A stretch of 64,000 nt of DNA from Paraburkholderia sp. Tr-20389. Its GTDB lineage: Bacteria > Pseudomonadota > Gammaproteobacteria > Burkholderiales > Burkholderiaceae. Location: positions 1-64,000 of the forward strand of contig NZ_JAAGPD010000053.1 of the NCBI RefSeq assembly GCF_017104565.1. Direction: 5' to 3'. The first letter of the stretch is position 1. Every line of letters begins with the position of its first letter. Positions 1 through 64,000 of this stretch are shown piece after piece. The notes below the pieces were generated by a model that was not told the DNA's origin, did no database searches, and saw only the letters and a list, made by a program, of their open reading frames with translations. The translations under genes and the position numbers were made by a program.

Positions 1-122
1 TCGGCACGAACGGCCGCAGCATCATCAATGCAACGGCAACGATCGGCGATGGTTTCAACTCGACGCCTTCGTCGTCGCGCAGCATGGTCGGTGTCGGTGC
101 AGGCATCATTCACCGGTTCTGA
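1..122 (+). CDS. Outer-membrane general porin, C-terminal fragment
   Basis: The reading frame is open from the left edge of the window and stops at TGA 120-122. The last residues, GAGIIHRF, show the alternating hydrophobic pattern and terminal aromatic residue of the closing strand of an outer-membrane beta-barrel, and His-Arg-Phe is the usual ending of Burkholderia-type trimeric porins. The complete porin at 9698-10846 ends the same way (GIRHRF). Only about 39 codons are present, so substrate and N-terminus cannot be judged. A strong rho-independent terminator follows at 205-232, which supports this being the true 3' end of a monocistronic gene. Confidence 0.75.
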   Translation, partial: GTNGRSIINATATIGDGFNSTPSSSRSMVGVGAGIIHRF

Positions 123-157
123 TGCGGCTTTTGCCGGCTTTGCCGTATGAACGCTGC

Positions 158-195
158 TTGACGTTTGCCTGAAGTGGTTTGACGTTTGCGTGAAG
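158..195 (+). repeat. Two-copy 17-bp tandem repeat after the porin gene
   Basis: The segments 158-174 and 179-195 agree at 16 of 17 bases (TTGACGTTTGC, one variable base, TGAAG) with a 21-bp period. They lie between the porin stop codon and its terminator, so they would be in the 3' untranslated part of the porin mRNA. The function is unknown. Confidence 0.5.
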
Positions 196-204
196 CAGGA
201 CAGG

Positions 205-232
205 GCGCCGCGATTGCGGCGCTTTGTTTTTT
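205..232 (+). terminator. Rho-independent terminator of the porin gene
   Basis: A perfect 7-bp GC stem (205-211 with 216-222, GATT loop) is followed by TTTGTTTTTT. The orientation matches the upstream porin. The rest of the 123-455 gap shows only a plausible promoter region for the ProQ-like gene. Confidence 0.85.
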
Positions 233-455
233 GGGCGGGCACACATGTTGTATCGGTGTATGCGTGTGGCGCGGGACCGGCGCTTGCAACTCGCGTCGGC
301 GGCTGAATCCTGCTTCATGACACGCCTGATCCGGCGTGACGACAGCAAACGGCCATCAACGGCGCGCATGATAGGCAGACGGCAACGACAGCCCGGCGGC
401 ATGAAGATGCTCAGCGGCTGCTACAATCCTGCGTCATTGCAATGAAGGTGAACAC

Positions 456-1115
456 ATGGGCTTTGAACAACTGGCGAAGCTGAGGGACGAACTCGCCAAG
501 CAGGCAAAAGCGCAGCGCAAGGAAAAACAGGCTGCGGACACGCACGCTGCCCACCCGGGCAAGGATGCGAAGGCAAAGGATTCGAAGGCCAGAGACGCGC
601 GCCCGGCAGGCAAGCCGGCCGCGAAGGCAGACCGGAAGCCGGCGCCCGCACGTCCGGCTCCGAAGCAGCAGAATCCCGTCGACCCCGTCGTCCATACCAT
701 CGGCAAACTGCAGAAGCGGTTTCCGCTGGCGTTTCCGAAGAATCCTGCGCCGAAGGTGGCGTTGAAAATCGGCATTCTCGACGATCTGCTCGCGCAGGCA
801 GGTGAACTTAAGCTGACCGAGCAGGAAGTCCGCGATGCCGTGAGCACCTGGTGCCGTGGTAGCCGCTACTGGGCGAGCCTGACGGAAGGCGCATCGCGCG
901 TCGATCTGACGGGCGCGGAAACGGGCAAGGTCACAGCGTCGGAATCCGCGTTTGCGCGTCGGCGTTCGGGCGGACGGACGAAACCGGCGACGGCGAAGGC
1001 TGCGGACAATGCGCCTGCTGTGGCTAAACCGGCGGATGAAGCGGCGGCTGCGCCCGCATCGGGCACGGACGGCAGTGAAGGCAACGCGCCCGCGGCAGAT
1101 CAGGCTCAAGGCTGA
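456..1115 (+). CDS. ProQ/FinO-domain RNA chaperone
   Basis: This 219-residue protein belongs to the ProQ/FinO family of RNA-binding proteins that bind structured small RNAs and mRNA 3' ends in the cytoplasm. Residues 1-70 are a charged Lys/Ala/Pro-rich, probably disordered linker. The conserved domain is about residues 75-165, with the family signature FPLAFPKNPAPKVALKIGI and then CRGSRYWASLTEGASRVDL. The tail to residue 219 is Ala/Pro-rich and low-complexity. The start ATG follows a GAAGGTGA ribosome binding site. FinO-like proteins with long disordered flanks are common in Burkholderiales. Its RNA targets cannot be inferred. It is convergent with the sugar ABC operon to the right, with about 200 bp of non-coding DNA between them. 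Confidence 0.88.
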   Translation: MGFEQLAKLRDELAKQAKAQRKEKQAADTHAAHPGKDAKAKDSKARDARPAGKPAAKADRKPAPARPAPKQQNPVDPVVHTIGKLQKRFPLAFPKNPAPKVALKIGILDDLLAQAGELKLTEQEVRDAVSTWCRGSRYWASLTEGASRVDLTGAETGKVTASESAFARRRSGGRTKPATAKAADNAPAVAKPADEAAAAPASGTDGSEGNAPAADQAQG

Positions 1116-1321
1116 TTGTGGGTCGGCTTGGGCCGGCGTTGAAAGTTTGAGGTTGCGGGAAACGGTGGCGGGTTTGCTGCTGCCTGTTTGTGATTTTACA
1201 TAAGATAAATTATCAACTTTTGGTCTGTAGGTCCCAAATAGAAATGTCGTGTTCTGGCTATTTACAGATGTCGTGTTTCTGAACGCTGCCAATCTGGCAG
1301 GCCGCGTGCCGGAGCAAGTGG

Positions 1322-2107
1322 TTACGAAGCCTGCCCCCGCATCGCCCGGTACTCTCGCCGGACGATATCCATCAACTCCGCAACGGACGTACTGACCGAC
1401 TCCCGCTCATAAGTCACGCGTCCACGCTGCATCAGCATCACGCGGTCCGCGATATCGAGTGTCTGCGCGTAGTTGTGCATGATCATGATGATCGACAGAC
1501 CGCCTTTCTCCTTGAGCCGCAGAATCAGGTCGATGATCAGCCCCGCCTCGCGCGCGCCCATCGCGGCGAGCGGTTCGTCGAGCAACAGGATCTTCGCGTT
1601 CGAATTGACCGCGCGCGCGACCGCGATGGCCTGCCGCTGTCCGCCCGACAATTGCTCGACGGGCAGATCCACGGAAGGCACGTGCACGCCGATCTCTTCG
1701 AGGCATTCCGCCGCGCGCGCACGCATCGCCTTATGGTTCAGCAGACGGAACGGACCGGGTCGAACGATCTCCCGGTTCAGGAACATGTTGTGATAGATGC
1801 TGAGCGAATTGGCGAGCGCGAGATCCTGATACACACATTCGATACCCAGCGCGCGCGCGTGATCGACCGAACGCAGCAAGGTCTCGTCACCGCCCAGAAA
1901 AAGCTTGCCGCTCGTCTGCTGATGAAAGCCCGTCAGAATCTTGATGAGCGTCGATTTACCCGCGCCGTTGTCGCCGAGAATCCCGAGAATCTCGCCCTGC
2001 CGCAGCGACAGCGAGACACCGTCGAGCGCCGTCACGGCGCCGAAACGCTTGACGATATCTTCTCCGCGCAACGCCTGGGCCGGTGACGACGACGGCATCG
2101 ACGACAT
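1322..2107 (-). CDS. CUT2 sugar ABC transporter, single-domain ATP-binding protein
   Basis: This 261-residue ATPase energises the adjacent sugar importer. Walker A is GDNGAGKST (residues 45-53), the signature LSGGQ is at 153-157 and Walker B ILLLDEP at 173-179. It has one nucleotide-binding domain. Classical CUT2 ATPases such as RbsA and XylG carry two in about 500 residues, so this resembles the FrcA type, which presumably works as a homodimer. The ATG at 2107 overlaps the permease stop by one base (TGATG) and has a GGGAGGA ribosome binding site. Longer upstream reading in the same frame lies inside the permease gene and is not a real extension. It is the last gene of a binding protein-permease-ATPase operon. 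Confidence 0.9.
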   Translation of the reverse strand: MSSMPSSSPAQALRGEDIVKRFGAVTALDGVSLSLRQGEILGILGDNGAGKSTLIKILTGFHQQTSGKLFLGGDETLLRSVDHARALGIECVYQDLALANSLSIYHNMFLNREIVRPGPFRLLNHKAMRARAAECLEEIGVHVPSVDLPVEQLSGGQRQAIAVARAVNSNAKILLLDEPLAAMGAREAGLIIDLILRLKEKGGLSIIMIMHNYAQTLDIADRVMLMQRGRVTYERESVSTSVAELMDIVRREYRAMRGQAS

Positions 2108-3105
2108 CACGATCCTCCCTTGCGCGCCAGACGAACGACGTGAATGTTGAAGATCATCGCCGCGAGAATCGCTCCACCCAGAATCATGTTGAACGTGAAG
2201 GCGTTGATGCCGATCAGCGTGAAGCCGTCGTTCAGAATGCCGAGCACGGCCGCGCCGATCAGCCCGCCGATGATCGTCCCCGAGCCGCCCGCGAGCGGCG
2301 TGCCGCCGATCACCGCGGCCGCCACGGCGAGGAACATGATCTGATTGCCGCCCGCTTGCGGATCGATCGACGAAATGCGGAAGCCTTCCAGAATGCCCGT
2401 AAAGCCCGCCAGCAACGCGGCGAGGATGAAATTGCCGAGCTTCAGACGGCGCACATGAATCCCCGCCTCGCTCGCGCCCAACGGATTCGCGCCCGACGCA
2501 ATCGTATGGAGCCCCCAGCGCGTATGACGCAGCGTGACATGCATGATCGCGGCCAGCGCGATCGTCCAGATGATTTCGCTGTAGCCCCACGCGCCCATGA
2601 ATTCGGCGAACATGCCGTCTTCGGGCGGCGACACGGGCGTGCCGCGAGAGATCGTCAAGGTGAAGCCGTTCACGAAGAACAGCGTGCCGAGCGTCGTCAC
2701 GAACGACGGTATGCGCAGATACACCGACACCGCGCCGTTAATCAGCCCGATCACGCCCGCTGCCACGACACCGGCGATCACCGCGAGCCACGCGGGCGCG
2801 CCCGCCTCGTGCGCGAAATGCATTACGAACGGCGCGAACGCAAAGACCATGCCGGCGGACAGATCGATCTCGCCGCCGATCATCAACATGATCTCGCCGA
2901 ACGCGATGATGGCGACGGGCGCGATGAACTGCGACAGATTCTTCAGACTCGCGTCCGTCAGCAGGAAGTCGTGGTTCGCGGTCTCGAAGTACGCGCACAG
3001 AATGATCGCAACCAGCAGGATGCGAATCTCGCTCGAGCGCACGATCGACCGCGACCATAGCCGCGGCCGTTGCGCTTTCGTTGTATCCGTCACGGAAGAC
3101 GTCAC
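2107..3105 (-). CDS. CUT2 sugar ABC transporter permease (RbsC/FrcC-like)
   Basis: This 332-residue inner-membrane protein has 8-10 hydrophobic segments and the glycine-rich signature of branched sugar permeases (GGEIDLSAGMVFAF near residue 77, then GTLFFVNG, and GGTPLAGGSGTIIGG near the C-terminus). It forms the membrane channel for the binding protein encoded just upstream. The start is taken as GTG 3105, which overlaps the binding-protein stop as GTGA. The purine-rich AAGGGG lies very close to this GTG, so initiation probably depends on translational coupling. No nearer ATG exists in frame. The substrate is probably a monosaccharide or polyol, but the sequence alone does not tell. Confidence 0.9.
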   Translation of the reverse strand: MTSSVTDTTKAQRPRLWSRSIVRSSEIRILLVAIILCAYFETANHDFLLTDASLKNLSQFIAPVAIIAFGEIMLMIGGEIDLSAGMVFAFAPFVMHFAHEAGAPAWLAVIAGVVAAGVIGLINGAVSVYLRIPSFVTTLGTLFFVNGFTLTISRGTPVSPPEDGMFAEFMGAWGYSEIIWTIALAAIMHVTLRHTRWGLHTIASGANPLGASEAGIHVRRLKLGNFILAALLAGFTGILEGFRISSIDPQAGGNQIMFLAVAAAVIGGTPLAGGSGTIIGGLIGAAVLGILNDGFTLIGINAFTFNMILGGAILAAMIFNIHVVRLARKGGS

Positions 3106-4181
3106 CCCTTGATCGCTCCCGAACGCGGCACGATTTCAGGCTTCGTACTCTTGCCTTCGTAGCGTGTCGACGTGTTGAGATAGGGATCGACGGAACCCTT
3201 CGTCACGAACTTCAGGCCCGTATTCACGTTCGCCGGCCCGACGAGACCGCCCGACGCGAGATACACGAACGCCTGCATCACGGTATAGAAACCCTGCACA
3301 TACGGCTGCTGATCGATCGTGAAATCGAGGAAGCCGTCGTGGATCAGCTGGACCGTGCGCGGCAGCAGATCGAAGCCGCCGCCATGCACGCCCTTCGACG
3401 GCAGGTTGTTCTCCTTCATCACCTCGGCGACACCCTGCGTGCTGCCGGCATCGACGGCGAACATGCCTTTCAGATCCTGATGGCCCAGATAGAACGACTT
3501 GATCTTCGACAGTTCTTCGTTGACCGTCGCACCCGTCGCGATGGTCTGTACATCGATCTTCTTGCCCGACTTCTTGATGGCGGCAACGGCGCCGTCGAGG
3601 CGCGGCTGGATGTTGAGCTGCCCCGGCGTCGCGATGAAGAGCCCGACCAGACCGCTGTCGATCAGACTCGCGATGCGCTCGCCCATCTGATAGCCCGACA
3701 GGTACAGATCCTGGCCGATATAGCTCAGCCGTGGATTCGACGAACCCTGCGGTGCATCGGCGTTGTACGCAAACACGGGAATGCCGGCGTCGAGCGCGGC
3801 CTGGATCGGCTTGTCGAACGCCTTCGGATCGACGATCGGCACGGCGATCGCGTCGGCCTTCCCGGCAATCGCGGCGTTGACGGCGTTGACCATCTCGGCG
3901 ATGTCGGCGTTGGCCGAACCCGTCCACTGGTAGTCCATGCCGAGCAACGCCGTGGAGTCCTGAATGCCGTATTGCGTCGGGACAAAAAACGGATTCGTCG
4001 TCACGTGATTGACGAAGACGATCTTCCAGCGCTTGTGCGCGGGAAACGGCCCGCCCTCGGCAGCCTGCGCCGGCGTGACCACGCCGCCCAGCAGCGCCAT
4101 TGCCGCTCCCAGCGCGGCGCCTTGCAGCATGCCGCGACGCATGCCCTGCACTTCGTCTTGGGGTTCCTGCTTTCCGGCCAT
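3102..4181 (-). CDS. Periplasmic sugar-binding protein of a CUT2 ABC transporter
   Basis: This 359-residue protein has the type I periplasmic-binding fold of the ribose/xylose family: a first strand WKIVFVNHVTTNPFF, then AIAGKADAIAVPIVDP and the hinge-proximal FAYNADAP. The N-terminus reads MRRGMLQGAALGAAMALL before an AQA cleavage site, so export may be by Tat or Sec. The ATG at 4181 has a GGAGGA ribosome binding site seven bases upstream; the ATG-less extension to 4280 has none. It is the first gene of the transporter operon, and no dedicated regulator or kinase gene is adjacent, so the ligand is undefined. Confidence 0.88.
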   Translation of the reverse strand: MAGKQEPQDEVQGMRRGMLQGAALGAAMALLGGVVTPAQAAEGGPFPAHKRWKIVFVNHVTTNPFFVPTQYGIQDSTALLGMDYQWTGSANADIAEMVNAVNAAIAGKADAIAVPIVDPKAFDKPIQAALDAGIPVFAYNADAPQGSSNPRLSYIGQDLYLSGYQMGERIASLIDSGLVGLFIATPGQLNIQPRLDGAVAAIKKSGKKIDVQTIATGATVNEELSKIKSFYLGHQDLKGMFAVDAGSTQGVAEVMKENNLPSKGVHGGGFDLLPRTVQLIHDGFLDFTIDQQPYVQGFYTVMQAFVYLASGGLVGPANVNTGLKFVTKGSVDPYLNTSTRYEGKSTKPEIVPRSGAIKG

Positions 4182-4541
4182 GTCATCCTCCAGACTTTGA
4201 GTTATTGAATAACTTGCTGTGCATGACGGCGCAGGCGAGGAAAGCGCCGGTGCCGGGCGGCACCACACTTCACGAATCACGTGTGCATGCGCGTGCGCCT
4301 GACGACGACCTCGCGGAAAATCCTATATCACGGCCTTTGAGCGAATAATCAACGTATACCCTAAAAGTAGTCGGACTATTTCAGGGCGGCGTTGCCGCGC
4401 CCTGCCCGTGCCCAACCATTGGGACCGGATTGAGGCTCACGGACCCTCCGTCGACGCATCAATCGACGCATCAAAAAAGAAGGCCCGGAACAGGCGTCCG
4501 GGCCTTGCAGGCTTTCCGTATGGCTTCGTGACAAAGACGCG
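4182..4541. other. Intergenic region between lipoprotein and sugar transporter
   Basis: This 360-bp gap holds the 5' region of the leftward sugar transporter operon and, at its right end, the terminator of the lipoprotein gene. The AT-richest part is 4318-4380 and probably contains the transporter promoter, but no clear -35/-10 pair or operator was identified. No credible gene is present. Confidence 0.5.
4473..4506 (-). terminator. Rho-independent terminator of the lipoprotein gene
   Basis: A perfect 10-bp stem (4480-4489 with 4497-4506) is followed on the minus strand by CTTTTTT. It lies 36 bp past the stop codon of the lipoprotein gene and would isolate it from the sugar transporter. Confidence 0.85.
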
Positions 4542-5006
4542 TCACTGCCCCGACGCATGCGATCGCAGATACGCGACATACCCATTCTGCGTCTTCAGAA
4601 TCTTGTCAGCGCACTCGTCGTAATCGGACCCCTTGGCGTTGTCAGCGCCATACATCCCGCGACACTGCGCAAACAACGTGAGCGTCGCGCCGCCGGGTCT
4701 GGCCACCCGTGTCGCTGAGAAAGCCACCTTGCCCGAGCTGTAGGGAACGTCCGTTTCGATCGCCGATGCGTCGGCGCGCGTCACCGACGTATCCGAGTGC
4801 TGCTCGACATAGCGCTTCGTCGCCGCCCACGCGGCATCGCACTGCGCCTGTTCGCAATCGGCGGCCGCATTGTGCTGGGCGTCGGCGAGGCTGTTTTCGT
4901 TGTGGCGATACTGCTGCGCCTGCAGCGCTTCCTTTTCGGCGGACGAGCAACCCGCGAGCATGAGCGCAACGAGGGCAACGGGCGCGAAGGCATGGATCTT
5001 TTTCAC
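4542..5006 (-). CDS. Small lipoprotein of unknown function
   Basis: This is a predicted lipoprotein of about 154 residues. The N-terminus MKKIHAFAPVALVALMLAGC is a type II signal peptide with lipobox LAGC followed by Ser-Ser, which favours outer-membrane sorting. The mature part has four further cysteines (CEQAQC, CRGMYG, CADKIL), suggesting two disulfides, and resembles no family I can name. The start is taken as GTG 5006. A TTG two codons upstream (5012) is possible because the GGGAAG ribosome binding site sits between both. It is monocistronic, with its own terminator downstream and an RpiR regulator gene in the same direction upstream. Confidence 0.7.
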   Translation of the reverse strand: MKKIHAFAPVALVALMLAGCSSAEKEALQAQQYRHNENSLADAQHNAAADCEQAQCDAAWAATKRYVEQHSDTSVTRADASAIETDVPYSSGKVAFSATRVARPGGATLTLFAQCRGMYGADNAKGSDYDECADKILKTQNGYVAYLRSHASGQ

Positions 5007-5091
5007 GAGCAAGGCTTCCCTGGTCAGAGTCGAGCGCGATTATAGCCGCGCGCCTCGCGCATTCGCAGATCCGCCCGATGAGCGGCGCATG

Positions 5092-6099
5092 CTAATCCGT
5101 CTCGATGCCCAGCGCCGTGATCAGCCGCTCGCGCCTCGACAGCGCCTGTAGCGAGCGCTTGCCGAGATGCGTCGCAACCAGGTTCAGCAAGCCTTCGCAG
5201 AAGATCAGATACGCGCCCATGCTGTTGCTGAAGAAGCTGCTCTCGTGCGGTATCAGGAACGCATGACGCGCGGGCGGCACGAGCGGCGACGCGAGCGTAT
5301 CGGTGATCGCGATCACGGTCATGCCCGCTTCCGCGGCCGCCGCGGCCGCATCGGCAACGCTGCGCGTATAGGGCGCGACACTCGATACGACCACCACGTC
5401 GCCCGGCTGCAACTGCGCGAGCCCTTCCGCCACGCCGAGCCCTTGTGCATCGAGCAGCGCGACGTCGGTGCGGATCATACCGAGCCCGTAGCACAGAAAA
5501 CTGGCCAGCGAACTGAATTGCCGCAACGCATGCACGCGCACGCGCGGCGCGTCGGCGAGCAGCGCAGCCGCGCCGCGCAGGTCGGCCGGCGACAGGCGCG
5601 CGAGAAACGTCTCGACATTGCCGATCGATTCATGCGCGAGTTGCGCGACGACTTCGATTTCCGGCGATGTGCCGCCGTGAGCGGGCATCTGCATGCGCGC
5701 CTCTTTTCCGGCGACGAGCCGCTCGGCCTGATGCGTATAGAAGTGCCGATGGCGCTGTGCAAGGCTGTCGCGAAACACGCTCTGAAAATCCGCGAAGCCC
5801 GCATAGCCCAGCTTCGTGCAAAGACGCGTCAGGGTCGAAGCGTTCACGTCCAGCGCAGTCGCCAGATCCGTGATGGTGCGCACGGCGACTTCCTCCGGCC
5901 GTTCGAGCAGCTTCGCCAGCACCGTGTGCGCCTTGCCGCCGAGCGAAACGTCCGCCTCGTCGCGGCCGATGCGCACCACCAGCTCCCGCAGCCCGTCGAC
6001 GCTGCGCGGCGCGCCGGCCGTCGCGCCGGGCGCCATCGCCTCGCTCTCCGTGGTGTTATTCGCGGCCTTGCGGCGCGTGTTGCGTTTGTCTGTGTCCAT
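5092..6099 (-). CDS. RpiR/MurR-family transcriptional regulator
   Basis: This 335-residue regulator has an N-terminal HTH_6 domain (roughly residues 35-110, with the recognition helix around NASTLTRLCTKLGYAGF) and a C-terminal SIS sugar-isomerase-like sensor domain (about 155-290, GDVVVVSSVAPYTRSVADAA). RpiR proteins usually sense phosphosugars, but members adjoining amino-acid uptake genes exist. It is the last gene of the glnH-glnP-glnQ-C45 operon, overlapping the C45 gene by 44 bp. The start is taken as ATG 6099; an ATG at 6138 would add 13 residues and a longer overlap. It is the obvious candidate regulator of the operon and of the repeat elements at 9397-9447. Confidence 0.85.
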   Translation of the reverse strand: MDTDKRNTRRKAANNTTESEAMAPGATAGAPRSVDGLRELVVRIGRDEADVSLGGKAHTVLAKLLERPEEVAVRTITDLATALDVNASTLTRLCTKLGYAGFADFQSVFRDSLAQRHRHFYTHQAERLVAGKEARMQMPAHGGTSPEIEVVAQLAHESIGNVETFLARLSPADLRGAAALLADAPRVRVHALRQFSSLASFLCYGLGMIRTDVALLDAQGLGVAEGLAQLQPGDVVVVSSVAPYTRSVADAAAAAAEAGMTVIAITDTLASPLVPPARHAFLIPHESSFFSNSMGAYLIFCEGLLNLVATHLGKRSLQALSRRERLITALGIETD

Positions 6100-7153
6100 C
6101 GATGAACCGGTAGCGCGGCGGCGTCCCAGGCTGTTCATAAACGTCCCATTCTATGTGAGACGTCCGGATCACGATATCGGCCGTTGCGAGTGTGTTCTCG
6201 TCGTCGGGGTCGTCGGGCGCGGCGCGATAGATCGGCAGCGACGACGCGTCGTGCGTATCGGCGAGGATCGCAAGCGGATCGGGCGCGCGTCCCGCTTCGC
6301 GCGCTTCGTTCAGCAGCGCATCGCCGCGCCGCTGACGGTCGCGCGAAGAATCCGTCACGATCTGCGCGAACCCGCTCATCGCCGGGTGAATCGCGTGATT
6401 CGCATGCAGCGACGGCTCGCCGATCTCGCGCACCGAGCAGCCCTGCGAGCTGAATTCGACACTGACCAGGACGGGATGCGCGCGATGGCCGAGCGTCAGA
6501 TGGAAGCCGCCTGCACGCGGGTTGTCGTGCAACACGGCAACGGCCGCGTCGAGCGTCGACGCATCGAGCACGGCGCGCGTGAGCACCATGCGCGGCACGC
6601 CCGCATCGACACCGCGCTGCCGCAGATTGTTGACCGTGACGGCAAGGCCCGCCTCCGTCACCGCGAATGTGTGCCCCGGCAGCGAGCCGGGATACACGAA
6701 GGCCGCAAAACCCGGACTCCCGTCGATACGGCATTCGGCGATCGCGCAATGTCCCGCGAAGCCGGGGTCGCCGTCTTCGTTATGAACGATGCGGGCAATG
6801 CGCCGGTCGACGTCCGCCGGCAATTGCACGGTGGTGCATCCATCGGGCGAGGCGGCCCATACGTCGCCGCGGCAGTTCCACAGGAAGACGTCGTCGAACG
6901 GCACGCGCAGGCCGTCCGCGAGTCCCTGCAACTCCGACCAGATACGCGGAAAACGTTGCTGGACGTGCGCAGCCATGGCAGCCGCCAGCGGCGAACCGCG
7001 CCATTGCATCACCTCGTGCCACGCAGCGGTGTGCAACAGATGACGATGCACGGCCGACGCGCCGAAGCGCCCCAGCGCCTGACCCGCCTCGTAAGGCGAG
7101 CCCGAAACTTCGATCAAACCAAGTGCAGGCATGTGAGCACAATCATTCGACAT
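6056..7153 (-). CDS. C45-family acyl-CoA:6-APA acyltransferase-like Ntn hydrolase
   Basis: This 365-residue protein is similar to the penicillin acyltransferase/C45 peptidase family, whose members self-cleave before a cysteine that becomes the N-terminal nucleophile. The expected site is visible as DGC-TTV with Cys106, placing a 105-residue alpha chain before a roughly 260-residue beta chain. It follows VFLWNCRGD, another family hallmark, and the beta chain carries the NEDGD and FAAFVYPGSLPGHTFA stretches. There is no signal peptide, so a cytoplasmic amidohydrolase acting on N-acyl amino acids or peptides is likely. It overlaps glnQ by 11 bp, which ties its substrate or product to glutamine-type amino-acid uptake. 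A second ATG at 7132 is a possible start. Confidence 0.82.
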   Translation of the reverse strand: MSNDCAHMPALGLIEVSGSPYEAGQALGRFGASAVHRHLLHTAAWHEVMQWRGSPLAAAMAAHVQQRFPRIWSELQGLADGLRVPFDDVFLWNCRGDVWAASPDGCTTVQLPADVDRRIARIVHNEDGDPGFAGHCAIAECRIDGSPGFAAFVYPGSLPGHTFAVTEAGLAVTVNNLRQRGVDAGVPRMVLTRAVLDASTLDAAVAVLHDNPRAGGFHLTLGHRAHPVLVSVEFSSQGCSVREIGEPSLHANHAIHPAMSGFAQIVTDSSRDRQRRGDALLNEAREAGRAPDPLAILADTHDASSLPIYRAAPDDPDDENTLATADIVIRTSHIEWDVYEQPGTPPRYRFIDGHRQTQHAPQGRE

Positions 7154-7883
7154 GTTGAAGAAAATCGCGCAAGCGCTGATTCGGCGGATTGTCGAGCAGT
7201 TCGACGGGCGGTCCGTCGACGGTGATGTGGCCGTGCTCCATGAAAATCAGCCGCGTGCCGACCTTGCGCGCGAACGTCATCTCGTGCGTCACGACGACCA
7301 TCGTCATCCCCTCCTCCGCAAGCGACTGCATCACGCGCAGCACTTCCTGGCGCAGCTCGGGATCGAGCGCGGAAGTCGGCTCGTCGAACAACATCAGCTT
7401 CGGCTTCACGGCGAGCGCGCGCGCTATCGCGACACGCTGCTGCTGGCCGCCCGACAACTCGCTCGCGTAGTGACTCACACGGGAAGCCAGTCCCACTTTC
7501 GCGAGCAATTCTTTCGCGAGCGACTCCGCCTCTTCCTTGCCCATGCCGCGCACCTGGCGCGGACCGAACGCGACGTTTTCGAGCGCCGTCAACTGCGGGA
7601 ACAGATTGAACTGCTGGAACACCATGCCCGCTTCCTTGCGGATTTCGCGGACCTTCCTCGTTCCACCGAGCACGCTGATTCCATCGACGATCAGATCGCC
7701 GCCGTCGATCTGCTCCAGCGCATTGATACAACGCAGCAGCGTCGACTTGCCCGAACCCGACGGGCCGATCAGTACGACGACCTCGCCCGCGCGGATGTCG
7801 AGATCGACGCCGTCGAGCACGGTCGTTTGCCCGAAGCGCTTCGTCACCTTCCTGAATTCCACCATGTTCGCGAGCGCGTTCAT
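7143..7883 (-). CDS. glnQ: Glutamine-type amino-acid ABC transporter ATPase
   Basis: This 246-residue ATPase drives uptake through GlnP. It carries Walker [10 protein letters not shown], the Q-loop region [15 protein letters not shown] typical of polar amino-acid transporters, signature LSGGQQQR, and Walker [15 protein letters not shown] followed by the switch histidine in VVVTHE. The ATG at 7883 overlaps the glnP stop as ATGA. A longer in-frame stretch to 7943 lies within glnP. The family covers glutamine, histidine and general L-amino-acid systems; the glutamine assignment comes from the partner genes glnH and glnP. Confidence 0.9.
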
Positions 7884-8536
7884 AGCATCCGCATCCTCTT
7901 TTCCATCGTGCGCAGACAGAATGTCAGCACGCCGATCATGCACAGATAAATCGCGGCCACGGCCGTCCAGATTTCAACCGCCCGAAAATTCGAGGCCATG
8001 ATTTCCTGGCCCTGGCGCGTGAGTTCGCCGACGCCGATCACGATGAACAGCGACGTGTCCTTCAGGCTCACGATGAACTGGTTGCCGAGCGAAGGCGTCA
8101 TGCGCCGGATCGCAACCGGGCCGATCACGAACGCGAGCACGCGCCACATCGGCATGCCGAGCGCGAGGCCCGCTTCCTTCAGGCCGCGCGGCACCGACAG
8201 AAACGCGCCGCGTACGATCTCGGCGATATAGGCGCCCGAGTTCACGACGATCGACACGACGGCGGCCGTCATCGCATCGACGCGCACGTTGAGCAGCACG
8301 GGCAGCGCGAAGTAGATGAACATCACCTGCACGACGATCGGCGTGCCGCGCACGAACTCCACGTACACGAACGCGATCTTCTGCATCAGCGCGTTGCCGT
8401 ACGCGCGCATCAGGCCGAACAGGAACCCGACGGCAAGGCCGCCCGCCAGGCCCACCACGGTAATCAGCACCGTCAGCTTTGCGCCCTGCAGCAACGCAGG
8501 CAATGCATTGATGACGACGGACAGATCGAACTGCAT
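7880..8536 (-). CDS. glnP: Glutamine ABC transporter permease
   Basis: This 218-residue inner-membrane permease closely follows the E. coli GlnP pattern: it begins MQFDLSVV, then [34 protein letters not shown] and the EAA-loop [18 protein letters not shown], followed by [20 protein letters not shown]. Five or so transmembrane helices are apparent, and it should form a homodimeric channel. The ATG at 8536 has a GGGAGAG ribosome binding site. It lies 26 bp downstream of glnH and overlaps glnQ by 4 bp, so the three genes form one transport unit. Confidence 0.93.
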
Positions 8537-8562
8537 GGCTACTCTCCCGCTGCCGATGTTGT

Positions 8563-9309
8563 TCAGGACTTCGCCGGCTCGACGCCGAACCACTTCTTGT
8601 AGATCGCCGCGTAACGGCCGTCAGCCTTGATCTTCGCGATCGCCGCATTGACCTTCGGCACGAGCGGACTGCCCTTCGGGAACGCGATGCCGTATTGCTG
8701 CGCCATCATTTGCGGCCCGACCGCTTTCACACGCCCCTGGCCCGCCGTGTGGATGTAATAGAGCACGTTCGGCGTATCGTGCATCGCGGCATCGACGCGC
8801 CCCGTTTGCAACTCCAGATACGCGTTGTCGATGTTCGGGAACTGGCGCAGATCGGTGCCGGCGAAATGCGCCTTCGCGTAGTCCGCCGCCGACGTGCCCG
8901 TCTTGATCGCGAGCGACTTGCCCTTCAGATCGTCCGGTCCCTTGATCGTGCTCGCGGTGGGCACCATCAGCATGAAACCGCTGTCGTAGTAGCCGTCGGA
9001 GAAGTCGATCACCTTCTTGCGCTCGTCCTTGATCGTGATGCCTGCGAGCGCGACGTCGACGTTATGCGTCTGCAGTGCGGGCAGGATGCCGCTGAAGTCC
9101 ATCGGTTGCAGCTTGTAGTCGAGCTTCAGGTCTTTCGCGACGGCTTCCCACAGGTCGATGTCGAAGCCCACGTACTTGTCGCCCTGCTTGAATTCGAACG
9201 GCACGAACGCCGTGTCGACGGCAACCAGCAGCGTCTCGGCATGCGCCGCTTGACCGAGGACAGATACGGCGACGAGTGCGGCCGCAGCCAGCTTTGCTAC
9301 GAGTTTCAT
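8563..9309 (-). CDS. glnH: Periplasmic glutamine-binding protein
   Basis: This 248-residue exported protein matches E. coli GlnH in order and wording: [53 protein letters not shown], and the ligand-site stretches [19 protein letters not shown] and [14 protein letters not shown] Sec signal peptide of about 22 residues ends at AHA. The ATG at 9309 has the ribosome binding site AAGGGGATC; an open stretch to 9576 lacks one. It is the first gene of the operon and lies behind a region of TTGCGCAA-like repeats that may be the operator. Confidence 0.93.
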
Positions 9310-9576
9310 GACGATCCCCTTGCGTGGTGAGTGGATGAAGGGTTGATGAAGGGATGGCGACCGGTTTGGTTGCAAGCCGATTTGCGCTGAGTATCTTTGT
9401 GCAAAATAATTTGCGCAATAGGGGTGTGCGCAAATTTGATTGCAAAGTGGGTATACCCTGGTGGGAGGTGTCGACCGGTTCTGTCTGCCCCTCGATGGGC
9501 AGCGGCCATGAGCGCGCGTGCTGGCGCACTCGATGCGACGAAGCATGGCGCTTCCGTCTGCGCAAATCCAATGCAA
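9310..9576. other. Intergenic region upstream of glnH
   Basis: This region contains the glnH leader, the operator-like repeats described separately, and on its right the terminator-like hairpin of the porin gene. The window 9448-9576 shows nothing recognisable. No credible gene is present. Confidence 0.4.
9397..9447. promoter_or_regulatory. Operator-like repeats upstream of glnHPQ
   Basis: TTGCGCA (9411-9417) and TGCGCAA (9427-9433) form a perfect inverted repeat with a 9-bp spacer. It is flanked by related half-sites TTTGTGCAAA (9397-9405) and GATTGCAAAG (9438-9447). The cluster lies about 90-140 bp upstream of glnH in AT-richer DNA. It is a reasonable binding site for the operon's own RpiR regulator or another repressor; the regulator is not shown by the sequence. 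Confidence 0.45.
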
Positions 9577-9609
9577 AACGCGCGCTCCGCCGGAGGCGGA
9601 ACGCGCGTT
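9577..9609 (-). terminator. Terminator-like hairpin after the porin gene
   Basis: AACGCGCG plus TCCGCC pairs with GGCGGA plus CGCGCGTT around a GGA loop, with one mismatch. On the minus strand it is followed by a short TTTT run. It lies about 90 bp past the porin stop and is oriented to end that transcript. Confidence 0.6.
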
Positions 9610-9697
9610 CGTTACTGCTGCGCGCGAGAGACGCGCGCGCGATACGTCACATCATGCCGTACATCGCGTGCGGCGAATCTCGCCCGGCTCGCGCCGC

Positions 9698-10846
9698 TTA
9701 GAAGCGGTGACGGATACCGACGGTGCCGACCACTTGCGAATCGGTCGACGATGCGCTCACGCCGACGATGTGCGCCGTGATGCCCGAGCTACCCGTGCTG
9801 CCGACGTGCTGATAAGCCGCTTCAGCATAGACATCGGTGCGCTTCGACAGTGCGTAGTCGGATTGCAGCGTGAGCTGGTGGTACTTCGGATCGACGCCTT
9901 GCAAGCTTGCTTCGGTGTACGTGTACGCACCCGACAGCGACCATGCCGGCGTGATTGCGTAGCGGCCGTTCAGTTCGAAGTTCGTGAAGTGCGCGCCTGC
10001 GCCGTTCAGCGTGAAGCCGCTCGACGACGTCGAGCCCGATGCCGACTGGCTGATCGCCGTCGCGTTGGCGAGTTGCGTCTGCGTGAACACGAAGCCGACG
10101 TTTGCCGGGCCGAACGCGTAGCTGACGCCTGCGCCGTACGTGCGTTGACGCGAAGCCGTGAAGGTCGTGTCGGTGCTCACTGCGCCGCTCGTGTTGCTGG
10201 AAGCGCCGCCGCCGTTCAGTTGCAGGTAAGCCGCTGCAACCTTCAGGCCGCCGAATGCGTACGTTGCGCCGACGCTGTATGCGCGGTTGTTCGCGAAGCC
10301 ATCAGCCTGGTTCGAGAAGCCGTACATCGCGCCCAGCTTGAAGCCAGCGTAGTCGATGCTCTGATACTTGACCGAGTTGCTGACGCGGAACGAGTTGTTC
10401 AGGTTGTCGTTGTCGTACGGGTGCGAAGCCAGCGTGCCGCCGTATTGCGTGCCGTTCAGCGACAGCGGCCCCAGGTTGTCGACGAGGTTGTCGTACTGAC
10501 GGCCGAGCGTCACTGCGCCGTACTGGTTGCTGGCGAGACCGACGAATGCCTGACGGCCGAACAGACGGCTGTTCTGGCCCATGTTGCCATTCGACAGGTT
10601 AAAGCCGCTTTCCAACGTGAAGATCGCCTTCAGACCGTTGCCGAGATCTTCCGAGCCGCGCAGGCCCCAACGGTTGCCGTTCAGGATGCCGCTAGCCTGC
10701 TGGAAGTTGCTGCTGCCGTGAGCATTGCTGGTGTACGTCAGGCCCGTATCGAGCAGGCCGTAGAGCGTCACCGAGTTTTGAGCGTGTGCTGCACCAGCCG
10801 TGGCGAACAGCGCGAGCGAGAGGGTCGAGAGTACGAGCTTTTTCAT
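9698..10846 (-). CDS. Outer-membrane general porin (OmpC-like, Burkholderia type)
   Basis: This 382-residue precursor has a signal peptide MKKLVLSTLSLALFATAGAAHA, and the mature protein begins QNSVTLYGLLDTGL, the standard first strand of the Gram-negative porin family. Other hallmarks are GNRWGLRGSEDLGNGLKAIF, LFGRQAFVGLA and the terminal GIRHRF. It should form a trimeric 16-stranded barrel for small hydrophilic solutes. The ATG at 10846 follows GGAGAAAAG. It is monocistronic, with a terminator-like hairpin downstream. Substrate specificity is not evident. Positive-inside and loop features cannot separate it from the many paralogous porins of this group. Confidence 0.92.
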   Translation of the reverse strand: MKKLVLSTLSLALFATAGAAHAQNSVTLYGLLDTGLTYTSNAHGSSNFQQASGILNGNRWGLRGSEDLGNGLKAIFTLESGFNLSNGNMGQNSRLFGRQAFVGLASNQYGAVTLGRQYDNLVDNLGPLSLNGTQYGGTLASHPYDNDNLNNSFRVSNSVKYQSIDYAGFKLGAMYGFSNQADGFANNRAYSVGATYAFGGLKVAAAYLQLNGGGASSNTSGAVSTDTTFTASRQRTYGAGVSYAFGPANVGFVFTQTQLANATAISQSASGSTSSSGFTLNGAGAHFTNFELNGRYAITPAWSLSGAYTYTEASLQGVDPKYHQLTLQSDYALSKRTDVYAEAAYQHVGSTGSSGITAHIVGVSASSTDSQVVGTVGIRHRF

Positions 10847-11413
10847 CTTTTCTCCATTATTCCGATAACGAATGCTATCGTGCCGCGGAGAATATCTGAT
10901 TGAATTGGGATTGCGACTTTGTCGTTGTGTTTTAACCACCACTTAAAAGCTTTCTCAATCTTCCCTGTAACGCCATTCGTAATTCAGATGATGCAGAGGT
11001 AGATGTGAAATGGGGCGCATCCCTCTCGCGGAAGCGCCCCAAGTGCCCAATTCTAGCTGTTCCCGGAATACAGGCCTGCGGATTTTATGAGCTGACCGTT
11101 GAAGCAGCAAGTCGCGCACTGCGCATTTTCCTTTCTCATTCTTATAATTGTAAGAAAACGCAATAAAATAACTCGATTTAAATACCATTTAAATCTGGCA
11201 ATAATCAATTGTCGATTCGAACTATTGTCTTTTAAAGAATTCCGGACGCCGCGCGCTTCAATACCGGCATGCCCCACGCCCGCTTGCCCGCCAGCAGGCA
11301 TCTGAAAGCGACCGCTGTTACTATCGGGCGCTCCACGCCAGCCCAAGTGGTTCATGCGCGCGGGCTGCCGCCCCTCCAGCAACCTCCATCACGCCGACAA
11401 AAAGAGACCTCTC
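10847..11413. other. Divergent intergenic region between porin and gluconate permease
   Basis: This 567-bp gap lies between the leftward porin and rightward permease. The stretch 11130-11240 is strikingly AT-rich for this replicon and is the likely promoter zone for the permease. The 100 bp next to the porin carry its leader. No operator palindrome or convincing small gene was found; the short open frames here have no ribosome binding site. Confidence 0.4.
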
Positions 11414-12790
11414 GTGCATCTCACCCCAGCCTTGACCCCGTGGTCTGCCCACGACACACGCCTCATCCTCTCGTGCGCGCTCGGGCTCGTGCTCATCATC
11501 GTGTTCATCAGCGCGCTCAAACTCGCGCCGTTCCTGTCGATCCTGATCGGCACGTTCGCTGCGGGCTTCACCGCGCAGCTTCCGCTCGAAGCCGTGGCGA
11601 GTTCGTTCAGCAAGGGCGCGGGCGCATTGCTCGGCGACGTCGGCATCATCATCGCGCTCGGCGCGATGCTCGGCGCGCTGATGGCCGATTCGGGCGCGGC
11701 CGACCGGCTCGTGTCGACCATCCTCGAACACTCGACGCCGCGCCGCCTGCCCTGGCTGATGGCGCTCGTCGCGATCATCATCGGCTTGCCGCTCTTCTTC
11801 GAAGTCGGTCTCGTGATGATGGTGCCCATCATCTTCGTGATGGCGCGCCGCTCGCAGCAGCCGATCCTGCGCATCGCGATTCCCGCGCTCGCCGGCATGA
11901 CGACGCTGCACGCGCTCTTGCCGCCGCATCCCGGTCCGCTGATCGCCGTGAGCGCGCTGCATGCCGATCTCGGCATCACGCTCGGCCTCGGTCTGATCGT
12001 CGCGATTCCCGCCGTGATACTCGCGGGTCCGCTGTATGGCATGGCGCTCTCGAAGCGCATGCAGATCGCCGAGCCCGAAGAAATGGGCAAGCTGTTTCGC
12101 GCCGAATCGACGCAAACGGCGTTGCCCGGTTTTGCCGTCTCGCTGATCACGATCCTGATGCCCGTCGTGCTGATGCTCGGCCGCACCGTTGCAAAACTCG
12201 CGCTCGAAAAAGACACACTGGCCTTCGACACACTCGACTTTCTCGGCGAGCCGATCATCGCGCTCGGTCTGACCGTGATCTTCGCGATCGTCGCGCTGGG
12301 CTGGTCGCGCGGCATGTCGCGGGAACGCGTCGGCGGCATCCTGCGCAAGAGCTTGCCGCCCATCGCGGCGCTGCTGCTGACCATCGGCGCGGGCGGCGGC
12401 CTCAAGCAGACGCTCGTCGCAGCGGGCATCAGCACGACCATCGGCAAGATCGCCGTCGGCGCGCACATGCCGCTGCTGCTGCTCGCGTGGCTGATCGCCG
12501 TCGCGCTGCGTCAGGCAACGGGTTCCGCGACGGTCGCCACCACGACGACGGCGGGCATCGTCGCGCCCGTCGTCGCCGGTCTGTCGGCGACGCACAATTC
12601 GCTGATGGCGCTCGCGATCGGCGCGGGTTCCGTGTTCTTCTGCCACGTGAACGACGCGGGCTTCTGGATGGTCCGCGAATACTTCGGGCTGCAACTGAAG
12701 CAGACCGTGTTCGTCTGGTCGGTGCTGCAGACTATCGTGTCGGTGGTCGGGCTGGGGTTGACGCTGGTGTTGTGGGGGGTGTTGGGCTAA
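11414..12790 (+). CDS. GntP-family gluconate:H+ symporter
   Basis: This 458-residue inner-membrane transporter has 12 or more hydrophobic segments. GntP-family hallmarks include GALLGDVGIIIALGAMLGAL near residue 70, GLPLFFEVGLVMMVPI, LLPPHPGPLIA, and near the C-terminus RQATGSATVATTTTAG and FCHVNDAGFWM. The family imports gluconate and related sugar acids by proton symport. The start is taken as GTG 11414, giving a protein beginning MHLTPALTPW; extension to 11354 would add 20 residues without a better ribosome binding site. No gluconate kinase or dehydratase gene is adjacent, so the exact sugar acid is open. Confidence 0.9.
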   Translation: MHLTPALTPWSAHDTRLILSCALGLVLIIVFISALKLAPFLSILIGTFAAGFTAQLPLEAVASSFSKGAGALLGDVGIIIALGAMLGALMADSGAADRLVSTILEHSTPRRLPWLMALVAIIIGLPLFFEVGLVMMVPIIFVMARRSQQPILRIAIPALAGMTTLHALLPPHPGPLIAVSALHADLGITLGLGLIVAIPAVILAGPLYGMALSKRMQIAEPEEMGKLFRAESTQTALPGFAVSLITILMPVVLMLGRTVAKLALEKDTLAFDTLDFLGEPIIALGLTVIFAIVALGWSRGMSRERVGGILRKSLPPIAALLLTIGAGGGLKQTLVAAGISTTIGKIAVGAHMPLLLLAWLIAVALRQATGSATVATTTTAGIVAPVVAGLSATHNSLMALAIGAGSVFFCHVNDAGFWMVREYFGLQLKQTVFVWSVLQTIVSVVGLGLTLVLWGVLG

Positions 12791-12796
12791 GGCTGC

Positions 12797-13558
12797 TCAA
12801 CGTGCGCCGCTCAGTCCCAGAACCTGCAGATACGTGTCGAGCGAGCGCTGAACCGCTTGCGCGACGAGTTGTGTGATCTCGGTGTAGTTGCCCGTCACGC
12901 ACGCTTCATCCAGCGAATCGTAATCGGCGAGGCGATCTTCCTTGCGGATGATGGCGGGTGGATAACCCGCCTTCATCAACTGGAAATTCAGCAGCAGGCG
13001 TGCCGTGCGGCCGTTTCCATCCACGAACGGATGGATCTTGACGAACCGCGTATGGAGCTCGGCTGCGCGCGCGATCGGGTGCATGCCCTGTGCCTCGACA
13101 TGCCACTCGACGAGCGACGCCATTTCCTGGGGTAGATGAAGAAAGTCGGGCGGTGTGGTGCTTGCACCTGCAATCACGACGTTTTCCTGTCGATATCGTC
13201 CGGCTTCACCGTCATCGATACCCTTCAGAACGAGACTATGAATGTTCCGAATTTGCCATTCGGACAATGGCTCGCTCTTCGCGACTAGTTCTTCCACATA
13301 GAGAATCGCATCGCGATGATTGGTCGCTTCGAAGTGTTCGCGCAGCGACTTGCCGCCAACCGTAATGCCCTCCAGCACGACCTTGGTTTCACGCAACGTG
13401 AGCGTGTTGCCTTCAATCGCGTTGGAGTGATAGGTCCACTCCAGCGCCAGTTTCTCGCGCAATGTGGCAAGCGAATGCTTGGGCAAAGGGTGAGCCGCGT
13501 CGAGCTTCGACTTGTCGTTATCGATTGCCTCGAATGGCGCGGTAGGTGGGAGCGTCAT
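12797..13558 (-). CDS. Class II Fic protein (AMP-transferase) with inhibitory helix
   Basis: This 253-residue protein has the complete Fic active-site motif HPFVDGNGRTAR at residues 176-187, where His176 is the catalytic base and the Asp/Gly-Asn-Gly-Arg segment binds the nucleotide. The N-terminal SNAIEGN at 45-51 matches the (S/T)xxxE(G/N) inhibitory motif, with Glu49 predicted to plug the ATP site, which makes this a self-inhibited class II Fic enzyme. Fic proteins transfer AMP from ATP to target hydroxyls. No antitoxin gene is adjacent, as expected when the inhibitor is built in. It is convergent with the gluconate permease, 6 bp between stops. The target is unknown. Confidence 0.92.
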   Translation of the reverse strand: MTLPPTAPFEAIDNDKSKLDAAHPLPKHSLATLREKLALEWTYHSNAIEGNTLTLRETKVVLEGITVGGKSLREHFEATNHRDAILYVEELVAKSEPLSEWQIRNIHSLVLKGIDDGEAGRYRQENVVIAGASTTPPDFLHLPQEMASLVEWHVEAQGMHPIARAAELHTRFVKIHPFVDGNGRTARLLLNFQLMKAGYPPAIIRKEDRLADYDSLDEACVTGNYTEITQLVAQAVQRSLDTYLQVLGLSGAR

Positions 13559-13654
13559 CTGTGTTCGGAGCGCGAATGGTATGCCGGATCGATCGTGCGC
13601 ATGGGCGAAATCATAGCATCGCCCTTGCGGCGTGCGCCTCTCGTTGAATCCGGG

Positions 13655-14560
13655 TCAATCGACGATCTCCGGCACATCGATCGCCCGCTTCAACACATCC
13701 ACGAACGCCTGCACCGTCTGCGGCAGCGTGCGCCCGGCCATCGTCTGAACCTGCAGCGTGCGCTGATGCAGCGCGGGGTTCGTGATCGGAATCGCCGCCA
13801 GCCCGTCCACCTCGAGCCGGCTGCGTACGGTCAGATAGCCCGTCAGCGTGACGGCGTCCGTGAGACGCACGAAGCTTTGCAGCGCCGCATGATAGTTGCT
13901 GACGAACACCGGCTCGAAAATCAGCCCTTCCAGGCTGCATGAAATATCGAACAACTGCCGGATCGTCACGCCCTGGTTGTCCATCGCGAGCGGCCACGGC
14001 GTGAGGTCTTTCAGCGACACCGCTTCACGCCCGGCGAGCGGATGTCCGCGCCGCACCAGCGCGTAGATCGGCGCGCGCTGCGAGTAGTGCACGTCGATCT
14101 CCTTCTCCGGCGCGATGCTGAAACAGACGGCGATATCGGCCGTCCCTTCCCGCACCCGCTGCGTCGCCACGGAAGGCGCGGACACGTCGAGCTGAAAATG
14201 CGTCGACGGATACGTCTTCATAAAATGCGCGAACACCTGCGGCAGAAAATGCGGCGCGACGCCCTCCGAACTGGCGACGCGTATCGTCGCGCGCCCCTCC
14301 TCCGCGAGCCCGCGAATCTCGCCGACCACGCGCTCGGCTTCGAGCAGGCTGCGCCGCGCATGCTCCGCCAGCAGCCGCCCCGCGTCGCTCAATACCATGC
14401 CGCGCGGACGCCGCTCGAATAGCGGCGTGCCCAATTCCTCTTCGAGCTTGCCGATCTGCCGGCTCAACGCCGACACGGCCACGAAGAGCCGCTCCGAAGC
14501 CTTGCTCAGCGACCCGCTGCGGGCCACTTCCAGGAAGTAACGCAGTGCCGTGTTGTCCAT
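13655..14560 (-). CDS. LysR-family regulator of the adjacent peptidase operon
   Basis: This 301-residue regulator has an N-terminal winged HTH (residues 1-60, FLEVARSGSLSKASERLFVAVSALSRQIGKLE) and a C-terminal periplasmic-binding-like effector domain. The ATG at 14560 fixes the standard LysR beginning MDNTALRYFLEVA. It is transcribed away from the M20 peptidase/MHS transporter/serine hydrolase operon across a 135-bp divergent region, the classic arrangement for a LysR activator of its neighbour. The inducer is probably a substrate or intermediate of that operon. The NHR-type sequence FVAVSALSRQ differs from the more common LSQPALS and marks the Cbl/citrate-like subset only loosely. Confidence 0.9.
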   Translation of the reverse strand: MDNTALRYFLEVARSGSLSKASERLFVAVSALSRQIGKLEEELGTPLFERRPRGMVLSDAGRLLAEHARRSLLEAERVVGEIRGLAEEGRATIRVASSEGVAPHFLPQVFAHFMKTYPSTHFQLDVSAPSVATQRVREGTADIAVCFSIAPEKEIDVHYSQRAPIYALVRRGHPLAGREAVSLKDLTPWPLAMDNQGVTIRQLFDISCSLEGLIFEPVFVSNYHAALQSFVRLTDAVTLTGYLTVRSRLEVDGLAAIPITNPALHQRTLQVQTMAGRTLPQTVQAFVDVLKRAIDVPEIVD

Positions 14561-14595
14561 GTCCGCTTTGCCGTTTCGGCAACGTTTGGTCGCAA

Positions 14596-14618
14596 ATATT
14601 GTAATTGTGCAGAAATAT
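14596..14618. promoter_or_regulatory. Candidate LysR operator between LysR gene and M20 operon
   Basis: ATATT (14596-14600) and AATAT (14614-14618) form a dyad with a 13-bp spacer containing a T-N11-A pattern (14599 to 14611), the loose consensus of LysR sites. It lies midway in the divergent intergenic region, close to the 5' end of the LysR gene. Confidence 0.4.
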
Positions 14619-14695
14619 CGGCGGCCGCAGCATCGGTTCGACTGCTTATCCATGAACCCGCGCCGACGCCGGTGCGACGCACAGGAGACTTGCCG

Positions 14696-16117
14696 TTGAC
14701 TCGTGACATCGCCATTCAAAACGCGGCCGACCAGTACGATTCCGGCCATTTTCTCGACGATTTGCGGCGCCGCGTCGCGTATCGCACGGAAAGCCAGGAA
14801 GCCGACAGCGGCGCACGGCTACGCGCTTATCTCGACGAAGAACTGACGCCACTGCTCACGCAATGGGGCTTCACCTGCCGTGTCGTCGACAATCCCGCGA
14901 AAGGCGCAGGCCCGTTCCTGATCGCGCACCGTCACGAAGACGACTCGCTGCCGACCGTGCTCAGCTACGGCCACGGCGACGTCGTGCGCGGCTACGACGC
15001 GCAGTGGCGCGAGGGCCTCTCGCCGTGGGACGTGACCGTCGACGGCGAACGCTGGTACGGCCGCGGCACGGCCGACAACAAAGGCCAGCACAGCATCAAT
15101 CTCGCCGCGCTGAAGGCCGTGCTGGATGCGCGTGGCGGCAAGCTCGGCTTCAACCTGAAGCTGCTGTTCGAAACGGGCGAGGAAGTCGGCTCGCCGGGTC
15201 TGCATGCGCTGTGCACGCAACGGCGCGACGAACTCGCTGCCGACGTGCTGATCGCGTCCGACGGCCCGCGCCTGTCGGCACATCGCCCGACGCTTTTTCT
15301 CGGCTCGCGCGGTCTCGTCAACTTCAAACTCGAACTGACGCTGCGCGAAGGCGGCCATCACTCCGGCAACTGGGGCGGCCTGCTGCGCAATCCGGGCATC
15401 GTGCTCGCGAACGCGATTGCGTCGATGGTCGACACGAACGGCAAGATCCTGATCGAAGGGCTGCGTCCGCCGCCCATTCCCGACGCCGTGCGCCGTGCGT
15501 TGTCGGGTATCGGCGTGGGCGGCAATCCGGGCGAGCCCGGCGTCGATGCCGACTACGGCGAGCCGGGCCTCACGCCGACCGAGCGCGTGTTCGGCTGGAA
15601 CAACCTCGAAGTGCTCGCGTTCCGCACGGGCAATCCGGACAAGCCCGTCAACGCGATTCCGCCGTCGGCCGTCGCGTACATGCAGATCCGCTTCGTGGTC
15701 GGCACGGACTGGCGGAACCTCGAATCGATCGTACGCAGGCATCTCGACGAACACGGCTTCGGCATGATCGAACTCGACGTGGAGCGCGGCGCGCCCGCGA
15801 CGCGCGTCGATCCCGACAATGCGTGGGTGCAATGGGCGCTGCGCTCGCTGCGTCACACGACCGGCGACGAACCCGTGCTGCTGCCGAACCTCGGCGGCAC
15901 GCTGCCCAACGATGTATTCGCCGACGTACTCCGCATGCCGACGCTGTGGGTGCCGCACTCGTATCCCGGCTGCTCGCAGCACGCGCCGAACGAGCATCTG
16001 CTCGGGCCTGTCGTGCGCGACGGGCTGCGCATCATGGCCGGTCTCTTCTGGGACCTCGGCGCCCAGGAAGCCGGCGCAACCAATCCCGCACCGCATGTTT
16101 CGACCACCCCCGCATGA
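14696..16117 (+). CDS. M20-family metallopeptidase (dinuclear zinc dipeptidase/deacylase)
   Basis: This enzyme of about 473 residues has the ordered metal ligands of the M20 family: His in LSYGHGDVV, Asp in YGRGTADNKGQ, the catalytic Glu pair in FETGEEVGSPG, Asp in VLIASDGP, and the C-terminal His in PGCSQHAPNEH. Such enzymes hydrolyse dipeptides, acylated amino acids or carbamoyl compounds in the cytoplasm. The start is taken as TTG 14696 because AGGAGA lies eight bases upstream; an upstream GTG at 14672 has no site. It is the first gene of an operon with an MHS transporter 10 bp downstream and a serine hydrolase, suggesting uptake and hydrolysis of one amide-type compound. Confidence 0.88.
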   Translation: MTRDIAIQNAADQYDSGHFLDDLRRRVAYRTESQEADSGARLRAYLDEELTPLLTQWGFTCRVVDNPAKGAGPFLIAHRHEDDSLPTVLSYGHGDVVRGYDAQWREGLSPWDVTVDGERWYGRGTADNKGQHSINLAALKAVLDARGGKLGFNLKLLFETGEEVGSPGLHALCTQRRDELAADVLIASDGPRLSAHRPTLFLGSRGLVNFKLELTLREGGHHSGNWGGLLRNPGIVLANAIASMVDTNGKILIEGLRPPPIPDAVRRALSGIGVGGNPGEPGVDADYGEPGLTPTERVFGWNNLEVLAFRTGNPDKPVNAIPPSAVAYMQIRFVVGTDWRNLESIVRRHLDEHGFGMIELDVERGAPATRVDPDNAWVQWALRSLRHTTGDEPVLLPNLGGTLPNDVFADVLRMPTLWVPHSYPGCSQHAPNEHLLGPVVRDGLRIMAGLFWDLGAQEAGATNPAPHVSTTPA

Positions 16118-16127
16118 GGACGTCGCA

Positions 16128-17450
16128 ATGAACATGGATTCCGTCACCGCGCATCATCCCTCGCATTCGTCGCACGAGTCGCACGATGCCGCTTCGTCCG
16201 CCACCTCGGGCAAGGGCGTCGCGCGCCTGATCGTCGCCACGTCGATCGGCAATGCACTTGAGTTCTACGACCTGATCGCGTACGGCTACTTCGCGACCAC
16301 GCTGTCGAAGCTGTTCTTTCCGGTGCACGACGCAACGGTCTCGCTGCTGCTCACGCTCGGCACCTTCGCGCTGTCGTATCTCGCGCGGCCGATCGGCGCG
16401 CTCGTGCTCGGCTCGTATAGCGACCGCAAGGGCCGCAAGGCGTCGCTGACGCTGTCGATCGCAATGATGACGCTCGGTACGGGCATGGTCGCGCTGATGC
16501 CGACTTACGCGACGATCGGCCTGCTCGCGCCGATCGGCATTTTCGTGTCGCGCCTGCTGCAGGGCTTCTCGGCGGGTGGCGAGTTCGGCAGTTCGACGGC
16601 CTTCCTGATCGAACACGCGCCCAAGCGCAGCGGCTTCATGTCGAGCTGGCAGTTCTCCAGCCAGGGCGCGAGCACGCTGCTCGCGTCCGCGTTCGGCGCA
16701 GTGCTGACGGGCATGCTCACGCAGCCGCAGCTCGAAGGCTGGGGTTGGCGCATTCCGTTTCTGTTCGGCATGCTGATCGGTCCCGTTGGGCTGTATATCC
16801 GCCGTCGCATCGACGAAACGCCGGAATTCGAGCGCACCGAAAAAGCCGAGTCGCCCGTGCGCGAACTGCTCGCGACGCAGAAGTCGCGCGTGCTGGTGTC
16901 GATCGGCGCGCTCGTGCTGACGACGACGGCCAACTACATGATTCTCTACATGCCGACGTACGCCTCGCGGCAACTCGGCCTCGCGCCGTCGTCGGGCTTC
17001 ATCGCGACGCTGATCGCCGGGTTGATCGTCACCGTGCTCACGCCCTTCGTCGGTCACTGGTCGGACAAGGTGGGCCGCACACGCATCATGCTCGGCGCGG
17101 GCGCGTTGTTCTTCGTGACGGTGTATCCCGCGTTCATGTTCATGAACGCGCACCCGTCGTTGCCGACGCTGCTCGCCGCCGTCATGTGGGTCGCGCTGCT
17201 GAAAGCCACCTACTTCGCGCCGATTCCGGCACTCATGGCTGAGCTCTTCCCGACCCGCACACGCACCACGGGCATGGCGTTCGGCTACAACATCGGCACG
17301 ACGATATTCGGCGGCTTCACGCCGCTCGCGGTCGCGTCGCTGATCGCCGCGACAGGCAACAACCTCGCGCCGGGTCTCTATCTGATGATGGCGGCCGTCG
17401 TCAGCCTGTTGACGCTGGTGTGGGCACGGGCGCGGCTGAACGCACATTGA
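16128..17450 (+). CDS. MHS-family MFS metabolite:H+ symporter
   Basis: This 440-residue, 12-helix transporter belongs to the metabolite:H+ symporter branch of the major facilitator superfamily (citrate, proline/betaine, alpha-ketoglutarate type). Hallmarks are SIGNALEFYDLIAYGYFA in helix 1, the loop 2-3 motif GSYSDRKGRKASL, RLLQGFSAGGEFGSST in helix 4 and GHWSDKVGRTR in the second half. Residues 1-30 are a His/Ser-rich cytoplasmic extension. The ATG at 16128 has GAGGA upstream; the same frame is open leftward to 15819, but that part lies inside the peptidase gene. It probably imports the substrate of the flanking hydrolases. Confidence 0.9.
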   Translation: MNMDSVTAHHPSHSSHESHDAASSATSGKGVARLIVATSIGNALEFYDLIAYGYFATTLSKLFFPVHDATVSLLLTLGTFALSYLARPIGALVLGSYSDRKGRKASLTLSIAMMTLGTGMVALMPTYATIGLLAPIGIFVSRLLQGFSAGGEFGSSTAFLIEHAPKRSGFMSSWQFSSQGASTLLASAFGAVLTGMLTQPQLEGWGWRIPFLFGMLIGPVGLYIRRRIDETPEFERTEKAESPVRELLATQKSRVLVSIGALVLTTTANYMILYMPTYASRQLGLAPSSGFIATLIAGLIVTVLTPFVGHWSDKVGRTRIMLGAGALFFVTVYPAFMFMNAHPSLPTLLAAVMWVALLKATYFAPIPALMAELFPTRTRTTGMAFGYNIGTTIFGGFTPLAVASLIAATGNNLAPGLYLMMAAVVSLLTLVWARARLNAH

Positions 17451-17493
17451 GCCGGATGAATCGAATCGAATGAATCACGAGGAATACGCACGT

Positions 17494-18564
17494 ATGCAAG
17501 CCGATTTGCCGCAGGAACTCCAGGAGGCGATCCAGTTTTCGATCGATCACGAATCGCCGTGGGACCGCAACGCCGATGGCAAATTCGGCGTGCATGTGAA
17601 CGACCCGCCGCCGTGGAACCGGCTGCTCGGGCCGATTCATGACCGCGGGCCCGTGTCGGGCGCCGTGGCCGTCGATGGCAGGCTGCTCGCGACATGGGGC
17701 GAGCCGGATCGCGCCGATCTGACGTTCAGCATCGCGAAAACGTACCTCGCGCTGCTGGCGGGCGTCGCGCACGATCGCGGCCTGCTGCCCGATCCCGACG
17801 AACCGGTGCATGTGCGCGTGCCGGGTTTCGGTTTCGACGACACGCACAACGCCGCTATCACGTGGACCCAACTGTTACAACAGACGAGCGAATGGCAAGG
17901 CAGCTGCTTCGGCCTGTCCGATCAGGCCGATCACTACCGCGCGGTGACCTTCGGCGATCCGCCCGCCGGCCGCAAGGGCGACCTGCGCCCGCTGCAATCG
18001 CCTGGTACGTACTGGGAATACAACGACGTGCGCATCAACCAGTTGTCGCTGGCGCTGCTGCATCTGTTCGGCAAGCCTTTGCCCGAGGTTTTCCGCGAAG
18101 CCATCATGCGGCCCGTGGGCGCGAGCGAGCACTGGCAATGGGTCGGCTACGACGATGCGTGGCTCGAAGTCGGCGGCCGCCGTGTGCAGTCGGTGCCGGG
18201 CGGCTCGCACTGGGGCGGCGGCATGTCGGTGAGCGCGAACGATCAGCTGAAAGTCGCGCAGATGCTGCTCGACGACGGACTCGCCGACGGACGCCGCGTG
18301 CTGTCAGCCGAATGGATCGCGCGGATGCGCACGCCCTGCGCGCTCGCGCCGTACTACGGCCATCTGGTGTGGCTCAACACTGCGCGGCGCGTGTTTCCCA
18401 GCGTGCCCGAGTCGAGTTACTTCGGCGTCGGCGCGGGCAGTTCGTTCATGTGGATCGAGCCCGAGCGACGCATCGCGCTGATCGTGCGCTGGCTCGATTC
18501 ACAGTTCGCGGACGCGTTCTTCGGCAGGATGCTGGGCGCGATCGATACGGTGTGTTCGCGCTAG
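17494..18564 (+). CDS. Beta-lactamase-fold serine hydrolase
   Basis: This protein of about 356 residues has the serine beta-lactamase/esterase family motifs: FSIAKTY supplies the S-x-x-K pair, and YWEYNDVR supplies the Tyr-x-Asn motif. The third element appears as GGSHWGGG. No signal peptide is visible, so it is probably a cytoplasmic esterase or amidase, not a resistance beta-lactamase. The start at 17494 is preferred because CGAGGA precedes it; ATG 17470 is eight codons earlier without such a site. It ends the M20-MHS operon, 43 bp after the transporter. A joint role with the M20 enzyme in degrading an amide or ester is inferred. Confidence 0.82.
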   Translation: MQADLPQELQEAIQFSIDHESPWDRNADGKFGVHVNDPPPWNRLLGPIHDRGPVSGAVAVDGRLLATWGEPDRADLTFSIAKTYLALLAGVAHDRGLLPDPDEPVHVRVPGFGFDDTHNAAITWTQLLQQTSEWQGSCFGLSDQADHYRAVTFGDPPAGRKGDLRPLQSPGTYWEYNDVRINQLSLALLHLFGKPLPEVFREAIMRPVGASEHWQWVGYDDAWLEVGGRRVQSVPGGSHWGGGMSVSANDQLKVAQMLLDDGLADGRRVLSAEWIARMRTPCALAPYYGHLVWLNTARRVFPSVPESSYFGVGAGSSFMWIEPERRIALIVRWLDSQFADAFFGRMLGAIDTVCSR

Positions 18565-18589
18565 CGCTGCACGCGCCTGACCCAACACG

Positions 18590-19687
18590 CTACATCGCCC
18601 GCGCGACGATCAACGGATCGACCGAGCCGATCACATCGAGGTTGCGATTCGCATACGGCAGTTTGTGCAACACGAAGCGCATCGCATTGAGCCGCGCCCG
18701 CTTCTTGCAATCGGAGCGTACGACGGTCCATGGCGTGTCAGCGGTGTCGGTGTGCGCGAACATCGTCTCCTTGGCTTGCGTGTAGTCGTCCCATTTGTCC
18801 AGCGACGCGAGATCGACGGGACTCAGCTTCCATTGTTTGAGCGGATGAATCTGGCGCTCCTTGAACCGCCGCGCCTGTTCCTCGCGGCTCACCGAAAACC
18901 AGAACTTCACGATATGGATGCCGCTTTGGGCGAGATGCCGCTCGAATGCCGGCACCTGCCCCATGAACTCGGTGTACTCGTTTTGCGTACAAAAGCCCAT
19001 GACCCGCTCGACGCCCGCGCGGTTGTACCACGAGCGGTCGAACAGCACGATCTCACCTGCCGTCGGCAGATGCTGAACGTAGCGCTGGAAGTACCATTGC
19101 CCGCGTTCCAGTTCGGTCGGCTTTTCGAGCGCGACGACGCGTGCGCCACGCGGGTTCAGATGCTCCATGAAGCGTTTGATCGTGCCGCCCTTGCCCGCTG
19201 CGTCGCGACCTTCGAAAAGAATCATCACGCGCTGCCCCGATTCGCGCACCCATGCCTGCAGCTTCAACAGCTCGACTTGCAAGCGGTACTTCTGCTTTTC
19301 GTATGCCTTGCGCGACATCAGGTTGAGATACGGATAGCCGCCTTCGCGCCATGCGGGCGACAACTCGTCGTCGGGATGACGGCGCTTGCCCGTCGTCCAG
19401 GCGGCAGGATCGCCTTCCAGCAGCAAAGCACGCAGCGCGCTCACCTCGTCGGCTGACATGCCGTCCATCACGGTCTTCACCGAGTCGAGCAGCGTATCCG
19501 CGTTCTGCGTCGCGCCCGCTTCGATCACCGACTGCATGCTGTTCGCAAGCAGATCGTTGGCGGCAACCGCCGCTTGATGCGTATGTGCAAGTTCCGCGGC
19601 CCTCGCCGTGTGTCCCGGAATCACGTCGCCGCGCGAAACCTGGCGCGCCCCCTGGGTTGATTTGTCTTGCTGCGCGGTCAACTTCAT
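18590..19687 (-). CDS. ppk2: Polyphosphate kinase 2 (PPK2)
   Basis: This 365-residue kinase transfers phosphate between polyphosphate and nucleoside phosphates. The PPK2 core follows an N-terminal extension of about 90 residues: Walker A FEGRDAAGKGGT, then the HLNPRGARVVAL stretch, EIVLFDRSWYNRAGVERVMGFC for Walker B and the lid, and FWFSVSREEQARRF near the C-terminus. The length and single domain fit class I or III PPK2; the direction (ADP or GDP phosphorylation) cannot be fixed by eye. The ATG at 19687 is preferred over longer in-frame reading. It is convergent with the serine hydrolase and alone in its transcript. Confidence 0.92.
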   Translation of the reverse strand: MKLTAQQDKSTQGARQVSRGDVIPGHTARAAELAHTHQAAVAANDLLANSMQSVIEAGATQNADTLLDSVKTVMDGMSADEVSALRALLLEGDPAAWTTGKRRHPDDELSPAWREGGYPYLNLMSRKAYEKQKYRLQVELLKLQAWVRESGQRVMILFEGRDAAGKGGTIKRFMEHLNPRGARVVALEKPTELERGQWYFQRYVQHLPTAGEIVLFDRSWYNRAGVERVMGFCTQNEYTEFMGQVPAFERHLAQSGIHIVKFWFSVSREEQARRFKERQIHPLKQWKLSPVDLASLDKWDDYTQAKETMFAHTDTADTPWTVVRSDCKKRARLNAMRFVLHKLPYANRNLDVIGSVDPLIVARAM

Positions 19688-19772
19688 GAACTCCCGATTG
19701 CGTTGAAATTCGGACGGACCCCGGCGCACGCCTCCAACGACACGCGACACGCGGCCCACGACAAGGTACGCG

Positions 19773-19994
19773 TCAAGCCGACGTCTGCGCCTGTCGGAGG
19801 ATCGTGTAGAGGCTGTCCTTGAGACGCAGCTTTTCTTTCTTGAGGACTTCGATGCTGCGGCTGTCGCCCGGCACATTCCCCGCTTCCATGTTGCGAACCT
19901 GATGGTCCAGTTCATTGTGGCGTTCGAAAAGCCGCGCGAAATGCGCGTCTTCTTTCTTCAGGCGCGAGATCAGATCGCGATACTCGGGAAACAT
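19773..19994 (-). CDS. YdcH-family (DUF465) small coiled-coil protein
   Basis: This 73-residue protein matches the DUF465/YdcH family in length and pattern: it begins MFPEYRDLISRLKKED and continues HFARLFERHNELDHQVRNME and a C-terminal LKKEKLRLKDSLYTIL helix. It is predicted to be almost entirely two antiparallel alpha helices. The function is unknown; members are abundant small cytoplasmic proteins in proteobacteria. The ATG at 19994 has GGAGGT just upstream. It precedes ppk2 by 85 bp on the same strand, but an operon is not certain. Confidence 0.88.
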   Translation of the reverse strand: MFPEYRDLISRLKKEDAHFARLFERHNELDHQVRNMEAGNVPGDSRSIEVLKKEKLRLKDSLYTILRQAQTSA

Positions 19995-20170
19995 GGCACC
20001 TCCTCACACGGTCACAGGCAAGCAGCTAGATTCAAGCTTGCGTTCATTTTCTCACCGTGGCGGAGCTTCGCAATTACTATGTATGACTAATGACTGTGTC
20101 ATGTGGTCGCATCTGAAATGCGCTCGATGAATGCGCGCCGCGCGTGACGGGCGGCGCACCACTGCAAGCT

Positions 20171-21352
20171 TCACTGACCATCCAGCGACATGAGGATGCG
20201 ATGCGCGGCAGCCACGCGATCCGCAATCGGGAAATTGCGGTTGCCGAGAATCACGATGCCGATGTGCCGCGCCGGCACGAACGCCACATACGAACCGAAG
20301 CCATTGGTCGAGCCCGTCTTGTTGATCCACACGTTTTCCCGCGGCGCAGCGGGTGGCTCGATGCTCTTGACGGGCGTGGCGTCGAGCGCCATCGACGGCG
20401 CGTTGCCTTCCAGCAGCGCGTTCAGCGTGACGGGATACGGGTATTGCTCCCAGATCAGATCCTGCGTCATCGGGCCGGCCTGGAAGTAACCTGTGTGCGT
20501 CTGCGTGATCGCGCGCTGCAGGTCGCTGTCGAGCCTGACGAGCTTCATGTTGGCTTCGATGAAGCGCAGCATGTCGGCCGCCGTCGATTTCACGCCATAC
20601 GCCTGCGCCGCCAGCACGCCGCCCGCCATGCGGATCGGTTTGCCGTCTCTGGTATAGCCTTGCGCATAGTCGGCCTTCCTGCCGTCGGGGACGTCGATGA
20701 AGCTGTTCTTCAGTTCGAGCGCGGGGAAGAGCCGCTGCTCGACCAGCACCGTGAAATCCTGTCCCATGCTCTTCGCCGCGATCAGACCGAGCGCACCGAT
20801 GCCCGGATTCGTGTAGGTCCGTACCGTGCCGGGCGCATACGTCGGGCGCCATGCCTTGAAGTAGCGCATCAACTGGGCGTCGTCGTGGATGTCGTCCGGC
20901 ACCTGGAGCGGAAGAACGCCCGGCGTGTGCGTGCCGAGATTCAGCAGGCTCAGCTTGCCGAACGGTGTGCCATGCAACGCGGGCAGATACTTGCCGACGT
21001 CGTCGCCCAGTGACAGTTGTCCGTCGACCTGCGCCCACGCGGTCAAGGTCGCCGTGAATGTCTTGCTCACCGAGCCGAGTTCGAACAGCGTCGCGTCGGT
21101 GACGGGCTGGCGCGATTGCGTCGATGCGACGCCGTAGTTGAACACCTGTGCACTGCCGTCGACGATCACGCCGACCGCCACGCCAGGGATGCGGTCTTTG
21201 GCCATCATGGGCCGGATCGCTGCGTCGACGGCCTGTCTGACACGCTCTTGCGGCGCGTCCGCCGCCGCGTGGCCGACACCCGTCACGCACAGCGCACACA
21301 GCAGCGCCGCGATGCGCGCGCCCATCGTTGCGAATCTCATCTGCGATGTCAT
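20171..21352 (-). CDS. ampC: Class C (AmpC-type) beta-lactamase
   Basis: This 393-residue precursor has a signal peptide ending near residue 31 (GVGHAAA). The class C triad of motifs is present: S94-V-S-K97 with the nucleophile in ELGSVSKTF, Y180-T-N182 (usual Tyr-Ala/Ser-Asn), and K-T-G in WINKTGSTNG near residue 345, followed by YVAFVPARHIGIVIL. Length and spacing match periplasmic cephalosporinases. It lies 15 bp after the class A beta-lactamase on the same strand, so both are probably cotranscribed and controlled by the divergent AmpR-like regulator. A low-activity or DD-peptidase relative is a less likely alternative. Confidence 0.9.
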   Translation of the reverse strand: MTSQMRFATMGARIAALLCALCVTGVGHAAADAPQERVRQAVDAAIRPMMAKDRIPGVAVGVIVDGSAQVFNYGVASTQSRQPVTDATLFELGSVSKTFTATLTAWAQVDGQLSLGDDVGKYLPALHGTPFGKLSLLNLGTHTPGVLPLQVPDDIHDDAQLMRYFKAWRPTYAPGTVRTYTNPGIGALGLIAAKSMGQDFTVLVEQRLFPALELKNSFIDVPDGRKADYAQGYTRDGKPIRMAGGVLAAQAYGVKSTAADMLRFIEANMKLVRLDSDLQRAITQTHTGYFQAGPMTQDLIWEQYPYPVTLNALLEGNAPSMALDATPVKSIEPPAAPRENVWINKTGSTNGFGSYVAFVPARHIGIVILGNRNFPIADRVAAAHRILMSLDGQ

Positions 21353-21367
21353 CAGCGGATCTCCCGT

Positions 21368-22273
21368 TCAGACATGCGCAACCAGCGCGCCGACCTTCGC
21401 GATTGCCGCATCGCGCTGCGCCGCGCCCGCCTTCGTCGCGCCCGTCAGATACACCGCGACGAGAAGCGGCGGGCGTCCGGCAGGCCAGACGATCGCGATA
21501 TCGTTCGAGGTGCCCCGCTCGCCCGTGCCCGTCTTGTCGCCGACCCGCCATTCCTTCGGCAAGCCCGCGCGCAGCCGCGCATCGCCCGTCTTGTTGGCGA
21601 CGAGCCACGCCGTGAGCTGGTCGCGCGATGCAGCGGACAGATGCTCGCCAAGCAGCATCGCACGCAGATCGGCGAGCATCGCTGCGGGCGTCGTCGTATC
21701 GCGCGGATCGCCTTCTATCGCTTCGTTGAGCGTCGGCTCGTTGCGATCGAGGCGAGTAACCGTATCGCCGATGTCACGCGCGAACACCGTCAATGCCGCC
21801 GGCCCGCCGATGCTCTCCAGCAGCAGATTGGCGGCCGTATTGTCGCTGCGCGTGAGCGCGGCTTCGCACAGTTCCCCTACCGTCATCCCGTCGCCGCCTG
21901 CACGCGGACCGCTGACGGGCGAATTCGCGACGACGACCTCCTTCGTGTACACGATCCTGCGCCCGAGTTCTTCTTTGCCTTGATCCTTGCGCGTCAGCAC
22001 GGCCGACGCGAGCAGGAACTTGAACGTGCTGCACATCGGAAAGCGCTCGTGCATGCGCCAGCCTGCCTGCCTGCCGTTTGCCGTATCGAGGATCCCGACA
22101 CCCAGACGGCCGCCCGTTTGCGCCTCGATCTGCGCGAGCTGTTTTTCCACGGCGCCGCCGTGCGCCGCGCGCCGCTGCGCGGACGCGGCCGCGCCGGCGC
22201 CGAACGCCTGAGCCGCAACGCCAGCTAACCCAGCGCCAGCCAGCGTAATGGTGAAATCTCGCCTCGTAACCAT
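21368..22273 (-). CDS. bla: Class A beta-lactamase (PenA-like)
   Basis: This 301-residue precursor has all class A elements: C81-S82-T-F-K85 with the nucleophile, S143-D-N145, the omega-loop E179-P-T-L-N183 and K247-T-G249. Cys stands next to the nucleophile, but the position equivalent to 238 in DKTGTGERGTSND is Gly, so the disulfide of KPC/SME carbapenemases is absent; this pattern fits the Burkholderia PenA group. The N-terminus MVTRRDFTITLAG carries a twin-arginine motif, so Tat export is predicted, as known for PenA. The ATG at 22273 follows GGAGGAGC. It is the first gene of a two-beta-lactamase operon. Confidence 0.93.
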   Translation of the reverse strand: MVTRRDFTITLAGAGLAGVAAQAFGAGAAASAQRRAAHGGAVEKQLAQIEAQTGGRLGVGILDTANGRQAGWRMHERFPMCSTFKFLLASAVLTRKDQGKEELGRRIVYTKEVVVANSPVSGPRAGGDGMTVGELCEAALTRSDNTAANLLLESIGGPAALTVFARDIGDTVTRLDRNEPTLNEAIEGDPRDTTTPAAMLADLRAMLLGEHLSAASRDQLTAWLVANKTGDARLRAGLPKEWRVGDKTGTGERGTSNDIAIVWPAGRPPLLVAVYLTGATKAGAAQRDAAIAKVGALVAHV

Positions 22274-22357
22274 TGCTCCTCCTTGAAGAGCCGCCACTAT
22301 CGCGTTTCCGTAGCCGTGTGACAAACGATGATAAATTGCTCGAAGCCCCTCTCGAAC
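22274..22357. promoter_or_regulatory. Divergent promoter region between class A beta-lactamase and AmpR-like gene
   Basis: Only 84 bp separate the two divergent starts, typical for bla/ampR pairs, in which AmpR binds the centre and controls both directions. The AT-richer core lies around 22321-22338. I could not place a firm T-N11-A operator. Confidence 0.55.
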
Positions 22358-23260
22358 ATGCGACCTTATCTCCCCCTGAACGCGCTGCGCGCGTTCGAAT
22401 CGTCGGCCCGGCATCTGAGTTTCACGCGCGCCGCGCTCGAACTGAACGTCACGCAGGCGGCCGTGAGTCAGCAGGTGCGCACGCTCGAGGAGCGGCTGGG
22501 CGCGACGCTTTTCAAGCGCCTGCCGCGCGGACTCGCGATCACGGATGAAGGACTCGCGCTACGCCCCGTGCTGAGCGATGCATTCGATCGTATCGAAGCC
22601 GTGCTACGGCAGTTCGAAGGCGGACATTTCCATGAGGTGTTGACAGTCGGCGCGGTCGGCACCTTCGCGGTCGGCTGGCTGATGCCGCGTCTGAAGGCGT
22701 TTCATGACGCGCATCCGTTCGTCGAACTACGGCTGATGACGAACAACAACCTCGTCGATCTCGCCGCGGAAGGTCTCGACTTCGCGATCCGCTTCGGCGA
22801 CGGCACGTGGCCGGGCTCGCGCGCGTCGAAGCTGTTCGACGCGCCGCTGTCGGTGCTGTGCACGCCGGAGATCGCGCAACGCCTGCATACGCCCGCCGAT
22901 CTCGCCGGCGAAACGCTGCTGCGCTCGTATCGCGCCGACGACTGGGCAAGCTGGTTCGCAGCCGCGGGCCTTGCGCCGCGCGCCGTGCGCGGCCCCGTGT
23001 TCGACTCGTCGCGGCTGATGGTGGAAGCGGCGATGCAAGGCGCAGGGGTCGCGCTCGCACCGGCAGCGATGTTCGAACGCGATCTGTCGATGGCACGCCT
23101 CGCGCGTCCGTTCGATATCGACGTGCACGCGGGCAGCTACTGGCTCACCTGGCAAAAGGCGAAACCGGCGTCGCCCGCGATGCGCGCGTTCAGTCAGTGG
23201 CTTGCGAAGGAAGCCGAAGAAGTGGCCGAAGGCATCGAGCCGTCAGGCGAAGCGTCGTGA
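22358..23260 (+). CDS. ampR: AmpR/PenR-like LysR regulator of the beta-lactamases
   Basis: This 300-residue LysR regulator follows the AmpR template almost word for word at its N-terminus: MRPYLPLNALRAFESSARHL, then SFTRAALELNVTQAAVSQQV as the helix-turn-helix. AmpR senses cell-wall muropeptides and induces ampC or penA. The ATG at 22358 aligns with the AmpR N-terminus; an upstream ATG at 22328 would add ten unrelated residues. Its divergent position 84 bp from the class A gene supports the assignment. Closely related LysR proteins (GcvA type) share this N-terminus, so context carries part of the weight. Confidence 0.88.
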   Translation: MRPYLPLNALRAFESSARHLSFTRAALELNVTQAAVSQQVRTLEERLGATLFKRLPRGLAITDEGLALRPVLSDAFDRIEAVLRQFEGGHFHEVLTVGAVGTFAVGWLMPRLKAFHDAHPFVELRLMTNNNLVDLAAEGLDFAIRFGDGTWPGSRASKLFDAPLSVLCTPEIAQRLHTPADLAGETLLRSYRADDWASWFAAAGLAPRAVRGPVFDSSRLMVEAAMQGAGVALAPAAMFERDLSMARLARPFDIDVHAGSYWLTWQKAKPASPAMRAFSQWLAKEAEEVAEGIEPSGEAS

Positions 23261-23288
23261 TACACGCCTCGCGCGGTAACGCATCGCA

Positions 23289-24791
23289 TCACATCTCGGT
23301 CAGATGCGCAGCCGCCGATGTCTCGCGTGGCTGCCCGCCGATCTTGATGTGCGGCACCATCATCACCGACAGCACCGCGCCCACACAGATCACGAAGATC
23401 GACAGGAACGTCAGATGCAGCGAATGATGCAGCGCCGCGCGCACCATGTCGTTGCCCGCCAGCGCGGCCTGTGCCGCGCCCGGTGTTGCATCGAGCAGCG
23501 AGCGCAACTGGTCGGACGTGATCGACATGCCCTTGAAGTGGCTGAGCCCGAAGTTCAGCACGGCACCGAAGATCGCCGCGCCGAGCGTGCTGCCCAGGTT
23601 GCGTGAGAACAGGTTCGATGCCGTGGCCGAACCGCGTTGCTGCGGCTGCACGATCTCCTGGATCAGGATCAGCGAACTGACGCTGACGATGCCCATGCCG
23701 AGCCCCATCACCAGCGAGCCGACGCCCGCCGTGACGGGCGAGCCGTCCGGTTGCAGCAACGCGAAGGCAATCGCGCCGAGCGGCAGGAAGAAGCTGCCCG
23801 CCACCATCGTGCGCCGCAATCCGAGCCGGTGGAACGACTTCGCGGTGAACGTCGCGCCCGACGGCCAGCCGAGCATCACCATCGTCAGCGCAAGCCCCGC
23901 GACCACGGGCGACTGATGCAGCACGCCCTGCACGTACATCGGCAGGAAGGTGGTCAGACCCATCAGCGCCATGCCGGACATCACGGTCGCCGCATTGCAC
24001 GCAGCGATGGGGCGTTGGCTCCATAGCGCGAACGAAATCATCGGCTCGGACACGCGCCGCTCGTGCCACACGAACAGCACACCTGCCACGACGCACAGCG
24101 CGACTTCGAACAGCGCGCGGCCATCGTTTTCCGAGCCGGCGTCCGTGAGCGCCATCATCAGCGCGCCGATCGCGATCGTGAAGAGCACGGCGCCCATGAT
24201 GTCGATGGACGGACGCTGATGACGCTTCTCTTCGTGCAGATACGTGATGAAGCCGAACGCGGCCAGAAAGCCGATGGGCACGTTGATCCAGAAGATCCAC
24301 GACCATGACAGATCGCGGATCAGCAGGCCTCCCGCCATCGGACCGATCACGGCCGAGATGGCCCAGACGCTGGCCAGATAGCCCTGGATCTTGCCGCGCT
24401 CGCGCGCCGGATACAGGTCGGCGACGATGGTCAGCGTGACCGGCTGGATCGCGCCCGCGCCCATGCCCTGTATGAGACGGAACGCGATCATCGCGGGCAT
24501 CGACCACGCGAAGCCCGCGCCGATCGAACCGATCAGGAAAATAGCGATGCCGACCAGCACGGTCGGCTTGCGGCCGTACAGATCGGCGAGCTTGCCGAAC
24601 ACGACGGTCATCGCCGTCTGCGCGAGCAGGAACGACGAGAAGACCCAGCTGTAAAGACGCAGGCCGCCGAGTTGCGTGACGATTTGCGGCATCGCCGTCG
24701 AGACGATGGTGGCCTCGATGGCCACCATCGCCATCGACGCCATCACGGCCGCGATGACGAGATGACGCTTCGTCTGAGGATGATTCGACAT
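23289..24791 (-). CDS. DHA2-family (EmrB/QacA-type) MFS drug efflux transporter
   Basis: This 500-residue protein has about 14 hydrophobic segments, as in DHA2 drug:H+ antiporters. Diagnostic stretches are IEATIVSTAMPQIVTQLGG in helix 1, FGKLADLYGRKP as motif A, RLIQGMGAGAIQPVT as motif B and SVWAISAVIGPMAGGLL as motif C of antiporters, then WSWIFWINVPIG. It should export hydrophobic or amphipathic compounds. The ATG at 24791 is the start, with MSNHPQTKRHLV; longer reading to 24857 lacks support. No membrane-fusion or outer-membrane partner is adjacent. It is convergent with the AmpR-like gene but not obviously in its regulon. Confidence 0.9.
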   Translation of the reverse strand: MSNHPQTKRHLVIAAVMASMAMVAIEATIVSTAMPQIVTQLGGLRLYSWVFSSFLLAQTAMTVVFGKLADLYGRKPTVLVGIAIFLIGSIGAGFAWSMPAMIAFRLIQGMGAGAIQPVTLTIVADLYPARERGKIQGYLASVWAISAVIGPMAGGLLIRDLSWSWIFWINVPIGFLAAFGFITYLHEEKRHQRPSIDIMGAVLFTIAIGALMMALTDAGSENDGRALFEVALCVVAGVLFVWHERRVSEPMISFALWSQRPIAACNAATVMSGMALMGLTTFLPMYVQGVLHQSPVVAGLALTMVMLGWPSGATFTAKSFHRLGLRRTMVAGSFFLPLGAIAFALLQPDGSPVTAGVGSLVMGLGMGIVSVSSLILIQEIVQPQQRGSATASNLFSRNLGSTLGAAIFGAVLNFGLSHFKGMSITSDQLRSLLDATPGAAQAALAGNDMVRAALHHSLHLTFLSIFVICVGAVLSVMMVPHIKIGGQPRETSAAAHLTEM

Positions 24792-24959
24792 GGGGGGCTG
24801 TAATTGTGTGCTGCGCGGACGTGCCGAAAGTTCGCGGAAACAGCGTGTGTTTCGCAAGCCATTCGATGCGCAAAGAAATGTATGCTACCGCTTAATTGAT
24901 GTGCGCGCACGCGGTTGTACACGCGTCGACGGTTCGCTGACGGATTTCCGGCAATCCGC

Positions 24960-27194
24960 TCACTCGCACGCGGCGGCGAGCCGCCGCGCCAGCGCCTGCG
25001 CACCCGGCAAATCGAGCCGCAGCGACGCATACGCGCTGCGCTTCACATCATCGGGCAAGGTCGAGTCCCACTTTTCGTTGTCGATGTTGCCGATCGCGCG
25101 CAAGGCGTCGGTGGTCTGCGAGGGCGTCAGCGACGCGATGCGTTGCAGCGCATCCTTCACCGACTCGGCGCCCTGGATGCGCACGCTCACGGTCGGCCCC
25201 TGATTCCACGCGTCGAAGCCTTCTGCGCGAAGCAGCACGACGAGCGCATCGTTGATCCAGTCGCCGGACCAGGTCGCGAGCACCGTGCTGCCGCCATGCG
25301 CGAAGACAGAGCGCGTCGCCAGTTCGTTCGATGCGAAATAGCGGCGCGCCTCTTCGAGCAGTTCGCGGCCCGTCGAATCGAGAAACACGACGGGCGCGCC
25401 GTCTTTCAGCACATGGAACATTTCGCGCCGCACCTCGTCGTGCACGAGCGAGCCGCCGCCGTCGAACACGGGCGGCACGCCGCCCTGATCGGGCTTCACG
25501 TACACGGTTTTCCTCGGCGCATCGACTTCCTGCACGCGCCAGCGCTGTCCGCCGAACACGAGCCCCTGCCCCGGCGCCAGCGGACGCGACACGGGCACCG
25601 AGCCGAGCACGCTCGCGCCCGCGACGATACGAAACTCGTCGTCGGTGGAAAAGGATGCGTAGAACTCGTAGCGGTTGACGAGACGCTCGCCCGCCGTGCC
25701 ATGCAGCAGCAAGCCGCCCGCTTCCTGCACGAGCAGATCCTGCGCGCCGAGGCTGCGCAGGATGGCTGCGAACATCGGCTTGTCGATCGCGCCGAACGGA
25801 CCTTGCGCGACGAGCGTGTCCCACAGCTCGTTCGCTCGCGCGCCGCCACGCTCGGCGATGATGGACAGGATCTGCTGCACCAGTGTGGACGGATGCATGC
25901 CGCCCGCGCGCGGCGGCTCGAACCAGCCGCGCAGCAGCAGGTTCACCATCGCCACCGATTGCACGAGGCTCTCGCGCAGGCGGTCCGACAGATCGGAGCC
26001 GCTGTGCAATTCGGCTTCGACGCAATAGCAGCGCAGAATCGCCGCTTCGCCCTTGCGCCGGCCCGAGCGTCCGAGCCGCTGCCGCAAACTCGCCACCGAC
26101 GGCGGCGCGCCCACCTGCACGACGTTCTTCACTGCGCCGATGTCGATGCCGAGTTCGAGCGTCGTCGTGCACACGGCGCTCGCCGGCCGGTCGCCTTTCT
26201 TCAGCGCCTGTTCGGTCTGCTCGCGCAATTCCTTCGACAGGCTGCCGTGATGCGGCCAGAACTCGTTCGGATAGCCGTCGCGCTCGCACGCTCTGCGAAG
26301 CAGGTCGGCGTACAGCTCGACCTGGCGGCGGCTGTTCGGAAAGATCAGATTGTTCGAGCCGCGCAGCACCTTGTACATGTGATTCGCAACTTCAACCGTA
26401 CTGGCGGGTACGACGTCTTCGAGGCCGGGGTTCTCGATGCCGGGTTCGAACTGGATGCGCGGCGGCTTCTCGACATAGCCTTTGACGAGGATCTTGAGTT
26501 CCTGGCCGGTATTGCCCGACTCGACGATCTGCACGCTCTCGGCACCTTCAGGGCGCAGGAATTCAGCGGCGAGTCGCATGTCGCCGAGGGTCGCCGACAA
26601 ACCGACACGCGGCACACGGCGCCCGCATACATGATCGACGCGCTGCATCAGCGATTGCAGCTGCATGCCGCGCTCCGAGCCGATGAACGCATGCAGCTCG
26701 TCAACGACGACATAGCGCAGCGCACCGAAAGTCGTGGCCAGCGACGCACCGCGCGTGACGAACATCGCTTCGAGCGATTCGGGCGTGATCAGCAGTACGC
26801 CCGTCGGGTTCTTCACGAAACGCTGCTTGCGTCCCGACGACACGTCGCCGTGCCAGCCGGTGACGGGAATCTCCAGCGCGTCGCACAGGTTGTCGAGACG
26901 GGACCATTGATCGTTGATCAAGGCCTTGAGCGGGCTGATGTACAGCACCGAGCCGCTGCATGGCGTATCGCGCAGCAGGTTCGACAGAATGGGGAGGAAG
27001 GCCGCTTCCGTTTTGCCGGCGGCCGTCGCGGCCGCGATGATCACGTCGCGGTCGGCGTCGATCAGCGCGGGGACGGCCCGCTCCTGCGCATCGCGCAGCT
27101 CCGTCCAGCCCTCGCGCCAGATCCAGCGGCGAATGCGCTCGTCGAGCAGGTCGAAGCTGCGCGAATCAGTTGAGCCGGAAGCTGGCAAGCTCAT
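24960..27194 (-). CDS. sngC: Lhr/BrxHI-like DEAD/H helicase, Shango anti-phage component
   Basis: This 744-residue superfamily 2 helicase has motif I AAATAAGKTE (residues 55-63), motif II DELH (165-168), motif III SAT (200-202) and motif VI QRLGRSGRRKG. The C-terminal half is the Lhr-type extension (LVFGGQRWRVQEVDAPRKTV) shared with BrxHI of BREX systems. It overlaps the preceding ATPase gene by 29 bp. TerB protein, BrxD-like ATPase and helicase in this order are, to my knowledge, the composition of the Shango phage-defence system; the symbol follows that assignment. The likely role is a nucleic-acid motor acting on invading DNA, with the details unknown. Confidence 0.85.
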   Translation of the reverse strand: MSLPASGSTDSRSFDLLDERIRRWIWREGWTELRDAQERAVPALIDADRDVIIAAATAAGKTEAAFLPILSNLLRDTPCSGSVLYISPLKALINDQWSRLDNLCDALEIPVTGWHGDVSSGRKQRFVKNPTGVLLITPESLEAMFVTRGASLATTFGALRYVVVDELHAFIGSERGMQLQSLMQRVDHVCGRRVPRVGLSATLGDMRLAAEFLRPEGAESVQIVESGNTGQELKILVKGYVEKPPRIQFEPGIENPGLEDVVPASTVEVANHMYKVLRGSNNLIFPNSRRQVELYADLLRRACERDGYPNEFWPHHGSLSKELREQTEQALKKGDRPASAVCTTTLELGIDIGAVKNVVQVGAPPSVASLRQRLGRSGRRKGEAAILRCYCVEAELHSGSDLSDRLRESLVQSVAMVNLLLRGWFEPPRAGGMHPSTLVQQILSIIAERGGARANELWDTLVAQGPFGAIDKPMFAAILRSLGAQDLLVQEAGGLLLHGTAGERLVNRYEFYASFSTDDEFRIVAGASVLGSVPVSRPLAPGQGLVFGGQRWRVQEVDAPRKTVYVKPDQGGVPPVFDGGGSLVHDEVRREMFHVLKDGAPVVFLDSTGRELLEEARRYFASNELATRSVFAHGGSTVLATWSGDWINDALVVLLRAEGFDAWNQGPTVSVRIQGAESVKDALQRIASLTPSQTTDALRAIGNIDNEKWDSTLPDDVKRSAYASLRLDLPGAQALARRLAAACE

Positions 27195-28476
27195 CGTCGC
27201 TATCGGAAGCGGCGTCGTTGACGATGTCGGCCGCGCCGCCCGTGTCGCGCTCGATCTCCATGCTGCCGATCAGCTCGCGCCAATCCGCCGACGGGTTCTG
27301 CTCCAGCACCGCCAGGAAATTGATGAACGCGGTGATCGTCGTGCGCGGCGTGCGGAAGTACGCTTCGCCGAGCCGCGTCGCACAATGCGCCATGAACGCG
27401 GGGATCGCCTCCTCGGGCACGAGCGTCTTGCTCGCATCGCCGAATGCGTACACGAGGCGCAGCTTGTCGAGCAGCACGTAGAAATCTTCCGGCGTGAGCG
27501 CGGCGAGCCGGATCACAGGGCCGCTATAGTCGACGAGGCCGTTGGTCGCGAACGCGTTTTCCGCGAGCCGCGACTGCAGCGCCGCATAGCTGTAGAGACC
27601 GCGCCGTGTGTCGAGCAGAAACTCGGGCGTGCCGCCCAGCACGAAGCCGAGCCCTTCCGCGGTGCCTTGCAGCGAGTCGTTCAGGATACGCAGGATCTGT
27701 TCGTAGTTCGCGTTGCGGGCCTGCAGGTTGGCGAGCTTGTACAGGTTCACCATTTCGTCGAGGCACACCATCAGGCCGCTGTAGCCCGCGAGCCGCACGA
27801 AGCGGCCGAGCAGCTTCAGCTGGTCGTACATGTTCGCGTCGTCGACGATGGTGCGCACGCCGAGCGCCTGGCGCGCGTCGGTACGTGTCGAGAACTCGCC
27901 GCGCAGCCAGCGCACCGCATCGCTCTTGAGCTTCTCGTTGCCTTCTTCGAAGCCTTTGCAGTAAGCGGCGATCACGTCGGCGAAATCGTAGCCGTTGACC
28001 ATCTCCGTCAGTTGCGAGAGCTGCGCGCGAATCACCTCGTCGCTGCTGCGGCCCGTCGCCTTCGCTTCCGTCTTCGCCTGGCCGATGAACTTCTCGACCA
28101 CGCCCGCGAGTGCGCCGCCTTCGGGCTTGGTGCGCGTCGCCATGTTCTTGACGAGTTCCGCGTACAGCGAACGCGCCTGGCCGCCCGACGCGTGCAGACG
28201 CCGGTCCGGATTCAGGTCGCCATGCACGGTGACAAGCTTTTTCTCGAGCGCGATTGCGCGCACGAGGTTCAGGAAGAAGGTCTTGCCCGCGCCGTACTCG
28301 CCGACGACGATGCGAAACGCCGAGCCGCCGTCCGCGACGCGCTCGATGTCCTTCAGCAGCGCTTCGAGTTCGCGCGCGCGCCCGACCTGGATCAGATGTT
28401 GCCCGATGCGCGGCACGACGCCGGCACGCAGGGATTGCAGGACCGCGTCGCGGTCCCTGGGGCGAATCGTTGTCAT
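27166..28476 (-). CDS. sngB: BrxD-like P-loop ATPase (DUF2791), Shango component
   Basis: This 436-residue ATPase has Walker A GEYGAGKT at residues 59-66 and Walker B LMVCLDE at 235-241, followed by a conserved NLYKLANLQARNANYEQIL helix. This arrangement matches the BREX-associated ATP-binding protein family that includes BrxD. The ATG at 28476 overlaps the TerB gene stop as ATGA, and reading upstream of it lies inside that gene. The C-terminus is acidic (DSDDELASF). In its operon it probably couples ATP hydrolysis to assembly or loading of the helicase encoded downstream. It has no methyltransferase or PglZ neighbour, so this is not a BREX locus. Confidence 0.87.
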   Translation of the reverse strand: MTTIRPRDRDAVLQSLRAGVVPRIGQHLIQVGRARELEALLKDIERVADGGSAFRIVVGEYGAGKTFFLNLVRAIALEKKLVTVHGDLNPDRRLHASGGQARSLYAELVKNMATRTKPEGGALAGVVEKFIGQAKTEAKATGRSSDEVIRAQLSQLTEMVNGYDFADVIAAYCKGFEEGNEKLKSDAVRWLRGEFSTRTDARQALGVRTIVDDANMYDQLKLLGRFVRLAGYSGLMVCLDEMVNLYKLANLQARNANYEQILRILNDSLQGTAEGLGFVLGGTPEFLLDTRRGLYSYAALQSRLAENAFATNGLVDYSGPVIRLAALTPEDFYVLLDKLRLVYAFGDASKTLVPEEAIPAFMAHCATRLGEAYFRTPRTTITAFINFLAVLEQNPSADWRELIGSMEIERDTGGAADIVNDAASDSDDELASFRLN

Positions 28477-30794
28477 GCAGCCAACCTTTGTGCGACTTCC
28501 TGATTGATTTCGACGGGATCGTCTCCGTCCGTGAGCGGTTCGTCCCAACGGTCGAGCGACGCCTCGTTCACCTGTTCGATCGCGCCGTCGAGCATCAGTT
28601 CGAGATGCGACGCGGCATCGGCGAGTTCGGCGCGCGTCCACGATGCGCGCGTAACGAGCAGACGCAGGAACGACGAGTGCGGGTCGTCGAGGCCCAGCAG
28701 CGGCGCTTCGTTTGCGTCAGATGTTTGCAGTGTTTCCGGCGCGGGCATTGGCGTCGGTTGCTCGTCATGTGCCGCCGGCATCGCCTCTGCCGGTCCTGCA
28801 AGCACGTGCTGTTCCCCGGCGGTATCCGGCGCGCCCGGCTGCGCTGCGTGAGCGTGCGGCATCGCATGGGGCACATGCGCGTCCTCGACGAACACGTCGG
28901 CCAGCATCGACGAAACACGCGCCGTCTCTTCCTTGAGCGCGGCGATTCGCGTCGCGTCGAGCACGAACTCATGCTTCGGCGCGGCGGCCCTGGGCGCGTC
29001 GGCGGCGTGCTTCTTCGACGGCTTCGTGCCGCCATGCGCCGGCGTTGCGGGCGCGCCGCTCGCATGCTGATGCAGATCGGTGTACAGGCGCTGCGGATCG
29101 ATGCCCAGCATCCGGTACACCTTTTCGAGCAGGCGCACTTCGTCGCGCGATACGGCACCGTCGGCATTCGCCGTATGTACGAGGAACGACGCGATCGTCG
29201 CCTTCACGTCCTGCGACAGCGGTGAGAGCTTCTTCTTCAGCCCCGCGCTCGCCGTCGGCTGCGTGAGTTGCACGAGATTACGCGCTTTCAGCCGCCTGCG
29301 CTGTTCGTCCGACAGATGCGGCCACTGGTCGATCTGCCATTCGATCACGGCCGTCTCGCGCTGCGTCGCGTCGCCGTCCGCACGCGCGACGGTCGCGGCC
29401 AGATCGACGATGATCGTCGCGACCTCGTACGCGTCGTCGACGGACAGCGGGTTCGCACCCGGCTCGATGCCGAACAGCGCAACGGCATCCGTCGGCTTCG
29501 GCGTGCGCGCGCCGAGGCGCACGTCCGGTTCGACGGCAATGCCCGCTTCCGCGAGCGCCGTCGTGAACACGACCGCCTTGTCGCGGGTCATCTTGCCGCC
29601 CGAGCGGAAGCGCGCCAGCAGCGTGCCGAACGTGCTGACGGCCGTCGCGCCGGCGATTTCGCCGGCCAGCGCATCGATGGCGTCGTGCGTCGCCTGCGGC
29701 CACATCGTGGGCGGCAGCGTCAGCGTGGCTTCGAGCGTGCCCTGCGCCTCCGGATAGCGGCCGAGGTAGCGGCTGTACGCATCGAGCGCGGCGGCGCTTT
29801 CGTGCATCAGCAACTGCAGCTTGTTGCGCGTGCCGTTGACGGCGGCGATATCGGGCAAGCCGACCAGAAAGCCCGGCACGGGCACGCTCTTCAGCGCGCG
29901 GAACGACGGTTGCGGCGACGCGTCGAGCTTCGTGCGGTTCGCGGGAAGCAGCATGCCGGCGCCGAACCGGTCGCGATACTGCCGCGTGAACACCCGGTCG
30001 AATTCTTCCGGACACCGCGCGACGGCCGTGCGCCGCACCATCATCGGATCGAGCTTGACCCACGCGAGCGCCCAGTCGGCGGGCAGCGGATGCTGGTCGA
30101 GCGCCGCCTGGCCGAACGCGACGCGCACGTTCAGCGGCACCTGATAACCCGTCGCGAGTCCGTCGGGCGCGGCTTGCAAATACATGCGCGTGTGCCGCGA
30201 CGCCATCAGCGACAGCGCGTCGATCAGCGCGCGCACATGCTTTTGCCAGCCATAGTTCGCGTCGAGATTGATCAGGCGCCGCAGTTCCTTCGCGATCGCA
30301 TCGAATTCGTCGCCGCTGACCTTGCCCGCCGCGCCGTCGACGAGAACCCGCCGTTCGAGGCCGTACAGATAGAAAAACAGATACCCGGTGTTGATGTCCG
30401 ATTTCTTCCGGTCGGACGCGAGCCATTCGAGATATGTGCGCCGCTGTTCAGGCGAGAAACCGCCATAGCTGAGCGCCACGCTGTCCAGTCCGGCCGACGG
30501 ATTTGCGCCGTCGCGCGCGACGTCGAAGCGCGCGTCGATCACGCAGGCATCGATCGAATCGGCATGCGAGCGCTGCACGTCGCCCGTATAGAAGAAGCCT
30601 CCCGACACGTCGAGGCCGTGGATATCGACGCTTTCGCCGGGCGTGACCCAGCGCGCGGACACTCGCGCGGGCGAACGCACATCAGGCCGCGCGCCGGCGG
30701 ACGCGGGGCTGATGCGGTAGGCGTCGGCGGTAGCGCCCGCCATGCTTATCGATACCAACGGCTCGTCGTCGTATGAGCCGGAAGAACTTGTCAT
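28473..30794 (-). CDS. sngA: TerB_N/TerB-domain protein, Shango component
   Basis: This 773-residue protein begins with a TerB_N-type region (about residues 50-260: DVSGGFFYTGD, YGGFSPEQRRTYLEWLASDR, TGYLFFYLYGLERRVL) followed by a large alpha-helical middle part. A TerB-like domain sits near residues 480-590 (AATVARADGDATQRE, TANADGAVSRDEVRLLEKVY). An Ala/Pro/His-rich linker (about 600-700) leads to an acidic TerB_C-like tail. TerB domains occur in tellurite/stress and phage-defence gene clusters and may bind metal. It is the first gene of the operon; the ATG at 30794 has GGAGC upstream. Its function in defence, perhaps sensing, is inferred. Confidence 0.85.
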   Translation of the reverse strand: MTSSSGSYDDEPLVSISMAGATADAYRISPASAGARPDVRSPARVSARWVTPGESVDIHGLDVSGGFFYTGDVQRSHADSIDACVIDARFDVARDGANPSAGLDSVALSYGGFSPEQRRTYLEWLASDRKKSDINTGYLFFYLYGLERRVLVDGAAGKVSGDEFDAIAKELRRLINLDANYGWQKHVRALIDALSLMASRHTRMYLQAAPDGLATGYQVPLNVRVAFGQAALDQHPLPADWALAWVKLDPMMVRRTAVARCPEEFDRVFTRQYRDRFGAGMLLPANRTKLDASPQPSFRALKSVPVPGFLVGLPDIAAVNGTRNKLQLLMHESAAALDAYSRYLGRYPEAQGTLEATLTLPPTMWPQATHDAIDALAGEIAGATAVSTFGTLLARFRSGGKMTRDKAVVFTTALAEAGIAVEPDVRLGARTPKPTDAVALFGIEPGANPLSVDDAYEVATIIVDLAATVARADGDATQRETAVIEWQIDQWPHLSDEQRRRLKARNLVQLTQPTASAGLKKKLSPLSQDVKATIASFLVHTANADGAVSRDEVRLLEKVYRMLGIDPQRLYTDLHQHASGAPATPAHGGTKPSKKHAADAPRAAAPKHEFVLDATRIAALKEETARVSSMLADVFVEDAHVPHAMPHAHAAQPGAPDTAGEQHVLAGPAEAMPAAHDEQPTPMPAPETLQTSDANEAPLLGLDDPHSSFLRLLVTRASWTRAELADAASHLELMLDGAIEQVNEASLDRWDEPLTDGDDPVEINQEVAQRLAA

Positions 30795-31407
30795 GAAATT
30801 GCGCGGCTCCTTTCGAGCCCTGTGAGATCCGGATCAAAACTGCGACACGAAACGCGCCGCCCTCGCCCTCGCCTGTGACGCGGGCGCGCGCCGCTGCGGT
30901 CCTGGCAGCATGTCGACACGGCGCTCACGCAACGTGTCTTCCGATGCAAGCTTGAAAGTCAGCCAGCGACGCACGGGCCGTACCATGAACAGGCCCGCGC
31001 CCGAACGATCAGATGGCTGCCGGGGACAGGAAAGCAAGCCCCATCGACAGGCCGATCACGACGGCCACGCCCTCCCGTGACGGCTTCGATCGCGGCGCAT
31101 TGTTCTTTCGTCCACATCGCCGGGAATCCGTTGCCCGGCGTGGTCGCGACCTTTGATTATATGTTCTTTTTCAGGATCGATCCGGTGGCGGGAAATCGAG
31201 GGTTCGCATACCGGCAGACGCGTCTGCGAAGAAGCGCTTAAAGAGTCTTCCTTACGGAAACCTTTGTGCGCAAGCGCACGATCGGGCCCCAACTAAATCG
31301 CATATTTTGCAAGCTCATTTTATGAACTGGGGGTACACTCAGCGGCATGCGTCAGGCGCGTGGTATTGCACGTCGGCGCGCCTGATCCGAATTCCATCTC
31401 CGACGCT
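30795..31407. other. Intergenic region upstream of the TerB operon
   Basis: This 610-bp gap separates the TerB operon from rarD, both read leftward. It contains a consensus TATAAT on the minus strand and otherwise short open frames without ribosome binding sites or recognisable products. A hairpin with arms GACGCT/AGCGTC followed by GATTTTT lies at about 31402-31423. Confidence 0.4.
31156..31161 (-). promoter_or_regulatory. Candidate -10 element of the TerB/ATPase/helicase operon
   Basis: A perfect TATAAT is present on the minus strand in an AT-rich patch, about 360 nt upstream of the TerB gene start. No good -35 box lies at 16-18 bp. If used, the operon has a long leader. Confidence 0.35.
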
Positions 31408-32550
31408 TCAAGCGTCAGATTTTTCGCACCGTCTCTCAGGTTCTGGACGGCCCTCGGAATGCCAGAACCTATTCACGCCAGCGCAAGCTGGCGTCTTTTT
31501 GTGCGCTGACTCGTGGGATGACTCGTGGGCTGCCTTATGAGGGGCTGCCTTGTGAGCCGACAGAAAGGTTACGTTCTGTCCCGCAGCGCCCGTACCTTGC
31601 ACGCCTTGCACAGTTTGCGCGCCCTGCGTCGCTTGCGCCGCTACTGCCGGCGCGACGACCAGCGTCAAACGACGGCGCCGGACCGTCGCGTAGGTTGCGA
31701 GTGCGAGGCCGCACCAGATCAGGCCATAACCCGTCAGGTCGATTGCCGTCAGCCGCTCATGGAAGACCGTGAGCGCGAGCACGAAGGTCACCGTCGGCGT
31801 CACGTATTGCATCACGGCCGACTCCGTCAGCGACACCAGCGGCATCGCGTACGCGTACAGCGCGAGCGGCACCACCGTCAGCGGCCCCGCCATCATCATC
31901 AGCACCGACGCATCGATGCCGTACGACGTGAACGCGAGCGTATGGTGCGACGTCAGATAGCCGAAGTAGCCGAGCGCGAACGGCATCATCACGACCGTCT
32001 CGCGCCACGTGCTGACGATCGCATTGCGGGTCGGCCACACTTTGCGCGCCAGGCCCAGCAACGAGAACGTCACCGTCAGCATCACGGCGAACACGGGCAC
32101 GCCGCCGTGCGCATAACACTGGACGAAAGTGCCCGCCAATCCGAGCGCAAGCGCCGCCGCTTTCAGACCATTGAGCCGCTCATTCAGAAAAACGATGCCG
32201 AGCGCCGCCGACAGGAGCGGGTTCAGGAAGTAGCCGAGACTCGCCTGCAGCGCATTGCCCGTCACCGACGCGAGGATATACACGACCCAGTTCGCCGACA
32301 GCAGCACGGCGGGCACCAGCGCGAGCGCGAACGAGCGCCAGTCGCCCATTTGCTGCCGCAACGCGGGCTTGAGCGCAATCACAGCGGACAGCACTGCGAA
32401 CGACCAGAACACGCGGTGCGCGAGCATCTCCGGCGCGCTCACTTCCTTCAGATGCCAGTAGTACAACGGCATCAGGCCCCACCAGCACAGCGCCACGAGC
32501 AGCGCAGCGTAGCCGGCGCCCTCCTTCTGCTTCTGATTGTTTGCATTCAT
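31408..32550 (-). CDS. rarD: RarD-like EamA transporter, presumed exporter of the peptide cluster
   Basis: The first 300 or so residues are a ten-helix drug/metabolite transporter of the RarD type: ALCWWGLMPLYYWHL, EMLAHRVFWSF, LLSANWVVYIL and LGYFLNPLLSAALGIVFLNE. RarD family members are permeases of unknown or chloramphenicol-related substrate. The ATG at 32550 overlaps the aminotransferase stop as ATGA, so it belongs to the peptide-enzyme operon and may export its product. Residues after about 300 form an 80-residue low-complexity tail unlike RarD, and its coding DNA contains hairpins and short tandem repeats; the tail may be read-through after loss of an earlier stop. Confidence 0.82.
   Translation of the reverse strand: MNANNQKQKEGAGYAALLVALCWWGLMPLYYWHLKEVSAPEMLAHRVFWSFAVLSAVIALKPALRQQMGDWRSFALALVPAVLLSANWVVYILASVTGNALQASLGYFLNPLLSAALGIVFLNERLNGLKAAALALGLAGTFVQCYAHGGVPVFAVMLTVTFSLLGLARKVWPTRNAIVSTWRETVVMMPFALGYFGYLTSHHTLAFTSYGIDASVLMMMAGPLTVVPLALYAYAMPLVSLTESAVMQYVTPTVTFVLALTVFHERLTAIDLTGYGLIWCGLALATYATVRRRRLTLVVAPAVAAQATQGAQTVQGVQGTGAAGQNVTFLSAHKAAPHKAAHESSHESAHKKTPACAGVNRFWHSEGRPEPERRCEKSDA
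31475..31500 (+). terminator. Terminator-like hairpin overlapping the rarD 3' end
   Basis: An 8-bp stem (31475-31482 with 31487-31494, GCAA loop) is followed by CTTTTT on the plus strand. A second inverted repeat, AGGTTCTGG with CCAGAACCT (31439-31447 and 31463-31471), lies just before it. The orientation is against rarD, so this may end an antisense or unannotated rightward transcript. Confidence 0.5.
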
Positions 32551-33857
32551 GGCTGTAGCGCCTCGTCGAGTCGGTCGATCAGAACTTCCACTTCATCCAC
32601 GCCAAAAATCAGCGGCGGCGACAGGCGCAGCGAATCCGGTGCAGCCGAATTCGGCATGGCCAGCACGCCACCGTCGATCAGATCAAGCCACACGTCGGTC
32701 ATGCTTCTGCCGGGTTGTGCCGCGAATTCCGCGTCAAGCGCGAGGCTGAGCGCGAGGCCCTTGCCGCTCACCGTCACGCGGCCGCCGAAACGCGCCGCGA
32801 TGCGCGCTTCGATCAGCGCGCCTATCGCCGCCGCGTTGTCGACGAGCCGCCCGCTTTCGACGAGATCCAGCACGATCAGCCCGCAGTGCATCGCGAGGCG
32901 GTTCCCGCCGAACGTCGAGCCCTGCACTTTCGCCTTGCCGGGCGCGCCGAACACAGCATCGAAGTCAGCGTCGTTGAGCAGTACCGCCGACAGCGGCACG
33001 AGTCCGCCCGTCAAGCCTTTCGATACGACGATCATGTCGGGCGCCGCCGACGCGTCCCGCATGCCGATCGCGTCGATGCCGAACCAGGTGCCCGTGCGGC
33101 CGAGCCCGCAATAGACTTCATCGGCGATCAGCTTCGTTCCCGTCGCGCGGCACAGCGCGGCGAGCCGCGCCGACGTGTCCGCGTTCCAGTGCTGCGCCGA
33201 CGACGATCCCGCGACAGGTTCGAACACGACGGCGGCAACCTTGCGGCTCGCCAGCAAGTCTTCGAGCGCGGCGAAGTTGTGCGCGTCGACGTGATGGACG
33301 TTGCCCGGCTTCCACGGCAACGCCTCGGTCCAGAACGGATTGCCCGTCATGAACGACGAAAACATCGACAGGCCGTGAAACGCGTCGCGAAACGCGACGA
33401 CGTCCGGCCGCCCGGTGCCCGTCATCGCGAACTTCACTGCGCTTTCGACCGCCTCGGCACCCGTGGTCGCGAAGAACACTTTCTGGAAACGCTTGCCTGA
33501 GAGCGCGATCAGTTTGTCGGCAAGCAGGCGCTGCAACTCGGCGCATTCGAACGGAAACACGTTCACCGACGTCTGCTGCAATGCGTCGGCGAAACGCGCA
33601 AGCAGCGACCCATGCGCATGCCCGAGATTCGCGGTGCCGAAGCCCGCGAGACAGTCGAGCAACGTGCGGCCGTCCGCCGTTTCGATGTAACAGCCGTCGC
33701 CGCGCGCGCCCGTCATATCGAGGCCCGCTTCGTCGAGAAACTGCGCCCACCAGGGGTTCACGGAATCGAAGCGCGCTGCCTCGTTCGCCGCGCGCTCGAC
33801 ACCGACGTCAGGCTCGATCTCAGACTTCAAGCGGCCTCCTGCCTTCGTGCAGTCCAT
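32547..33857 (-). CDS. PLP-dependent class III aminotransferase of the peptide cluster
   Basis: This 436-residue enzyme belongs to the acetylornithine/GABA aminotransferase class. Seen in sequence are ETADGRTLLDCLAGFGTANLGH, the cofactor-phosphate region ATTGAEAVESA, the Asp-containing LIADEVYCGLGRTG, and the Schiff-base lysine in VVSKGLTGG. It transfers an amino group between an amine or omega-amino acid and a keto acid. The ATG at 33857 overlaps the preceding metalloenzyme gene by 38 bp, and its stop overlaps rarD by 4 bp. It may act on an aldehyde or ketone that the oxygenases generate on a Lys side chain of the peptide, or on a free precursor; both are inference. Confidence 0.88.
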   Translation of the reverse strand: MDCTKAGGRLKSEIEPDVGVERAANEAARFDSVNPWWAQFLDEAGLDMTGARGDGCYIETADGRTLLDCLAGFGTANLGHAHGSLLARFADALQQTSVNVFPFECAELQRLLADKLIALSGKRFQKVFFATTGAEAVESAVKFAMTGTGRPDVVAFRDAFHGLSMFSSFMTGNPFWTEALPWKPGNVHHVDAHNFAALEDLLASRKVAAVVFEPVAGSSSAQHWNADTSARLAALCRATGTKLIADEVYCGLGRTGTWFGIDAIGMRDASAAPDMIVVSKGLTGGLVPLSAVLLNDADFDAVFGAPGKAKVQGSTFGGNRLAMHCGLIVLDLVESGRLVDNAAAIGALIEARIAARFGGRVTVSGKGLALSLALDAEFAAQPGRSMTDVWLDLIDGGVLAMPNSAAPDSLRLSPPLIFGVDEVEVLIDRLDEALQP

Positions 33858-35316
33858 GAAACTGGAGTTGCTTTTGATCGCCGTAGAAGAACGCGACCGA
33901 TTCGAGTTGGCGCATGTTCACTTCGAGCATGAACAGCGCCGCTTCGAGGCTGTAGCGCTGTTCCTCGGCCGTGACATGCGGAATGTCGGCGAGGAAGAGA
34001 CGCGACAGGCTCGGATGATTCAGTTCGTCGTTCGTCTCGCCGTGCTTTGCAACGATGTCGCCCGCATGCAGCGCACGCTCGACGAGTGCGGCGATGTGCT
34101 CATGCACGGGACTGTGCTGGTCGCGCAGGCCTTCCGTGACCATGATCGACGTGAAGAACGCAGTGGGCAGACGATGCGCGAGCACCGTGTACGCGTCGAT
34201 ATAAAGCGCGGTGAGCGGCAGCGGCACCGAAGCGCACACGTCGGCTTCGTTCATGCCGAGCGCGACGCACGTCGCGAGTTCGAATGCTTCGTGGCCGTAC
34301 TCTTCCAGGAAGTACTGAAAGAGCCGCGCGCGCAGAGTGCGTTTGAGGCGGCGCGACAGCAGCGGTCCGAGAATTTCGACGAAGCGGTCGGTGACGTGAT
34401 ATTGCTCGATGTACAGGCCTTTCACGAGCGGCGTAATCGCGTCGCTCGCGAGTGCCGCCGATGCATAGACGTTGCTGCCGAGACCGTCGAGCGCCTTGAG
34501 CAGCAGACGCTCGGCGCGCGCGGCGAGCGCGAGGCCGCTGCACGGCTCGCTCAGCGTGTCCGTCGACGCCGACGTGACGCGGCGGCCGACACGCAGCGGC
34601 GCGATCTCGATGAAATGCGCAAACGACAGCAGGTACATCTGCAGATCGGTCGGATCGAGCGAGGCGATGCTGTGGACACCGTCGTGCGATACGTCTTTCG
34701 CGATCGCGGTGTGGGGATGCCAGCGCACATGCGTGAACACTTCGGCCAGCACGCTTTGCCACGCGATCAGCAGTTCCGGCGCGTTGCGGCGTGCATACGC
34801 CAGCTGGAAATACAGCGCCTGCAGCGCGAAATTATTTGCGAGCGGGCCGTGATGGTCGTCCGAAAACGGAAACACTGCCTGCTCGTGGACTTGCGCTTGA
34901 TCCGTCAGCATCGTGTGCACGACGGCGAGCACCTCCTTGTACATCGCAAGACGCTTCGCGACGACACGTGCGAGCCGCTGCCCGACTTCCACGCACAACG
35001 CGAGCGCGCGTTCCGCTTCGGACGTCACGCTGTCGACCCCGCTGTCCGTCTCTTCGATCAGCGAGAGCGCATCCAGTTGCACCGTCAACGCGCGAATCCA
35101 CGCGGGACATTCGCCTTCGTTCAGCCTGATCCAGATGTCGGATGAAGGCCGCATCAGCTGCTCAATGACGTCGGCCACTTCGTCACGCGCGACGCCTTCG
35201 AACGACAGGTCGATCGCATCGTCGCCGATGCCGATCGTCAACACCGCGTCGCCTGACGACACCTCGCACGGCACCAGCGCCGGCCGTCTGTATCGATCGA
35301 TATCCCAGCGTTCCAT
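33820..35316 (-). CDS. Heme-oxygenase-like metalloenzyme with RRE-like N-terminus (third, long)
   Basis: This 498-residue protein is the third of three related enzymes. Residues about 12-90 look like a PqqD-type peptide-recognition domain (strand AVLTIGIGDDAIDLSF, helices DEVADVIEQL and WIRALTVQLDALSLIEE). An extra alpha-helical part spans 95-290. The catalytic part has the heme-oxygenase-like diiron ligand order: E304 in YIEQYH, E339-x-x-H342 in EEYGHE, and H425...D430...H434 in KHGETNDELNH. Such enzymes (PqqC, BesC, UndA, SznF relatives) use O2 for oxidation or C-C cleavage. The ATG at 35316 lies 8 bp after the second enzyme. An in-frame extension to 36213 lies inside that gene. Confidence 0.78.
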   Translation of the reverse strand: MERWDIDRYRRPALVPCEVSSGDAVLTIGIGDDAIDLSFEGVARDEVADVIEQLMRPSSDIWIRLNEGECPAWIRALTVQLDALSLIEETDSGVDSVTSEAERALALCVEVGQRLARVVAKRLAMYKEVLAVVHTMLTDQAQVHEQAVFPFSDDHHGPLANNFALQALYFQLAYARRNAPELLIAWQSVLAEVFTHVRWHPHTAIAKDVSHDGVHSIASLDPTDLQMYLLSFAHFIEIAPLRVGRRVTSASTDTLSEPCSGLALAARAERLLLKALDGLGSNVYASAALASDAITPLVKGLYIEQYHVTDRFVEILGPLLSRRLKRTLRARLFQYFLEEYGHEAFELATCVALGMNEADVCASVPLPLTALYIDAYTVLAHRLPTAFFTSIMVTEGLRDQHSPVHEHIAALVERALHAGDIVAKHGETNDELNHPSLSRLFLADIPHVTAEEQRYSLEAALFMLEVNMRQLESVAFFYGDQKQLQFHGLHEGRRPLEV

Positions 35317-35324
35317 GACCGTTC

Positions 35325-36323
35325 TCAGGCAAAGATGCGCGGTTTGACGACGGGCTGCTTGCCGTAGAAATCGAGAATCTGGTTCTCCTGCAGCACCATG
35401 GTTTCGATCGCGAGCATCACGTGCTTCTTGACCGTCATCTGCTCTTCCGGCGACACGGCTTCGATTTCGGACAGCAGGCTGAGCGAGATGTCTTCGTGAT
35501 CGAACTCGTCGTTGATCGTCGCGTGACGGGCGATCGGGCGCCAGAAGCCCTCCGGGATGCCCGTCCCGCGGCAATAGTTCGCCAGTTCGATATGAAAGCT
35601 CACGCTCGGCTGCTCGAACAGGAACAGCAGCGACTTGAAGCTCAATGGATGCTGGCGCGCATATACGCCCAACGACGCGCACAGCGCGAACGTGGCGGGC
35701 AACGGCACCAGATCGTCGAGGTTGTCGGTGCGAATGGAGACGGCGTGCAACGACTGCCGCAGCATGTCGTCGTGATTCAGTTCCGAGGCGAGAAAGCCTT
35801 GCAGCAACTTCTGCACCTTGACGGGGCCGGCATGCGTAAGCGCGGGTGCGATCAGCCCCGGCGCCTCGCGCACGATATAGAAGTATTCGAGCGCATAGCC
35901 GATCAGCGCGCTCTTCGGCAGCGTGCGGTCGCACAGCCCCTGATAGAGACGCGATTTCGACTTCGCGGCGATCGTCTCCGAAGCGAACTTCCTGAGCCGG
36001 TGATAGAACTCCTCGCCGGACAGACAGCCTTGCGGCTCGGGAAACGCGCTCTCCGTCAGAAGGCCGAGCCTGTCGAATTCCTCGATCAGCCCGTCGATTT
36101 CCTGCGCGAGTTCTGTGTGGCGGCGTTTCAGTTCCGGAATCGACGTGTCGCCGCGCCTGAGCGATTCGACGAACGCCTTGAGCGCGCCCCGCTTGTCGGC
36201 AATCACCGAGCACGATTGCTCGCGATAGTCGACGGTCAGGCCATTGTCTTCTTCCGTCAGCTGGACGCCGGGGCGAAAGCGCGGCGCGGCGAAAAGATCG
36301 GCGGCTGTCGTGACTTGCATCAT
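35325..36323 (-). CDS. Heme-oxygenase-like iron-containing redox enzyme with RRE-like N-terminus (second)
   Basis: This 332-residue protein has residues 16-90 resembling PqqD or the RiPP recognition element: FRPGVQLTEEDNGLTVDY as strands, LKAFVESLRRGD as helix, IPELKRRH, and EIDGLIEEFDRLGLL as the final helix. The C-terminal domain carries ligand candidates E146, E181-x-x-H184 (SELNHDD) and H267...D272...H276 (HATINDEFDH), the pattern of heme-oxygenase-like diiron oxidases. The ATG at 36323 overlaps the stop of the first enzyme as ATGA. A direct PQQ pathway role is unlikely because no pqq genes are present. Substrate: probably the 48-residue peptide, by inference. Confidence 0.8.
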   Translation of the reverse strand: MMQVTTAADLFAAPRFRPGVQLTEEDNGLTVDYREQSCSVIADKRGALKAFVESLRRGDTSIPELKRRHTELAQEIDGLIEEFDRLGLLTESAFPEPQGCLSGEEFYHRLRKFASETIAAKSKSRLYQGLCDRTLPKSALIGYALEYFYIVREAPGLIAPALTHAGPVKVQKLLQGFLASELNHDDMLRQSLHAVSIRTDNLDDLVPLPATFALCASLGVYARQHPLSFKSLLFLFEQPSVSFHIELANYCRGTGIPEGFWRPIARHATINDEFDHEDISLSLLSEIEAVSPEEQMTVKKHVMLAIETMVLQENQILDFYGKQPVVKPRIFA

Positions 36324-37306
36324 GCGTCTCCGCTGACGTCGAGCTGACGCAACAGCGTCGGCGACGTCGAATAGTGTTCCCAGATACCCGTGTAGAACTG
36401 GTCGTACAGTTCGATGAACAGATGCGTCTGCGCGCGCAGACGGCGCACGTCCGAATCCGGGATGGCGGGAATCCGCGAAAAGATCTTGCGCGTGAGGCTG
36501 CCGTGCCCGCCGTTCAGGTTGATGTCGGAATGGGCCTTCACGGGCTTGAGCAGCGCGGGATCGACGCCGATCCGATAGGCGGCATCGAGAAAAGAGTCCT
36601 GCTTGATGTCCTTGCCTTCGAGTATGCCGAGCGTCGAAAAGAAGAACAGCGGATCGCTATGCGCCCAGAACGCGAGCGCGTTGCACAGCGCCATGGTCTG
36701 CGGCAGCGGCACGGTGCGCGCGAGATCTTCGCGCGTCACGCCCAGCGTGTTCAGCGCCTTGAGCAGCAGTTCGTCGTGACCGTACTCTTCCGCGTAGAAC
36801 TCGTTCATCGCGAGCCGCACGCCCGTATTGGCGACGTACGACAGAACCGGCGCGTCGAAGTAGCTTTCGCGGAACAGGAAATGGTAGTTCTCCACGATCA
36901 TCCCGTGGATCACATTGAGCGGAATGTCTTCGCGCGTGCTCGCGGACGCGCACTTCTCCCAGAACACGTTCGTATAGAGCGTGCGGTACAGCAGTTCGTT
37001 GGCGAGATCTTCGAGTTCGAGCAGCACGTCGAGGCCGCTGCGCGCCAGCGCGGGCTTGACCGCGCGCACCAGTTGCAGCTCCTTCAGACGGTCGAACAGT
37101 TTCTGTTCGTACGGCGAGTAGCGGGCCAGCACTTCTTCGGCCTTGACGCCCGAGCGCAGCGCGCTGATCAGCGACGCCGCATCTTCACCGTCGACGGACG
37201 CCGGAAATTCGTATTGATGCTCGTCGTCTTCGATGACGAGCGAAGGCGACGTGCTGAGACACTTTCCCGCCAGCACGAACGCCTGTGGTTCAAAAATGTC
37301 GTCCAT
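36320..37306 (-). CDS. Heme-oxygenase-like metalloenzyme with RRE-like N-terminus (first)
   Basis: This 328-residue protein begins with about 85 residues of PqqD-like pattern (LVIEDDEHQYEFP strands, SLISALRSGVKAEEVLARYS, KLFDRLKELQLV). The heme-oxygenase-like part has E139 in VENYHFLF, E174-x-x-H177 in EEYGHDE, and H259, D261 and H268 in AHSDINLNGGH as metal-ligand candidates. The last group is spaced differently from its two paralogues, so activity may differ. The ATG at 37306 has GGAGG nine bases upstream; the GTG directly before it (37309) is an alternative start. It follows the small peptide gene by 49 bp across a hairpin. Confidence 0.78.
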   Translation of the reverse strand: MDDIFEPQAFVLAGKCLSTSPSLVIEDDEHQYEFPASVDGEDAASLISALRSGVKAEEVLARYSPYEQKLFDRLKELQLVRAVKPALARSGLDVLLELEDLANELLYRTLYTNVFWEKCASASTREDIPLNVIHGMIVENYHFLFRESYFDAPVLSYVANTGVRLAMNEFYAEEYGHDELLLKALNTLGVTREDLARTVPLPQTMALCNALAFWAHSDPLFFFSTLGILEGKDIKQDSFLDAAYRIGVDPALLKPVKAHSDINLNGGHGSLTRKIFSRIPAIPDSDVRRLRAQTHLFIELYDQFYTGIWEHYSTSPTLLRQLDVSGDA

Positions 37307-37326
37307 CACGACAGCCTCCGTTCGTG

Positions 37327-37348
37327 GCCGGCACGCGACGGTGCCGGC
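37327..37348 (-). other. Hairpin between the peptide gene and the first enzyme gene
   Basis: GCCGGCAC (37327-37334) and GTGCCGGC (37341-37348) form a perfect 8-bp stem with a 6-base loop. No T-run follows on the minus strand. Such stem-loops after a precursor-peptide gene usually protect its mRNA or reduce read-through, giving excess peptide over enzymes. Confidence 0.65.
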
Positions 37349-37355
37349 TGGTCGA

Positions 37356-37502
37356 TTACAGGTGAACCGGAATGAGCACGGGCCGGGCTTTGCGCGGCTT
37401 GACCACGACCGTGATCTTTTTCTCGTCCTGCCGGTCCGTCTGCGACTGGGCTTGCGATTGCTGTTGGGGCTGCACTTGCTGAACCTGCGTTTGGGTCGTC
37501 AT
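37356..37502 (-). CDS. 48-residue putative RiPP precursor peptide
   Basis: This small gene is preceded by a near-consensus AAGGAG ribosome binding site seven bases before its ATG. The peptide has a Gln/Thr/Ser-rich first half (about residues 3-22), an acidic-basic hinge DRQDEKK (23-29), and a hydrophobic-basic C-terminal part ITVVVKPRKARPVLIPVHL. There is no Cys, Trp or aromatic residue; Lys, Arg, Pro and His are the reactive candidates in the C-terminal part. It is the first gene of an operon with three enzymes bearing PqqD-like peptide-recognition regions, followed by an aminotransferase and an exporter. Being a modified peptide precursor is inference from size, position and context. A scaffold or regulatory peptide is an alternative. 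Confidence 0.65.
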   Translation of the reverse strand: MTTQTQVQQVQPQQQSQAQSQTDRQDEKKITVVVKPRKARPVLIPVHL

Positions 37503-38263
37503 TTCAAATCTCCTTGGGTTAGCGTTCAATCTGCACTGCTTAACAAGCTGTCCACCAATGTGGCCAGTTCTTTCACGCCCGGAGCCAGAAACCCGAAGCC
37601 GTGCGGCGGGCAGCATCGCCGCGCCAATGGCGGCGGACGATGAGCGCAACAGGCTTGAAAATGTAGCCCCGTTCTCCGTCGTGGATCCGGCACCGGTCGC
37701 GGCTTCTCGGTCCGTTCCGGTGCAGTCAGACGCATGTGTTGTTTATCGACCGGTTCATTAACCCGGTTTTCAGCACGTTGCCGCGCTGTGGCCGAACAGG
37801 CGTGCCCGAGTGTCGCACTGACGCCGCAGCCAGACGCACTCGACACGCAAAACGGGCGCTCCCGCCAAGGGGAGCGCGCCTGAAGGTCGATCTGGTCTGG
37901 GCGGTCGGGTCGGATTCTCGTGGTTGGCCGCCGTTCGTTGTTTCTCTCAGGTTCCGTCTGCTGCTGTTCTCTCAGGTTCTGCTGCGCCGTATCTTTTTTG
38001 CACGGCCTCGGAAATTCTCTCGGTACAGTTCCGGTTTTGCACAATCAGTTAAAGTGTTCGCTCGTTTTCACCGCCGTTCGACGAATTCGTCAAATGTTAA
38101 ATAACTTACTGATTTAACACGATTTTCGGTCGAAAATTCATGCAAACAAACTAACTCGTTGGACCTATTGTTCCGGTAAACTGCGATAACTGGAATGAAC
38201 ACTTTCGATCAATTTGCGCGAAGTGTTCGGCGAACTTGCTCGAACACTTTGACCGGGAGGCGA
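37503..38263. promoter_or_regulatory. Divergent control region between peptide operon and MocR regulator
   Basis: No gene is credible in this 760-bp region. It holds four copies of a 9-10-bp motif related to AAAGTGTTCG: 38051-38060 and 38221-38229 on the plus strand, 38197-38207 and 38241-38250 on the minus strand. Two AT-rich palindromes lie between them: TGTTAAAT/ATTTAACA (38095-38102, 38112-38119) and ATTTTCG/CGAAAAT (38122-38128, 38131-38137). A GC hairpin GCGCTCCC/GGGAGCGC (37856-37863, 37869-37876) followed by CCCGTTTTG on the minus strand could be a leader attenuator of the peptide operon. Confidence 0.6.
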
Positions 38264-39670
38264 ATGAAGATCACCCTCGACGTCGCAACGGCCACCCCGC
38301 TGACGGAACAGATCGTCGGTCAGGTCGAAGCGCTGATCCTGTCGCGCGAATTGCGCGTAGGCATGCGCCTGCCGTCCATCCGCAAGTTCGCGGCCGAGCA
38401 CAACATCAGCCGCTTCCCCGTCATCGAGGCCTACGACCGGCTCGCCACACGCGGCCTGCTCCAGCCCAAGCACGGCTCCGGCTATTACGTCGCCGAACAG
38501 TTCGAAAAAGCGCCGCGCGCCACGCGCGGGCTCGACGCGATTCGCGCGACGCCCGAGTCCGATCAGATCCTGCGGCAATTCGAGCGCCCCGACGAGGTGC
38601 TGAACCTGTCGATCGGCTTCATCCCCGAAGCATGGCGCGACGTCGAAGGCATCGCGCAGGCGATTCGCCAGGCCTCGCGCACGGACGCGCGCAGCCTGAT
38701 CGACTACGCGATTCCACAAGGCGACCCGGTGCTGCGGCTGCAGATCGAACAGCGCCTCGCCTTCGTCGGCGTCGCCGCGGAACCGCAAAACATCATGGTC
38801 ACGAACAGCGCGAGCGAGGCGCTCGACCTCGTCGTACGGATGCTGCTCAAGCCCGGCGACACGGTGTTCGTCGAAGATCCCGGGTATTTCAACCTGTTTG
38901 GGCTGCTCAAGCTGCAAGGCATCGAACTGGTCGGCGTGCCGCGCCTGTCGACGGGACCCGATGTCGACGCCGTCGAGGCGCTGCTGAAAGAGCATCGGCC
39001 GAAGCTATTTTTCGTCAACACCGTCTTTCACAACCCGACGGGCACGAACGTCGCGCCGCACGTCGGCTTCCGGCTGCTGCAGCTCGCGCAGGAACACGAC
39101 TTCATGATCGTCGAGGACGACGTGTACGCGGATTTCCAGGCAATCCCGACGCAGCGCCTCGCGTCGCTCGACCGGCTGACGCGAGTCGTGTATATCGGCG
39201 GATTTTCAAAGAGCCTGTCGTCGTCGCTGCGGCTCGGCTACATCGCCGCGGAAGCGGGACTGATCAAGCACTTCGTCGAAGTGAAGGCGCTCACGAGCCT
39301 CGGCGGCACGCGTTTCAGCGAGCGCGTCGTCGCGGCGCTGCTCGAACGCGGCACCTACCGCAAGCATCTGGAGCGGTTGCGGCGGCGCGTGAACGGCGCG
39401 ATTTCGACGGCCGTGGAACTGCTCGCCGAGATCGGCTGGCAGGTGTTCGACGAGCCGTGCGGCGGCACGCTCGTGTGGGCGCGTGTGCCCGGCGTGCCGA
39501 ATTCGGATGTGTTCGTCGCCGAGGCGGCGCGGGCCGGCATCACGGTGCAGCCCGGCAGCTACTACCGGCCGCATGGCGAGCCGACGCCGTGGGTCCGCTT
39601 CAATACCGCGTATCTCGACAACGAGCGCGCGATGGGATTCTTGCGGCGCGCGGCGGCCATGGGCGATTGA
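38264..39670 (+). CDS. MocR-type regulator (GntR HTH fused to aminotransferase domain)
   Basis: This 468-residue protein has an N-terminal GntR winged HTH (about 1-80: PLTEQIVGQVEALILSRELR, LPSIRKFAAEHNISRFPVIEAYDRL) and a fold type I aminotransferase domain with the PLP lysine in IGGFSKSLSSSLRLGY. Other cofactor-site elements are NSASEALDL, NTVFHNPTGTN and VEDDVYADF. MocR proteins are PLP-responsive regulators that typically control an adjacent gene set by binding direct repeats. The ATG at 38264 has GGGAGG just upstream. It is divergent from the peptide-enzyme operon, so that operon, which includes a PLP enzyme, is the likely target. Autoregulation through the repeats next to its start is also likely. 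Confidence 0.88.
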   Translation: MKITLDVATATPLTEQIVGQVEALILSRELRVGMRLPSIRKFAAEHNISRFPVIEAYDRLATRGLLQPKHGSGYYVAEQFEKAPRATRGLDAIRATPESDQILRQFERPDEVLNLSIGFIPEAWRDVEGIAQAIRQASRTDARSLIDYAIPQGDPVLRLQIEQRLAFVGVAAEPQNIMVTNSASEALDLVVRMLLKPGDTVFVEDPGYFNLFGLLKLQGIELVGVPRLSTGPDVDAVEALLKEHRPKLFFVNTVFHNPTGTNVAPHVGFRLLQLAQEHDFMIVEDDVYADFQAIPTQRLASLDRLTRVVYIGGFSKSLSSSLRLGYIAAEAGLIKHFVEVKALTSLGGTRFSERVVAALLERGTYRKHLERLRRRVNGAISTAVELLAEIGWQVFDEPCGGTLVWARVPGVPNSDVFVAEAARAGITVQPGSYYRPHGEPTPWVRFNTAYLDNERAMGFLRRAAAMGD

Positions 39671-39749
39671 AGACTCGCCAGGCTCGCCGTTCTCGCCAGT
39701 CAATGGGCGGCGCACACGCACCGCCCGCCGGTACCGCTCATTCGCGCCT

Positions 39750-40454
39750 TCAGCCGCCCTGCTGTTGCTGAAGCCTTCCGCGCGCTTCGCCGAGGCTCTC
39801 GAAGCGGTCGTCGTCCTCGTTGAACACGGCGATGCGCCCGTGCCCGATGTCGTAGACCCAGCCCTGCACGTCGAGCCGTTTTTGCGCGAGCCTTCCCGCG
39901 ACGGACGGATGCGTGCGCAGGTGCATCAGTTGCAGCCGGATATTTTCTTCGACGAGCGCCTGCACCAGATGCTCGCTGTCGACCTTGCGCGCCTGCACGA
40001 CGCTGCGCGCGGTCTCGGCATTGCGCAGCCACGCGTTGACGGTCGGCATGTCTTCCGCGGTCATCGGCGCCGTGCCGGCGAGGCCGCGCATCGCGCCGCA
40101 GTCGCTGTGGCCGCAGATCACGATCTGCCGCACGTTGAGCGCGAGCACCGCATACTCGACGACAGCCGATACGCCGCCCAGCATCTCGCCGTAAGCCGGG
40201 ACGATATTACCGATATTGCGGCACACGAACAGTTCGCCCGGATGCGTTTGCGTAATCATTTCCGGCGACACGCGCGAATCGGCGCACGTGATAAACAGCG
40301 TGTGCGGCGCCTGTCCCTGGGCGAGACTTTCGAACAAGGCTTGCGTGGCGGGAAACACCTCGTCGCTGAACTGCTCGACGCCGTCCAGCAGATGCAGCAG
40401 GTCCGACTTCGCGGGGTCGCGAAGCCGCCTGGTGTTGAGCATATCGTCCGACAT
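39750..40454 (-). CDS. can: Beta-class carbonic anhydrase
   Basis: This 234-residue zinc enzyme interconverts CO2 and bicarbonate. The zinc ligands are visible as Cys in TCADSRVSPEM and His and Cys in GHSDCGAMRG, with the catalytic Asp-Arg pair in ADSR. VCRNIGNIVPAYG and GGVSAVVEYAV are further beta-class hallmarks. The start is ATG 40454 with GGGGGA upstream; in-frame reading to 40679 has no ribosome binding site. It is convergent with the MocR gene and alone in its transcript. The long C-terminal tail ends in a Gln-rich QQQQGG. A cytoplasmic housekeeping role is most likely. Confidence 0.92.
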   Translation of the reverse strand: MSDDMLNTRRLRDPAKSDLLHLLDGVEQFSDEVFPATQALFESLAQGQAPHTLFITCADSRVSPEMITQTHPGELFVCRNIGNIVPAYGEMLGGVSAVVEYAVLALNVRQIVICGHSDCGAMRGLAGTAPMTAEDMPTVNAWLRNAETARSVVQARKVDSEHLVQALVEENIRLQLMHLRTHPSVAGRLAQKRLDVQGWVYDIGHGRIAVFNEDDDRFESLGEARGRLQQQQGG

Positions 40455-40883
40455 GGAGCTGTCCCCCTTCGCAGCGCTTCTGGATGATGGATGAGGGAGT
40501 GTACGACGGGAATGCGGCAGCGGGCAGGTCACGTTCTCGCCGCAAAAGCTGAACGCGATGAGAGAAGGCCATAAAAGAAGCCCCGGCCGGACGTGATCGG
40601 AGCGGCGCGGGGCTCGACAAAAAGCTCGCCTGTTCTCAAGAGGCAGCCTCACGTTACGCGCGTCAAAAAAACGGAGCAATCGAAAAAAACCCCGGTTGCC
40701 GGGTGCGGCGACCGGGGGAAGCTCTCTCGCGCGCGAAGGGAACCACCGCGCACGACAGTCACTTTACTGATTCGCGGGTCGGGGATTAACCCATCGCGGG
40801 GAAACACTCCTTTCCAGCGCGCACAAGCAAAGCAAACGCAGGGCAAAACACGCGCGTCTTCCGGGCCCGGCCTGCCGAAGGCA
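40455..40883. other. Intergenic region between carbonic anhydrase and Fur-family gene
   Basis: This 430-bp gap is read through from the right by the Fur-family transcript, which ends at the hairpin near 40700. The part 40455-40680 should contain the promoter of the carbonic anhydrase gene. No further gene or repeat was recognised. Confidence 0.4.
40683..40718 (-). terminator. Rho-independent terminator of the Fur-family gene
   Basis: CCCCGGT (40690-40696) pairs with ACCGGGG (40711-40717), extended by inner G-C pairs. On the minus strand it is followed by seven T. It is oriented to end the leftward transcript from the Fur-family gene. Confidence 0.85.
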
Positions 40884-41351
40884 TCACTTCGCACGCGGCC
40901 TCGGCGGATGCGCGCGCGCCGCGCATTCGGCACACACACCCTGCAATGCCAGCGTCTTGCCGACAAAGCGTTTACCGAACTTTTTCGCAATGGCGATACG
41001 CCGCCGGTTGATCGTCGGGTCGGAGAACTCTTCGACCCGGCCGCACACGACGCACACGAGGTGATCGTGCGCCTTGCCCCTGTTCCATTCGTAGAGGCTG
41101 TGATGCTTGCCGAGCGGCACGATCGCGACGAAGCCCGCCTCCACCAGCTGACCGAGCACGCGGTACGTGGTCGACAGATTCATCCGCTCGCCGCCCGCGA
41201 CGATACGCCGGTGAATGTCCTCCGCGCTGAAATGGCCGTGCTCCGCGTGCTGCAGATGGTCGAGCACGGCGGCCTGCGCGGCCGTGCCGAGCAGGCCGGC
41301 GCGCTTGAGCGCATCGAGTGACGAGAGGGGTGACGATGAACGAGGCGGCAT
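40884..41351 (-). CDS. Fur-family metal-responsive repressor
   Basis: This 155-residue protein has the Fur layout: a winged HTH (about 20-90, HFSAEDIHRRI and MNLSTTYRVLGQLVEAGFV) and a dimerisation domain with the histidine-rich site KAHDHLVCVVCGRVEEF and a second CxxC in VCAECAA. The two CxxC pairs indicate a structural zinc site. The extended, basic C-terminus and missing HHHDH motif separate it from housekeeping Fur; it could be a Fur2, PerR or Zur paralogue. A 24-bp palindrome 98 bp upstream is a likely autoregulatory operator. It is followed by a strong terminator, so it is monocistronic. Confidence 0.85.
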   Translation of the reverse strand: MPPRSSSPLSSLDALKRAGLLGTAAQAAVLDHLQHAEHGHFSAEDIHRRIVAGGERMNLSTTYRVLGQLVEAGFVAIVPLGKHHSLYEWNRGKAHDHLVCVVCGRVEEFSDPTINRRRIAIAKKFGKRFVGKTLALQGVCAECAARAHPPRPRAK

Positions 41352-41448
41352 GCGCAGCCGTTTGCGATCGAAGTTCGGGTTCGAATCGGGAGAACCGGCT
41401 TTCAGCCTATGACATCGGCCCGCACATTACCGGAACCTAGTTGATTGC

Positions 41449-41472
41449 GATTCGTATTCGAAAATATGAATC
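41449..41472. promoter_or_regulatory. Palindromic candidate operator for the Fur-family repressor
   Basis: GATTCGTATT (41449-41458) and AATATGAATC (41463-41472) are inverted repeats with one mismatch around CGAA. The site is about 98 bp upstream of the Fur-family start and touches the last codon of hpnL. Its size and AT-rich arms fit Fur/Zur boxes, though it does not match the classic GATAATGATAATCATTATC. Confidence 0.5.
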
Positions 41473-42529
41473 AGCGCGAGCGGGGTCCGTCGCTGGTGTC
41501 GGCACGCTGCCGCGCGACGTGCTGTTCGGCGGGTCTGAGCACGGCGGCTTCCCGTTGCCATGCACCGCGCCGGCTGCGCCCGATCTCGGCAGCTTGCCAC
41601 GAGGCGAGCGCGAGGCAGCCGAACACGACTTCGCGCATCCGCTTCACGAGCGCCAGCGACAGCGCCGTCTGCTCGTCGACGCCAAACAGCCGTGCGAGCA
41701 ACACGACGACGGCCTCCTGCACACCCAGCCCCGACGGCACGAAGAACGCGGCATGCCGGGCCGCCTGCGTGAGCGCCTCGACGGCGATCGCGCCGCCGAT
41801 CGACACGGGATGCCCGAGCATCCACAGCGCCAGGTACACCTCCGACGCGCCGAGCAGATAGCCGGCAAACTGCCAGACGAACGCGCGCAGCAACAGAAGA
41901 GGCTTGCTCAGCAGCGTATCGATCGCGGCGTCGAGCTGCGCGCCATCGAGGCGCTCGACGCCCCAGTGCGCGCTCATCGGCAGACGCGCGGACCAGCGTT
42001 CGAGTGCGTGAAAGATGCCGCCGCGCCGCAGCAGCACGAACACCACGACGGGCACCGGCAACGACAGCAGCAGCGCCGCGCCGACCGTCACGAGCAGATC
42101 GTCGTGCCCCGTCTGCGCGACGATCATCACGAGACCCAGCGCCGCGAACACGTACTGGACGGCCATCGTCACCAGCACCTCGACGATCACCGACGCGCCG
42201 ACCACGCTCGTTTCGCCGACCTTCCAGCGCGCGAGCCGCACGCCGACGAACTCGCCGCCGATGCTCGCCACGGGCAACAGCCGGCCGACGGCCTCGCGCA
42301 CCGTTGCGACCCACCATAGATACGGCAGAGACGCGCGCTTACCGATCAGCAGCCACCACGCCTGCGCATCCAGCAACAACGGCAACGCGTGCAGCGGCAC
42401 GAGCCACAGCAGCGCGAAGCCCGCCGCGCCGATCGCATGCAGCACGTCGCTCATGCCGCCGTGCAGCGCGAGCGCGATCAGCACCGCGATGCCGACAGGC
42501 AAGCCAAACCAGGTGAGCCACTTCATCAT
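41471..42529 (-). CDS. hpnL: HpnL-type hopanoid-associated membrane protein
   Basis: This 352-residue protein has eight or so hydrophobic segments of the lysylphosphatidylglycerol synthetase transmembrane/UPF0104 family. Relevant stretches are VREAVGRLLPVASIGGEFVG near residue 75 and FFVPSGLGVQEAVVVLLARLFG near residue 275, both family signatures. It is the last gene in an hpnI-hpnJ-hpnK-hpnL order, where HpnL is thought to help move hopanoids to the outer membrane. The ATG at 42529 begins MMKWLTWFG. Its C-terminus is a basic, probably cytoplasmic tail. It lies 22 bp after hpnK. The assignment relies on context, because the family is broad. Confidence 0.85.
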   Translation of the reverse strand: MMKWLTWFGLPVGIAVLIALALHGGMSDVLHAIGAAGFALLWLVPLHALPLLLDAQAWWLLIGKRASLPYLWWVATVREAVGRLLPVASIGGEFVGVRLARWKVGETSVVGASVIVEVLVTMAVQYVFAALGLVMIVAQTGHDDLLVTVGAALLLSLPVPVVVFVLLRRGGIFHALERWSARLPMSAHWGVERLDGAQLDAAIDTLLSKPLLLLRAFVWQFAGYLLGASEVYLALWMLGHPVSIGGAIAVEALTQAARHAAFFVPSGLGVQEAVVVLLARLFGVDEQTALSLALVKRMREVVFGCLALASWQAAEIGRSRRGAWQREAAVLRPAEQHVARQRADTSDGPRSR

Positions 42530-42551
42530 CGGTAAAAAGCCACTGCGTCCA

Positions 42552-43412
42552 TCACATGTATGCACGTTGCGCGAACACATCCGCGAAACCGCCCGTGATC
42601 GCGCCGCTTGCCGCCAGCGCCGACGCGACGCGTTCGGACATCAGCGCGTCGAATTCGTCGCTATGCCGGTACGTCTGCATGGTGGGCGTGATCGCCCCTT
42701 CCCCCGGCACGGCGGGATGGCAGTAAATCTCGCCGACGCCTTCCGGCAGCCGGGCAAGCGCGGCGAGCAGCGCCGCTTCGTCCATGTGTCCCGTCTGCGA
42801 CATGCCGATCACGTAGTCGTTGTGCGCGATCCCCGCATTATCCAGCTGCTTGCGCACGCGCGCGATCCACGGCCTGATCCACGCGGGCGCACCGCGCTCG
42901 TACGGCAGGCGCATCGCATTCAGGCCGTATTCGCTGCCCACTTCGATGATCAGCGCCAGCACGGTCGGATGCAGATGAAAGTGCTTGTGCGTGTTCACGT
43001 GATCGAGCTTGAGACCCGTTCGCGCGAACGCCTGAAACTGTGCGCGGATCTCCGCCTTCAGCTGGCGGCGCACCTCGGGCAGCAGAAAAAAGCGAAAGCC
43101 GTCGCGCACCATCCGGTCGCCGAGCCGTCCATCCCGGTCGACGAGCGCGGGAATGAGATGCGACGCGAGCATCGGCACGCCGTCGGCCAGCACGATGTGC
43201 AAGCCGACGCGCAGGCTCGGATACTGCCGCGCGCGATGCACGGCATCCGCCGAGGCCGGCGCGGAGACCATCAGGCTGGCCGAAGTCAGGATGCCATGCA
43301 GATGCGCGCGCTCGACGGCTTCGTTGATGCGCGGATGCAGGCCGAAGTCGTCGGCGGTAACGATCAGTGCACGTTGCGGCGTACGCGGCGCATGCGTCGC
43401 ACGTTGCGTCAT
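42552..43412 (-). CDS. hpnK: HpnK deacetylase of hopanoid side-chain synthesis
   Basis: This 286-residue enzyme belongs to the YdjC-like carbohydrate deacetylase family: VTADDFGLHPRINEAVERAH near the start holds the metal-binding Asp, HVNTHKHFHLHP the two metal histidines, and CHPAVPGEGA a C-terminal active-site element. HpnK is known to deacetylate the N-acetylglucosaminyl hopanoid made by HpnI to give BHT glucosamine. The ATG at 43412 overlaps the hpnJ stop as ATGA; reading further upstream lies within hpnJ. It is cytoplasmic or membrane-associated and acts between HpnI and HpnJ. Confidence 0.92.
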   Translation of the reverse strand: MTQRATHAPRTPQRALIVTADDFGLHPRINEAVERAHLHGILTSASLMVSAPASADAVHRARQYPSLRVGLHIVLADGVPMLASHLIPALVDRDGRLGDRMVRDGFRFFLLPEVRRQLKAEIRAQFQAFARTGLKLDHVNTHKHFHLHPTVLALIIEVGSEYGLNAMRLPYERGAPAWIRPWIARVRKQLDNAGIAHNDYVIGMSQTGHMDEAALLAALARLPEGVGEIYCHPAVPGEGAITPTMQTYRHSDEFDALMSERVASALAASGAITGGFADVFAQRAYM

Positions 43413-44833
43413 GCCTCGCGGGCCCGCAGGAAGCGGAAGAATTCGACGCCCTCGCGCAGGCGCCGCTTCATCATCTCCCAGCTCATCAGCATTTCGCGCA
43501 CGATTTCCCAGATCTTCGACGGGCGGAAATAGAACTGCCGGTAGAACTGCTCCAGATGGTGATAGATCTCTTCGCGCGACAGATGCGGATAGCCGATCGC
43601 CGCAAGCTGTACGCCTTCCTTGCTGACGAGGTTGATCACCTTGTTCTCTTCGAGCCAGCCATTGTCCACGGCTTGCTTGTAGAGCGTCGTGCCCGGATAG
43701 GGAGCGGCGAGCGACACCTGGATGGTATGCGGGTTGATGTCCTTCGCGTATTCGATGGTCTTCTGAATCGTCTCCTTCGTTTCCCCCGGCAAGCCGAGAA
43801 TGAAGGTGCCGTGGATCTTGATGCCGAGCTTGTGGCAGTCTTCGGAAAAGCGCCGCGCGATATCCGTGCGCAAGCCCTTCTTGATGTTCAGCAGGATCTG
43901 ATCGTCGCCCGATTCGTAGCCGACCAGCAGCAGGCGCAGGCCGTTCTCCTTCATGATCTTGAGCGTCGCGTACGGCACGTTGGCCTTCGCATTGCACGAC
44001 CACGTGACGCCCAGCTTGCCGAGACCGCGCGCGATCTCTTCGACGCGCGGCTTGAAGTCGGTGAAGGTGTCGTCGTCGAACATGATCTCTTTCACTTCGG
44101 GCATGTTGTCGCGAATCCACTTCACTTCTTCGAGCACGTTCTCGACGGAGCGCGTGCGGTAGCGGTGGCCGCCCACTGTCTGCGGCCACAGGCAGAACGT
44201 GCAGCGCGAACGGCAGCCGCGGCCCGTGTAGATCGACACATACGGATGCTTCAGATAGCCGATGAAGTAGTTCTCGATCTTCAGGTCACGTTGATAGACG
44301 GGAGCGACGAACGGCAGCTCGTCCATGTTTTCGAGGATCGGGCGCGCTTCGTTGTGCTCGATCGAACCGTCCGCCGCGCGATAGCTCAAGCCCTTGATCT
44401 GCGCGAACGGCAGCCCTTCGGCGATTTCCTTGCAGGTGAAGTCGAATTCCTCGCGGCAGATGAAGTCGATGGACTCGCTCGCCGTCAGCGAGTTGTGCGG
44501 ATCGACGGCGACCTTCGCGCCGACCATGCCGACCAGCGCCTTCGGCGCGCGTGCTTTCAGCTGTTCGGCGAAGAGCGCGTCCGTCGGGAAGGACGGCGTG
44601 CTCGTGTGGATCACCACCACTTCGTACTCTTGCGCGATGGCGAGCGACGCTTCGACGGACAGGCCGTCGGCGGGCGCATCGAGCACGCGGCTGCCCGGCA
44701 CGAGCGCGGCCGGCTGCGCGAGCCACGTCGGATACCAGAACGAACGGACTTCGCGCTTTGCCTGATAACGCGACCCCGCGCCGCCGTCGAAACCGTCGTA
44801 CGACGGCGCCTGCAAAAACAACGTCTTCTTCAT
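43409..44833 (-). CDS. hpnJ: HpnJ radical SAM enzyme of BHT cyclitol ether synthesis
   Basis: This 474-residue enzyme has an N-terminal cobalamin-binding-like Rossmann domain (about 1-150, VVVIHTSTPSFPTDALF and VGMVGAKVAV) and a radical SAM core with the iron-sulfur motif CRSRCTFC near residue 210, followed by GGHRYRTRSVENVLEEV. HpnJ is known to contract the glucosamine ring of the hopanoid side chain to the cyclitol ether. The ATG at 44833 begins MKKTLFLQAPSYDGFDGG, a standard HpnJ N-terminus. It overlaps hpnK by 4 bp and follows hpnI by 52 bp. Confidence 0.93.
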   Translation of the reverse strand: MKKTLFLQAPSYDGFDGGAGSRYQAKREVRSFWYPTWLAQPAALVPGSRVLDAPADGLSVEASLAIAQEYEVVVIHTSTPSFPTDALFAEQLKARAPKALVGMVGAKVAVDPHNSLTASESIDFICREEFDFTCKEIAEGLPFAQIKGLSYRAADGSIEHNEARPILENMDELPFVAPVYQRDLKIENYFIGYLKHPYVSIYTGRGCRSRCTFCLWPQTVGGHRYRTRSVENVLEEVKWIRDNMPEVKEIMFDDDTFTDFKPRVEEIARGLGKLGVTWSCNAKANVPYATLKIMKENGLRLLLVGYESGDDQILLNIKKGLRTDIARRFSEDCHKLGIKIHGTFILGLPGETKETIQKTIEYAKDINPHTIQVSLAAPYPGTTLYKQAVDNGWLEENKVINLVSKEGVQLAAIGYPHLSREEIYHHLEQFYRQFYFRPSKIWEIVREMLMSWEMMKRRLREGVEFFRFLRAREA

Positions 44834-44885
44834 CTTCGTTTTCCACGAGTTTTGATTGAGCCGAGCGCGTGCCAGATCGTTGCGC

Positions 44886-46106
44886 TCAGCGGCCATCGGA
44901 TACTTCAAGTGCCTTGACCGGCTCGTGCCGGAAAACCGTCGCCGGGCCTTCCGTGTCCTCGACGGGCATGCGCACCCCGCGCCACACCACCGTCGAGCCG
45001 AACGACCCCGCCATCCATTGCGCAAACAGCAACGCATCGCGCACGGGCATCAGTGCGAGATCGCGCCGGAACGTCCTGGGCTCGCCGCTCGTCATCGCGT
45101 GCAGGACGACACGCGCCGACACACCGGTCACACATGCCGCGACTAGCGCGACGAGCGCGGCGGGATGCCCGGCCGCACCATGCAAGGCGAATGCAAGCCA
45201 CGCGCCGCACAGGATCCACGGCAGCGTGATGGTCACGAACAGGAACGTGAACCCCAACCGGTTCACCGAGCGGATCGTGCGCAGCCAGCGCGTCTCGCGG
45301 TCCCACAGCGCGGCCAGTGTGCTTTCCGTCACGTCCGTCTCGACGACCACGGGCGACAGCACCGTCGCGAGCCCGAGTTCGCGCACGTGTTCGGCGAGCC
45401 AGAAGTCGTCGGCGAGCGTATTGCGCAGCCGTTCGAAACCGCCCATACGTTCGAGCGTCGCGCGCCGCAGCGCGAGCGTCGCGCCGAAGCCGAAGCGCAT
45501 CGAGCCGAACGCATGCGCGATCCGCGCGGACGGCACGAACCACTCGTTGATGAACTGCGCGCCGACGCGCGACCAGAACCCCGCAATGCCTTTCGCTCGA
45601 TACAGGCAGGTGACGATGCCCGCTTGCGGATCGGCGAGCGGCGCGCACACGCGCTCCAGGTAATCGGGCTCGACGGCGATGTCGCTGTCGGCGAGCACGA
45701 ACACATCATGATGCGCCCGTTGCGCCAGGTTGATCAGGTTGCTGACCTTCAGGTTGGTGCCGTGGATGCGCGGATCGACGACGAGCGAAATCCGGCGGCG
45801 CGGATACGCGGCCTGCAACTGATGAACGATCGCGACGGCGGGATCGTCCGCGCGCGACACGCCGCAGATCACTTCGAAGCACGGATGCGTCTGCTCGCAG
45901 AACGTCGCGAGATTTTCGAAGAGCCGCGGCTCGGCGCCGCATAGCGGCTTGAGCACGCTGACGGGGGTCGGTGCGGCGCGCCGCTCCCTCGCGACCGCGC
46001 GCGACGCCGATATGCGCGACGCCACGACGGCGACGACGGCATAGAACGCGGCGCCGAACACAAGCGCCATCGGCAGCCAGTAGATGTGCAGTAGCGCGTC
46101 CTGCAT
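44886..46106 (-). CDS. hpnI: HpnI glycosyltransferase of hopanoid side-chain synthesis
   Basis: This 406-residue membrane glycosyltransferase (GT2/GT21-like) adds N-acetylglucosamine to bacteriohopanetetrol. An N-terminal membrane helix (residues 8-30) precedes PTPVSVLKPLCGAEPRLFEN, the metal-binding VLADSDIAVEPDYLERV, and the acceptor-side LRNTLADDFWLAEHVRELG. The C-terminal part has two or three more helices (FTFLFVTITLPWILCGAWLAF). The ATG at 46106 starts the protein; a weak ribosome binding site precedes it. It is the first gene of hpnI-hpnJ-hpnK-hpnL. Ceramide glucosyltransferases share the fold, but the operon fixes the role. Confidence 0.92.
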   Translation of the reverse strand: MQDALLHIYWLPMALVFGAAFYAVVAVVASRISASRAVARERRAAPTPVSVLKPLCGAEPRLFENLATFCEQTHPCFEVICGVSRADDPAVAIVHQLQAAYPRRRISLVVDPRIHGTNLKVSNLINLAQRAHHDVFVLADSDIAVEPDYLERVCAPLADPQAGIVTCLYRAKGIAGFWSRVGAQFINEWFVPSARIAHAFGSMRFGFGATLALRRATLERMGGFERLRNTLADDFWLAEHVRELGLATVLSPVVVETDVTESTLAALWDRETRWLRTIRSVNRLGFTFLFVTITLPWILCGAWLAFALHGAAGHPAALVALVAACVTGVSARVVLHAMTSGEPRTFRRDLALMPVRDALLFAQWMAGSFGSTVVWRGVRMPVEDTEGPATVFRHEPVKALEVSDGR

Positions 46107-46190
46107 GGTTTCGATTGCTCCGGCTGAAAACCTGAAAGCTGGCCGTCCCGTCGACGTCGCAGCCACGTACACACAATGCGGCGACGGCTG

Positions 46191-46553
46191 TCACCAACCC
46201 GTCGCTTTGACGGGAACGTAAGGCATGCCGGTGAAATGCAGATGAAGAATCACAAGACTTCGTGCCGGACAGATCGCGGATACGCACACGGCATCGCGTC
46301 GTGGTCCGATGTAGTGCGCATGACGCCGCTTCATCGCCGCGCGAAATGCGATGCTCGCCGCATGACGCGTGATCAGTACGGCAGCGAGCAGCAGCGCGAA
46401 CGCAAGCTCGCGGAACGACGTCGTCTCGAACAGCGTCTCGGGAAACTTGCAGAAGAACAGCAGACCTACGACGAATACGTCGATCGTCGTCGCGGCCACG
46501 GAAGCCGTGACGACGTGCGCGCGAATCATTTGAACGGTGGTTTGCTTCATCAC
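46191..46553 (-). CDS. Small membrane protein behind a PmrA/QseB-like promoter
   Basis: This 120-residue protein has two hydrophobic segments (about 23-38, DVFVVGLLFFCKF, and 48-70, ELAFALLLAAVLITRHAA) and a basic C-terminal part. The first half could be a membrane anchor in the manner of GtrA-like or chlorhexidine-efflux-like proteins, with no clear family. The start MMKQTTVQMIRAHV is at 46553. Support for a real gene comes from a promoter element at 46681-46700 that is nearly identical over about 40 bp to the one before the cytochrome b561 gene, in the same orientation. The function is unknown; a role in the QseBC regulon is inferred. Confidence 0.5.
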   Translation of the reverse strand: MMKQTTVQMIRAHVVTASVAATTIDVFVVGLLFFCKFPETLFETTSFRELAFALLLAAVLITRHAASIAFRAAMKRRHAHYIGPRRDAVCVSAICPARSLVILHLHFTGMPYVPVKATGW

Positions 46554-46680
46554 CCGGCCAGCCCTACATGGTGCGCACCGATCGGCTGCCGCGACTCCGC
46601 AAATATGAAGTCAGCATGACGGTGCGACGAATTCAAGCGTGTCCACACTGCTGGACACGACGCACCGATGGTAGCGAGGC

Positions 46681-46700
46681 GATTCTGAAGAGAATATTAA
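46681..46700 (-). promoter_or_regulatory. PmrA/QseB-like box upstream of the small membrane protein
   Basis: On the minus strand the site reads CTTAAT, five bases, CTTCAG, close to the PmrA/QseB direct repeat CTTAA(T/G)-N5-CTTAA(G). It stands about 130 bp before the gene start, and the following 20 bp match those after the box at 47384-47399, including a TA-rich -10-like TACCAT. Confidence 0.55.
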
Positions 46701-46752
46701 GTCCCTCAAATCAAGTTTTGTTTCAACTCGCCTTCACTGGATTGCTTGCTGC

Positions 46753-47292
46753 TTACGGAAGCATCCGCTGCAACACGTCGTCTTTCAGCACGACACGATG
46801 AAACAGCGCGGCACCCACATGCAGCACGATCAGCGCGAGCAGTACCCATGCGAGCACGCTGTGCACGTCGCCGAGCGCATGCCCCGTCGGCGAGCCGGAC
46901 TGCGTCAGATCCGGAAAGCGCACGGCGCCGAACAGCTTCACCGCCCAGCCGCGCGACGACGCGTTCGCCCACCCCGCCAGCGGCACGGCGACGAGCAGTG
47001 TGTACAGCAGCGCATGCGTGAAGTGGGAAATGAGCTTGAGCGAGCGCGACAGCTCGGCGGGCGCAGGCGTATGCGTCGCGCGCCAGACGATGCGGCACGC
47101 GACAGCCGCGACGATCGCCGCACCGACGCCTAGGTGCCACGCGATCAGCCCGTTGGGCAAGGTATCGCGATGCACGTCGGGCATCGTCCAGCCGATCACG
47201 AACTGCGCGGCGATCAGCAGCGCGATCAGCCAGTGCAGGAGGCGCGCGATGCCGTCGTAGGCGGGACGTTGAGCAAGGGTATTCAGGTTCAT
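46753..47292 (-). CDS. Cytochrome b561 family membrane protein
   Basis: This 179-residue protein has four transmembrane helices with the expected heme-ligand histidines: H in ARLLHWLIALLIAAQF (helix 1), H in IAWHLGVGAAIVAA (helix 2), and H in DVHSVLAWVLLALIVLHVGAALFHRVV (helix 4). It belongs to the bacterial YodB/CybB group that shuttles electrons from quinol, often to periplasmic partners. The ATG at 47292 begins MNLNTLAQRPAYDGIAR. It is divergent from qseBC, a common pairing in proteobacteria, and has a QseB-like box at 47384-47399 in its orientation. No YceI-like partner gene is next to it. Confidence 0.88.
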   Translation of the reverse strand: MNLNTLAQRPAYDGIARLLHWLIALLIAAQFVIGWTMPDVHRDTLPNGLIAWHLGVGAAIVAAVACRIVWRATHTPAPAELSRSLKLISHFTHALLYTLLVAVPLAGWANASSRGWAVKLFGAVRFPDLTQSGSPTGHALGDVHSVLAWVLLALIVLHVGAALFHRVVLKDDVLQRMLP

Positions 47293-47383
47293 TGTCGATC
47301 TCGAAGGAATGAAGCCGCGCACAAAGCGCCAAAAGGGGCAGACTGCAAAGCGCGGAGGACGCGGCGATGCTAACGGGGCGATC

Positions 47384-47399
47384 CTGAAGAAAAGCTTAA
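47384..47399 (-). promoter_or_regulatory. PmrA/QseB-like box between cytochrome b561 and qseB
   Basis: On the minus strand it reads TTTAAG, five bases, CTTCAG. It lies 92 bp before the cytochrome b561 start and 96 bp before qseB, so it could serve both directions. The surrounding 40 bp are almost the same as at 46660-46702. Confidence 0.55.
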
Positions 47400-47494
47400 A
47401 GCCGCCTGGATGACTGAAAGCGCATATACATGGGCCGCATCCGCGCTAGACTGCCAGTCGATACGATATGCCACATCAGTCAGATAACGACACC

Positions 47495-48154
47495 ATGCGC
47501 ATTCTTCTCGTTGAAGATGACGACCTGATCGGCAGCGGACTGGAAGTCGCGCTGCGCAACGCGGGCTTTACCGTCGACTGGGCGCGCGACGGCCAGCATG
47601 CGGAACTGGCGCTCGCGACCACGCACTACCTGCTCGTGCTGCTCGATCTCGGGCTGCCGAAGCTGTCCGGTATGGATCTGCTGAAGTCGCTGAGGCAACG
47701 CGGCAACGAGGTTCCCGTGCTGGTGCTCACCGCGAAAGACACGGCGGCCGACAAGGTGCGCGGCCTCGATGCCGGCGCCGACGACTATCTCGGCAAACCG
47801 TTCGATCTCGCGGAACTCATTTCGCGTTGCCGCGCGCTGATCCGCCGCTCGCAGGGCCGCAGCAGCGAATTGATCGCGTGGCGCGGCCTTACCGTCGATC
47901 CCGTCGCGCAGACGGTCTCGAAGGAAGGCGCGCGGGTGCCCCTCACGGCCCGCGAATGGGCCGTGCTGATTCACCTGCTCACCCATGCGGGCGTGCCGCA
48001 GCCGCGCGCGCGCATCGAGGAAAGCCTGTACGGCTGGCATGAAGAAGTCGAGAGCAACGCGATCGAAGTGCATGTGTCGAACCTGCGCAAGAAGCTCGGT
48101 GGCGACGTGATCCGCACCGTACGCGGCTTCGGCTACGTCGTGGACAAGACATGA
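47495..48154 (+). CDS. qseB: OmpR-family response regulator (QseB/PmrA-like)
   Basis: This 219-residue regulator has a receiver domain (acidic pair in LLVEDDDLIGSGL, phosphoacceptor Asp in LLDLGLPKLSGMDLL, Lys in ADDYLGKPF) and an OmpR-type winged helix (about 125-219, VPLTAREWAVLIHLL and SNAIEVHVSNLRKKLG). It is the partner of the kinase encoded immediately downstream, whose ATG overlaps its stop. The ATG at 47495 gives MRILLVEDDDL; the longer start at 47468 adds nine unrelated residues. QseB and PmrA/BasR are hard to separate by eye; the cytochrome b561 neighbour favours the QseBC label. Confidence 0.87.
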   Translation: MRILLVEDDDLIGSGLEVALRNAGFTVDWARDGQHAELALATTHYLLVLLDLGLPKLSGMDLLKSLRQRGNEVPVLVLTAKDTAADKVRGLDAGADDYLGKPFDLAELISRCRALIRRSQGRSSELIAWRGLTVDPVAQTVSKEGARVPLTAREWAVLIHLLTHAGVPQPRARIEESLYGWHEEVESNAIEVHVSNLRKKLGGDVIRTVRGFGYVVDKT

Positions 48155-49593
48155 CCGGGCCGGGCTCGACGTCGACGTCGATCCGCCGCCGGCTGATGTG
48201 GTTGATCCTCGTCAGTGTCGGCGCGGTATGGGCGGTGATGTTCGCGTGGAGCTTTAGCAACGCGACGCGCGAGGTCGACGAATGGGACGACGCGCGCCTG
48301 ATCCAGCTCGCGCATCTGCTGATCCAGCTCGACGGCGCCAACCTCGCGAAACTAGCCGCCGCGGGCGTCGACGTGCGCAACGAATACACGCGCGCGTCGC
48401 CCGCCGTCGACGACGACTCCGATGCGCAACCCCGTTATGCGCTTTTCGAAGTGCGCGACGCGGCGGGTCAGGTGGTGGGCGCCAGCCCCGGCATCGTGGC
48501 GCTGCGCCATTCCGCCAATCCGGGCGAGACGGCGGAAGGCGTACATATCCTGACGGTGGACGGCCAGCCGTGGCGGGCTTACGCGTTGAACGACAGCGCG
48601 ACGGGCCGCAGCGTGCGCGTATTCGAACCCGCCAACCTGCGCAGCGACCTGACGACGGGCGTCGCCAGCCGGATCGCGCGGCCGATGGCGCTCGCGCTGC
48701 CCGTGCTCGCGTTGCTCGTCTGGTTCAGCGTGGGGCACAGCTTCAGGCCGCTGTCGGCGATCTCGAAGGCCGTGCGCATGCGCGACAGCCGCAATCTCGA
48801 GCCGATTCACGTCAACCCGTCGCCCGCCGAGGTCCGGCCGCTCGTCGACGCCATCAACCAGCTGCTCGCGCGCCTGCAACAGTCGATCCTGCGCGAGCGC
48901 GCCTTCACGGCCGACGCCGCGCACGAACTGAAGACGCCGCTCGCCGCGATCAAGGTCCAGGCGCAGGTCGCACTCGCCGCGCACGACGGCGCGCAACAGC
49001 AGCTGGCGATGCAGCGTGTGGTTCAGGGCGTCGACCGCAGCGCGCATCTGGCCGAGCAGTTGCTGCTGCTCGCCCGGCTCGACGAGCGCGACACGATGAC
49101 GACCGCGCGCGTCAGGCCATACGACATCGCGGGCGAGGCAATCGCATTTCGCGCGCCGCATGCGGAAGAAAAGTCGATGAGTGTCGCGCTCACGGGCGAC
49201 GCCAACGCGGAAGTCTACGGAGACCGTGTGCTGGCGCGCACGCTGATCGACAACCTGCTCGACAACGCGATCAAGTACGGCGACCCGGGCGGGCGGGTAC
49301 ACATCAGCGTGCTGGCCGACGCGCAGACGGTCTCGATCACGGTGTCCGACAACGGCCCCGGCGTCTCCGACGAAGAACGGCTGCGTCTCACCGACCGCTT
49401 CTTTCGCGGCGCGTCGGCAACGGCGAGCGGGAACGGCAGCGGCCTCGGGCTGTCGATCGTCGCGCGCATCGCCGCGCATTTCAACGCGCAGATTCATATC
49501 GGCTCGGGCATCGGGCGGCGCGGCCTGGCCGTGCAGATCGCGTTTCCACGCGTGCCGGACGCGCGCACGGGCCAGACGGCGGCGGCGACCTGA
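48151..49593 (+). CDS. qseC: Sensor histidine kinase (QseC-like)
   Basis: This 480-residue kinase has two transmembrane helices (about 15-33 and 170-190) around a periplasmic domain of about 135 residues, then HAMP, dimerisation and catalytic domains. The phospho-accepting His is in AAHELKTPLAA; N, G1 and G2 boxes are LLDNAIKYG, DNGPGVSDEE and GNGSGLGLSI. Its start overlaps the qseB stop as ATGA. QseC senses host or bacterial signals in enterobacteria; the ligand here is unknown. The probable regulon in this window includes cytochrome b561 and the small membrane protein through the boxes noted at 46681 and 47384. Confidence 0.88.
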   Translation: MTGPGSTSTSIRRRLMWLILVSVGAVWAVMFAWSFSNATREVDEWDDARLIQLAHLLIQLDGANLAKLAAAGVDVRNEYTRASPAVDDDSDAQPRYALFEVRDAAGQVVGASPGIVALRHSANPGETAEGVHILTVDGQPWRAYALNDSATGRSVRVFEPANLRSDLTTGVASRIARPMALALPVLALLVWFSVGHSFRPLSAISKAVRMRDSRNLEPIHVNPSPAEVRPLVDAINQLLARLQQSILRERAFTADAAHELKTPLAAIKVQAQVALAAHDGAQQQLAMQRVVQGVDRSAHLAEQLLLLARLDERDTMTTARVRPYDIAGEAIAFRAPHAEEKSMSVALTGDANAEVYGDRVLARTLIDNLLDNAIKYGDPGGRVHISVLADAQTVSITVSDNGPGVSDEERLRLTDRFFRGASATASGNGSGLGLSIVARIAAHFNAQIHIGSGIGRRGLAVQIAFPRVPDARTGQTAAAT

Positions 49594-49820
49594 CGCTGCC
49601 CTGTCGGTGCATGTCCAACACTCGTGTCAATGATGACGGGTGCGTGACAACGTTGCGTCGTCCACGTTTCGACGCGACTCCACGGGGAAGCCCGTCCTGA
49701 CGCCTGTCCTGAAGCACATCGCTCATACAGCGGTTCGATGGCACGAGATTCGCACTGTCTGGCGCAAGCGCGCCGGCCGCTTATCCGAACCTGCAACCGT
49801 TCCGCTCAAGGAGACGCATC

Positions 49821-50027
49821 ATGAAGACTTTGACCATTCACGACCTCAGTGCCTCGACCGAACTCGACAGCAAGACGATGGCCGACATCCACGGCGGCCG
49901 CATCAAGCTGCCCGGTCAGCACAACAACGGCACCATCCTGATCTCGCCGGATGGCGACCCCGTCGATGTGTACGTCGACGGGGTGCTGCAGAACTCGGTG
50001 ACCGACGGGTTTTATCACACGCATTAG
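49821..50027 (+). CDS. Small peptide with double-glycine leader-like N-terminus
   Basis: This 68-residue peptide is preceded by a perfect AAGGAG ribosome binding site. Its first half, MKTLTIHDLSASTELDSKTM then ADIHGG, resembles the double-glycine leader of bacteriocins and other secreted peptides (hydrophobic and acidic positions, then Gly25-Gly26). The remaining 42 residues are polar, rich in Gly, Asp, Val and His, without Cys. I recall similar short proteins with ELDxxxMxxxxGG in Burkholderiaceae, with no known function. No ABC transporter with peptidase domain or modification enzyme is adjacent. It follows qseC by 227 bp and ends before a strong hairpin. Confidence 0.72.
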   Translation: MKTLTIHDLSASTELDSKTMADIHGGRIKLPGQHNNGTILISPDGDPVDVYVDGVLQNSVTDGFYHTH

Positions 50028-50036
50028 TGCGGACGT

Positions 50037-50068
50037 GAAGCGAGGCGCGGCCGAACGCGTCTCGCTTC
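50037..50068 (+). terminator. Hairpin after the double-glycine peptide gene
   Basis: GAAGCGAG-G-CGCG (50037-50049) pairs with CGCG-T-CTCGCTTC (50056-50068), a 12-bp stem with one mismatch and a 6-base loop. No T-run follows, so it may stabilise the peptide mRNA or terminate weakly. Confidence 0.5.
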
Positions 50069-50147
50069 GCGCGAGCGCGTCATCGGGTTGCAAGGAGAAG
50101 AAAGGGACAAGCCGTTCGCCGCGAGACGCGCGACGTACGTTCGTGCA

Positions 50148-50408
50148 TCAGGGAAAGAGCGGCAGCGACATCGGCATCTCGACGCGCACTGCCTTGACGC
50201 GCGCGGGCTGCGCGGCGCGGGGCTTGCGCTGGCGCATCGGCGCGCCGGCACGCTCGAGGCCGTGGCAGACGCGTGCAAGCGCCTTCGAAATGGACGCGGG
50301 CTGTGCCATCAGCGACGGCAGCGATGCTTCCAGTTCCTTCAGCAGCAGCGGCAAGGCCGGCAAGGTCAGTGCCGGGGACTGCAGGGTCTTCCGTGGTCGG
50401 TTTGTCAT
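50148..50408 (-). CDS. Hypothetical 86-residue basic protein
   Basis: This short frame starts at ATG 50408, preceded by GAGAGG. The protein has a basic N-terminus (MTNRPRKTLQS), an amphipathic Leu-rich part (LTLPALPLLLKELEASLPSL), a helix ISKALARVCHGLERAG, and a basic Pro/Ala-rich tail ending MSLPLFP. No family is recognised. It sits between the peptide hairpin and a SET-domain gene on the same strand as the latter. Being a real gene rests on the ribosome binding site and a reasonable helical pattern only; codon bias in this GC-rich genome gives little extra help. It could be spurious. Confidence 0.4.
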   Translation of the reverse strand: MTNRPRKTLQSPALTLPALPLLLKELEASLPSLMAQPASISKALARVCHGLERAGAPMRQRKPRAAQPARVKAVRVEMPMSLPLFP

Positions 50409-50502
50409 GGACGCCTCTCTGGAACGCTGCGGGCACTGTATCACAGGCGGGCAACCGCCCTCCCCGAACCCCGCAGCCTCGAACCAGGCACCCGGCCGTC
50501 CC

Positions 50503-50955
50503 TCAGACGCGCGCCTCGTCCATCCCCGCCAGCATCGTGCCGCGGCACGCGGGCGATCCACACCGGCATACGTATTGGCGGCGGGTTTCTTCGTCTTGCG
50601 GATCGTCGACGGACAGTCCATACGAGATGAACAGTTCTTCGCCGATCTGGATATCGACGGCGGCTTCGATGAACACGCGTCCGTCGATTTCGACGGCTTC
50701 GCAATTGGCCTTGCACGCATGATTGAGCCAGCGCGCGCTATTGCCGCCGACGCTGCCGTCAATCACCCGTCCATCCGACAGCCCGAACACGAAGGTATGC
50801 CCGTACTCGCCGCCGCGTTCGATACGCCGCGCGGCGCGTCGCCATGACGTCACCTCGCCTTTGTATTCGATGATGCGTTCGCCCGCCGCGAGCGTGCGCA
50901 ACGCGAACACACCTTTGCCGTGAATCGGCGACCGTCTGACTGTTAAACGACGCAT
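50503..50955 (-). CDS. SET-domain protein-lysine methyltransferase
   Basis: This 150-residue protein is a compact SET domain: RRSPIHGKGVFALRTLAAGE at the start, GEYGHTFVFGLSDGRVID, the pseudoknot core NSARWLNHACKANCEA, GEELFISYG, and a post-SET Cys cluster CRCGSPACRGTML. SET enzymes transfer methyl groups from S-adenosylmethionine to lysine in proteins. Small bacterial SET proteins occur in Chlamydia, Legionella and many proteobacteria; the target here is unknown, a ribosomal or DNA-binding protein being possible. It has no signal peptide. Zinc binding by the post-SET cysteines, with one from the NHACKANC segment, is expected. Confidence 0.9.
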   Translation of the reverse strand: MRRLTVRRSPIHGKGVFALRTLAAGERIIEYKGEVTSWRRAARRIERGGEYGHTFVFGLSDGRVIDGSVGGNSARWLNHACKANCEAVEIDGRVFIEAAVDIQIGEELFISYGLSVDDPQDEETRRQYVCRCGSPACRGTMLAGMDEARV

Positions 50956-51095
50956 GGCCTGCTTTCGAAGAGGATGGATCGATTCAGTATAGAGCGCGAA
51001 AAAAATGCACTGTTATCGATGTGTGTATGTTGGTCCTCCAGTGTGAATCGAGATCGTGACGTTGCGTTTGCGCGCCGATGTGCTAGCGCATCGCA

Positions 51096-52004
51096 CTACC
51101 TGCCACGTCTCACGACTGCGAAGCTCACGGCGACTGCGCCACGCGCGCTCGCGTTGCGCGGTTCGAACGACGGCGAGCCGGGGCGCGCTTCATGGGCAAG
51201 CCGCGCATAGAGTTCGGGACGCCGCGTGGCGAGCCATCGGTGCGCGGGGCTCGTGCCGATCAGCGCCGGATCGAGTTCCGCCGGGATCATCTGCTCGCCG
51301 GCTGCGCGCTGCGCGACGACATGACCGCACGGATCGACGATGGCGCCATGGCGTTGGTCGCTGTAGACCACGAACAGGCCGTTGTCGAGCGCGCGCGCCG
51401 GCAGGGTGCGACGCAGCCAGGCGCTTGTTTCATCTGCATCGCCTGCCACGTCCGCCCGCGCGTGCGCCGAAACCAGCAGGCCCGCACCGAGCAGCGCCGC
51501 CATCCGCGCGTTCTCCACCAGATAGTTGTCGCCGCCGACCAGCACCGCGATCCGCCAGCCGCCCGGCAGATCGAACACCGTGAAGCCGTCGCCGCTCGCG
51601 ATATGCGGCTGGCCGTCCGCCTGCAGCTTGCGATGCACGTGCCGTTGACCGTCCGGCAGACAGACGACATAGCTGCTGTATAGCTCGCCGTTGTGCGCGC
51701 GCTCGATCAGACCGACGCCCGCCGCCACGCCCGTTCGTTCGACGGCATCGGCGACGGCTTGCACGGGGCCGCCGTCGACGCTCGTCGCCAGCGCCTTCAT
51801 CTGCGCGCGGCGCATCGGCCACCCCTCGATGCCGCCCGTCAGGCACGCTTCGGGAAACACCGCGAGCCCGATGCGTTCCTGCGCGGCTCGCTCGATAAGC
51901 GCCACGACGCGCGCGACATTCTGTTCGATCTCGCCGCACTGCGCAGCGAAGGGAATCGATACAACGCGCAGCGGCGCGGCAGGCAAGGAAAACATGGCAG
52001 ACAT
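51096..52004 (-). CDS. Nitrilase-superfamily protein lacking the catalytic cysteine
   Basis: This 302-residue protein has the carbon-nitrogen hydrolase fold: the catalytic Glu appears in LAVFPEACLTGG and the Lys in HVHRKLQADGQPH. The third residue of the Glu-Lys-Cys triad is missing: where members have Cys-Tyr-Asp after the VLI strand, this one reads VLVGGDNYLVENARM, and the DNA codes for Gly-Gly. Amidase activity by the standard mechanism is therefore unlikely; a binding or regulatory role is possible. The start is taken as ATG 52004, with ATG 51995 as alternative. It is divergent from a LysR gene 89 bp away, its probable regulator. Confidence 0.8.
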   Translation of the reverse strand: MSAMFSLPAAPLRVVSIPFAAQCGEIEQNVARVVALIERAAQERIGLAVFPEACLTGGIEGWPMRRAQMKALATSVDGGPVQAVADAVERTGVAAGVGLIERAHNGELYSSYVVCLPDGQRHVHRKLQADGQPHIASGDGFTVFDLPGGWRIAVLVGGDNYLVENARMAALLGAGLLVSAHARADVAGDADETSAWLRRTLPARALDNGLFVVYSDQRHGAIVDPCGHVVAQRAAGEQMIPAELDPALIGTSPAHRWLATRRPELYARLAHEARPGSPSFEPRNASARGAVAVSFAVVRRGR

Positions 52005-52093
52005 GGAGACAACGTCGATGGAATGACGCCATTGGACCGCCCGCGCATCGATTAGTAAAATGAATAATCTGATCGATACGATAACTGCCAAGA

Positions 52094-53011
52094 ATGGAAA
52101 TCCGCCTGTTGCGTGCGTTCCTGACCGTGACGAATCTGCGCCATTTCGGCCGTGCCGCAGATTCAATGCATCTGAGCCAGCCTGCGCTGAGCAAGCAGAT
52201 CGTCGCGCTCGAAGAAAGTCTTGGCGGGCGGCTGTTCGAACGCGGCCGGCACGGCGCGGAACTGACCGCGTTCGGCGAAGCGTTCCTGCCCGATGCCGAA
52301 GCGCTCGTGCGCGACGCCGACGACGTCCTCGCCCGTGCGCGCGAAGCGAGCAGCGGGCGGCGCGGTCATCTGCGCATCGGGCTGTGCCTGTCGACGCTCA
52401 CGCTCGCGCCGCCGCTGATCGCTGCCTACCGCGCGGCTAATCCGCTGATCGGCGTCACACTGAATGATCTGTCGTCGGCGGAACAGACGCGGCGCATGTT
52501 TGCCGGCAAGCTCGACGTCGGCTTCGTGCGCCTGCCCGCTGCCGAGGGGCTATCGGCGTTTCCTGTGATCGACGAGTCGCTGGGGCTCGCGATGCCGCCG
52601 CACGCGAAGTGGAAGCGCCTGCCCGCGAAGCTGGATGAATTCAACGAACTGGGCTTCGTCGCGCTCGCGCGCAGCCGCGGGCCGGGCACGGCGGCCATGA
52701 TCGACGCCTGGTGCGCGGAGCGCGGCTTCGTGCCGCGCGTGATCCAGCAGGCGGACGATATCCAGTCGGTGCTGGCCGCCGTCGCGGCGGGTGTCGGCGT
52801 CGCCTTCGTGCCGTCGCGCGCCGAACATCTGCTGCGCGACGCGAAGGTGCTGCGACTGAAAGATGCGTCCGCACAATGGCGCGTCGGCATCGCCTGGCAG
52901 ACGGCACGCGACGATCCCGTCGTGAAGCGCTTCGTCGACTACGTGCGCGATCAGGTGCGCGCCGCGACGAAGCACAAGGCCGACAAGCCAGGCGTCGACC
53001 TCACAGCGTGA
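52094..53011 (+). CDS. LysR-family regulator
   Basis: This 305-residue LysR protein has the standard N-terminus MEIRLLRAFLTVTNLRHFGR with the HTH AADSMHLSQPALSKQIVALE, and an effector domain with the usual GHLRIGLCLSTLTLAPPLI and GVGVAFVPSRAEHL stretches. It is divergent from the cysteine-less nitrilase homologue, whose expression it probably controls. The intergenic DNA holds two ATCGAT hexamers 19 bp apart (52047-52052 and 52072-52077) that could be part of its operator. It converges with the histidine kinase gene on its right, the two stops overlapping by 11 bp. Inducer unknown. Confidence 0.9.
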   Translation: MEIRLLRAFLTVTNLRHFGRAADSMHLSQPALSKQIVALEESLGGRLFERGRHGAELTAFGEAFLPDAEALVRDADDVLARAREASSGRRGHLRIGLCLSTLTLAPPLIAAYRAANPLIGVTLNDLSSAEQTRRMFAGKLDVGFVRLPAAEGLSAFPVIDESLGLAMPPHAKWKRLPAKLDEFNELGFVALARSRGPGTAAMIDAWCAERGFVPRVIQQADDIQSVLAAVAAGVGVAFVPSRAEHLLRDAKVLRLKDASAQWRVGIAWQTARDDPVVKRFVDYVRDQVRAATKHKADKPGVDLTA

Positions 53012-54356
53012 GGCGCGCTTCGAGCCCGCCGCCTTCGCGATTGCGCAGCGTGAGCGTCGCGTTCATCGACTGCGCAAGCTGCTTTGCAATCGCGAGGCCC
53101 AGCCCCGTGCCGCCCGTCTCGCGATTGCGCGAGTTTTCGACGCGATAGAACGGCTGGAACACGGCGTCGAGTTGCTCCTGCGGAATGCCCGGGCCGCGAT
53201 CGAGCACGACGATCGACCAGTGCTGCGCAGCCGTCCCGTCGACGGACACTTCGACGTTCACCTCGTCGCCGCCCGAATACTTCAGCGCGTTATCGACCAG
53301 GTTGCCGAGAATGCGGCGCAGCGCCTGCGGGCGCGTGGTCACCGCCGTCCCGACACGTCCCGCCAGCGTCACGCGGTCGCCCGCATCGGCGTAGTCGTTG
53401 ACGATGCTCTCGATCAGCGCGTCCGGATTCACGCGGACGGGTTTTTCGTCGGCGCCGTGCAGCGTGCGCGCATACGCGACGCCTTCGCGCACGAGCAGTT
53501 CCATCTCCTTCAGATCCTTTTGCAGACGCGCCCGCTCCGCTTCGTCGTCGAGCATGTCGGCGCGCAGCCGCATCCGCGTAATGGGCGTTTGCAGATCGTG
53601 CGAAATGGCGGCGAGGATCTGCAGCCGCTCGCGCATATAGATGCCGATGCGCGCCTGCATCGCGTTGAACGCCTTCGACGCGCGCGCCACTTCCTCGGGA
53701 CCGTCTTCGGGCAGCGCGGCGGGCGCGAGATCGGGGCCGAGCGTGTCGGCCGCGCGCGCGAGACGCTCGAGCGGCCGCGTCGCGAGGCGCACCGCGAGCC
53801 ACGCGCAGCCGGCGAGCAGCGCGAGTTGCGCGATCAGCACGAGCGGCAGCCACGGCGACACGGGAATGCCGTGCATGGGATGCATGTCGATGGTGAGCGG
53901 CGTGCCGTCGCTCAGCGTCAGATGCACTTCGAGATGCTCGCCCTCGCCCGGCACGGCGTTGGCCGTCACCTTGTATTGCTGCCCGATGTCCTTCGCGATC
54001 GACGCGCCGATTTCCTGCGACAGCTTCGCGTCCGGCGGCATGCCGTTCGTGCCCGTGCCCAGTACGAACCGGTAACTGCGCCGCCCCAGCTTCGGCAGCC
54101 ATTCCTCGCGCTCGGCGGGCGTCAGACGGTCCAGCAGCGCAACGGAGCTGGTCACTTCCTGGCCGATGTAGCCGACCATCACGTGCATGGTCGCCTCGTT
54201 GCGCTCGGTCATCGTGAGCCAGAACGACAGCGTCTGCGCGGCGAGCAGCCCGGCGACGAAGATCAGCGACAGCCGCACGAACAGCGTGCGCGGCCGCCAC
54301 ACACTGCGCAAAACACCCGGCATCCGATCCCGCATATGAACCGTTGGCGTGCTCAT
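53001..54356 (-). CDS. Sensor histidine kinase (EnvZ/RstB-like)
   Basis: This 451-residue kinase has two membrane helices (about 26-44 and 170-190) flanking a periplasmic domain of about 125 residues, a HAMP region (RLATRPLERLARAADTLG), the phosphorylated His in AAISHDLQTPITRMRLR, and catalytic boxes LVDNALKYSGG, DRGPGIPQEQ and GGTGLGLAIAK. The ATG at 54356 overlaps the regulator stop as ATGA. The signal is unknown; homologues of this EnvZ-like group respond to osmotic, acid or antibiotic stress. An in-frame extension to 54902 lies inside the regulator gene and is not real. Confidence 0.9.
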   Translation of the reverse strand: MSTPTVHMRDRMPGVLRSVWRPRTLFVRLSLIFVAGLLAAQTLSFWLTMTERNEATMHVMVGYIGQEVTSSVALLDRLTPAEREEWLPKLGRRSYRFVLGTGTNGMPPDAKLSQEIGASIAKDIGQQYKVTANAVPGEGEHLEVHLTLSDGTPLTIDMHPMHGIPVSPWLPLVLIAQLALLAGCAWLAVRLATRPLERLARAADTLGPDLAPAALPEDGPEEVARASKAFNAMQARIGIYMRERLQILAAISHDLQTPITRMRLRADMLDDEAERARLQKDLKEMELLVREGVAYARTLHGADEKPVRVNPDALIESIVNDYADAGDRVTLAGRVGTAVTTRPQALRRILGNLVDNALKYSGGDEVNVEVSVDGTAAQHWSIVVLDRGPGIPQEQLDAVFQPFYRVENSRNRETGGTGLGLAIAKQLAQSMNATLTLRNREGGGLEARLTL

Positions 54357-55099
54357 CCGCCCTGTTCCTCTGGCGTGACGAGCGACGAGAACACATAGCC
54401 CTCGTTGCGCAGCGTCTTGATGTAGCGCGGCTCGCGTGCGTCGTCGCCGAGGCGCTGGCGCACGCGGCTCACGAGCAGATCGATCGAACGGTCGAACGGC
54501 TCGGTCTGCCGGCCTTGCGTCAACGTCAGCAACTGATCGCGCGTCAGCACGCGCTGCGGATGATCGACGAACACGCGCAGCAGCCGGTATTCGGCGCCGC
54601 TCAGCGCGACCAGCGTGCCTTCGCCGTCGATCAGGTTGCGGCCGATCGTATCGAGGCGCCAGTCGCCGAAGCGCAGAAAATGCGCGGACCCCGCCGGCTC
54701 GCTGCTGTTGCCGGGTGGCATCATGCGCGCGCGGCGCAGAATGGCGCGGATCCGCGCGAGCAGTTCGCGCACGGCGAAGGGCTTTGCGAGGTAATCGTCC
54801 GCGCCCATTTCGAGTCCGACGACGCGGTCGGTTTCCTCGCTCAGCGCCGTCAGCATCAGGATCGGCACGGTCTGGAATTCGCCCGCGCGCAGCTCGCGGC
54901 ACAGGTCGAGACCGCTCTCGCCGGGCAGCATGAGATCGAGCACGATCAGGTCGGGCCGCTCGTCGGCGAGCGCCGCGCGCATCTGCCGGCCGCCCGACGC
55001 GAGCGTCGCGCGCACGCCGTTCCTGGTGAGGTACGTGCCGACCAGCTCGCGGATGTCGCGGTCGTCGTCGACGATCAGAACGTGATCCGTTTTATCCAC
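54353..55099 (-). CDS. OmpR-family response regulator
   Basis: This 248-residue regulator has a receiver domain (IVDDDRDIRELV acidic pair, Asp in LIVLDLMLPGESGLDLC, Lys in GADDYLAKPF) and a C-terminal OmpR-type winged helix (about 150-240, LSGAEYRLLRVFVDHPQRV and FDRSIDLLVSRVRQRLG). It is the first gene of a two-gene operon with the histidine kinase. The ATG at 55099 has AGGAGC upstream. Its targets are unknown. It is distinct from qseB in the same window, being closer to OmpR/RstA with a long acidic-Ser linker between domains. Confidence 0.9.
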   Translation of the reverse strand: MDKTDHVLIVDDDRDIRELVGTYLTRNGVRATLASGGRQMRAALADERPDLIVLDLMLPGESGLDLCRELRAGEFQTVPILMLTALSEETDRVVGLEMGADDYLAKPFAVRELLARIRAILRRARMMPPGNSSEPAGSAHFLRFGDWRLDTIGRNLIDGEGTLVALSGAEYRLLRVFVDHPQRVLTRDQLLTLTQGRQTEPFDRSIDLLVSRVRQRLGDDAREPRYIKTLRNEGYVFSSLVTPEEQGG

Positions 55100-55134
55100 A
55101 CAAGGCTCCTTCGCCGGCCAGGGGTTCGGTTATC

Positions 55135-55506
55135 TTACGCGTCATCGACCACGGAAAGGCTCTTGCCGTCCGCCACCGACGCCTCCAGCGCGTAAGGGTC
55201 CACGCCGTCGAGGCAGCCGATATTCACGCGCCACAGGTTCGGATCCTTGCGTGTCTGATGAAACGGATAGATGCCGCAGTGCTTGCAGAAGTAATGCTTC
55301 GCGACGCGCGTGTTGAACTGGTACAGCGTCAGGTCGTCCTGGCCGGACAGGATGCGCAGCGCGCCGGCGGGAAAGAACGGCGACATCAGCGCGCCCTTGC
55401 GCCGGCACAGGCTGCAGTTGCAGCGGCCGGCGGGCGTGACGGGCGTCTCGACTTCGAACTTGACGGCGCCGCAATGGCACGAGCCGTGGTGAAAATCGGT
55501 GGTCAT
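55135..55506 (-). CDS. GFA-family (Gfa/CENP-V fold) zinc protein
   Basis: This 123-residue protein has the glutathione-dependent formaldehyde-activating family cysteines: CHCG near residue 10, CNCSLCRRKG near 30, and FCKHCGIYPFHQ near 75, which build two zinc sites. The family contains glutathione-binding proteins, most of undefined activity; a direct role in formaldehyde detoxification is not certain. The ATG at 55506 follows AGGAGC; the frame open to 55569 has no site. It sits alone on the minus strand 35 bp upstream of the two-component operon, and could share its transcript. Confidence 0.9.
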   Translation of the reverse strand: MTTDFHHGSCHCGAVKFEVETPVTPAGRCNCSLCRRKGALMSPFFPAGALRILSGQDDLTLYQFNTRVAKHYFCKHCGIYPFHQTRKDPNLWRVNIGCLDGVDPYALEASVADGKSLSVVDDA

Positions 55507-55592
55507 GGCATGCTCCTGTATGCGATGACCGCATTTATACCCGAGCGCTGCCCGGGCTTTGTGTCCCAATGTATCTGCCGCGTACAGCGATA

Positions 55593-55635
55593 CAAAATGG
55601 GGCGCCGGCGGCCGTGAAAGCCTGCCGGCGCCCCC
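55593..55635 (-). terminator. Terminator of the pga-glmS operon
   Basis: A perfect 10-bp stem GGGCGCCGGC/GCCGGCGCCC (55600-55609 and 55624-55633) is followed on the minus strand by CATTTTG. It lies just past the last gene of the leftward pga operon. Confidence 0.75.
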
Positions 55636-55648
55636 GTTCGGCGACGCG

Positions 55649-56878
55649 CTAGCCCTTGCAGAGATCCTTCGCGCCGGGCGCCTGCGCGGCCTTCAGATCG
55701 AAGTCCGCTTCCTGCAGTCCCTTGGGGCTCGTCGCGACCCAGTGCAGCTGGGTCGGCGAGCGCACCAGCCCGACGCTGCCCGTGTAAGTCCACGCGATCG
55801 GCGACGGCTGCGTGCCCGCCAGTTCGATCGAGCTGGGCGTCAGCTTCAGATGCAGCAGCCGGCCATCCTGCGACGGCGCGAACGCCCGCTGGCCGATCAC
55901 GGCGACGCCCGCTTCGCGCACGGACGCCGGCATGCAATCGAGCGACGCCGTCGTCTGGCCGTTCGCGTCGATCAGTTGCGCGAAGCCTTTACCCTTGTCG
56001 TCGGTGGCGACCACGACGAAGCGGTCGATAGCGGGCACATACGCTGCCGAATACGTGTAATACGACAAGCGGTCGGCGATCACGCGCGCTTCGCTCAGCG
56101 CGCCCGTCGACGGATCGAGCGTCGCCACCTTCAGGCGCGCGTAGGTTTCGCCGCTCACGTATTGCTGCCACACGAGCAACGCGCGCGTCGGCGAGCCGGC
56201 GATCATCGGCCACCATTCGCGCGTGCGCGGCGCAACGTCGACTGCCTGCAGCAGCGCGCCGTCGGCGTCGTAGGTTTTCACGTAGACGCCGTTGCCCGTG
56301 CCGAGATTGTCGACGCCACCGCCGTTCACCCAGTCATTCGAATAGAACACGACGAAGCGCGAGCCGACGGCGGCGACATGGCCGGAGTGGCCGCCCGACA
56401 GCACATCGTTCGGATACGGCTTCACGTCCTTCAGATCCGACGTGTAGACCCCGTAGCGCTGGCTCACTTCATTCGGCGTGTTCCAGCCGTCCTCGAACGA
56501 CACCATCACGCGGCCCGTGTCGTTTTGCGCGACCGACACGGGTTCCTGCGCCTCCGGCCGCCCGATGAACACGCGCGGACGGTCGAGCTTCGGCTGCTTC
56601 GGCGTCCAGCGCGCGATATACACATCGTGCGTCCAGTTGCGGTCGCGCCCCGCCCCGCGCGGCGGCAGGCCCGAGCTGCTGAAGAACACCGTCGTCACGC
56701 CCTGCTCATCCGTGATCGCGCCGATGCCATGCATATAGGCGCGCAGATCGCCCGTCGGCACGCGCGACACAGCGGCGGCTTTAGCGGCCTTCGTTCCGCC
56801 CGCGTGCGCGGGCGGAACGAGGAGGATCGCCGCCGCCGTGGCCGTGACCACAGTGAGCACTGCAAAGATGATCCGCAT
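55649..56878 (-). CDS. Secreted beta-propeller-like protein at the end of the pga operon
   Basis: This 409-residue protein has a signal peptide (MRIIFAVLTVVTATAAAILL, cleavage near AHAGG). The mature part shows repeated units with a strand-turn-strand pattern and Asp/Gly/Trp (RNWTHDVYIARWTPKQP, VMVSFEDGWNTP, VVFYSNDWVNGGG, ALLVWQQYVSGE, FVVVATDDKGKG, WVATSPKGL), suggesting a six- or seven-bladed propeller. No family name can be given. It starts 9 bp after glmS, so it is probably cotranscribed with the PNAG genes and may bind or process the polysaccharide in the periplasm; that role is inferred from position only. Confidence 0.72.
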   Translation of the reverse strand: MRIIFAVLTVVTATAAAILLVPPAHAGGTKAAKAAAVSRVPTGDLRAYMHGIGAITDEQGVTTVFFSSSGLPPRGAGRDRNWTHDVYIARWTPKQPKLDRPRVFIGRPEAQEPVSVAQNDTGRVMVSFEDGWNTPNEVSQRYGVYTSDLKDVKPYPNDVLSGGHSGHVAAVGSRFVVFYSNDWVNGGGVDNLGTGNGVYVKTYDADGALLQAVDVAPRTREWWPMIAGSPTRALLVWQQYVSGETYARLKVATLDPSTGALSEARVIADRLSYYTYSAAYVPAIDRFVVVATDDKGKGFAQLIDANGQTTASLDCMPASVREAGVAVIGQRAFAPSQDGRLLHLKLTPSSIELAGTQPSPIAWTYTGSVGLVRSPTQLHWVATSPKGLQEADFDLKAAQAPGAKDLCKG

Positions 56879-56887
56879 GAGCGCCCT

Positions 56888-58717
56888 TCACTCCACCGTG
56901 ACCGACTTCGCCAGATTGCGCGGCTTGTCGACGTCGGTGCCGCGTACGCTCGCGGTGTGATACGCGAGCAATTGCAGCGGCACCACATGCAGGATCGGCG
57001 ACAGCGGCCCGTAGTGCTCGGGTAGCTGGATCACGCGCAAGCCTTCGCTGCTTTCGATCTTCGTGTCGGCATCGGCGAGCACGTACAACTGGCCGCCGCG
57101 CGCGCGCACTTCCTGCATGTTCGACTTGAGCTTTTCGAGCAGCGCGTCGTTCGGCGCGATCGTGATGACGGGCATCTCGTTCGTGACGATCGCGAGCGGT
57201 CCGTGCTTCAGCTCGCCCGCGGGATACGCTTCCGCGTGGACGTAGGAGATTTCCTTGAGCTTGAGCGCGCCTTCGAGCGCAATCGGGTAATGCACGCCGC
57301 GCCCGAGGAACAGTGCGTGATCCTTGCGGGCCAGTGCCTGCGCCCATGCGACGATCTGCGGCTCCAGCGCCAGCACGCTATTGAGCGCGGCGGGCAGATG
57401 ATGCAGTTGCTGCAGCGCGGCTGCTTCTTCGTCCGCGTTCACGCGGCCGCGTTCCTTGCCGAGCGTCAGCGCGAGCAGATACAGCGCGACGAGTTGCGTC
57501 GTGAACGCCTTTGTCGAAGCGACGCCGATCTCCGGGCCCGCACCCGTCAGGTACTGCAACTCCGTGAGACGCATCATCGAGCTGTGCGGCACGTTGCAGA
57601 TCGCGAGCGTATGGTGATGACCGAGTTCCTGCGCGTGCTTCAATGCCGCGAGCGTATCGGCCGTCTCGCCCGATTGCGACACGACGACGACCATCGCACA
57701 CGGATTCACCACGCTCTCGCGATAGCGATACTCGCTGGCGATTTCCACCTGGGTCGGAATGCCCGCGATCGATTCGAACCAGTATTTCGCGGTCAGCGCG
57801 GAATAGTAGCTGGTACCGCACGCGAGCAGCAGCAGCGAATCGATCTCGCTGAATGCGCGTTGCGCGTTCGCGCCGAACAGTGCGGGCGTAATGGCGCGCA
57901 CGCGCTCGGTCGCATCGGCGACCACGTCCGGCTGCTCGAAGATTTCCTTCTGCATGTAGTGGCGGTACGGGCCGAGTTCGGCGGTGTAGTGGCTCGCGTG
58001 ATGCGCCTGCACTTCGCGGTGTGCGGTGGCGCCGTCGCGGTCGACGATATGCACGCCATCGCACGACAACACCGCGACATCGCCCTCTTCGAGGAAGATG
58101 AAATGTTCGGCCGTGCCCGACAGCGCCATCGCATCCGACGCCAGATAGTTGCCGCGCTCGCCCACGCCGATCACGAGCGGCGAACCGGCGCGCGCACCGA
58201 TCACGCGGTCCGGCTCGTTGCGTGCGAAAACGGCGATCGCGTACGCACCGCGCAGACGCAGCAGCGCGCGCTGCACGGCCGTCAGCAGATCGCGCTCGGG
58301 ATCCTGCTCGCGCGTGTGGTGGATCAGATGCGCGATCACTTCCGTGTCCGTATCCGATTCGAACACGTAGCCGAGCGCTTTCAGTTCATCGCGCAGCGGC
58401 TCGTGATTTTCGATGATGCCGTTGTGCACGAGCGCGATCTCGTCGCGCGAAAAGATCGGGTGCGCGTTGTCGGTGACGGGCGCGCCGTGCGTTGCCCAGC
58501 GCGTGTGCGCAACGCCGATCGTGCCCGACAGCCGCGCTTCCTGAACCTGCTGCGTGAGATTCGCGACGCGCTCGACGCTGCGCACGCGGCGCGGCGCGCC
58601 GTGCTGCAGGACGGCGACGCCGCACGAGTCATACCCCCGGTATTCGAGCCTGCGCAGCCCTTCCGTCAATACGCCGACGACATCGCGCTGTGCCACTGCT
58701 CCTACGATTCCGCACAT
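56888..58717 (-). CDS. glmS: Glucosamine-6-phosphate synthase (GlmS)
   Basis: This 609-residue enzyme converts fructose-6-phosphate and glutamine to glucosamine-6-phosphate. The N-terminal glutaminase begins [13 protein letters not shown] with Cys1 (after Met removal) as nucleophile, and has GYDSCGVAV and the [12 protein letters not shown] loop. Two SIS isomerase domains follow ([32 protein letters not shown]-like [11 protein letters not shown]) and the C-terminus ends [11 protein letters not shown] as in all GlmS. It sits 48 bp after pgaD in the same direction, which suggests a dedicated copy for PNAG precursor supply, in addition to the usual housekeeping glmS elsewhere. No glmS riboswitch is expected here, and none was seen. 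Confidence 0.96.
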
Positions 58718-58765
58718 GTTGGTCTCCGTGGTGCGTGTGTTTGTACTGTGATAACCGTGGCGCGC

Positions 58766-59218
58766 TCAGGCGGCCTGACGTTCGAACTCGGGCACGCTCA
58801 TCACGTGCGAGATCATGCCGTCGTCGTCGTGGTACGCGACGAGGCAGCGGCCCGCATCGCCTTCCGGAATTTCATGCGGGGTGTCCGGCTGCGACGCTTC
58901 CGTCGCCTGCGGCATGCGGCGCACGCGATGCGCGTTCATCGCATCCATCTGGCGGCCGAAGGTCCAGAGAATCATCGACAGTGCGACGATGCCGATACCC
59001 ACGATGCCGGGCATGAATGCATCGAGGGACAGCTCTTCCTCGCTCGCGTTCGCGAGACACCAGCGGATATACAGCGCGGCAAGTACCCACGTGCCGAGCA
59101 CGAGCGTCGGGCGCACGACGCGATACCACGCGACGGTGCGCATCGCGCGAGTCTTGCTGGATTCCGTGGCGAACTGCGCGACGGACTGTTTCGAAACATC
59201 GATGATTGGGTGTTCCAT
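58766..59218 (-). CDS. pgaD: PgaD-like PNAG synthase subunit
   Basis: This 150-residue protein has two transmembrane helices (about 38-56 and 68-88: VLGTWVLAALYIRWCL, GIVGIGIVALSMILW) and a cytoplasmic tail, the layout of PgaD, which supports the glycosyltransferase PgaC and binds c-di-GMP jointly with it in E. coli. It begins MEHPIIDVSKQSVAQ. It lies 71 bp after pgaC. PgaD sequences vary strongly, so gene order gives much of the evidence. The C-terminal 60 residues are hydrophilic and may be the c-di-GMP-linked part. Confidence 0.85.
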   Translation of the reverse strand: MEHPIIDVSKQSVAQFATESSKTRAMRTVAWYRVVRPTLVLGTWVLAALYIRWCLANASEEELSLDAFMPGIVGIGIVALSMILWTFGRQMDAMNAHRVRRMPQATEASQPDTPHEIPEGDAGRCLVAYHDDDGMISHVMSVPEFERQAA

Positions 59219-59289
59219 GTTGTGTTCCCCTGAGACTGTTGACTTGCGTTTGTCAATTCGAATGCTTCATTCCACGTGCTTCACTGCTG

Positions 59290-60603
59290 TTATTCCGTTC
59301 GTTGTGCGGCAGGCTGCGCGAGCAGCGCCGCCGATGCGTCCGCCGCGACGGCGCCCGCGGAACGGATGCCGCGATCGGGGCTCACCCAGCGGGCGCGCTT
59401 TCGGCGCCGCTGGCTGACCACGCCCGGCAGCGCGATCACGGAGGCGATCATGCTGATGGCCCAGAACGCAGCGGGATACCAGACGGTGTCGACGAAATAG
59501 CGCAGCAGGTTCTTGTCGTAGCGACGGTCGATCAGGCAGCCCAGCAGAATCTGCGCGCAGCAGGTCGCGAACAGCAGCACACCTGTGCCGCGCGGCACGA
59601 ACGCGAAGCGCCAGCTTTCGGGCAGCGTGAAGAGCGCGGTGGCCGCCATCATCACGAGCGTGAAGAGCATGCAGTACGCCCACACGATGCTGGTCGCGTA
59701 CTCGACGAAGATCGGCCACATCATCATGTTGCGGCGGGACAGCACGGCGCCGGCATACTTGAACAGCACCTGGATGCCGCCTTTCGCCCAGCGCAGACGC
59801 TGCTTGTAGAGTCCGCGGAAGGTTTCCGGCATCAGGATCCAGCTCAGGGCGCGCGATTCGAAGTTCACGCCCCAGCCTTGCACCTGCAGCTTCCAGCTGA
59901 TGTCGATGTCTTCCGTCAGCATGTCGGAACTCCAGTAGCCCACTTCCTGCAGTGCGCGCTTGCGGAACATCGACACCACGCCCGACACCGTCAGCAAACG
60001 CCCATACATGTGCTGCGTGCGCTTGATGAGCCCGACGATCGACGAGAACTCGCCCACCTGCATGCGGCCGAGCAGCGACGAGCGCGTGCGGATGCGCGGG
60101 TTGCCCGTCACGGCGCCGACGGAGGCGTCGTCGAGGAAATGGCGCAGCATCCAGCCGATCGCTTCCTTGTCGAGCAGCGAGTCGCCGTCGATGCACATCA
60201 GGTACTCGGCATCGGACAACATCGCGGCCGTCGTGAGACCGATCGCCTTGCCTTCGTTCTGATGCTGATGCACGACGACGAGCTTCGGATACACGTCGAC
60301 GAGCTGGTTCAGGATCGCGCCCGTTTCGTCGCGGCTGCCGTCGTTGATCGCGATGATGTTGTAGTTCGGATAGTTCAGCTGGTCGAGGCACGCGATCACT
60401 TCGCGCACGTTGTCGGCTTCGTTGTAGCAAGGCACGACGACGGACACTTTCGGATACGACGCCAGCGGCGGCGCAACCTTGCGGCCCGCGTCGCGGCGCT
60501 CGATCAGCAGGTAGTGCAGCAGTCCGCCCACCATCCATAGATACGCCATCAGGAGCGGATAGTAGAAGACGAAGTTCGAGATGACGCTCATTGCATTTTT
60601 CAT
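59290..60603 (-). CDS. pgaC: PNAG synthase glycosyltransferase PgaC
   Basis: This 437-residue GT2 enzyme polymerises N-acetylglucosamine from UDP-GlcNAc into poly-beta-1,6-GlcNAc and feeds it across the inner membrane. The family elements are VSVVVPCYNEADNVREV, AINDGSRDETG, the DxD-like CIDGDSLLDKEA, the acceptor motif TEDIDISW and QRLRWAKGGIQV (QxxRW). Helices at the N-terminus (about 10-32) and after residue 300 anchor it. The ATG at 60603 starts MKNAMSVISNFVFYY. Sequence beyond it in the same frame lies inside pgaB and is discarded. The C-terminal 40 residues are basic then Ala-rich. Confidence 0.94.
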   Translation of the reverse strand: MKNAMSVISNFVFYYPLLMAYLWMVGGLLHYLLIERRDAGRKVAPPLASYPKVSVVVPCYNEADNVREVIACLDQLNYPNYNIIAINDGSRDETGAILNQLVDVYPKLVVVHQHQNEGKAIGLTTAAMLSDAEYLMCIDGDSLLDKEAIGWMLRHFLDDASVGAVTGNPRIRTRSSLLGRMQVGEFSSIVGLIKRTQHMYGRLLTVSGVVSMFRKRALQEVGYWSSDMLTEDIDISWKLQVQGWGVNFESRALSWILMPETFRGLYKQRLRWAKGGIQVLFKYAGAVLSRRNMMMWPIFVEYATSIVWAYCMLFTLVMMAATALFTLPESWRFAFVPRGTGVLLFATCCAQILLGCLIDRRYDKNLLRYFVDTVWYPAAFWAISMIASVIALPGVVSQRRRKRARWVSPDRGIRSAGAVAADASAALLAQPAAQRTE

Positions 60604-60659
60604 TGTGGTCCCCTGGTCCGGGCTCGCATCGCGCGGGTATCGCAACCCGCGTGCGATGC

Positions 60660-62702
60660 TCAGCCCAACATCCCCTGATTCGATCGCAGCGTGCTTTGCA
60701 CCGACATCACGTCGCGCAGCACCGTCGTGTCCGGCCGGTTCTTGAGGAAGTCGTCCGGTCCGTAGCCCAGGTGCACGACGCCGCCTGCATTGAGCCGCTT
60801 CATCTGCGCGCGCAGCACGGCCGCCTCGACAGGCTGCTGCGTCTGCCGGTTGATCGCGGGCAGCTCGAACACGGTCTTGGCCGCCGCGCCCTGCTGGTGC
60901 AATACGGTTTGCCGCAGGCTGTCGAGCCATGCGTCGCTCACGCGTTCGCCGGCTGCGTGGGGCGCCGCCGTCAGGGCGACAAAGTCGTAATTCGCCAGCG
61001 ACGATGCGAGGCTCAGCGAGAAATTGCGCTCGGCGTTCGCGTCGAACACGGCTTCGGCGGGCACGGTGCGCGCGGTCAGCACGTTGCCGCCGCCCTGATA
61101 CGCACGCACGCGCTCGGCGAGCTGGTTCGTGAAGGTGTTCAGGTACGCCGTCTTGCCCTTTGCCCAGCGCTGCATCAGGTCGTCGGAGGCGTGAATCTGC
61201 GCGACGTCGCCCGGCAGGCCCCACGAGCGGTACACGGCCATCGCGGCGGCGCCCGTGTCTTCGTACGCGTTGAGCGTCGCGTCCGAGCCGAACACGACAC
61301 CGTTGAAGCTCGAATAACGCGTGAGGTCGTCGTAGATGTCCTGAATGGCTTGACGCGCGACGGGATCGAACGGGCTCAGGCGCGGCGTGCGGCCGTGCTG
61401 CGCGTCGCTCGGGCTGTTCGCCGCGACTTCGACGAGACGCCCTGCTGCCGCATGTCCCGTCGGCAGATCGAAGGCGAGCAGCGGCATGCGTGCATAGACC
61501 TGCACACCGGCGCGCGTGATCAGTTGCCATGCCGTGCGGTTGAACAGGTCCGCGCGCATCGGCATGTGGCGGTTCGGGTAATACAGCGCACGCGCCACGC
61601 CCGTGTTGTCGGGGTCCCAATACGCCTTCAGATACACCGACTTCGGTTCGAGATCCTTGATGCGGTCGAGCAGACGGCCGAGCTTCGCTTCGCTCTTGTT
61701 CGGATCGATGTCGTAGATTTCGTCGAGCGACACGTTGACCACGCGCTCGACCGGGTTGTGCTCGCCACGATACAGACGCGACGAGCGCATCTGCGCGATC
61801 AGCGTGCCCACGTCCCAGTCGTACGACACGAGCAGCCGGCGAATCTGCGTGAGTGGCACGTCGGGCGTATTCGGGCCGTCGTCGAGCGTGAAATGCACGG
61901 ACATGCCAAGCGCCTGCGACGCCTTGATGAGCGCTGCGTTGTACATCCCGTACGGCCAGACGGCCGAGCGCACCGCGACGCCCGTGCGGTCATGGATCAG
62001 ATCGACGCTCTTCTTCAGGTCGTCGTGCACGCGCGCCTGGTACTCTTCATCCGTCTCGTAGCGCTCCAGCTGCGGGTAGTACAGATGCGCGCTCGCGGCG
62101 GGCAGCTCGTTGCCTTGCGGGTTGGCGAGCGCGCCGTGGTGCAGGTCGTGTGTGTGCGACGCCACTTCGACGAGGCCGGAGTTCGCCATCTCGCGCAGAT
62201 CGTCCCAGCTCATGAAGTAGCCCGGCGGCATCACCGACTTGTGACTGATGCGCACGGGGTCGCCGGCCGGCGTATCGGTCCAGCGCGTGACGACGCCGAT
62301 CAGCGCGGGATAGCCGTACTGCTGCAGCAGCGGGAATGCATGCGTGAACTGGCTCTTGTAGGCATCGTCGAAAGTGAGCAGCACGGCGCGCGGCGGCAGA
62401 CGCGGCCCGCCGTTGCGCGACGCGACGATCTGATCGACGCTCACGGGGCGGAAGTCCTTCGCCTTCAGCCACGCGAAGATCGTGTTGAGCGTGGCCGTGC
62501 TGATCGCGCAGGTATCGGCGACCGTCGACACATCGGCGCGCAGATCGTCGCGGATATCGTGAATCGCGAGCACGCGGAACGTCAGGCCGTCGTCCGCATC
62601 GGGCGGCGGCAGACGGTCCAGCGCGATGCGGGCCTGTGCAGCGGGCACAGCGGCGAGACCGGCGGCGAAGGCGAGAAAACGTCTACGGTTGAGCTTGTCC
62701 AT
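60660..62702 (-). CDS. pgaB: PNAG N-deacetylase PgaB with Tat-type signal
   Basis: This 680-residue protein partly deacetylates PNAG in the periplasm and helps its export. The NodB-type N-terminal half has AVLLTFDDAYKSQFTHAF (Asp pair) and the metal histidines in VEVASHTHDLHHG; the C-terminal half is the glycoside-hydrolase-like PgaB domain (VYLKAYWDPDNTG, MPLLAFDLP, FNGVVFGSDATLN). The N-terminus MDKLNRRRFLAFAAGLAA has a twin-arginine RRRFL motif and no lipobox cysteine, unlike the lipoprotein PgaB of E. coli. The ATG at 62702 is 6 bp after pgaA stop, so they are tightly coupled. Confidence 0.94.
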   Translation of the reverse strand: MDKLNRRRFLAFAAGLAAVPAAQARIALDRLPPPDADDGLTFRVLAIHDIRDDLRADVSTVADTCAISTATLNTIFAWLKAKDFRPVSVDQIVASRNGGPRLPPRAVLLTFDDAYKSQFTHAFPLLQQYGYPALIGVVTRWTDTPAGDPVRISHKSVMPPGYFMSWDDLREMANSGLVEVASHTHDLHHGALANPQGNELPAASAHLYYPQLERYETDEEYQARVHDDLKKSVDLIHDRTGVAVRSAVWPYGMYNAALIKASQALGMSVHFTLDDGPNTPDVPLTQIRRLLVSYDWDVGTLIAQMRSSRLYRGEHNPVERVVNVSLDEIYDIDPNKSEAKLGRLLDRIKDLEPKSVYLKAYWDPDNTGVARALYYPNRHMPMRADLFNRTAWQLITRAGVQVYARMPLLAFDLPTGHAAAGRLVEVAANSPSDAQHGRTPRLSPFDPVARQAIQDIYDDLTRYSSFNGVVFGSDATLNAYEDTGAAAMAVYRSWGLPGDVAQIHASDDLMQRWAKGKTAYLNTFTNQLAERVRAYQGGGNVLTARTVPAEAVFDANAERNFSLSLASSLANYDFVALTAAPHAAGERVSDAWLDSLRQTVLHQQGAAAKTVFELPAINRQTQQPVEAAVLRAQMKRLNAGGVVHLGYGPDDFLKNRPDTTVLRDVMSVQSTLRSNQGMLG

Positions 62703-62708
62703 GATGTC

Positions 62709-64000
62709 CTACAGGGGAATGTTCAGGTTCAGGTAGATGAGCTTGCTGGTCTCGCGCGTGCGATCGAGACGCTGGCTCGACAGGCCGAGGCCATACGCGA
62801 GCGACGCGTGTGCGCTGAACTGCCACTGCTGTTCGAGACGCACTTCCCACAGCATGCTGTTGCCGATATCCGTCTGGCGGTAGCCGCCGACCGTCGCGTA
62901 GGCGCGATTCGCGAGCGACTGGTCCGCGTTGCGCCACGACGTCCACTGGTACATCGCCGTGAGTTGCGCGGTCATGTCGCGATGCGGTGCGAAGTAAGCG
63001 GTATTCGCAAGCGTGTTGCTGCTCGTGTTCAACTCGACCCACGTCGCGACGAGATGGCTCGGCGTGTTGATCAGACGCTCGTACCACGTGCCCACCCACG
63101 CCTGATTGAAGTTCGTGTCGCTGTAGCGCGACGCGCCGTAGCTGAGATCGAAGTAGCGGTAATCATCGACGCTGTAGCGCACGCTGCCCGTTGCCGCGCG
63201 GCCCGTCACGCCCACTTGATAGGCCTTCCACGGCAGCGTGTTGACGTTGCTGTCCACGCCCGCCGAAAAGCGCCAGCGGTCGTCGGGCGCGTAGCTCAGG
63301 CTGCCTGCGCCGCCCGTCTTCGCCTGCCCGCCTGTCGATCGATTGACTTCCGCCGCCGCATCGATGCCATGAAAGCGGAAGTCCGCGCCGATACCGTTGC
63401 GGATGCGGCTGACGCTGTTGCCGTCGCCTGTGTTTGCGCGGCCGCTGAACTGATGCGCGAACACGCGCCAGTAGTCGGCAAGCGGCATCGAGTAGAGCTG
63501 CGTGTCGATGCCCCAGTTTTCGTCGGCGAGCACCGAGTTGCCCTTCTGCCCGTTGCCCGCGACGATCAGTTGCGGGCTCTTGTAGGCCTCGAAGTCGCGC
63601 TGGAACGTCTTCACCGTGTTGTTGTCCGGAAAGCGGTCGGAGAAGGTCGCATTGACGTCGGCGGCGCGATCGTACTGGTTCAGTTCGAGCGCCGTGCGCC
63701 CGAGCCCCGCCAGCGTTTCGATGTCGCCTGGGTGATCGACGAGCGTGTCTGCGTAGACCTTCTGCGCTTCGTGCGGGCGCTGCTGAACGAGCGACGCATC
63801 GGAGCGTGCGCTGATCAGCGCGGGGTCGAACGGCGCTTCGTGACGCAACTCGTCGAGCGCGGCGACGCCCTCGCGGGTGCGATCCGTGTACAGCAGGTAC
63901 TGCGCCTGCAGCTTCTTCACGCGGCCGTAGTCTTCGTTGACGTCTTCGGGATGCTCGGACAGATCCGCGCGTATCGGCGTGCTCGCCGAAATCTCCTTCA
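62709..64000 (-). CDS. pgaA: PNAG outer-membrane export porin PgaA, C-terminal part
   Basis: The frame is open from the right edge to the stop at 62709, covering about 430 codons. The N-terminal part of this segment (63920-63600) consists of TPR-like helices (PHEAQKVYADTLVDHPGDIETLAGLGRTAL split here into PHEAQKVYADTL and ETLAGLGRTALELNQYD). The rest is beta-barrel strands such as RFSAGVDSNVNTLPW and YFDLSYGASRYSDTN, ending KLIYLNLNIPL. PgaA moves the polymer through the outer membrane. It precedes pgaB by 6 bp. The GTG at 63918-63920 is an internal codon; the true start is outside the window. Confidence 0.9.
   Translation of the reverse strand, partial: KEISASTPIRADLSEHPEDVNEDYGRVKKLQAQYLLYTDRTREGVAALDELRHEAPFDPALISARSDASLVQQRPHEAQKVYADTLVDHPGDIETLAGLGRTALELNQYDRAADVNATFSDRFPDNNTVKTFQRDFEAYKSPQLIVAGNGQKGNSVLADENWGIDTQLYSMPLADYWRVFAHQFSGRANTGDGNSVSRIRNGIGADFRFHGIDAAAEVNRSTGGQAKTGGAGSLSYAPDDRWRFSAGVDSNVNTLPWKAYQVGVTGRAATGSVRYSVDDYRYFDLSYGASRYSDTNFNQAWVGTWYERLINTPSHLVATWVELNTSSNTLANTAYFAPHRDMTAQLTAMYQWTSWRNADQSLANRAYATVGGYRQTDIGNSMLWEVRLEQQWQFSAHASLAYGLGLSSQRLDRTRETSKLIYLNLNIPL

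Follow-up and report, generated by a model that had tools for sequence, protein, structure and literature searches.

Related Systems

Enzymes of the heme-oxygenase-like (HDO) type use O2 to generate alkene, alkyne, nitrile and N-oxygenated groups, and the examples given in the portions of the literature available are mostly on small molecules. MboA is the HDO acetylenase of mangotoxin biosynthesis, with the metal ligands E86xxH89, E143 and H172xxxD176xxxxH181 and with D90 as an alternative ligand; according to the accessible part of that report, it desaturates the C-terminal residue of a tripeptide, the carboxylate of which ligates Fe1, and its authors describe the substrates of AetD, UndA, HrmI and PolF as likewise placing a carboxylate on iron (PMC13185094). 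An HDO is also present in a RiPP pathway, namely VarO of thiovarsolin biosynthesis, for which the available part of the paper proposes a side-chain dehydrogenation, its timing before or after proteolysis being left open by the authors (PMC6511847). An HDO review, in its available part, names the modification of ribosomal peptides by HDOs with reference to the VarO paper, and CADD is described as a self-sacrificing enzyme that gives up its own tyrosine.

The locus considered here lies in a window of 64,000 nucleotides from the 9.0 Mb genome of the soil bacterium Paraburkholderia sp. Tr-20389 and encodes a 48-residue peptide together with three enzymes (HDO1, HDO2 and HDO3), each of which joins an RRE-like N-terminus to an HDO domain. 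The joining of a heme-oxygenase-like enzyme to a peptide-binding RRE has a precedent in the natural PqqC-PqqD fusion (PDB 5vrd), in which PqqC comes first and PqqD second and in which PqqC acts on a small molecule; in contrast to that fusion, the window enzymes have no Pfam PqqD match. The RRE of PbtF (PDB 8T19), from a thiopeptide-type pathway, is the solved structure closest in sequence to the N-terminal domain and belongs to another kind of enzyme, whereas the RRE-like domain of the window is joined to an HDO. A class III aminotransferase is likewise encoded by the window operon and is also part of the daptide pathway, where it acts at a C-terminus; however, the window enzyme scored 183.1 bits with the daptide model (NCBIfam NF041821) against a cut-off of 450, and this assignment was rejected.

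The mangotoxin and thiovarsolin pathways differ from the locus in their other enzymes. The MboA tripeptide comes from ATP-grasp ligases and MboA works with the reductase MboB, while VarO belongs to a YcaO/TfuA pathway with a repeat precursor, as far as the available parts of both sources go. A Pfam scan of the seven proteins encoded at the locus recognized neither an ATP-grasp ligase nor an MboB-type reductase, and neither YcaO nor TfuA, and a mangotoxin-type pathway (no ATP-grasp domain) and a thiovarsolin-type pathway (no YcaO or TfuA) were both rejected. The open-access literature searched held, among the matches listed, no paper on such an RRE-HDO/peptide system, and in the available parts of two RRE papers the term "heme oxygenase" is absent and "haem" occurs once, in the title of a reference. 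The system is thus apparently undescribed, although two of its elements are already published: the use of an HDO by a RiPP pathway (VarO) and HDO action at the C-terminus of a peptide (MboA).

Organization of the Operon

The 48-residue ORF, HDO1, HDO2, HDO3, the aminotransferase and a RarD/EamA transporter form one operon, with a MocR-type regulator divergent from it (Table 1). The ends of HDO1/HDO2, HDO3/aminotransferase and aminotransferase/EamA overlap, and HDO2 and HDO3 are spaced by 8 bases. On re-reading the sequence, all gene positions of the original prediction were borne out, as was its 48-codon gene with a strong ribosome binding site, AAGGAG standing ahead of the ATG, and Pfam confirmed the class III aminotransferase, EamA and MocR identities. 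The nearest named relatives of HDO2 are from Paraburkholderia/Burkholderia sp., with 84-91% identity.

Table 1. Features of the operon and of the divergent regulator (window coordinates)
Feature	Position	Strand	Basis
Small precursor-like gene, 48 aa, MTTQTQV...KKITVVVKPRKARPVLIPVHL	37356..37502	-	Kept tail upstream of HDO1, purifying selection
Ribosome binding site AAGGAG of the 48-aa gene	37510..37515	-	Sequence
Short hairpin (GCCGGCAC...GTGCCGGC), directly 3' of the 48-aa gene	37327..37348	-	
HDO1, RRE-like N-terminus and HDO domain; GTG start, next codon ATG	36320..37309	-	
RRE-like domain of HDO1, approximately residues 8-88	37046..37288	-	Predicted model and profile match
HDO2, RRE-like N-terminus and HDO domain	35325..36323	-	
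HDO3, RRE-like N-terminus, extra region of approximately 165 aa, HDO domain	33820..35316	-	
Class III aminotransferase, accessory	32547..33857	-	Pfam Aminotran_3
RarD/EamA family transporter, accessory exporter candidate	31408..32550	-	Pfam EamA; TIGR00688 144.6 bits, cut-off 130.15
MocR-type regulator, divergent from the operon	38195..39670	+	Pfam GntR and aminotransferase I/II

The hairpin directly 3' of the 48-residue gene is unremarkable in the window (z -0.68, with 49 of 200 shuffles equally good), and strong hairpins stand at the equivalent place in Robbsia (z -6.96) and Rhodococcus (z -5.24). Three further genes near the operon, for a TerB-like large protein (28473-30794), a carbonic anhydrase (39750-40679) and a Fur-type regulator (40884-41351), look ordinary by eye.

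The Small Peptide

A short ORF ending in -HL was found upstream of HDO1 in 28 of the 28 HDO1-bearing loci examined (19 + 5 + 1 + 3), which come from the window genus, a sister genus, Robbsia, Sphingomonas, Tistrella and Rhodococcus and are not all independent. Within Paraburkholderia, all 19 genomes whose HDO1 match is strong (E < 1e-100; any match being present in 21 of 145 same-genus genomes) carry it. Loci L004-L010 carry it too and were left out of the count, being apparently the same genomes, as were the two weak HDO1 cases G144 and G059, the latter a weak partial match. The original prediction had named the absence of the peptide gene from other genomes with the same operon as a point against it, and in the HDO1-bearing loci examined the ORF was always there.

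The body of the peptide varies among lineages, and its tail is conserved. Outside Rhodococcus, the ORF is 27 to 60 residues long with a tail of the form PxLIx[VI]HL, which in the window-type peptide reads PVLIPVHL. All five Sphingomonas loci, four of them identical, have an ORF of 59-60 residues with a different body that ends in ...PTLIAIHL, and ORFs of this type also occur in the same-genus locus L034 and in L060, from another genus of the same family. The Tistrella ORF has 55 residues and ends in ...KPVLIAVHL, Robbsia and loci L032 and L033 have versions of 27-28 residues, and Rhodococcus has one of 17 residues, MTITKKKRTIVAVAVHL. The C-terminal -[VI]HL is the part found across the lineages, and the tail is the only part of the peptide that they have in common. 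The earlier suggestion that Lys or Arg residues are modified is not supported, since the shared part is this C-terminus and the KPRxxRP cluster is absent from the Sphingomonas-type peptides.

The 48-residue type is under purifying selection. Among 26 loci of this type, a set that includes repeats from the same genome and amounts to 13 distinct DNA versions, uncorrected pN/pS was 0.16 over codons 1-22, falling to 0.10 over codons 23-48, and codons 31-48 showed zero amino-acid changes with synonymous variation at 14 of the 18 codons, from which it follows that the tail is selected as protein. This selection, together with the recurrence of the tail before HDO1 in every HDO1 locus examined, makes the peptide and its tail more than a product of chance. 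The ORFs of 27, 17 and 15 residues on the Robbsia and Rhodococcus plasmids and the Enterobacter plasmid described below are missing from the gene tables, which are themselves incomplete, and gene annotation tends to overlook such short ORFs.

Two operons within the genus look decayed. In L036 (G107), one of the 19 genomes counted above, HDO1 has a stop, the ORF is present, and the HDO2 and aminotransferase matches are each in two pieces. In L035 (G144), HDO2 is kept, HDO3 is broken and transposase-like ORFs lie nearby (by eye), and neither HDO1 nor the ORF was found in the 9 kb read.

N-Terminal RRE-like Domains

The three N-termini are homologous by profile comparison, hhalign relating those of HDO1 (with two distant members included), HDO2 and HDO3 to one another at 86-95%; with the 11 HDO1 members only, the values were 56% for HDO1-HDO2 and 89% for HDO1-HDO3. 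In the best model of HDO1, four short strands (residues 10-13, 16-19, 24-27 and 32-35) are followed by three helices (45-53, 57-63 and 66-77), with a pLDDT of 67-87 over residues 11-80. The βββ-ααα order by which RRE domains are defined, according to the available part of the source, is thereby present with one short strand beyond the definition, and the same order is seen in HDO3 at low confidence only. When a profile of 12 N-terminal sequences was compared with solved structures, the top match was the PbtF RRE (E 2.3e-5), followed by the winged helix-turn-helix (wHTH) domains of DnrK-type O-methyltransferases (from 2.2e-4), regulators, and LynD (0.58). Single members also match wHTH families, namely NPRL3 HTH (3e-7) and HTH_47 (9.5e-5), two members each.

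That the N-termini are winged helices is firm, and that they are RREs is likely, given the predicted order in HDO1, the homology of the three N-termini and the match to PbtF. The proposal that they resemble PqqD stands as far as an RRE-like domain is concerned. PqqD proper was rejected: Pfam PqqD (PF05402) matched 0/11, 0/11 and 0/10 full-length members of the HDO1, HDO2 and HDO3 families, respectively, and 0/12 N-terminal fragments, with E values of up to 10 allowed, and hhalign placed PqqD at 27% at most for any set.

HDO Domains and the Predicted Metal Site

All three enzymes have, by sequence and profile matches, a heme-oxygenase-like helical fold in their C-terminal part, as had been predicted. 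The Pfam Haem_oxygenas_2 scores are 35.4 bits for HDO1, 29.0 for HDO3 and 27.8 for HDO2, the last just below the cut-off of 28.9; for HDO3, the assignment comes from profile homology to HDO1 together with Pfam. MboA was matched by sequence to HDO1 (E 0.0014) and to HDO2 (E 0.014), its chain of 250 residues covering the HDO part of the window enzymes only, and for HDO2 the top match by sequence is CADD (E 1.7e-4).

The predicted ligands follow the pattern ExxH ... E ... HxxxNxxxxH, with the same spacing as in MboA. They are E175, H178, E231, H260, N264 and H269 in HDO1 (D179 following H178, in the place of MboA D90), E181, H184, E237, H267, N271 and H276 in HDO2 (D185 following H184), and E339, H342, E395, H425, N429 and H434 in HDO3 (E343 following H342). 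The positions of HDO1 and HDO2 were placed by alignment with MboA and those of HDO3 through its profile homology to HDO1. The segment bearing E175 and H178 falls below a pLDDT of 50 in the HDO1 model, and the metal site was therefore read from the sequence and not from the model. Each listed position is invariant within its family alignment (A3, A4 and A5); five of the six are as in MboA, and the sixth carries Asn where MboA has Asp, a single change common to the HDO1, HDO2 and HDO3 families. This pattern corrects the order E...ExxH...H-D-H given in the original prediction, the Asp of which is replaced by an invariant Asn in HDO1, HDO2 and HDO3. Asp is present at this position in P0009, a more distant relative.

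The two domains of HDO3 are separated by an additional region of approximately 165 residues. In a poor model, this region (within 33820-35316) weakly resembles heme oxygenase, and it is perhaps a second, metal-free HDO copy.

Core and Accessory Genes

The peptide ORF and the RRE-like/HDO fusions are kept together in other genera and in another phylum. A set of three fusions is usual, all of HDO1-3 being present in Sphingomonas, Tistrella, L034 and L060, but it is not universal, as Rhodococcus has HDO1 and HDO2 only, followed by MFS and GNAT genes. In Tistrella, HDO1 and HDO2 are fused and a TPP-enzyme gene stands between the ORF and HDO1.

The aminotransferase and exporter are accessory and lie outside the most widely conserved core. 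An aminotransferase 36-38% identical to that of the window follows HDO3 in Robbsia, L032 and L033, and after it come an EamA gene (by Pfam in Robbsia, a 29% match in L032 and by eye in L033) and a GNAT gene; both Robbsia and L032 encode a GNAT homologous to that of Rhodococcus (30%, E 2e-14 and 2e-13). The regions read in Sphingomonas (10 kb on either side), Tistrella, Rhodococcus (8 kb on either side), L034 and L060 showed no aminotransferase like that of the window. MocR stands at the same place in L004-L010, L036, Robbsia and L032, and had no match in the parts read from L033, L034, L060 or any of the Sphingomonas loci. The best solved matches of the aminotransferase are 4ppm, which we take to be PigE, an acetylornithine aminotransferase and an omega-transaminase; its score with the NCBIfam PigE model is 213 bits, below the cut-off of 850.

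Proposed Pathway and Alternatives

The locus is probably a RiPP-type biosynthetic operon in which the RRE-HDO enzymes oxidize the C-terminus of the peptide, and that the peptide is the substrate of the HDOs can be held with considerable confidence. The RiPP-like reading of the original prediction is thereby retained through the precursor-like ORF that accompanies the RRE-like/HDO fusions across genera and two phyla, without its Lys/Arg target. The 48-residue peptide would be the precursor, the upstream part of which would be held by the RRE-like N-termini of HDO1, HDO2 and HDO3, while the tail PVLIPVHL would be fed into the HDO dimetal sites for O2-dependent oxidation at the final Leu, the His before it or both, the terminal carboxylate probably sitting on iron by analogy with MboA. 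A conserved C-terminus, a variable body and the RRE-like and HDO domains would fit the logic of MboA with a ribosomal substrate. Whether the oxidation falls within the C-terminal two residues is an evenly balanced question. The presence of three enzymes (two in Rhodococcus, and HDO1-HDO2 fused in Tistrella) suggests successive oxidations, of one site or of neighboring sites, and two or three enzymes acting in turn could leave the tail in a dehydro or hydroxy form or with a carbonyl. In the Paraburkholderia/Robbsia branch, the aminotransferase may convert a tail carbonyl to an amine, the EamA transporter may export the product and MocR may regulate the operon. Since the aminotransferase gene is missing in several lineages, its processing of a carbonyl, as originally suggested, is possible but would be accessory, and its action on a peptide-derived carbonyl is rather doubtful.

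A variant of this pathway, which we put forward tentatively, has the peptide serve as a carrier, with the modified C-terminal residue or residues cut off as a small antimetabolite. Exporters of small-molecule types (EamA/RarD, MFS) point this way, as do the GNAT genes of Robbsia, Rhodococcus, L032 and L033 (by eye), which would be expected if a free amine needs acetylation, peptides as short as 17 residues, or 15 in a distant relative, and a gene annotated as an M14 metallopeptidase in the cluster of the 15-residue ORF. However, the Pfam scan recognized no peptidase among the seven window operon proteins, no GNAT was recognized by eye adjoining the window operon, and the exporters are candidates by family only.

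That the peptide is instead a small partner of the enzymes, its C-terminus oxidized into a built-in cofactor and not into a secreted product, would agree with the conservation of precisely its C-terminus, with the match of HDO2 to the self-sacrificing CADD and with the lack of a protease in the operon; it is nevertheless unlikely, given the exporter candidates and the two mapped Sphingomonas stretches, in which no cofactor-using enzyme directly follows HDO3. It is a little less probable still that the winged-helix N-termini are DNA-binding domains or simple dimerization aids and that the HDOs make no contact with the peptide, because the enzymes strictly co-occur with the ORF and the βββ-ααα order is the one that defines RREs, although O-methyltransferase and ArsR-type wHTH domains match nearly as well as PbtF. 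Least probable of all is that the small ORF encodes a leader peptide controlling the operon by attenuation while the HDOs act on a free small molecule: in several loci the small ORF is followed by a hairpin, which in Enterobacter precedes a T-rich stretch, but the tail is conserved at the protein level in two phyla and does not consist of a single repeated regulatory codon, the peptide is under strong purifying selection, the enzymes bear RRE-like domains, and terminators in the window are not above chance (1 site versus 1.8 expected).

A Possible Wider Class

More distant RRE-HDO genes also have short ORFs as neighbors, with different tails, and this hints that the class may be wider. These ORFs were sought in the gap before the enzyme, and each of them alone could be due to chance. 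In L061, from another genus of the same family, a distant RRE-HDO gene lies behind a 16-residue ORF, MRIKRSKRVCLMNDGL, which is preceded by AAGGAG. An RRE-HDO-like gene on an Enterobacter plasmid (L019/L094), 29% identical to the L061 gene over both domains, is preceded by a 15-residue ORF, MKVTRRVIPVMNARL, with AAGGAG ahead of it and, after it, a hairpin (z -3.38) that a T-rich stretch follows. The ORFs of 15 and 16 residues are supported by ribosome binding site and place only. The M14-annotated gene of the Enterobacter cluster corresponds in Pfam to DUF2817, with a weak AstE/AspA match. The same cluster also has a second HDO, an aminotransferase, an MFS transporter and a nucleotidyltransferase.

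In Rhizobium etli p42f, an RRE-HDO gene lies behind an annotated 67-residue ORF ending in -LMCG. A relative of that ORF, with 68 residues and the ending FMTMCG (-TMCG), is divergent from a fourth HDO in L060, and what supports this pair is the resemblance, judged by eye, of the ORFs from the two genomes. The fourth, distant RRE-HDO of L060 (6186-7746) adjoins the HDO1-3 operon and has Asp at the position of MboA D176.

It is conceivable, at somewhat less than an even chance, that RRE-HDO fusions with very short precursors constitute an undescribed RiPP class in Proteobacteria and Actinobacteria, with the tails -VHL, -NDGL, -NARL and -MCG, in which the peptide, of 15-17 residues in some cases, is a carrier whose C-terminal residue is oxidized repeatedly at dimetal sites before its release or capping yields a small antimetabolite. 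An RRE-HDO gene adjoining an ORF of 15-70 residues offers a search handle for this possibly wider class, the peptide and two HDOs of Rhodococcus are a small natural set, and the window peptide is a directly testable precursor. If the proposed pathway is true, HDO chemistry would become programmable by gene sequence, through enzymes that bring a peptide-binding domain of their own and act on an encoded tail.
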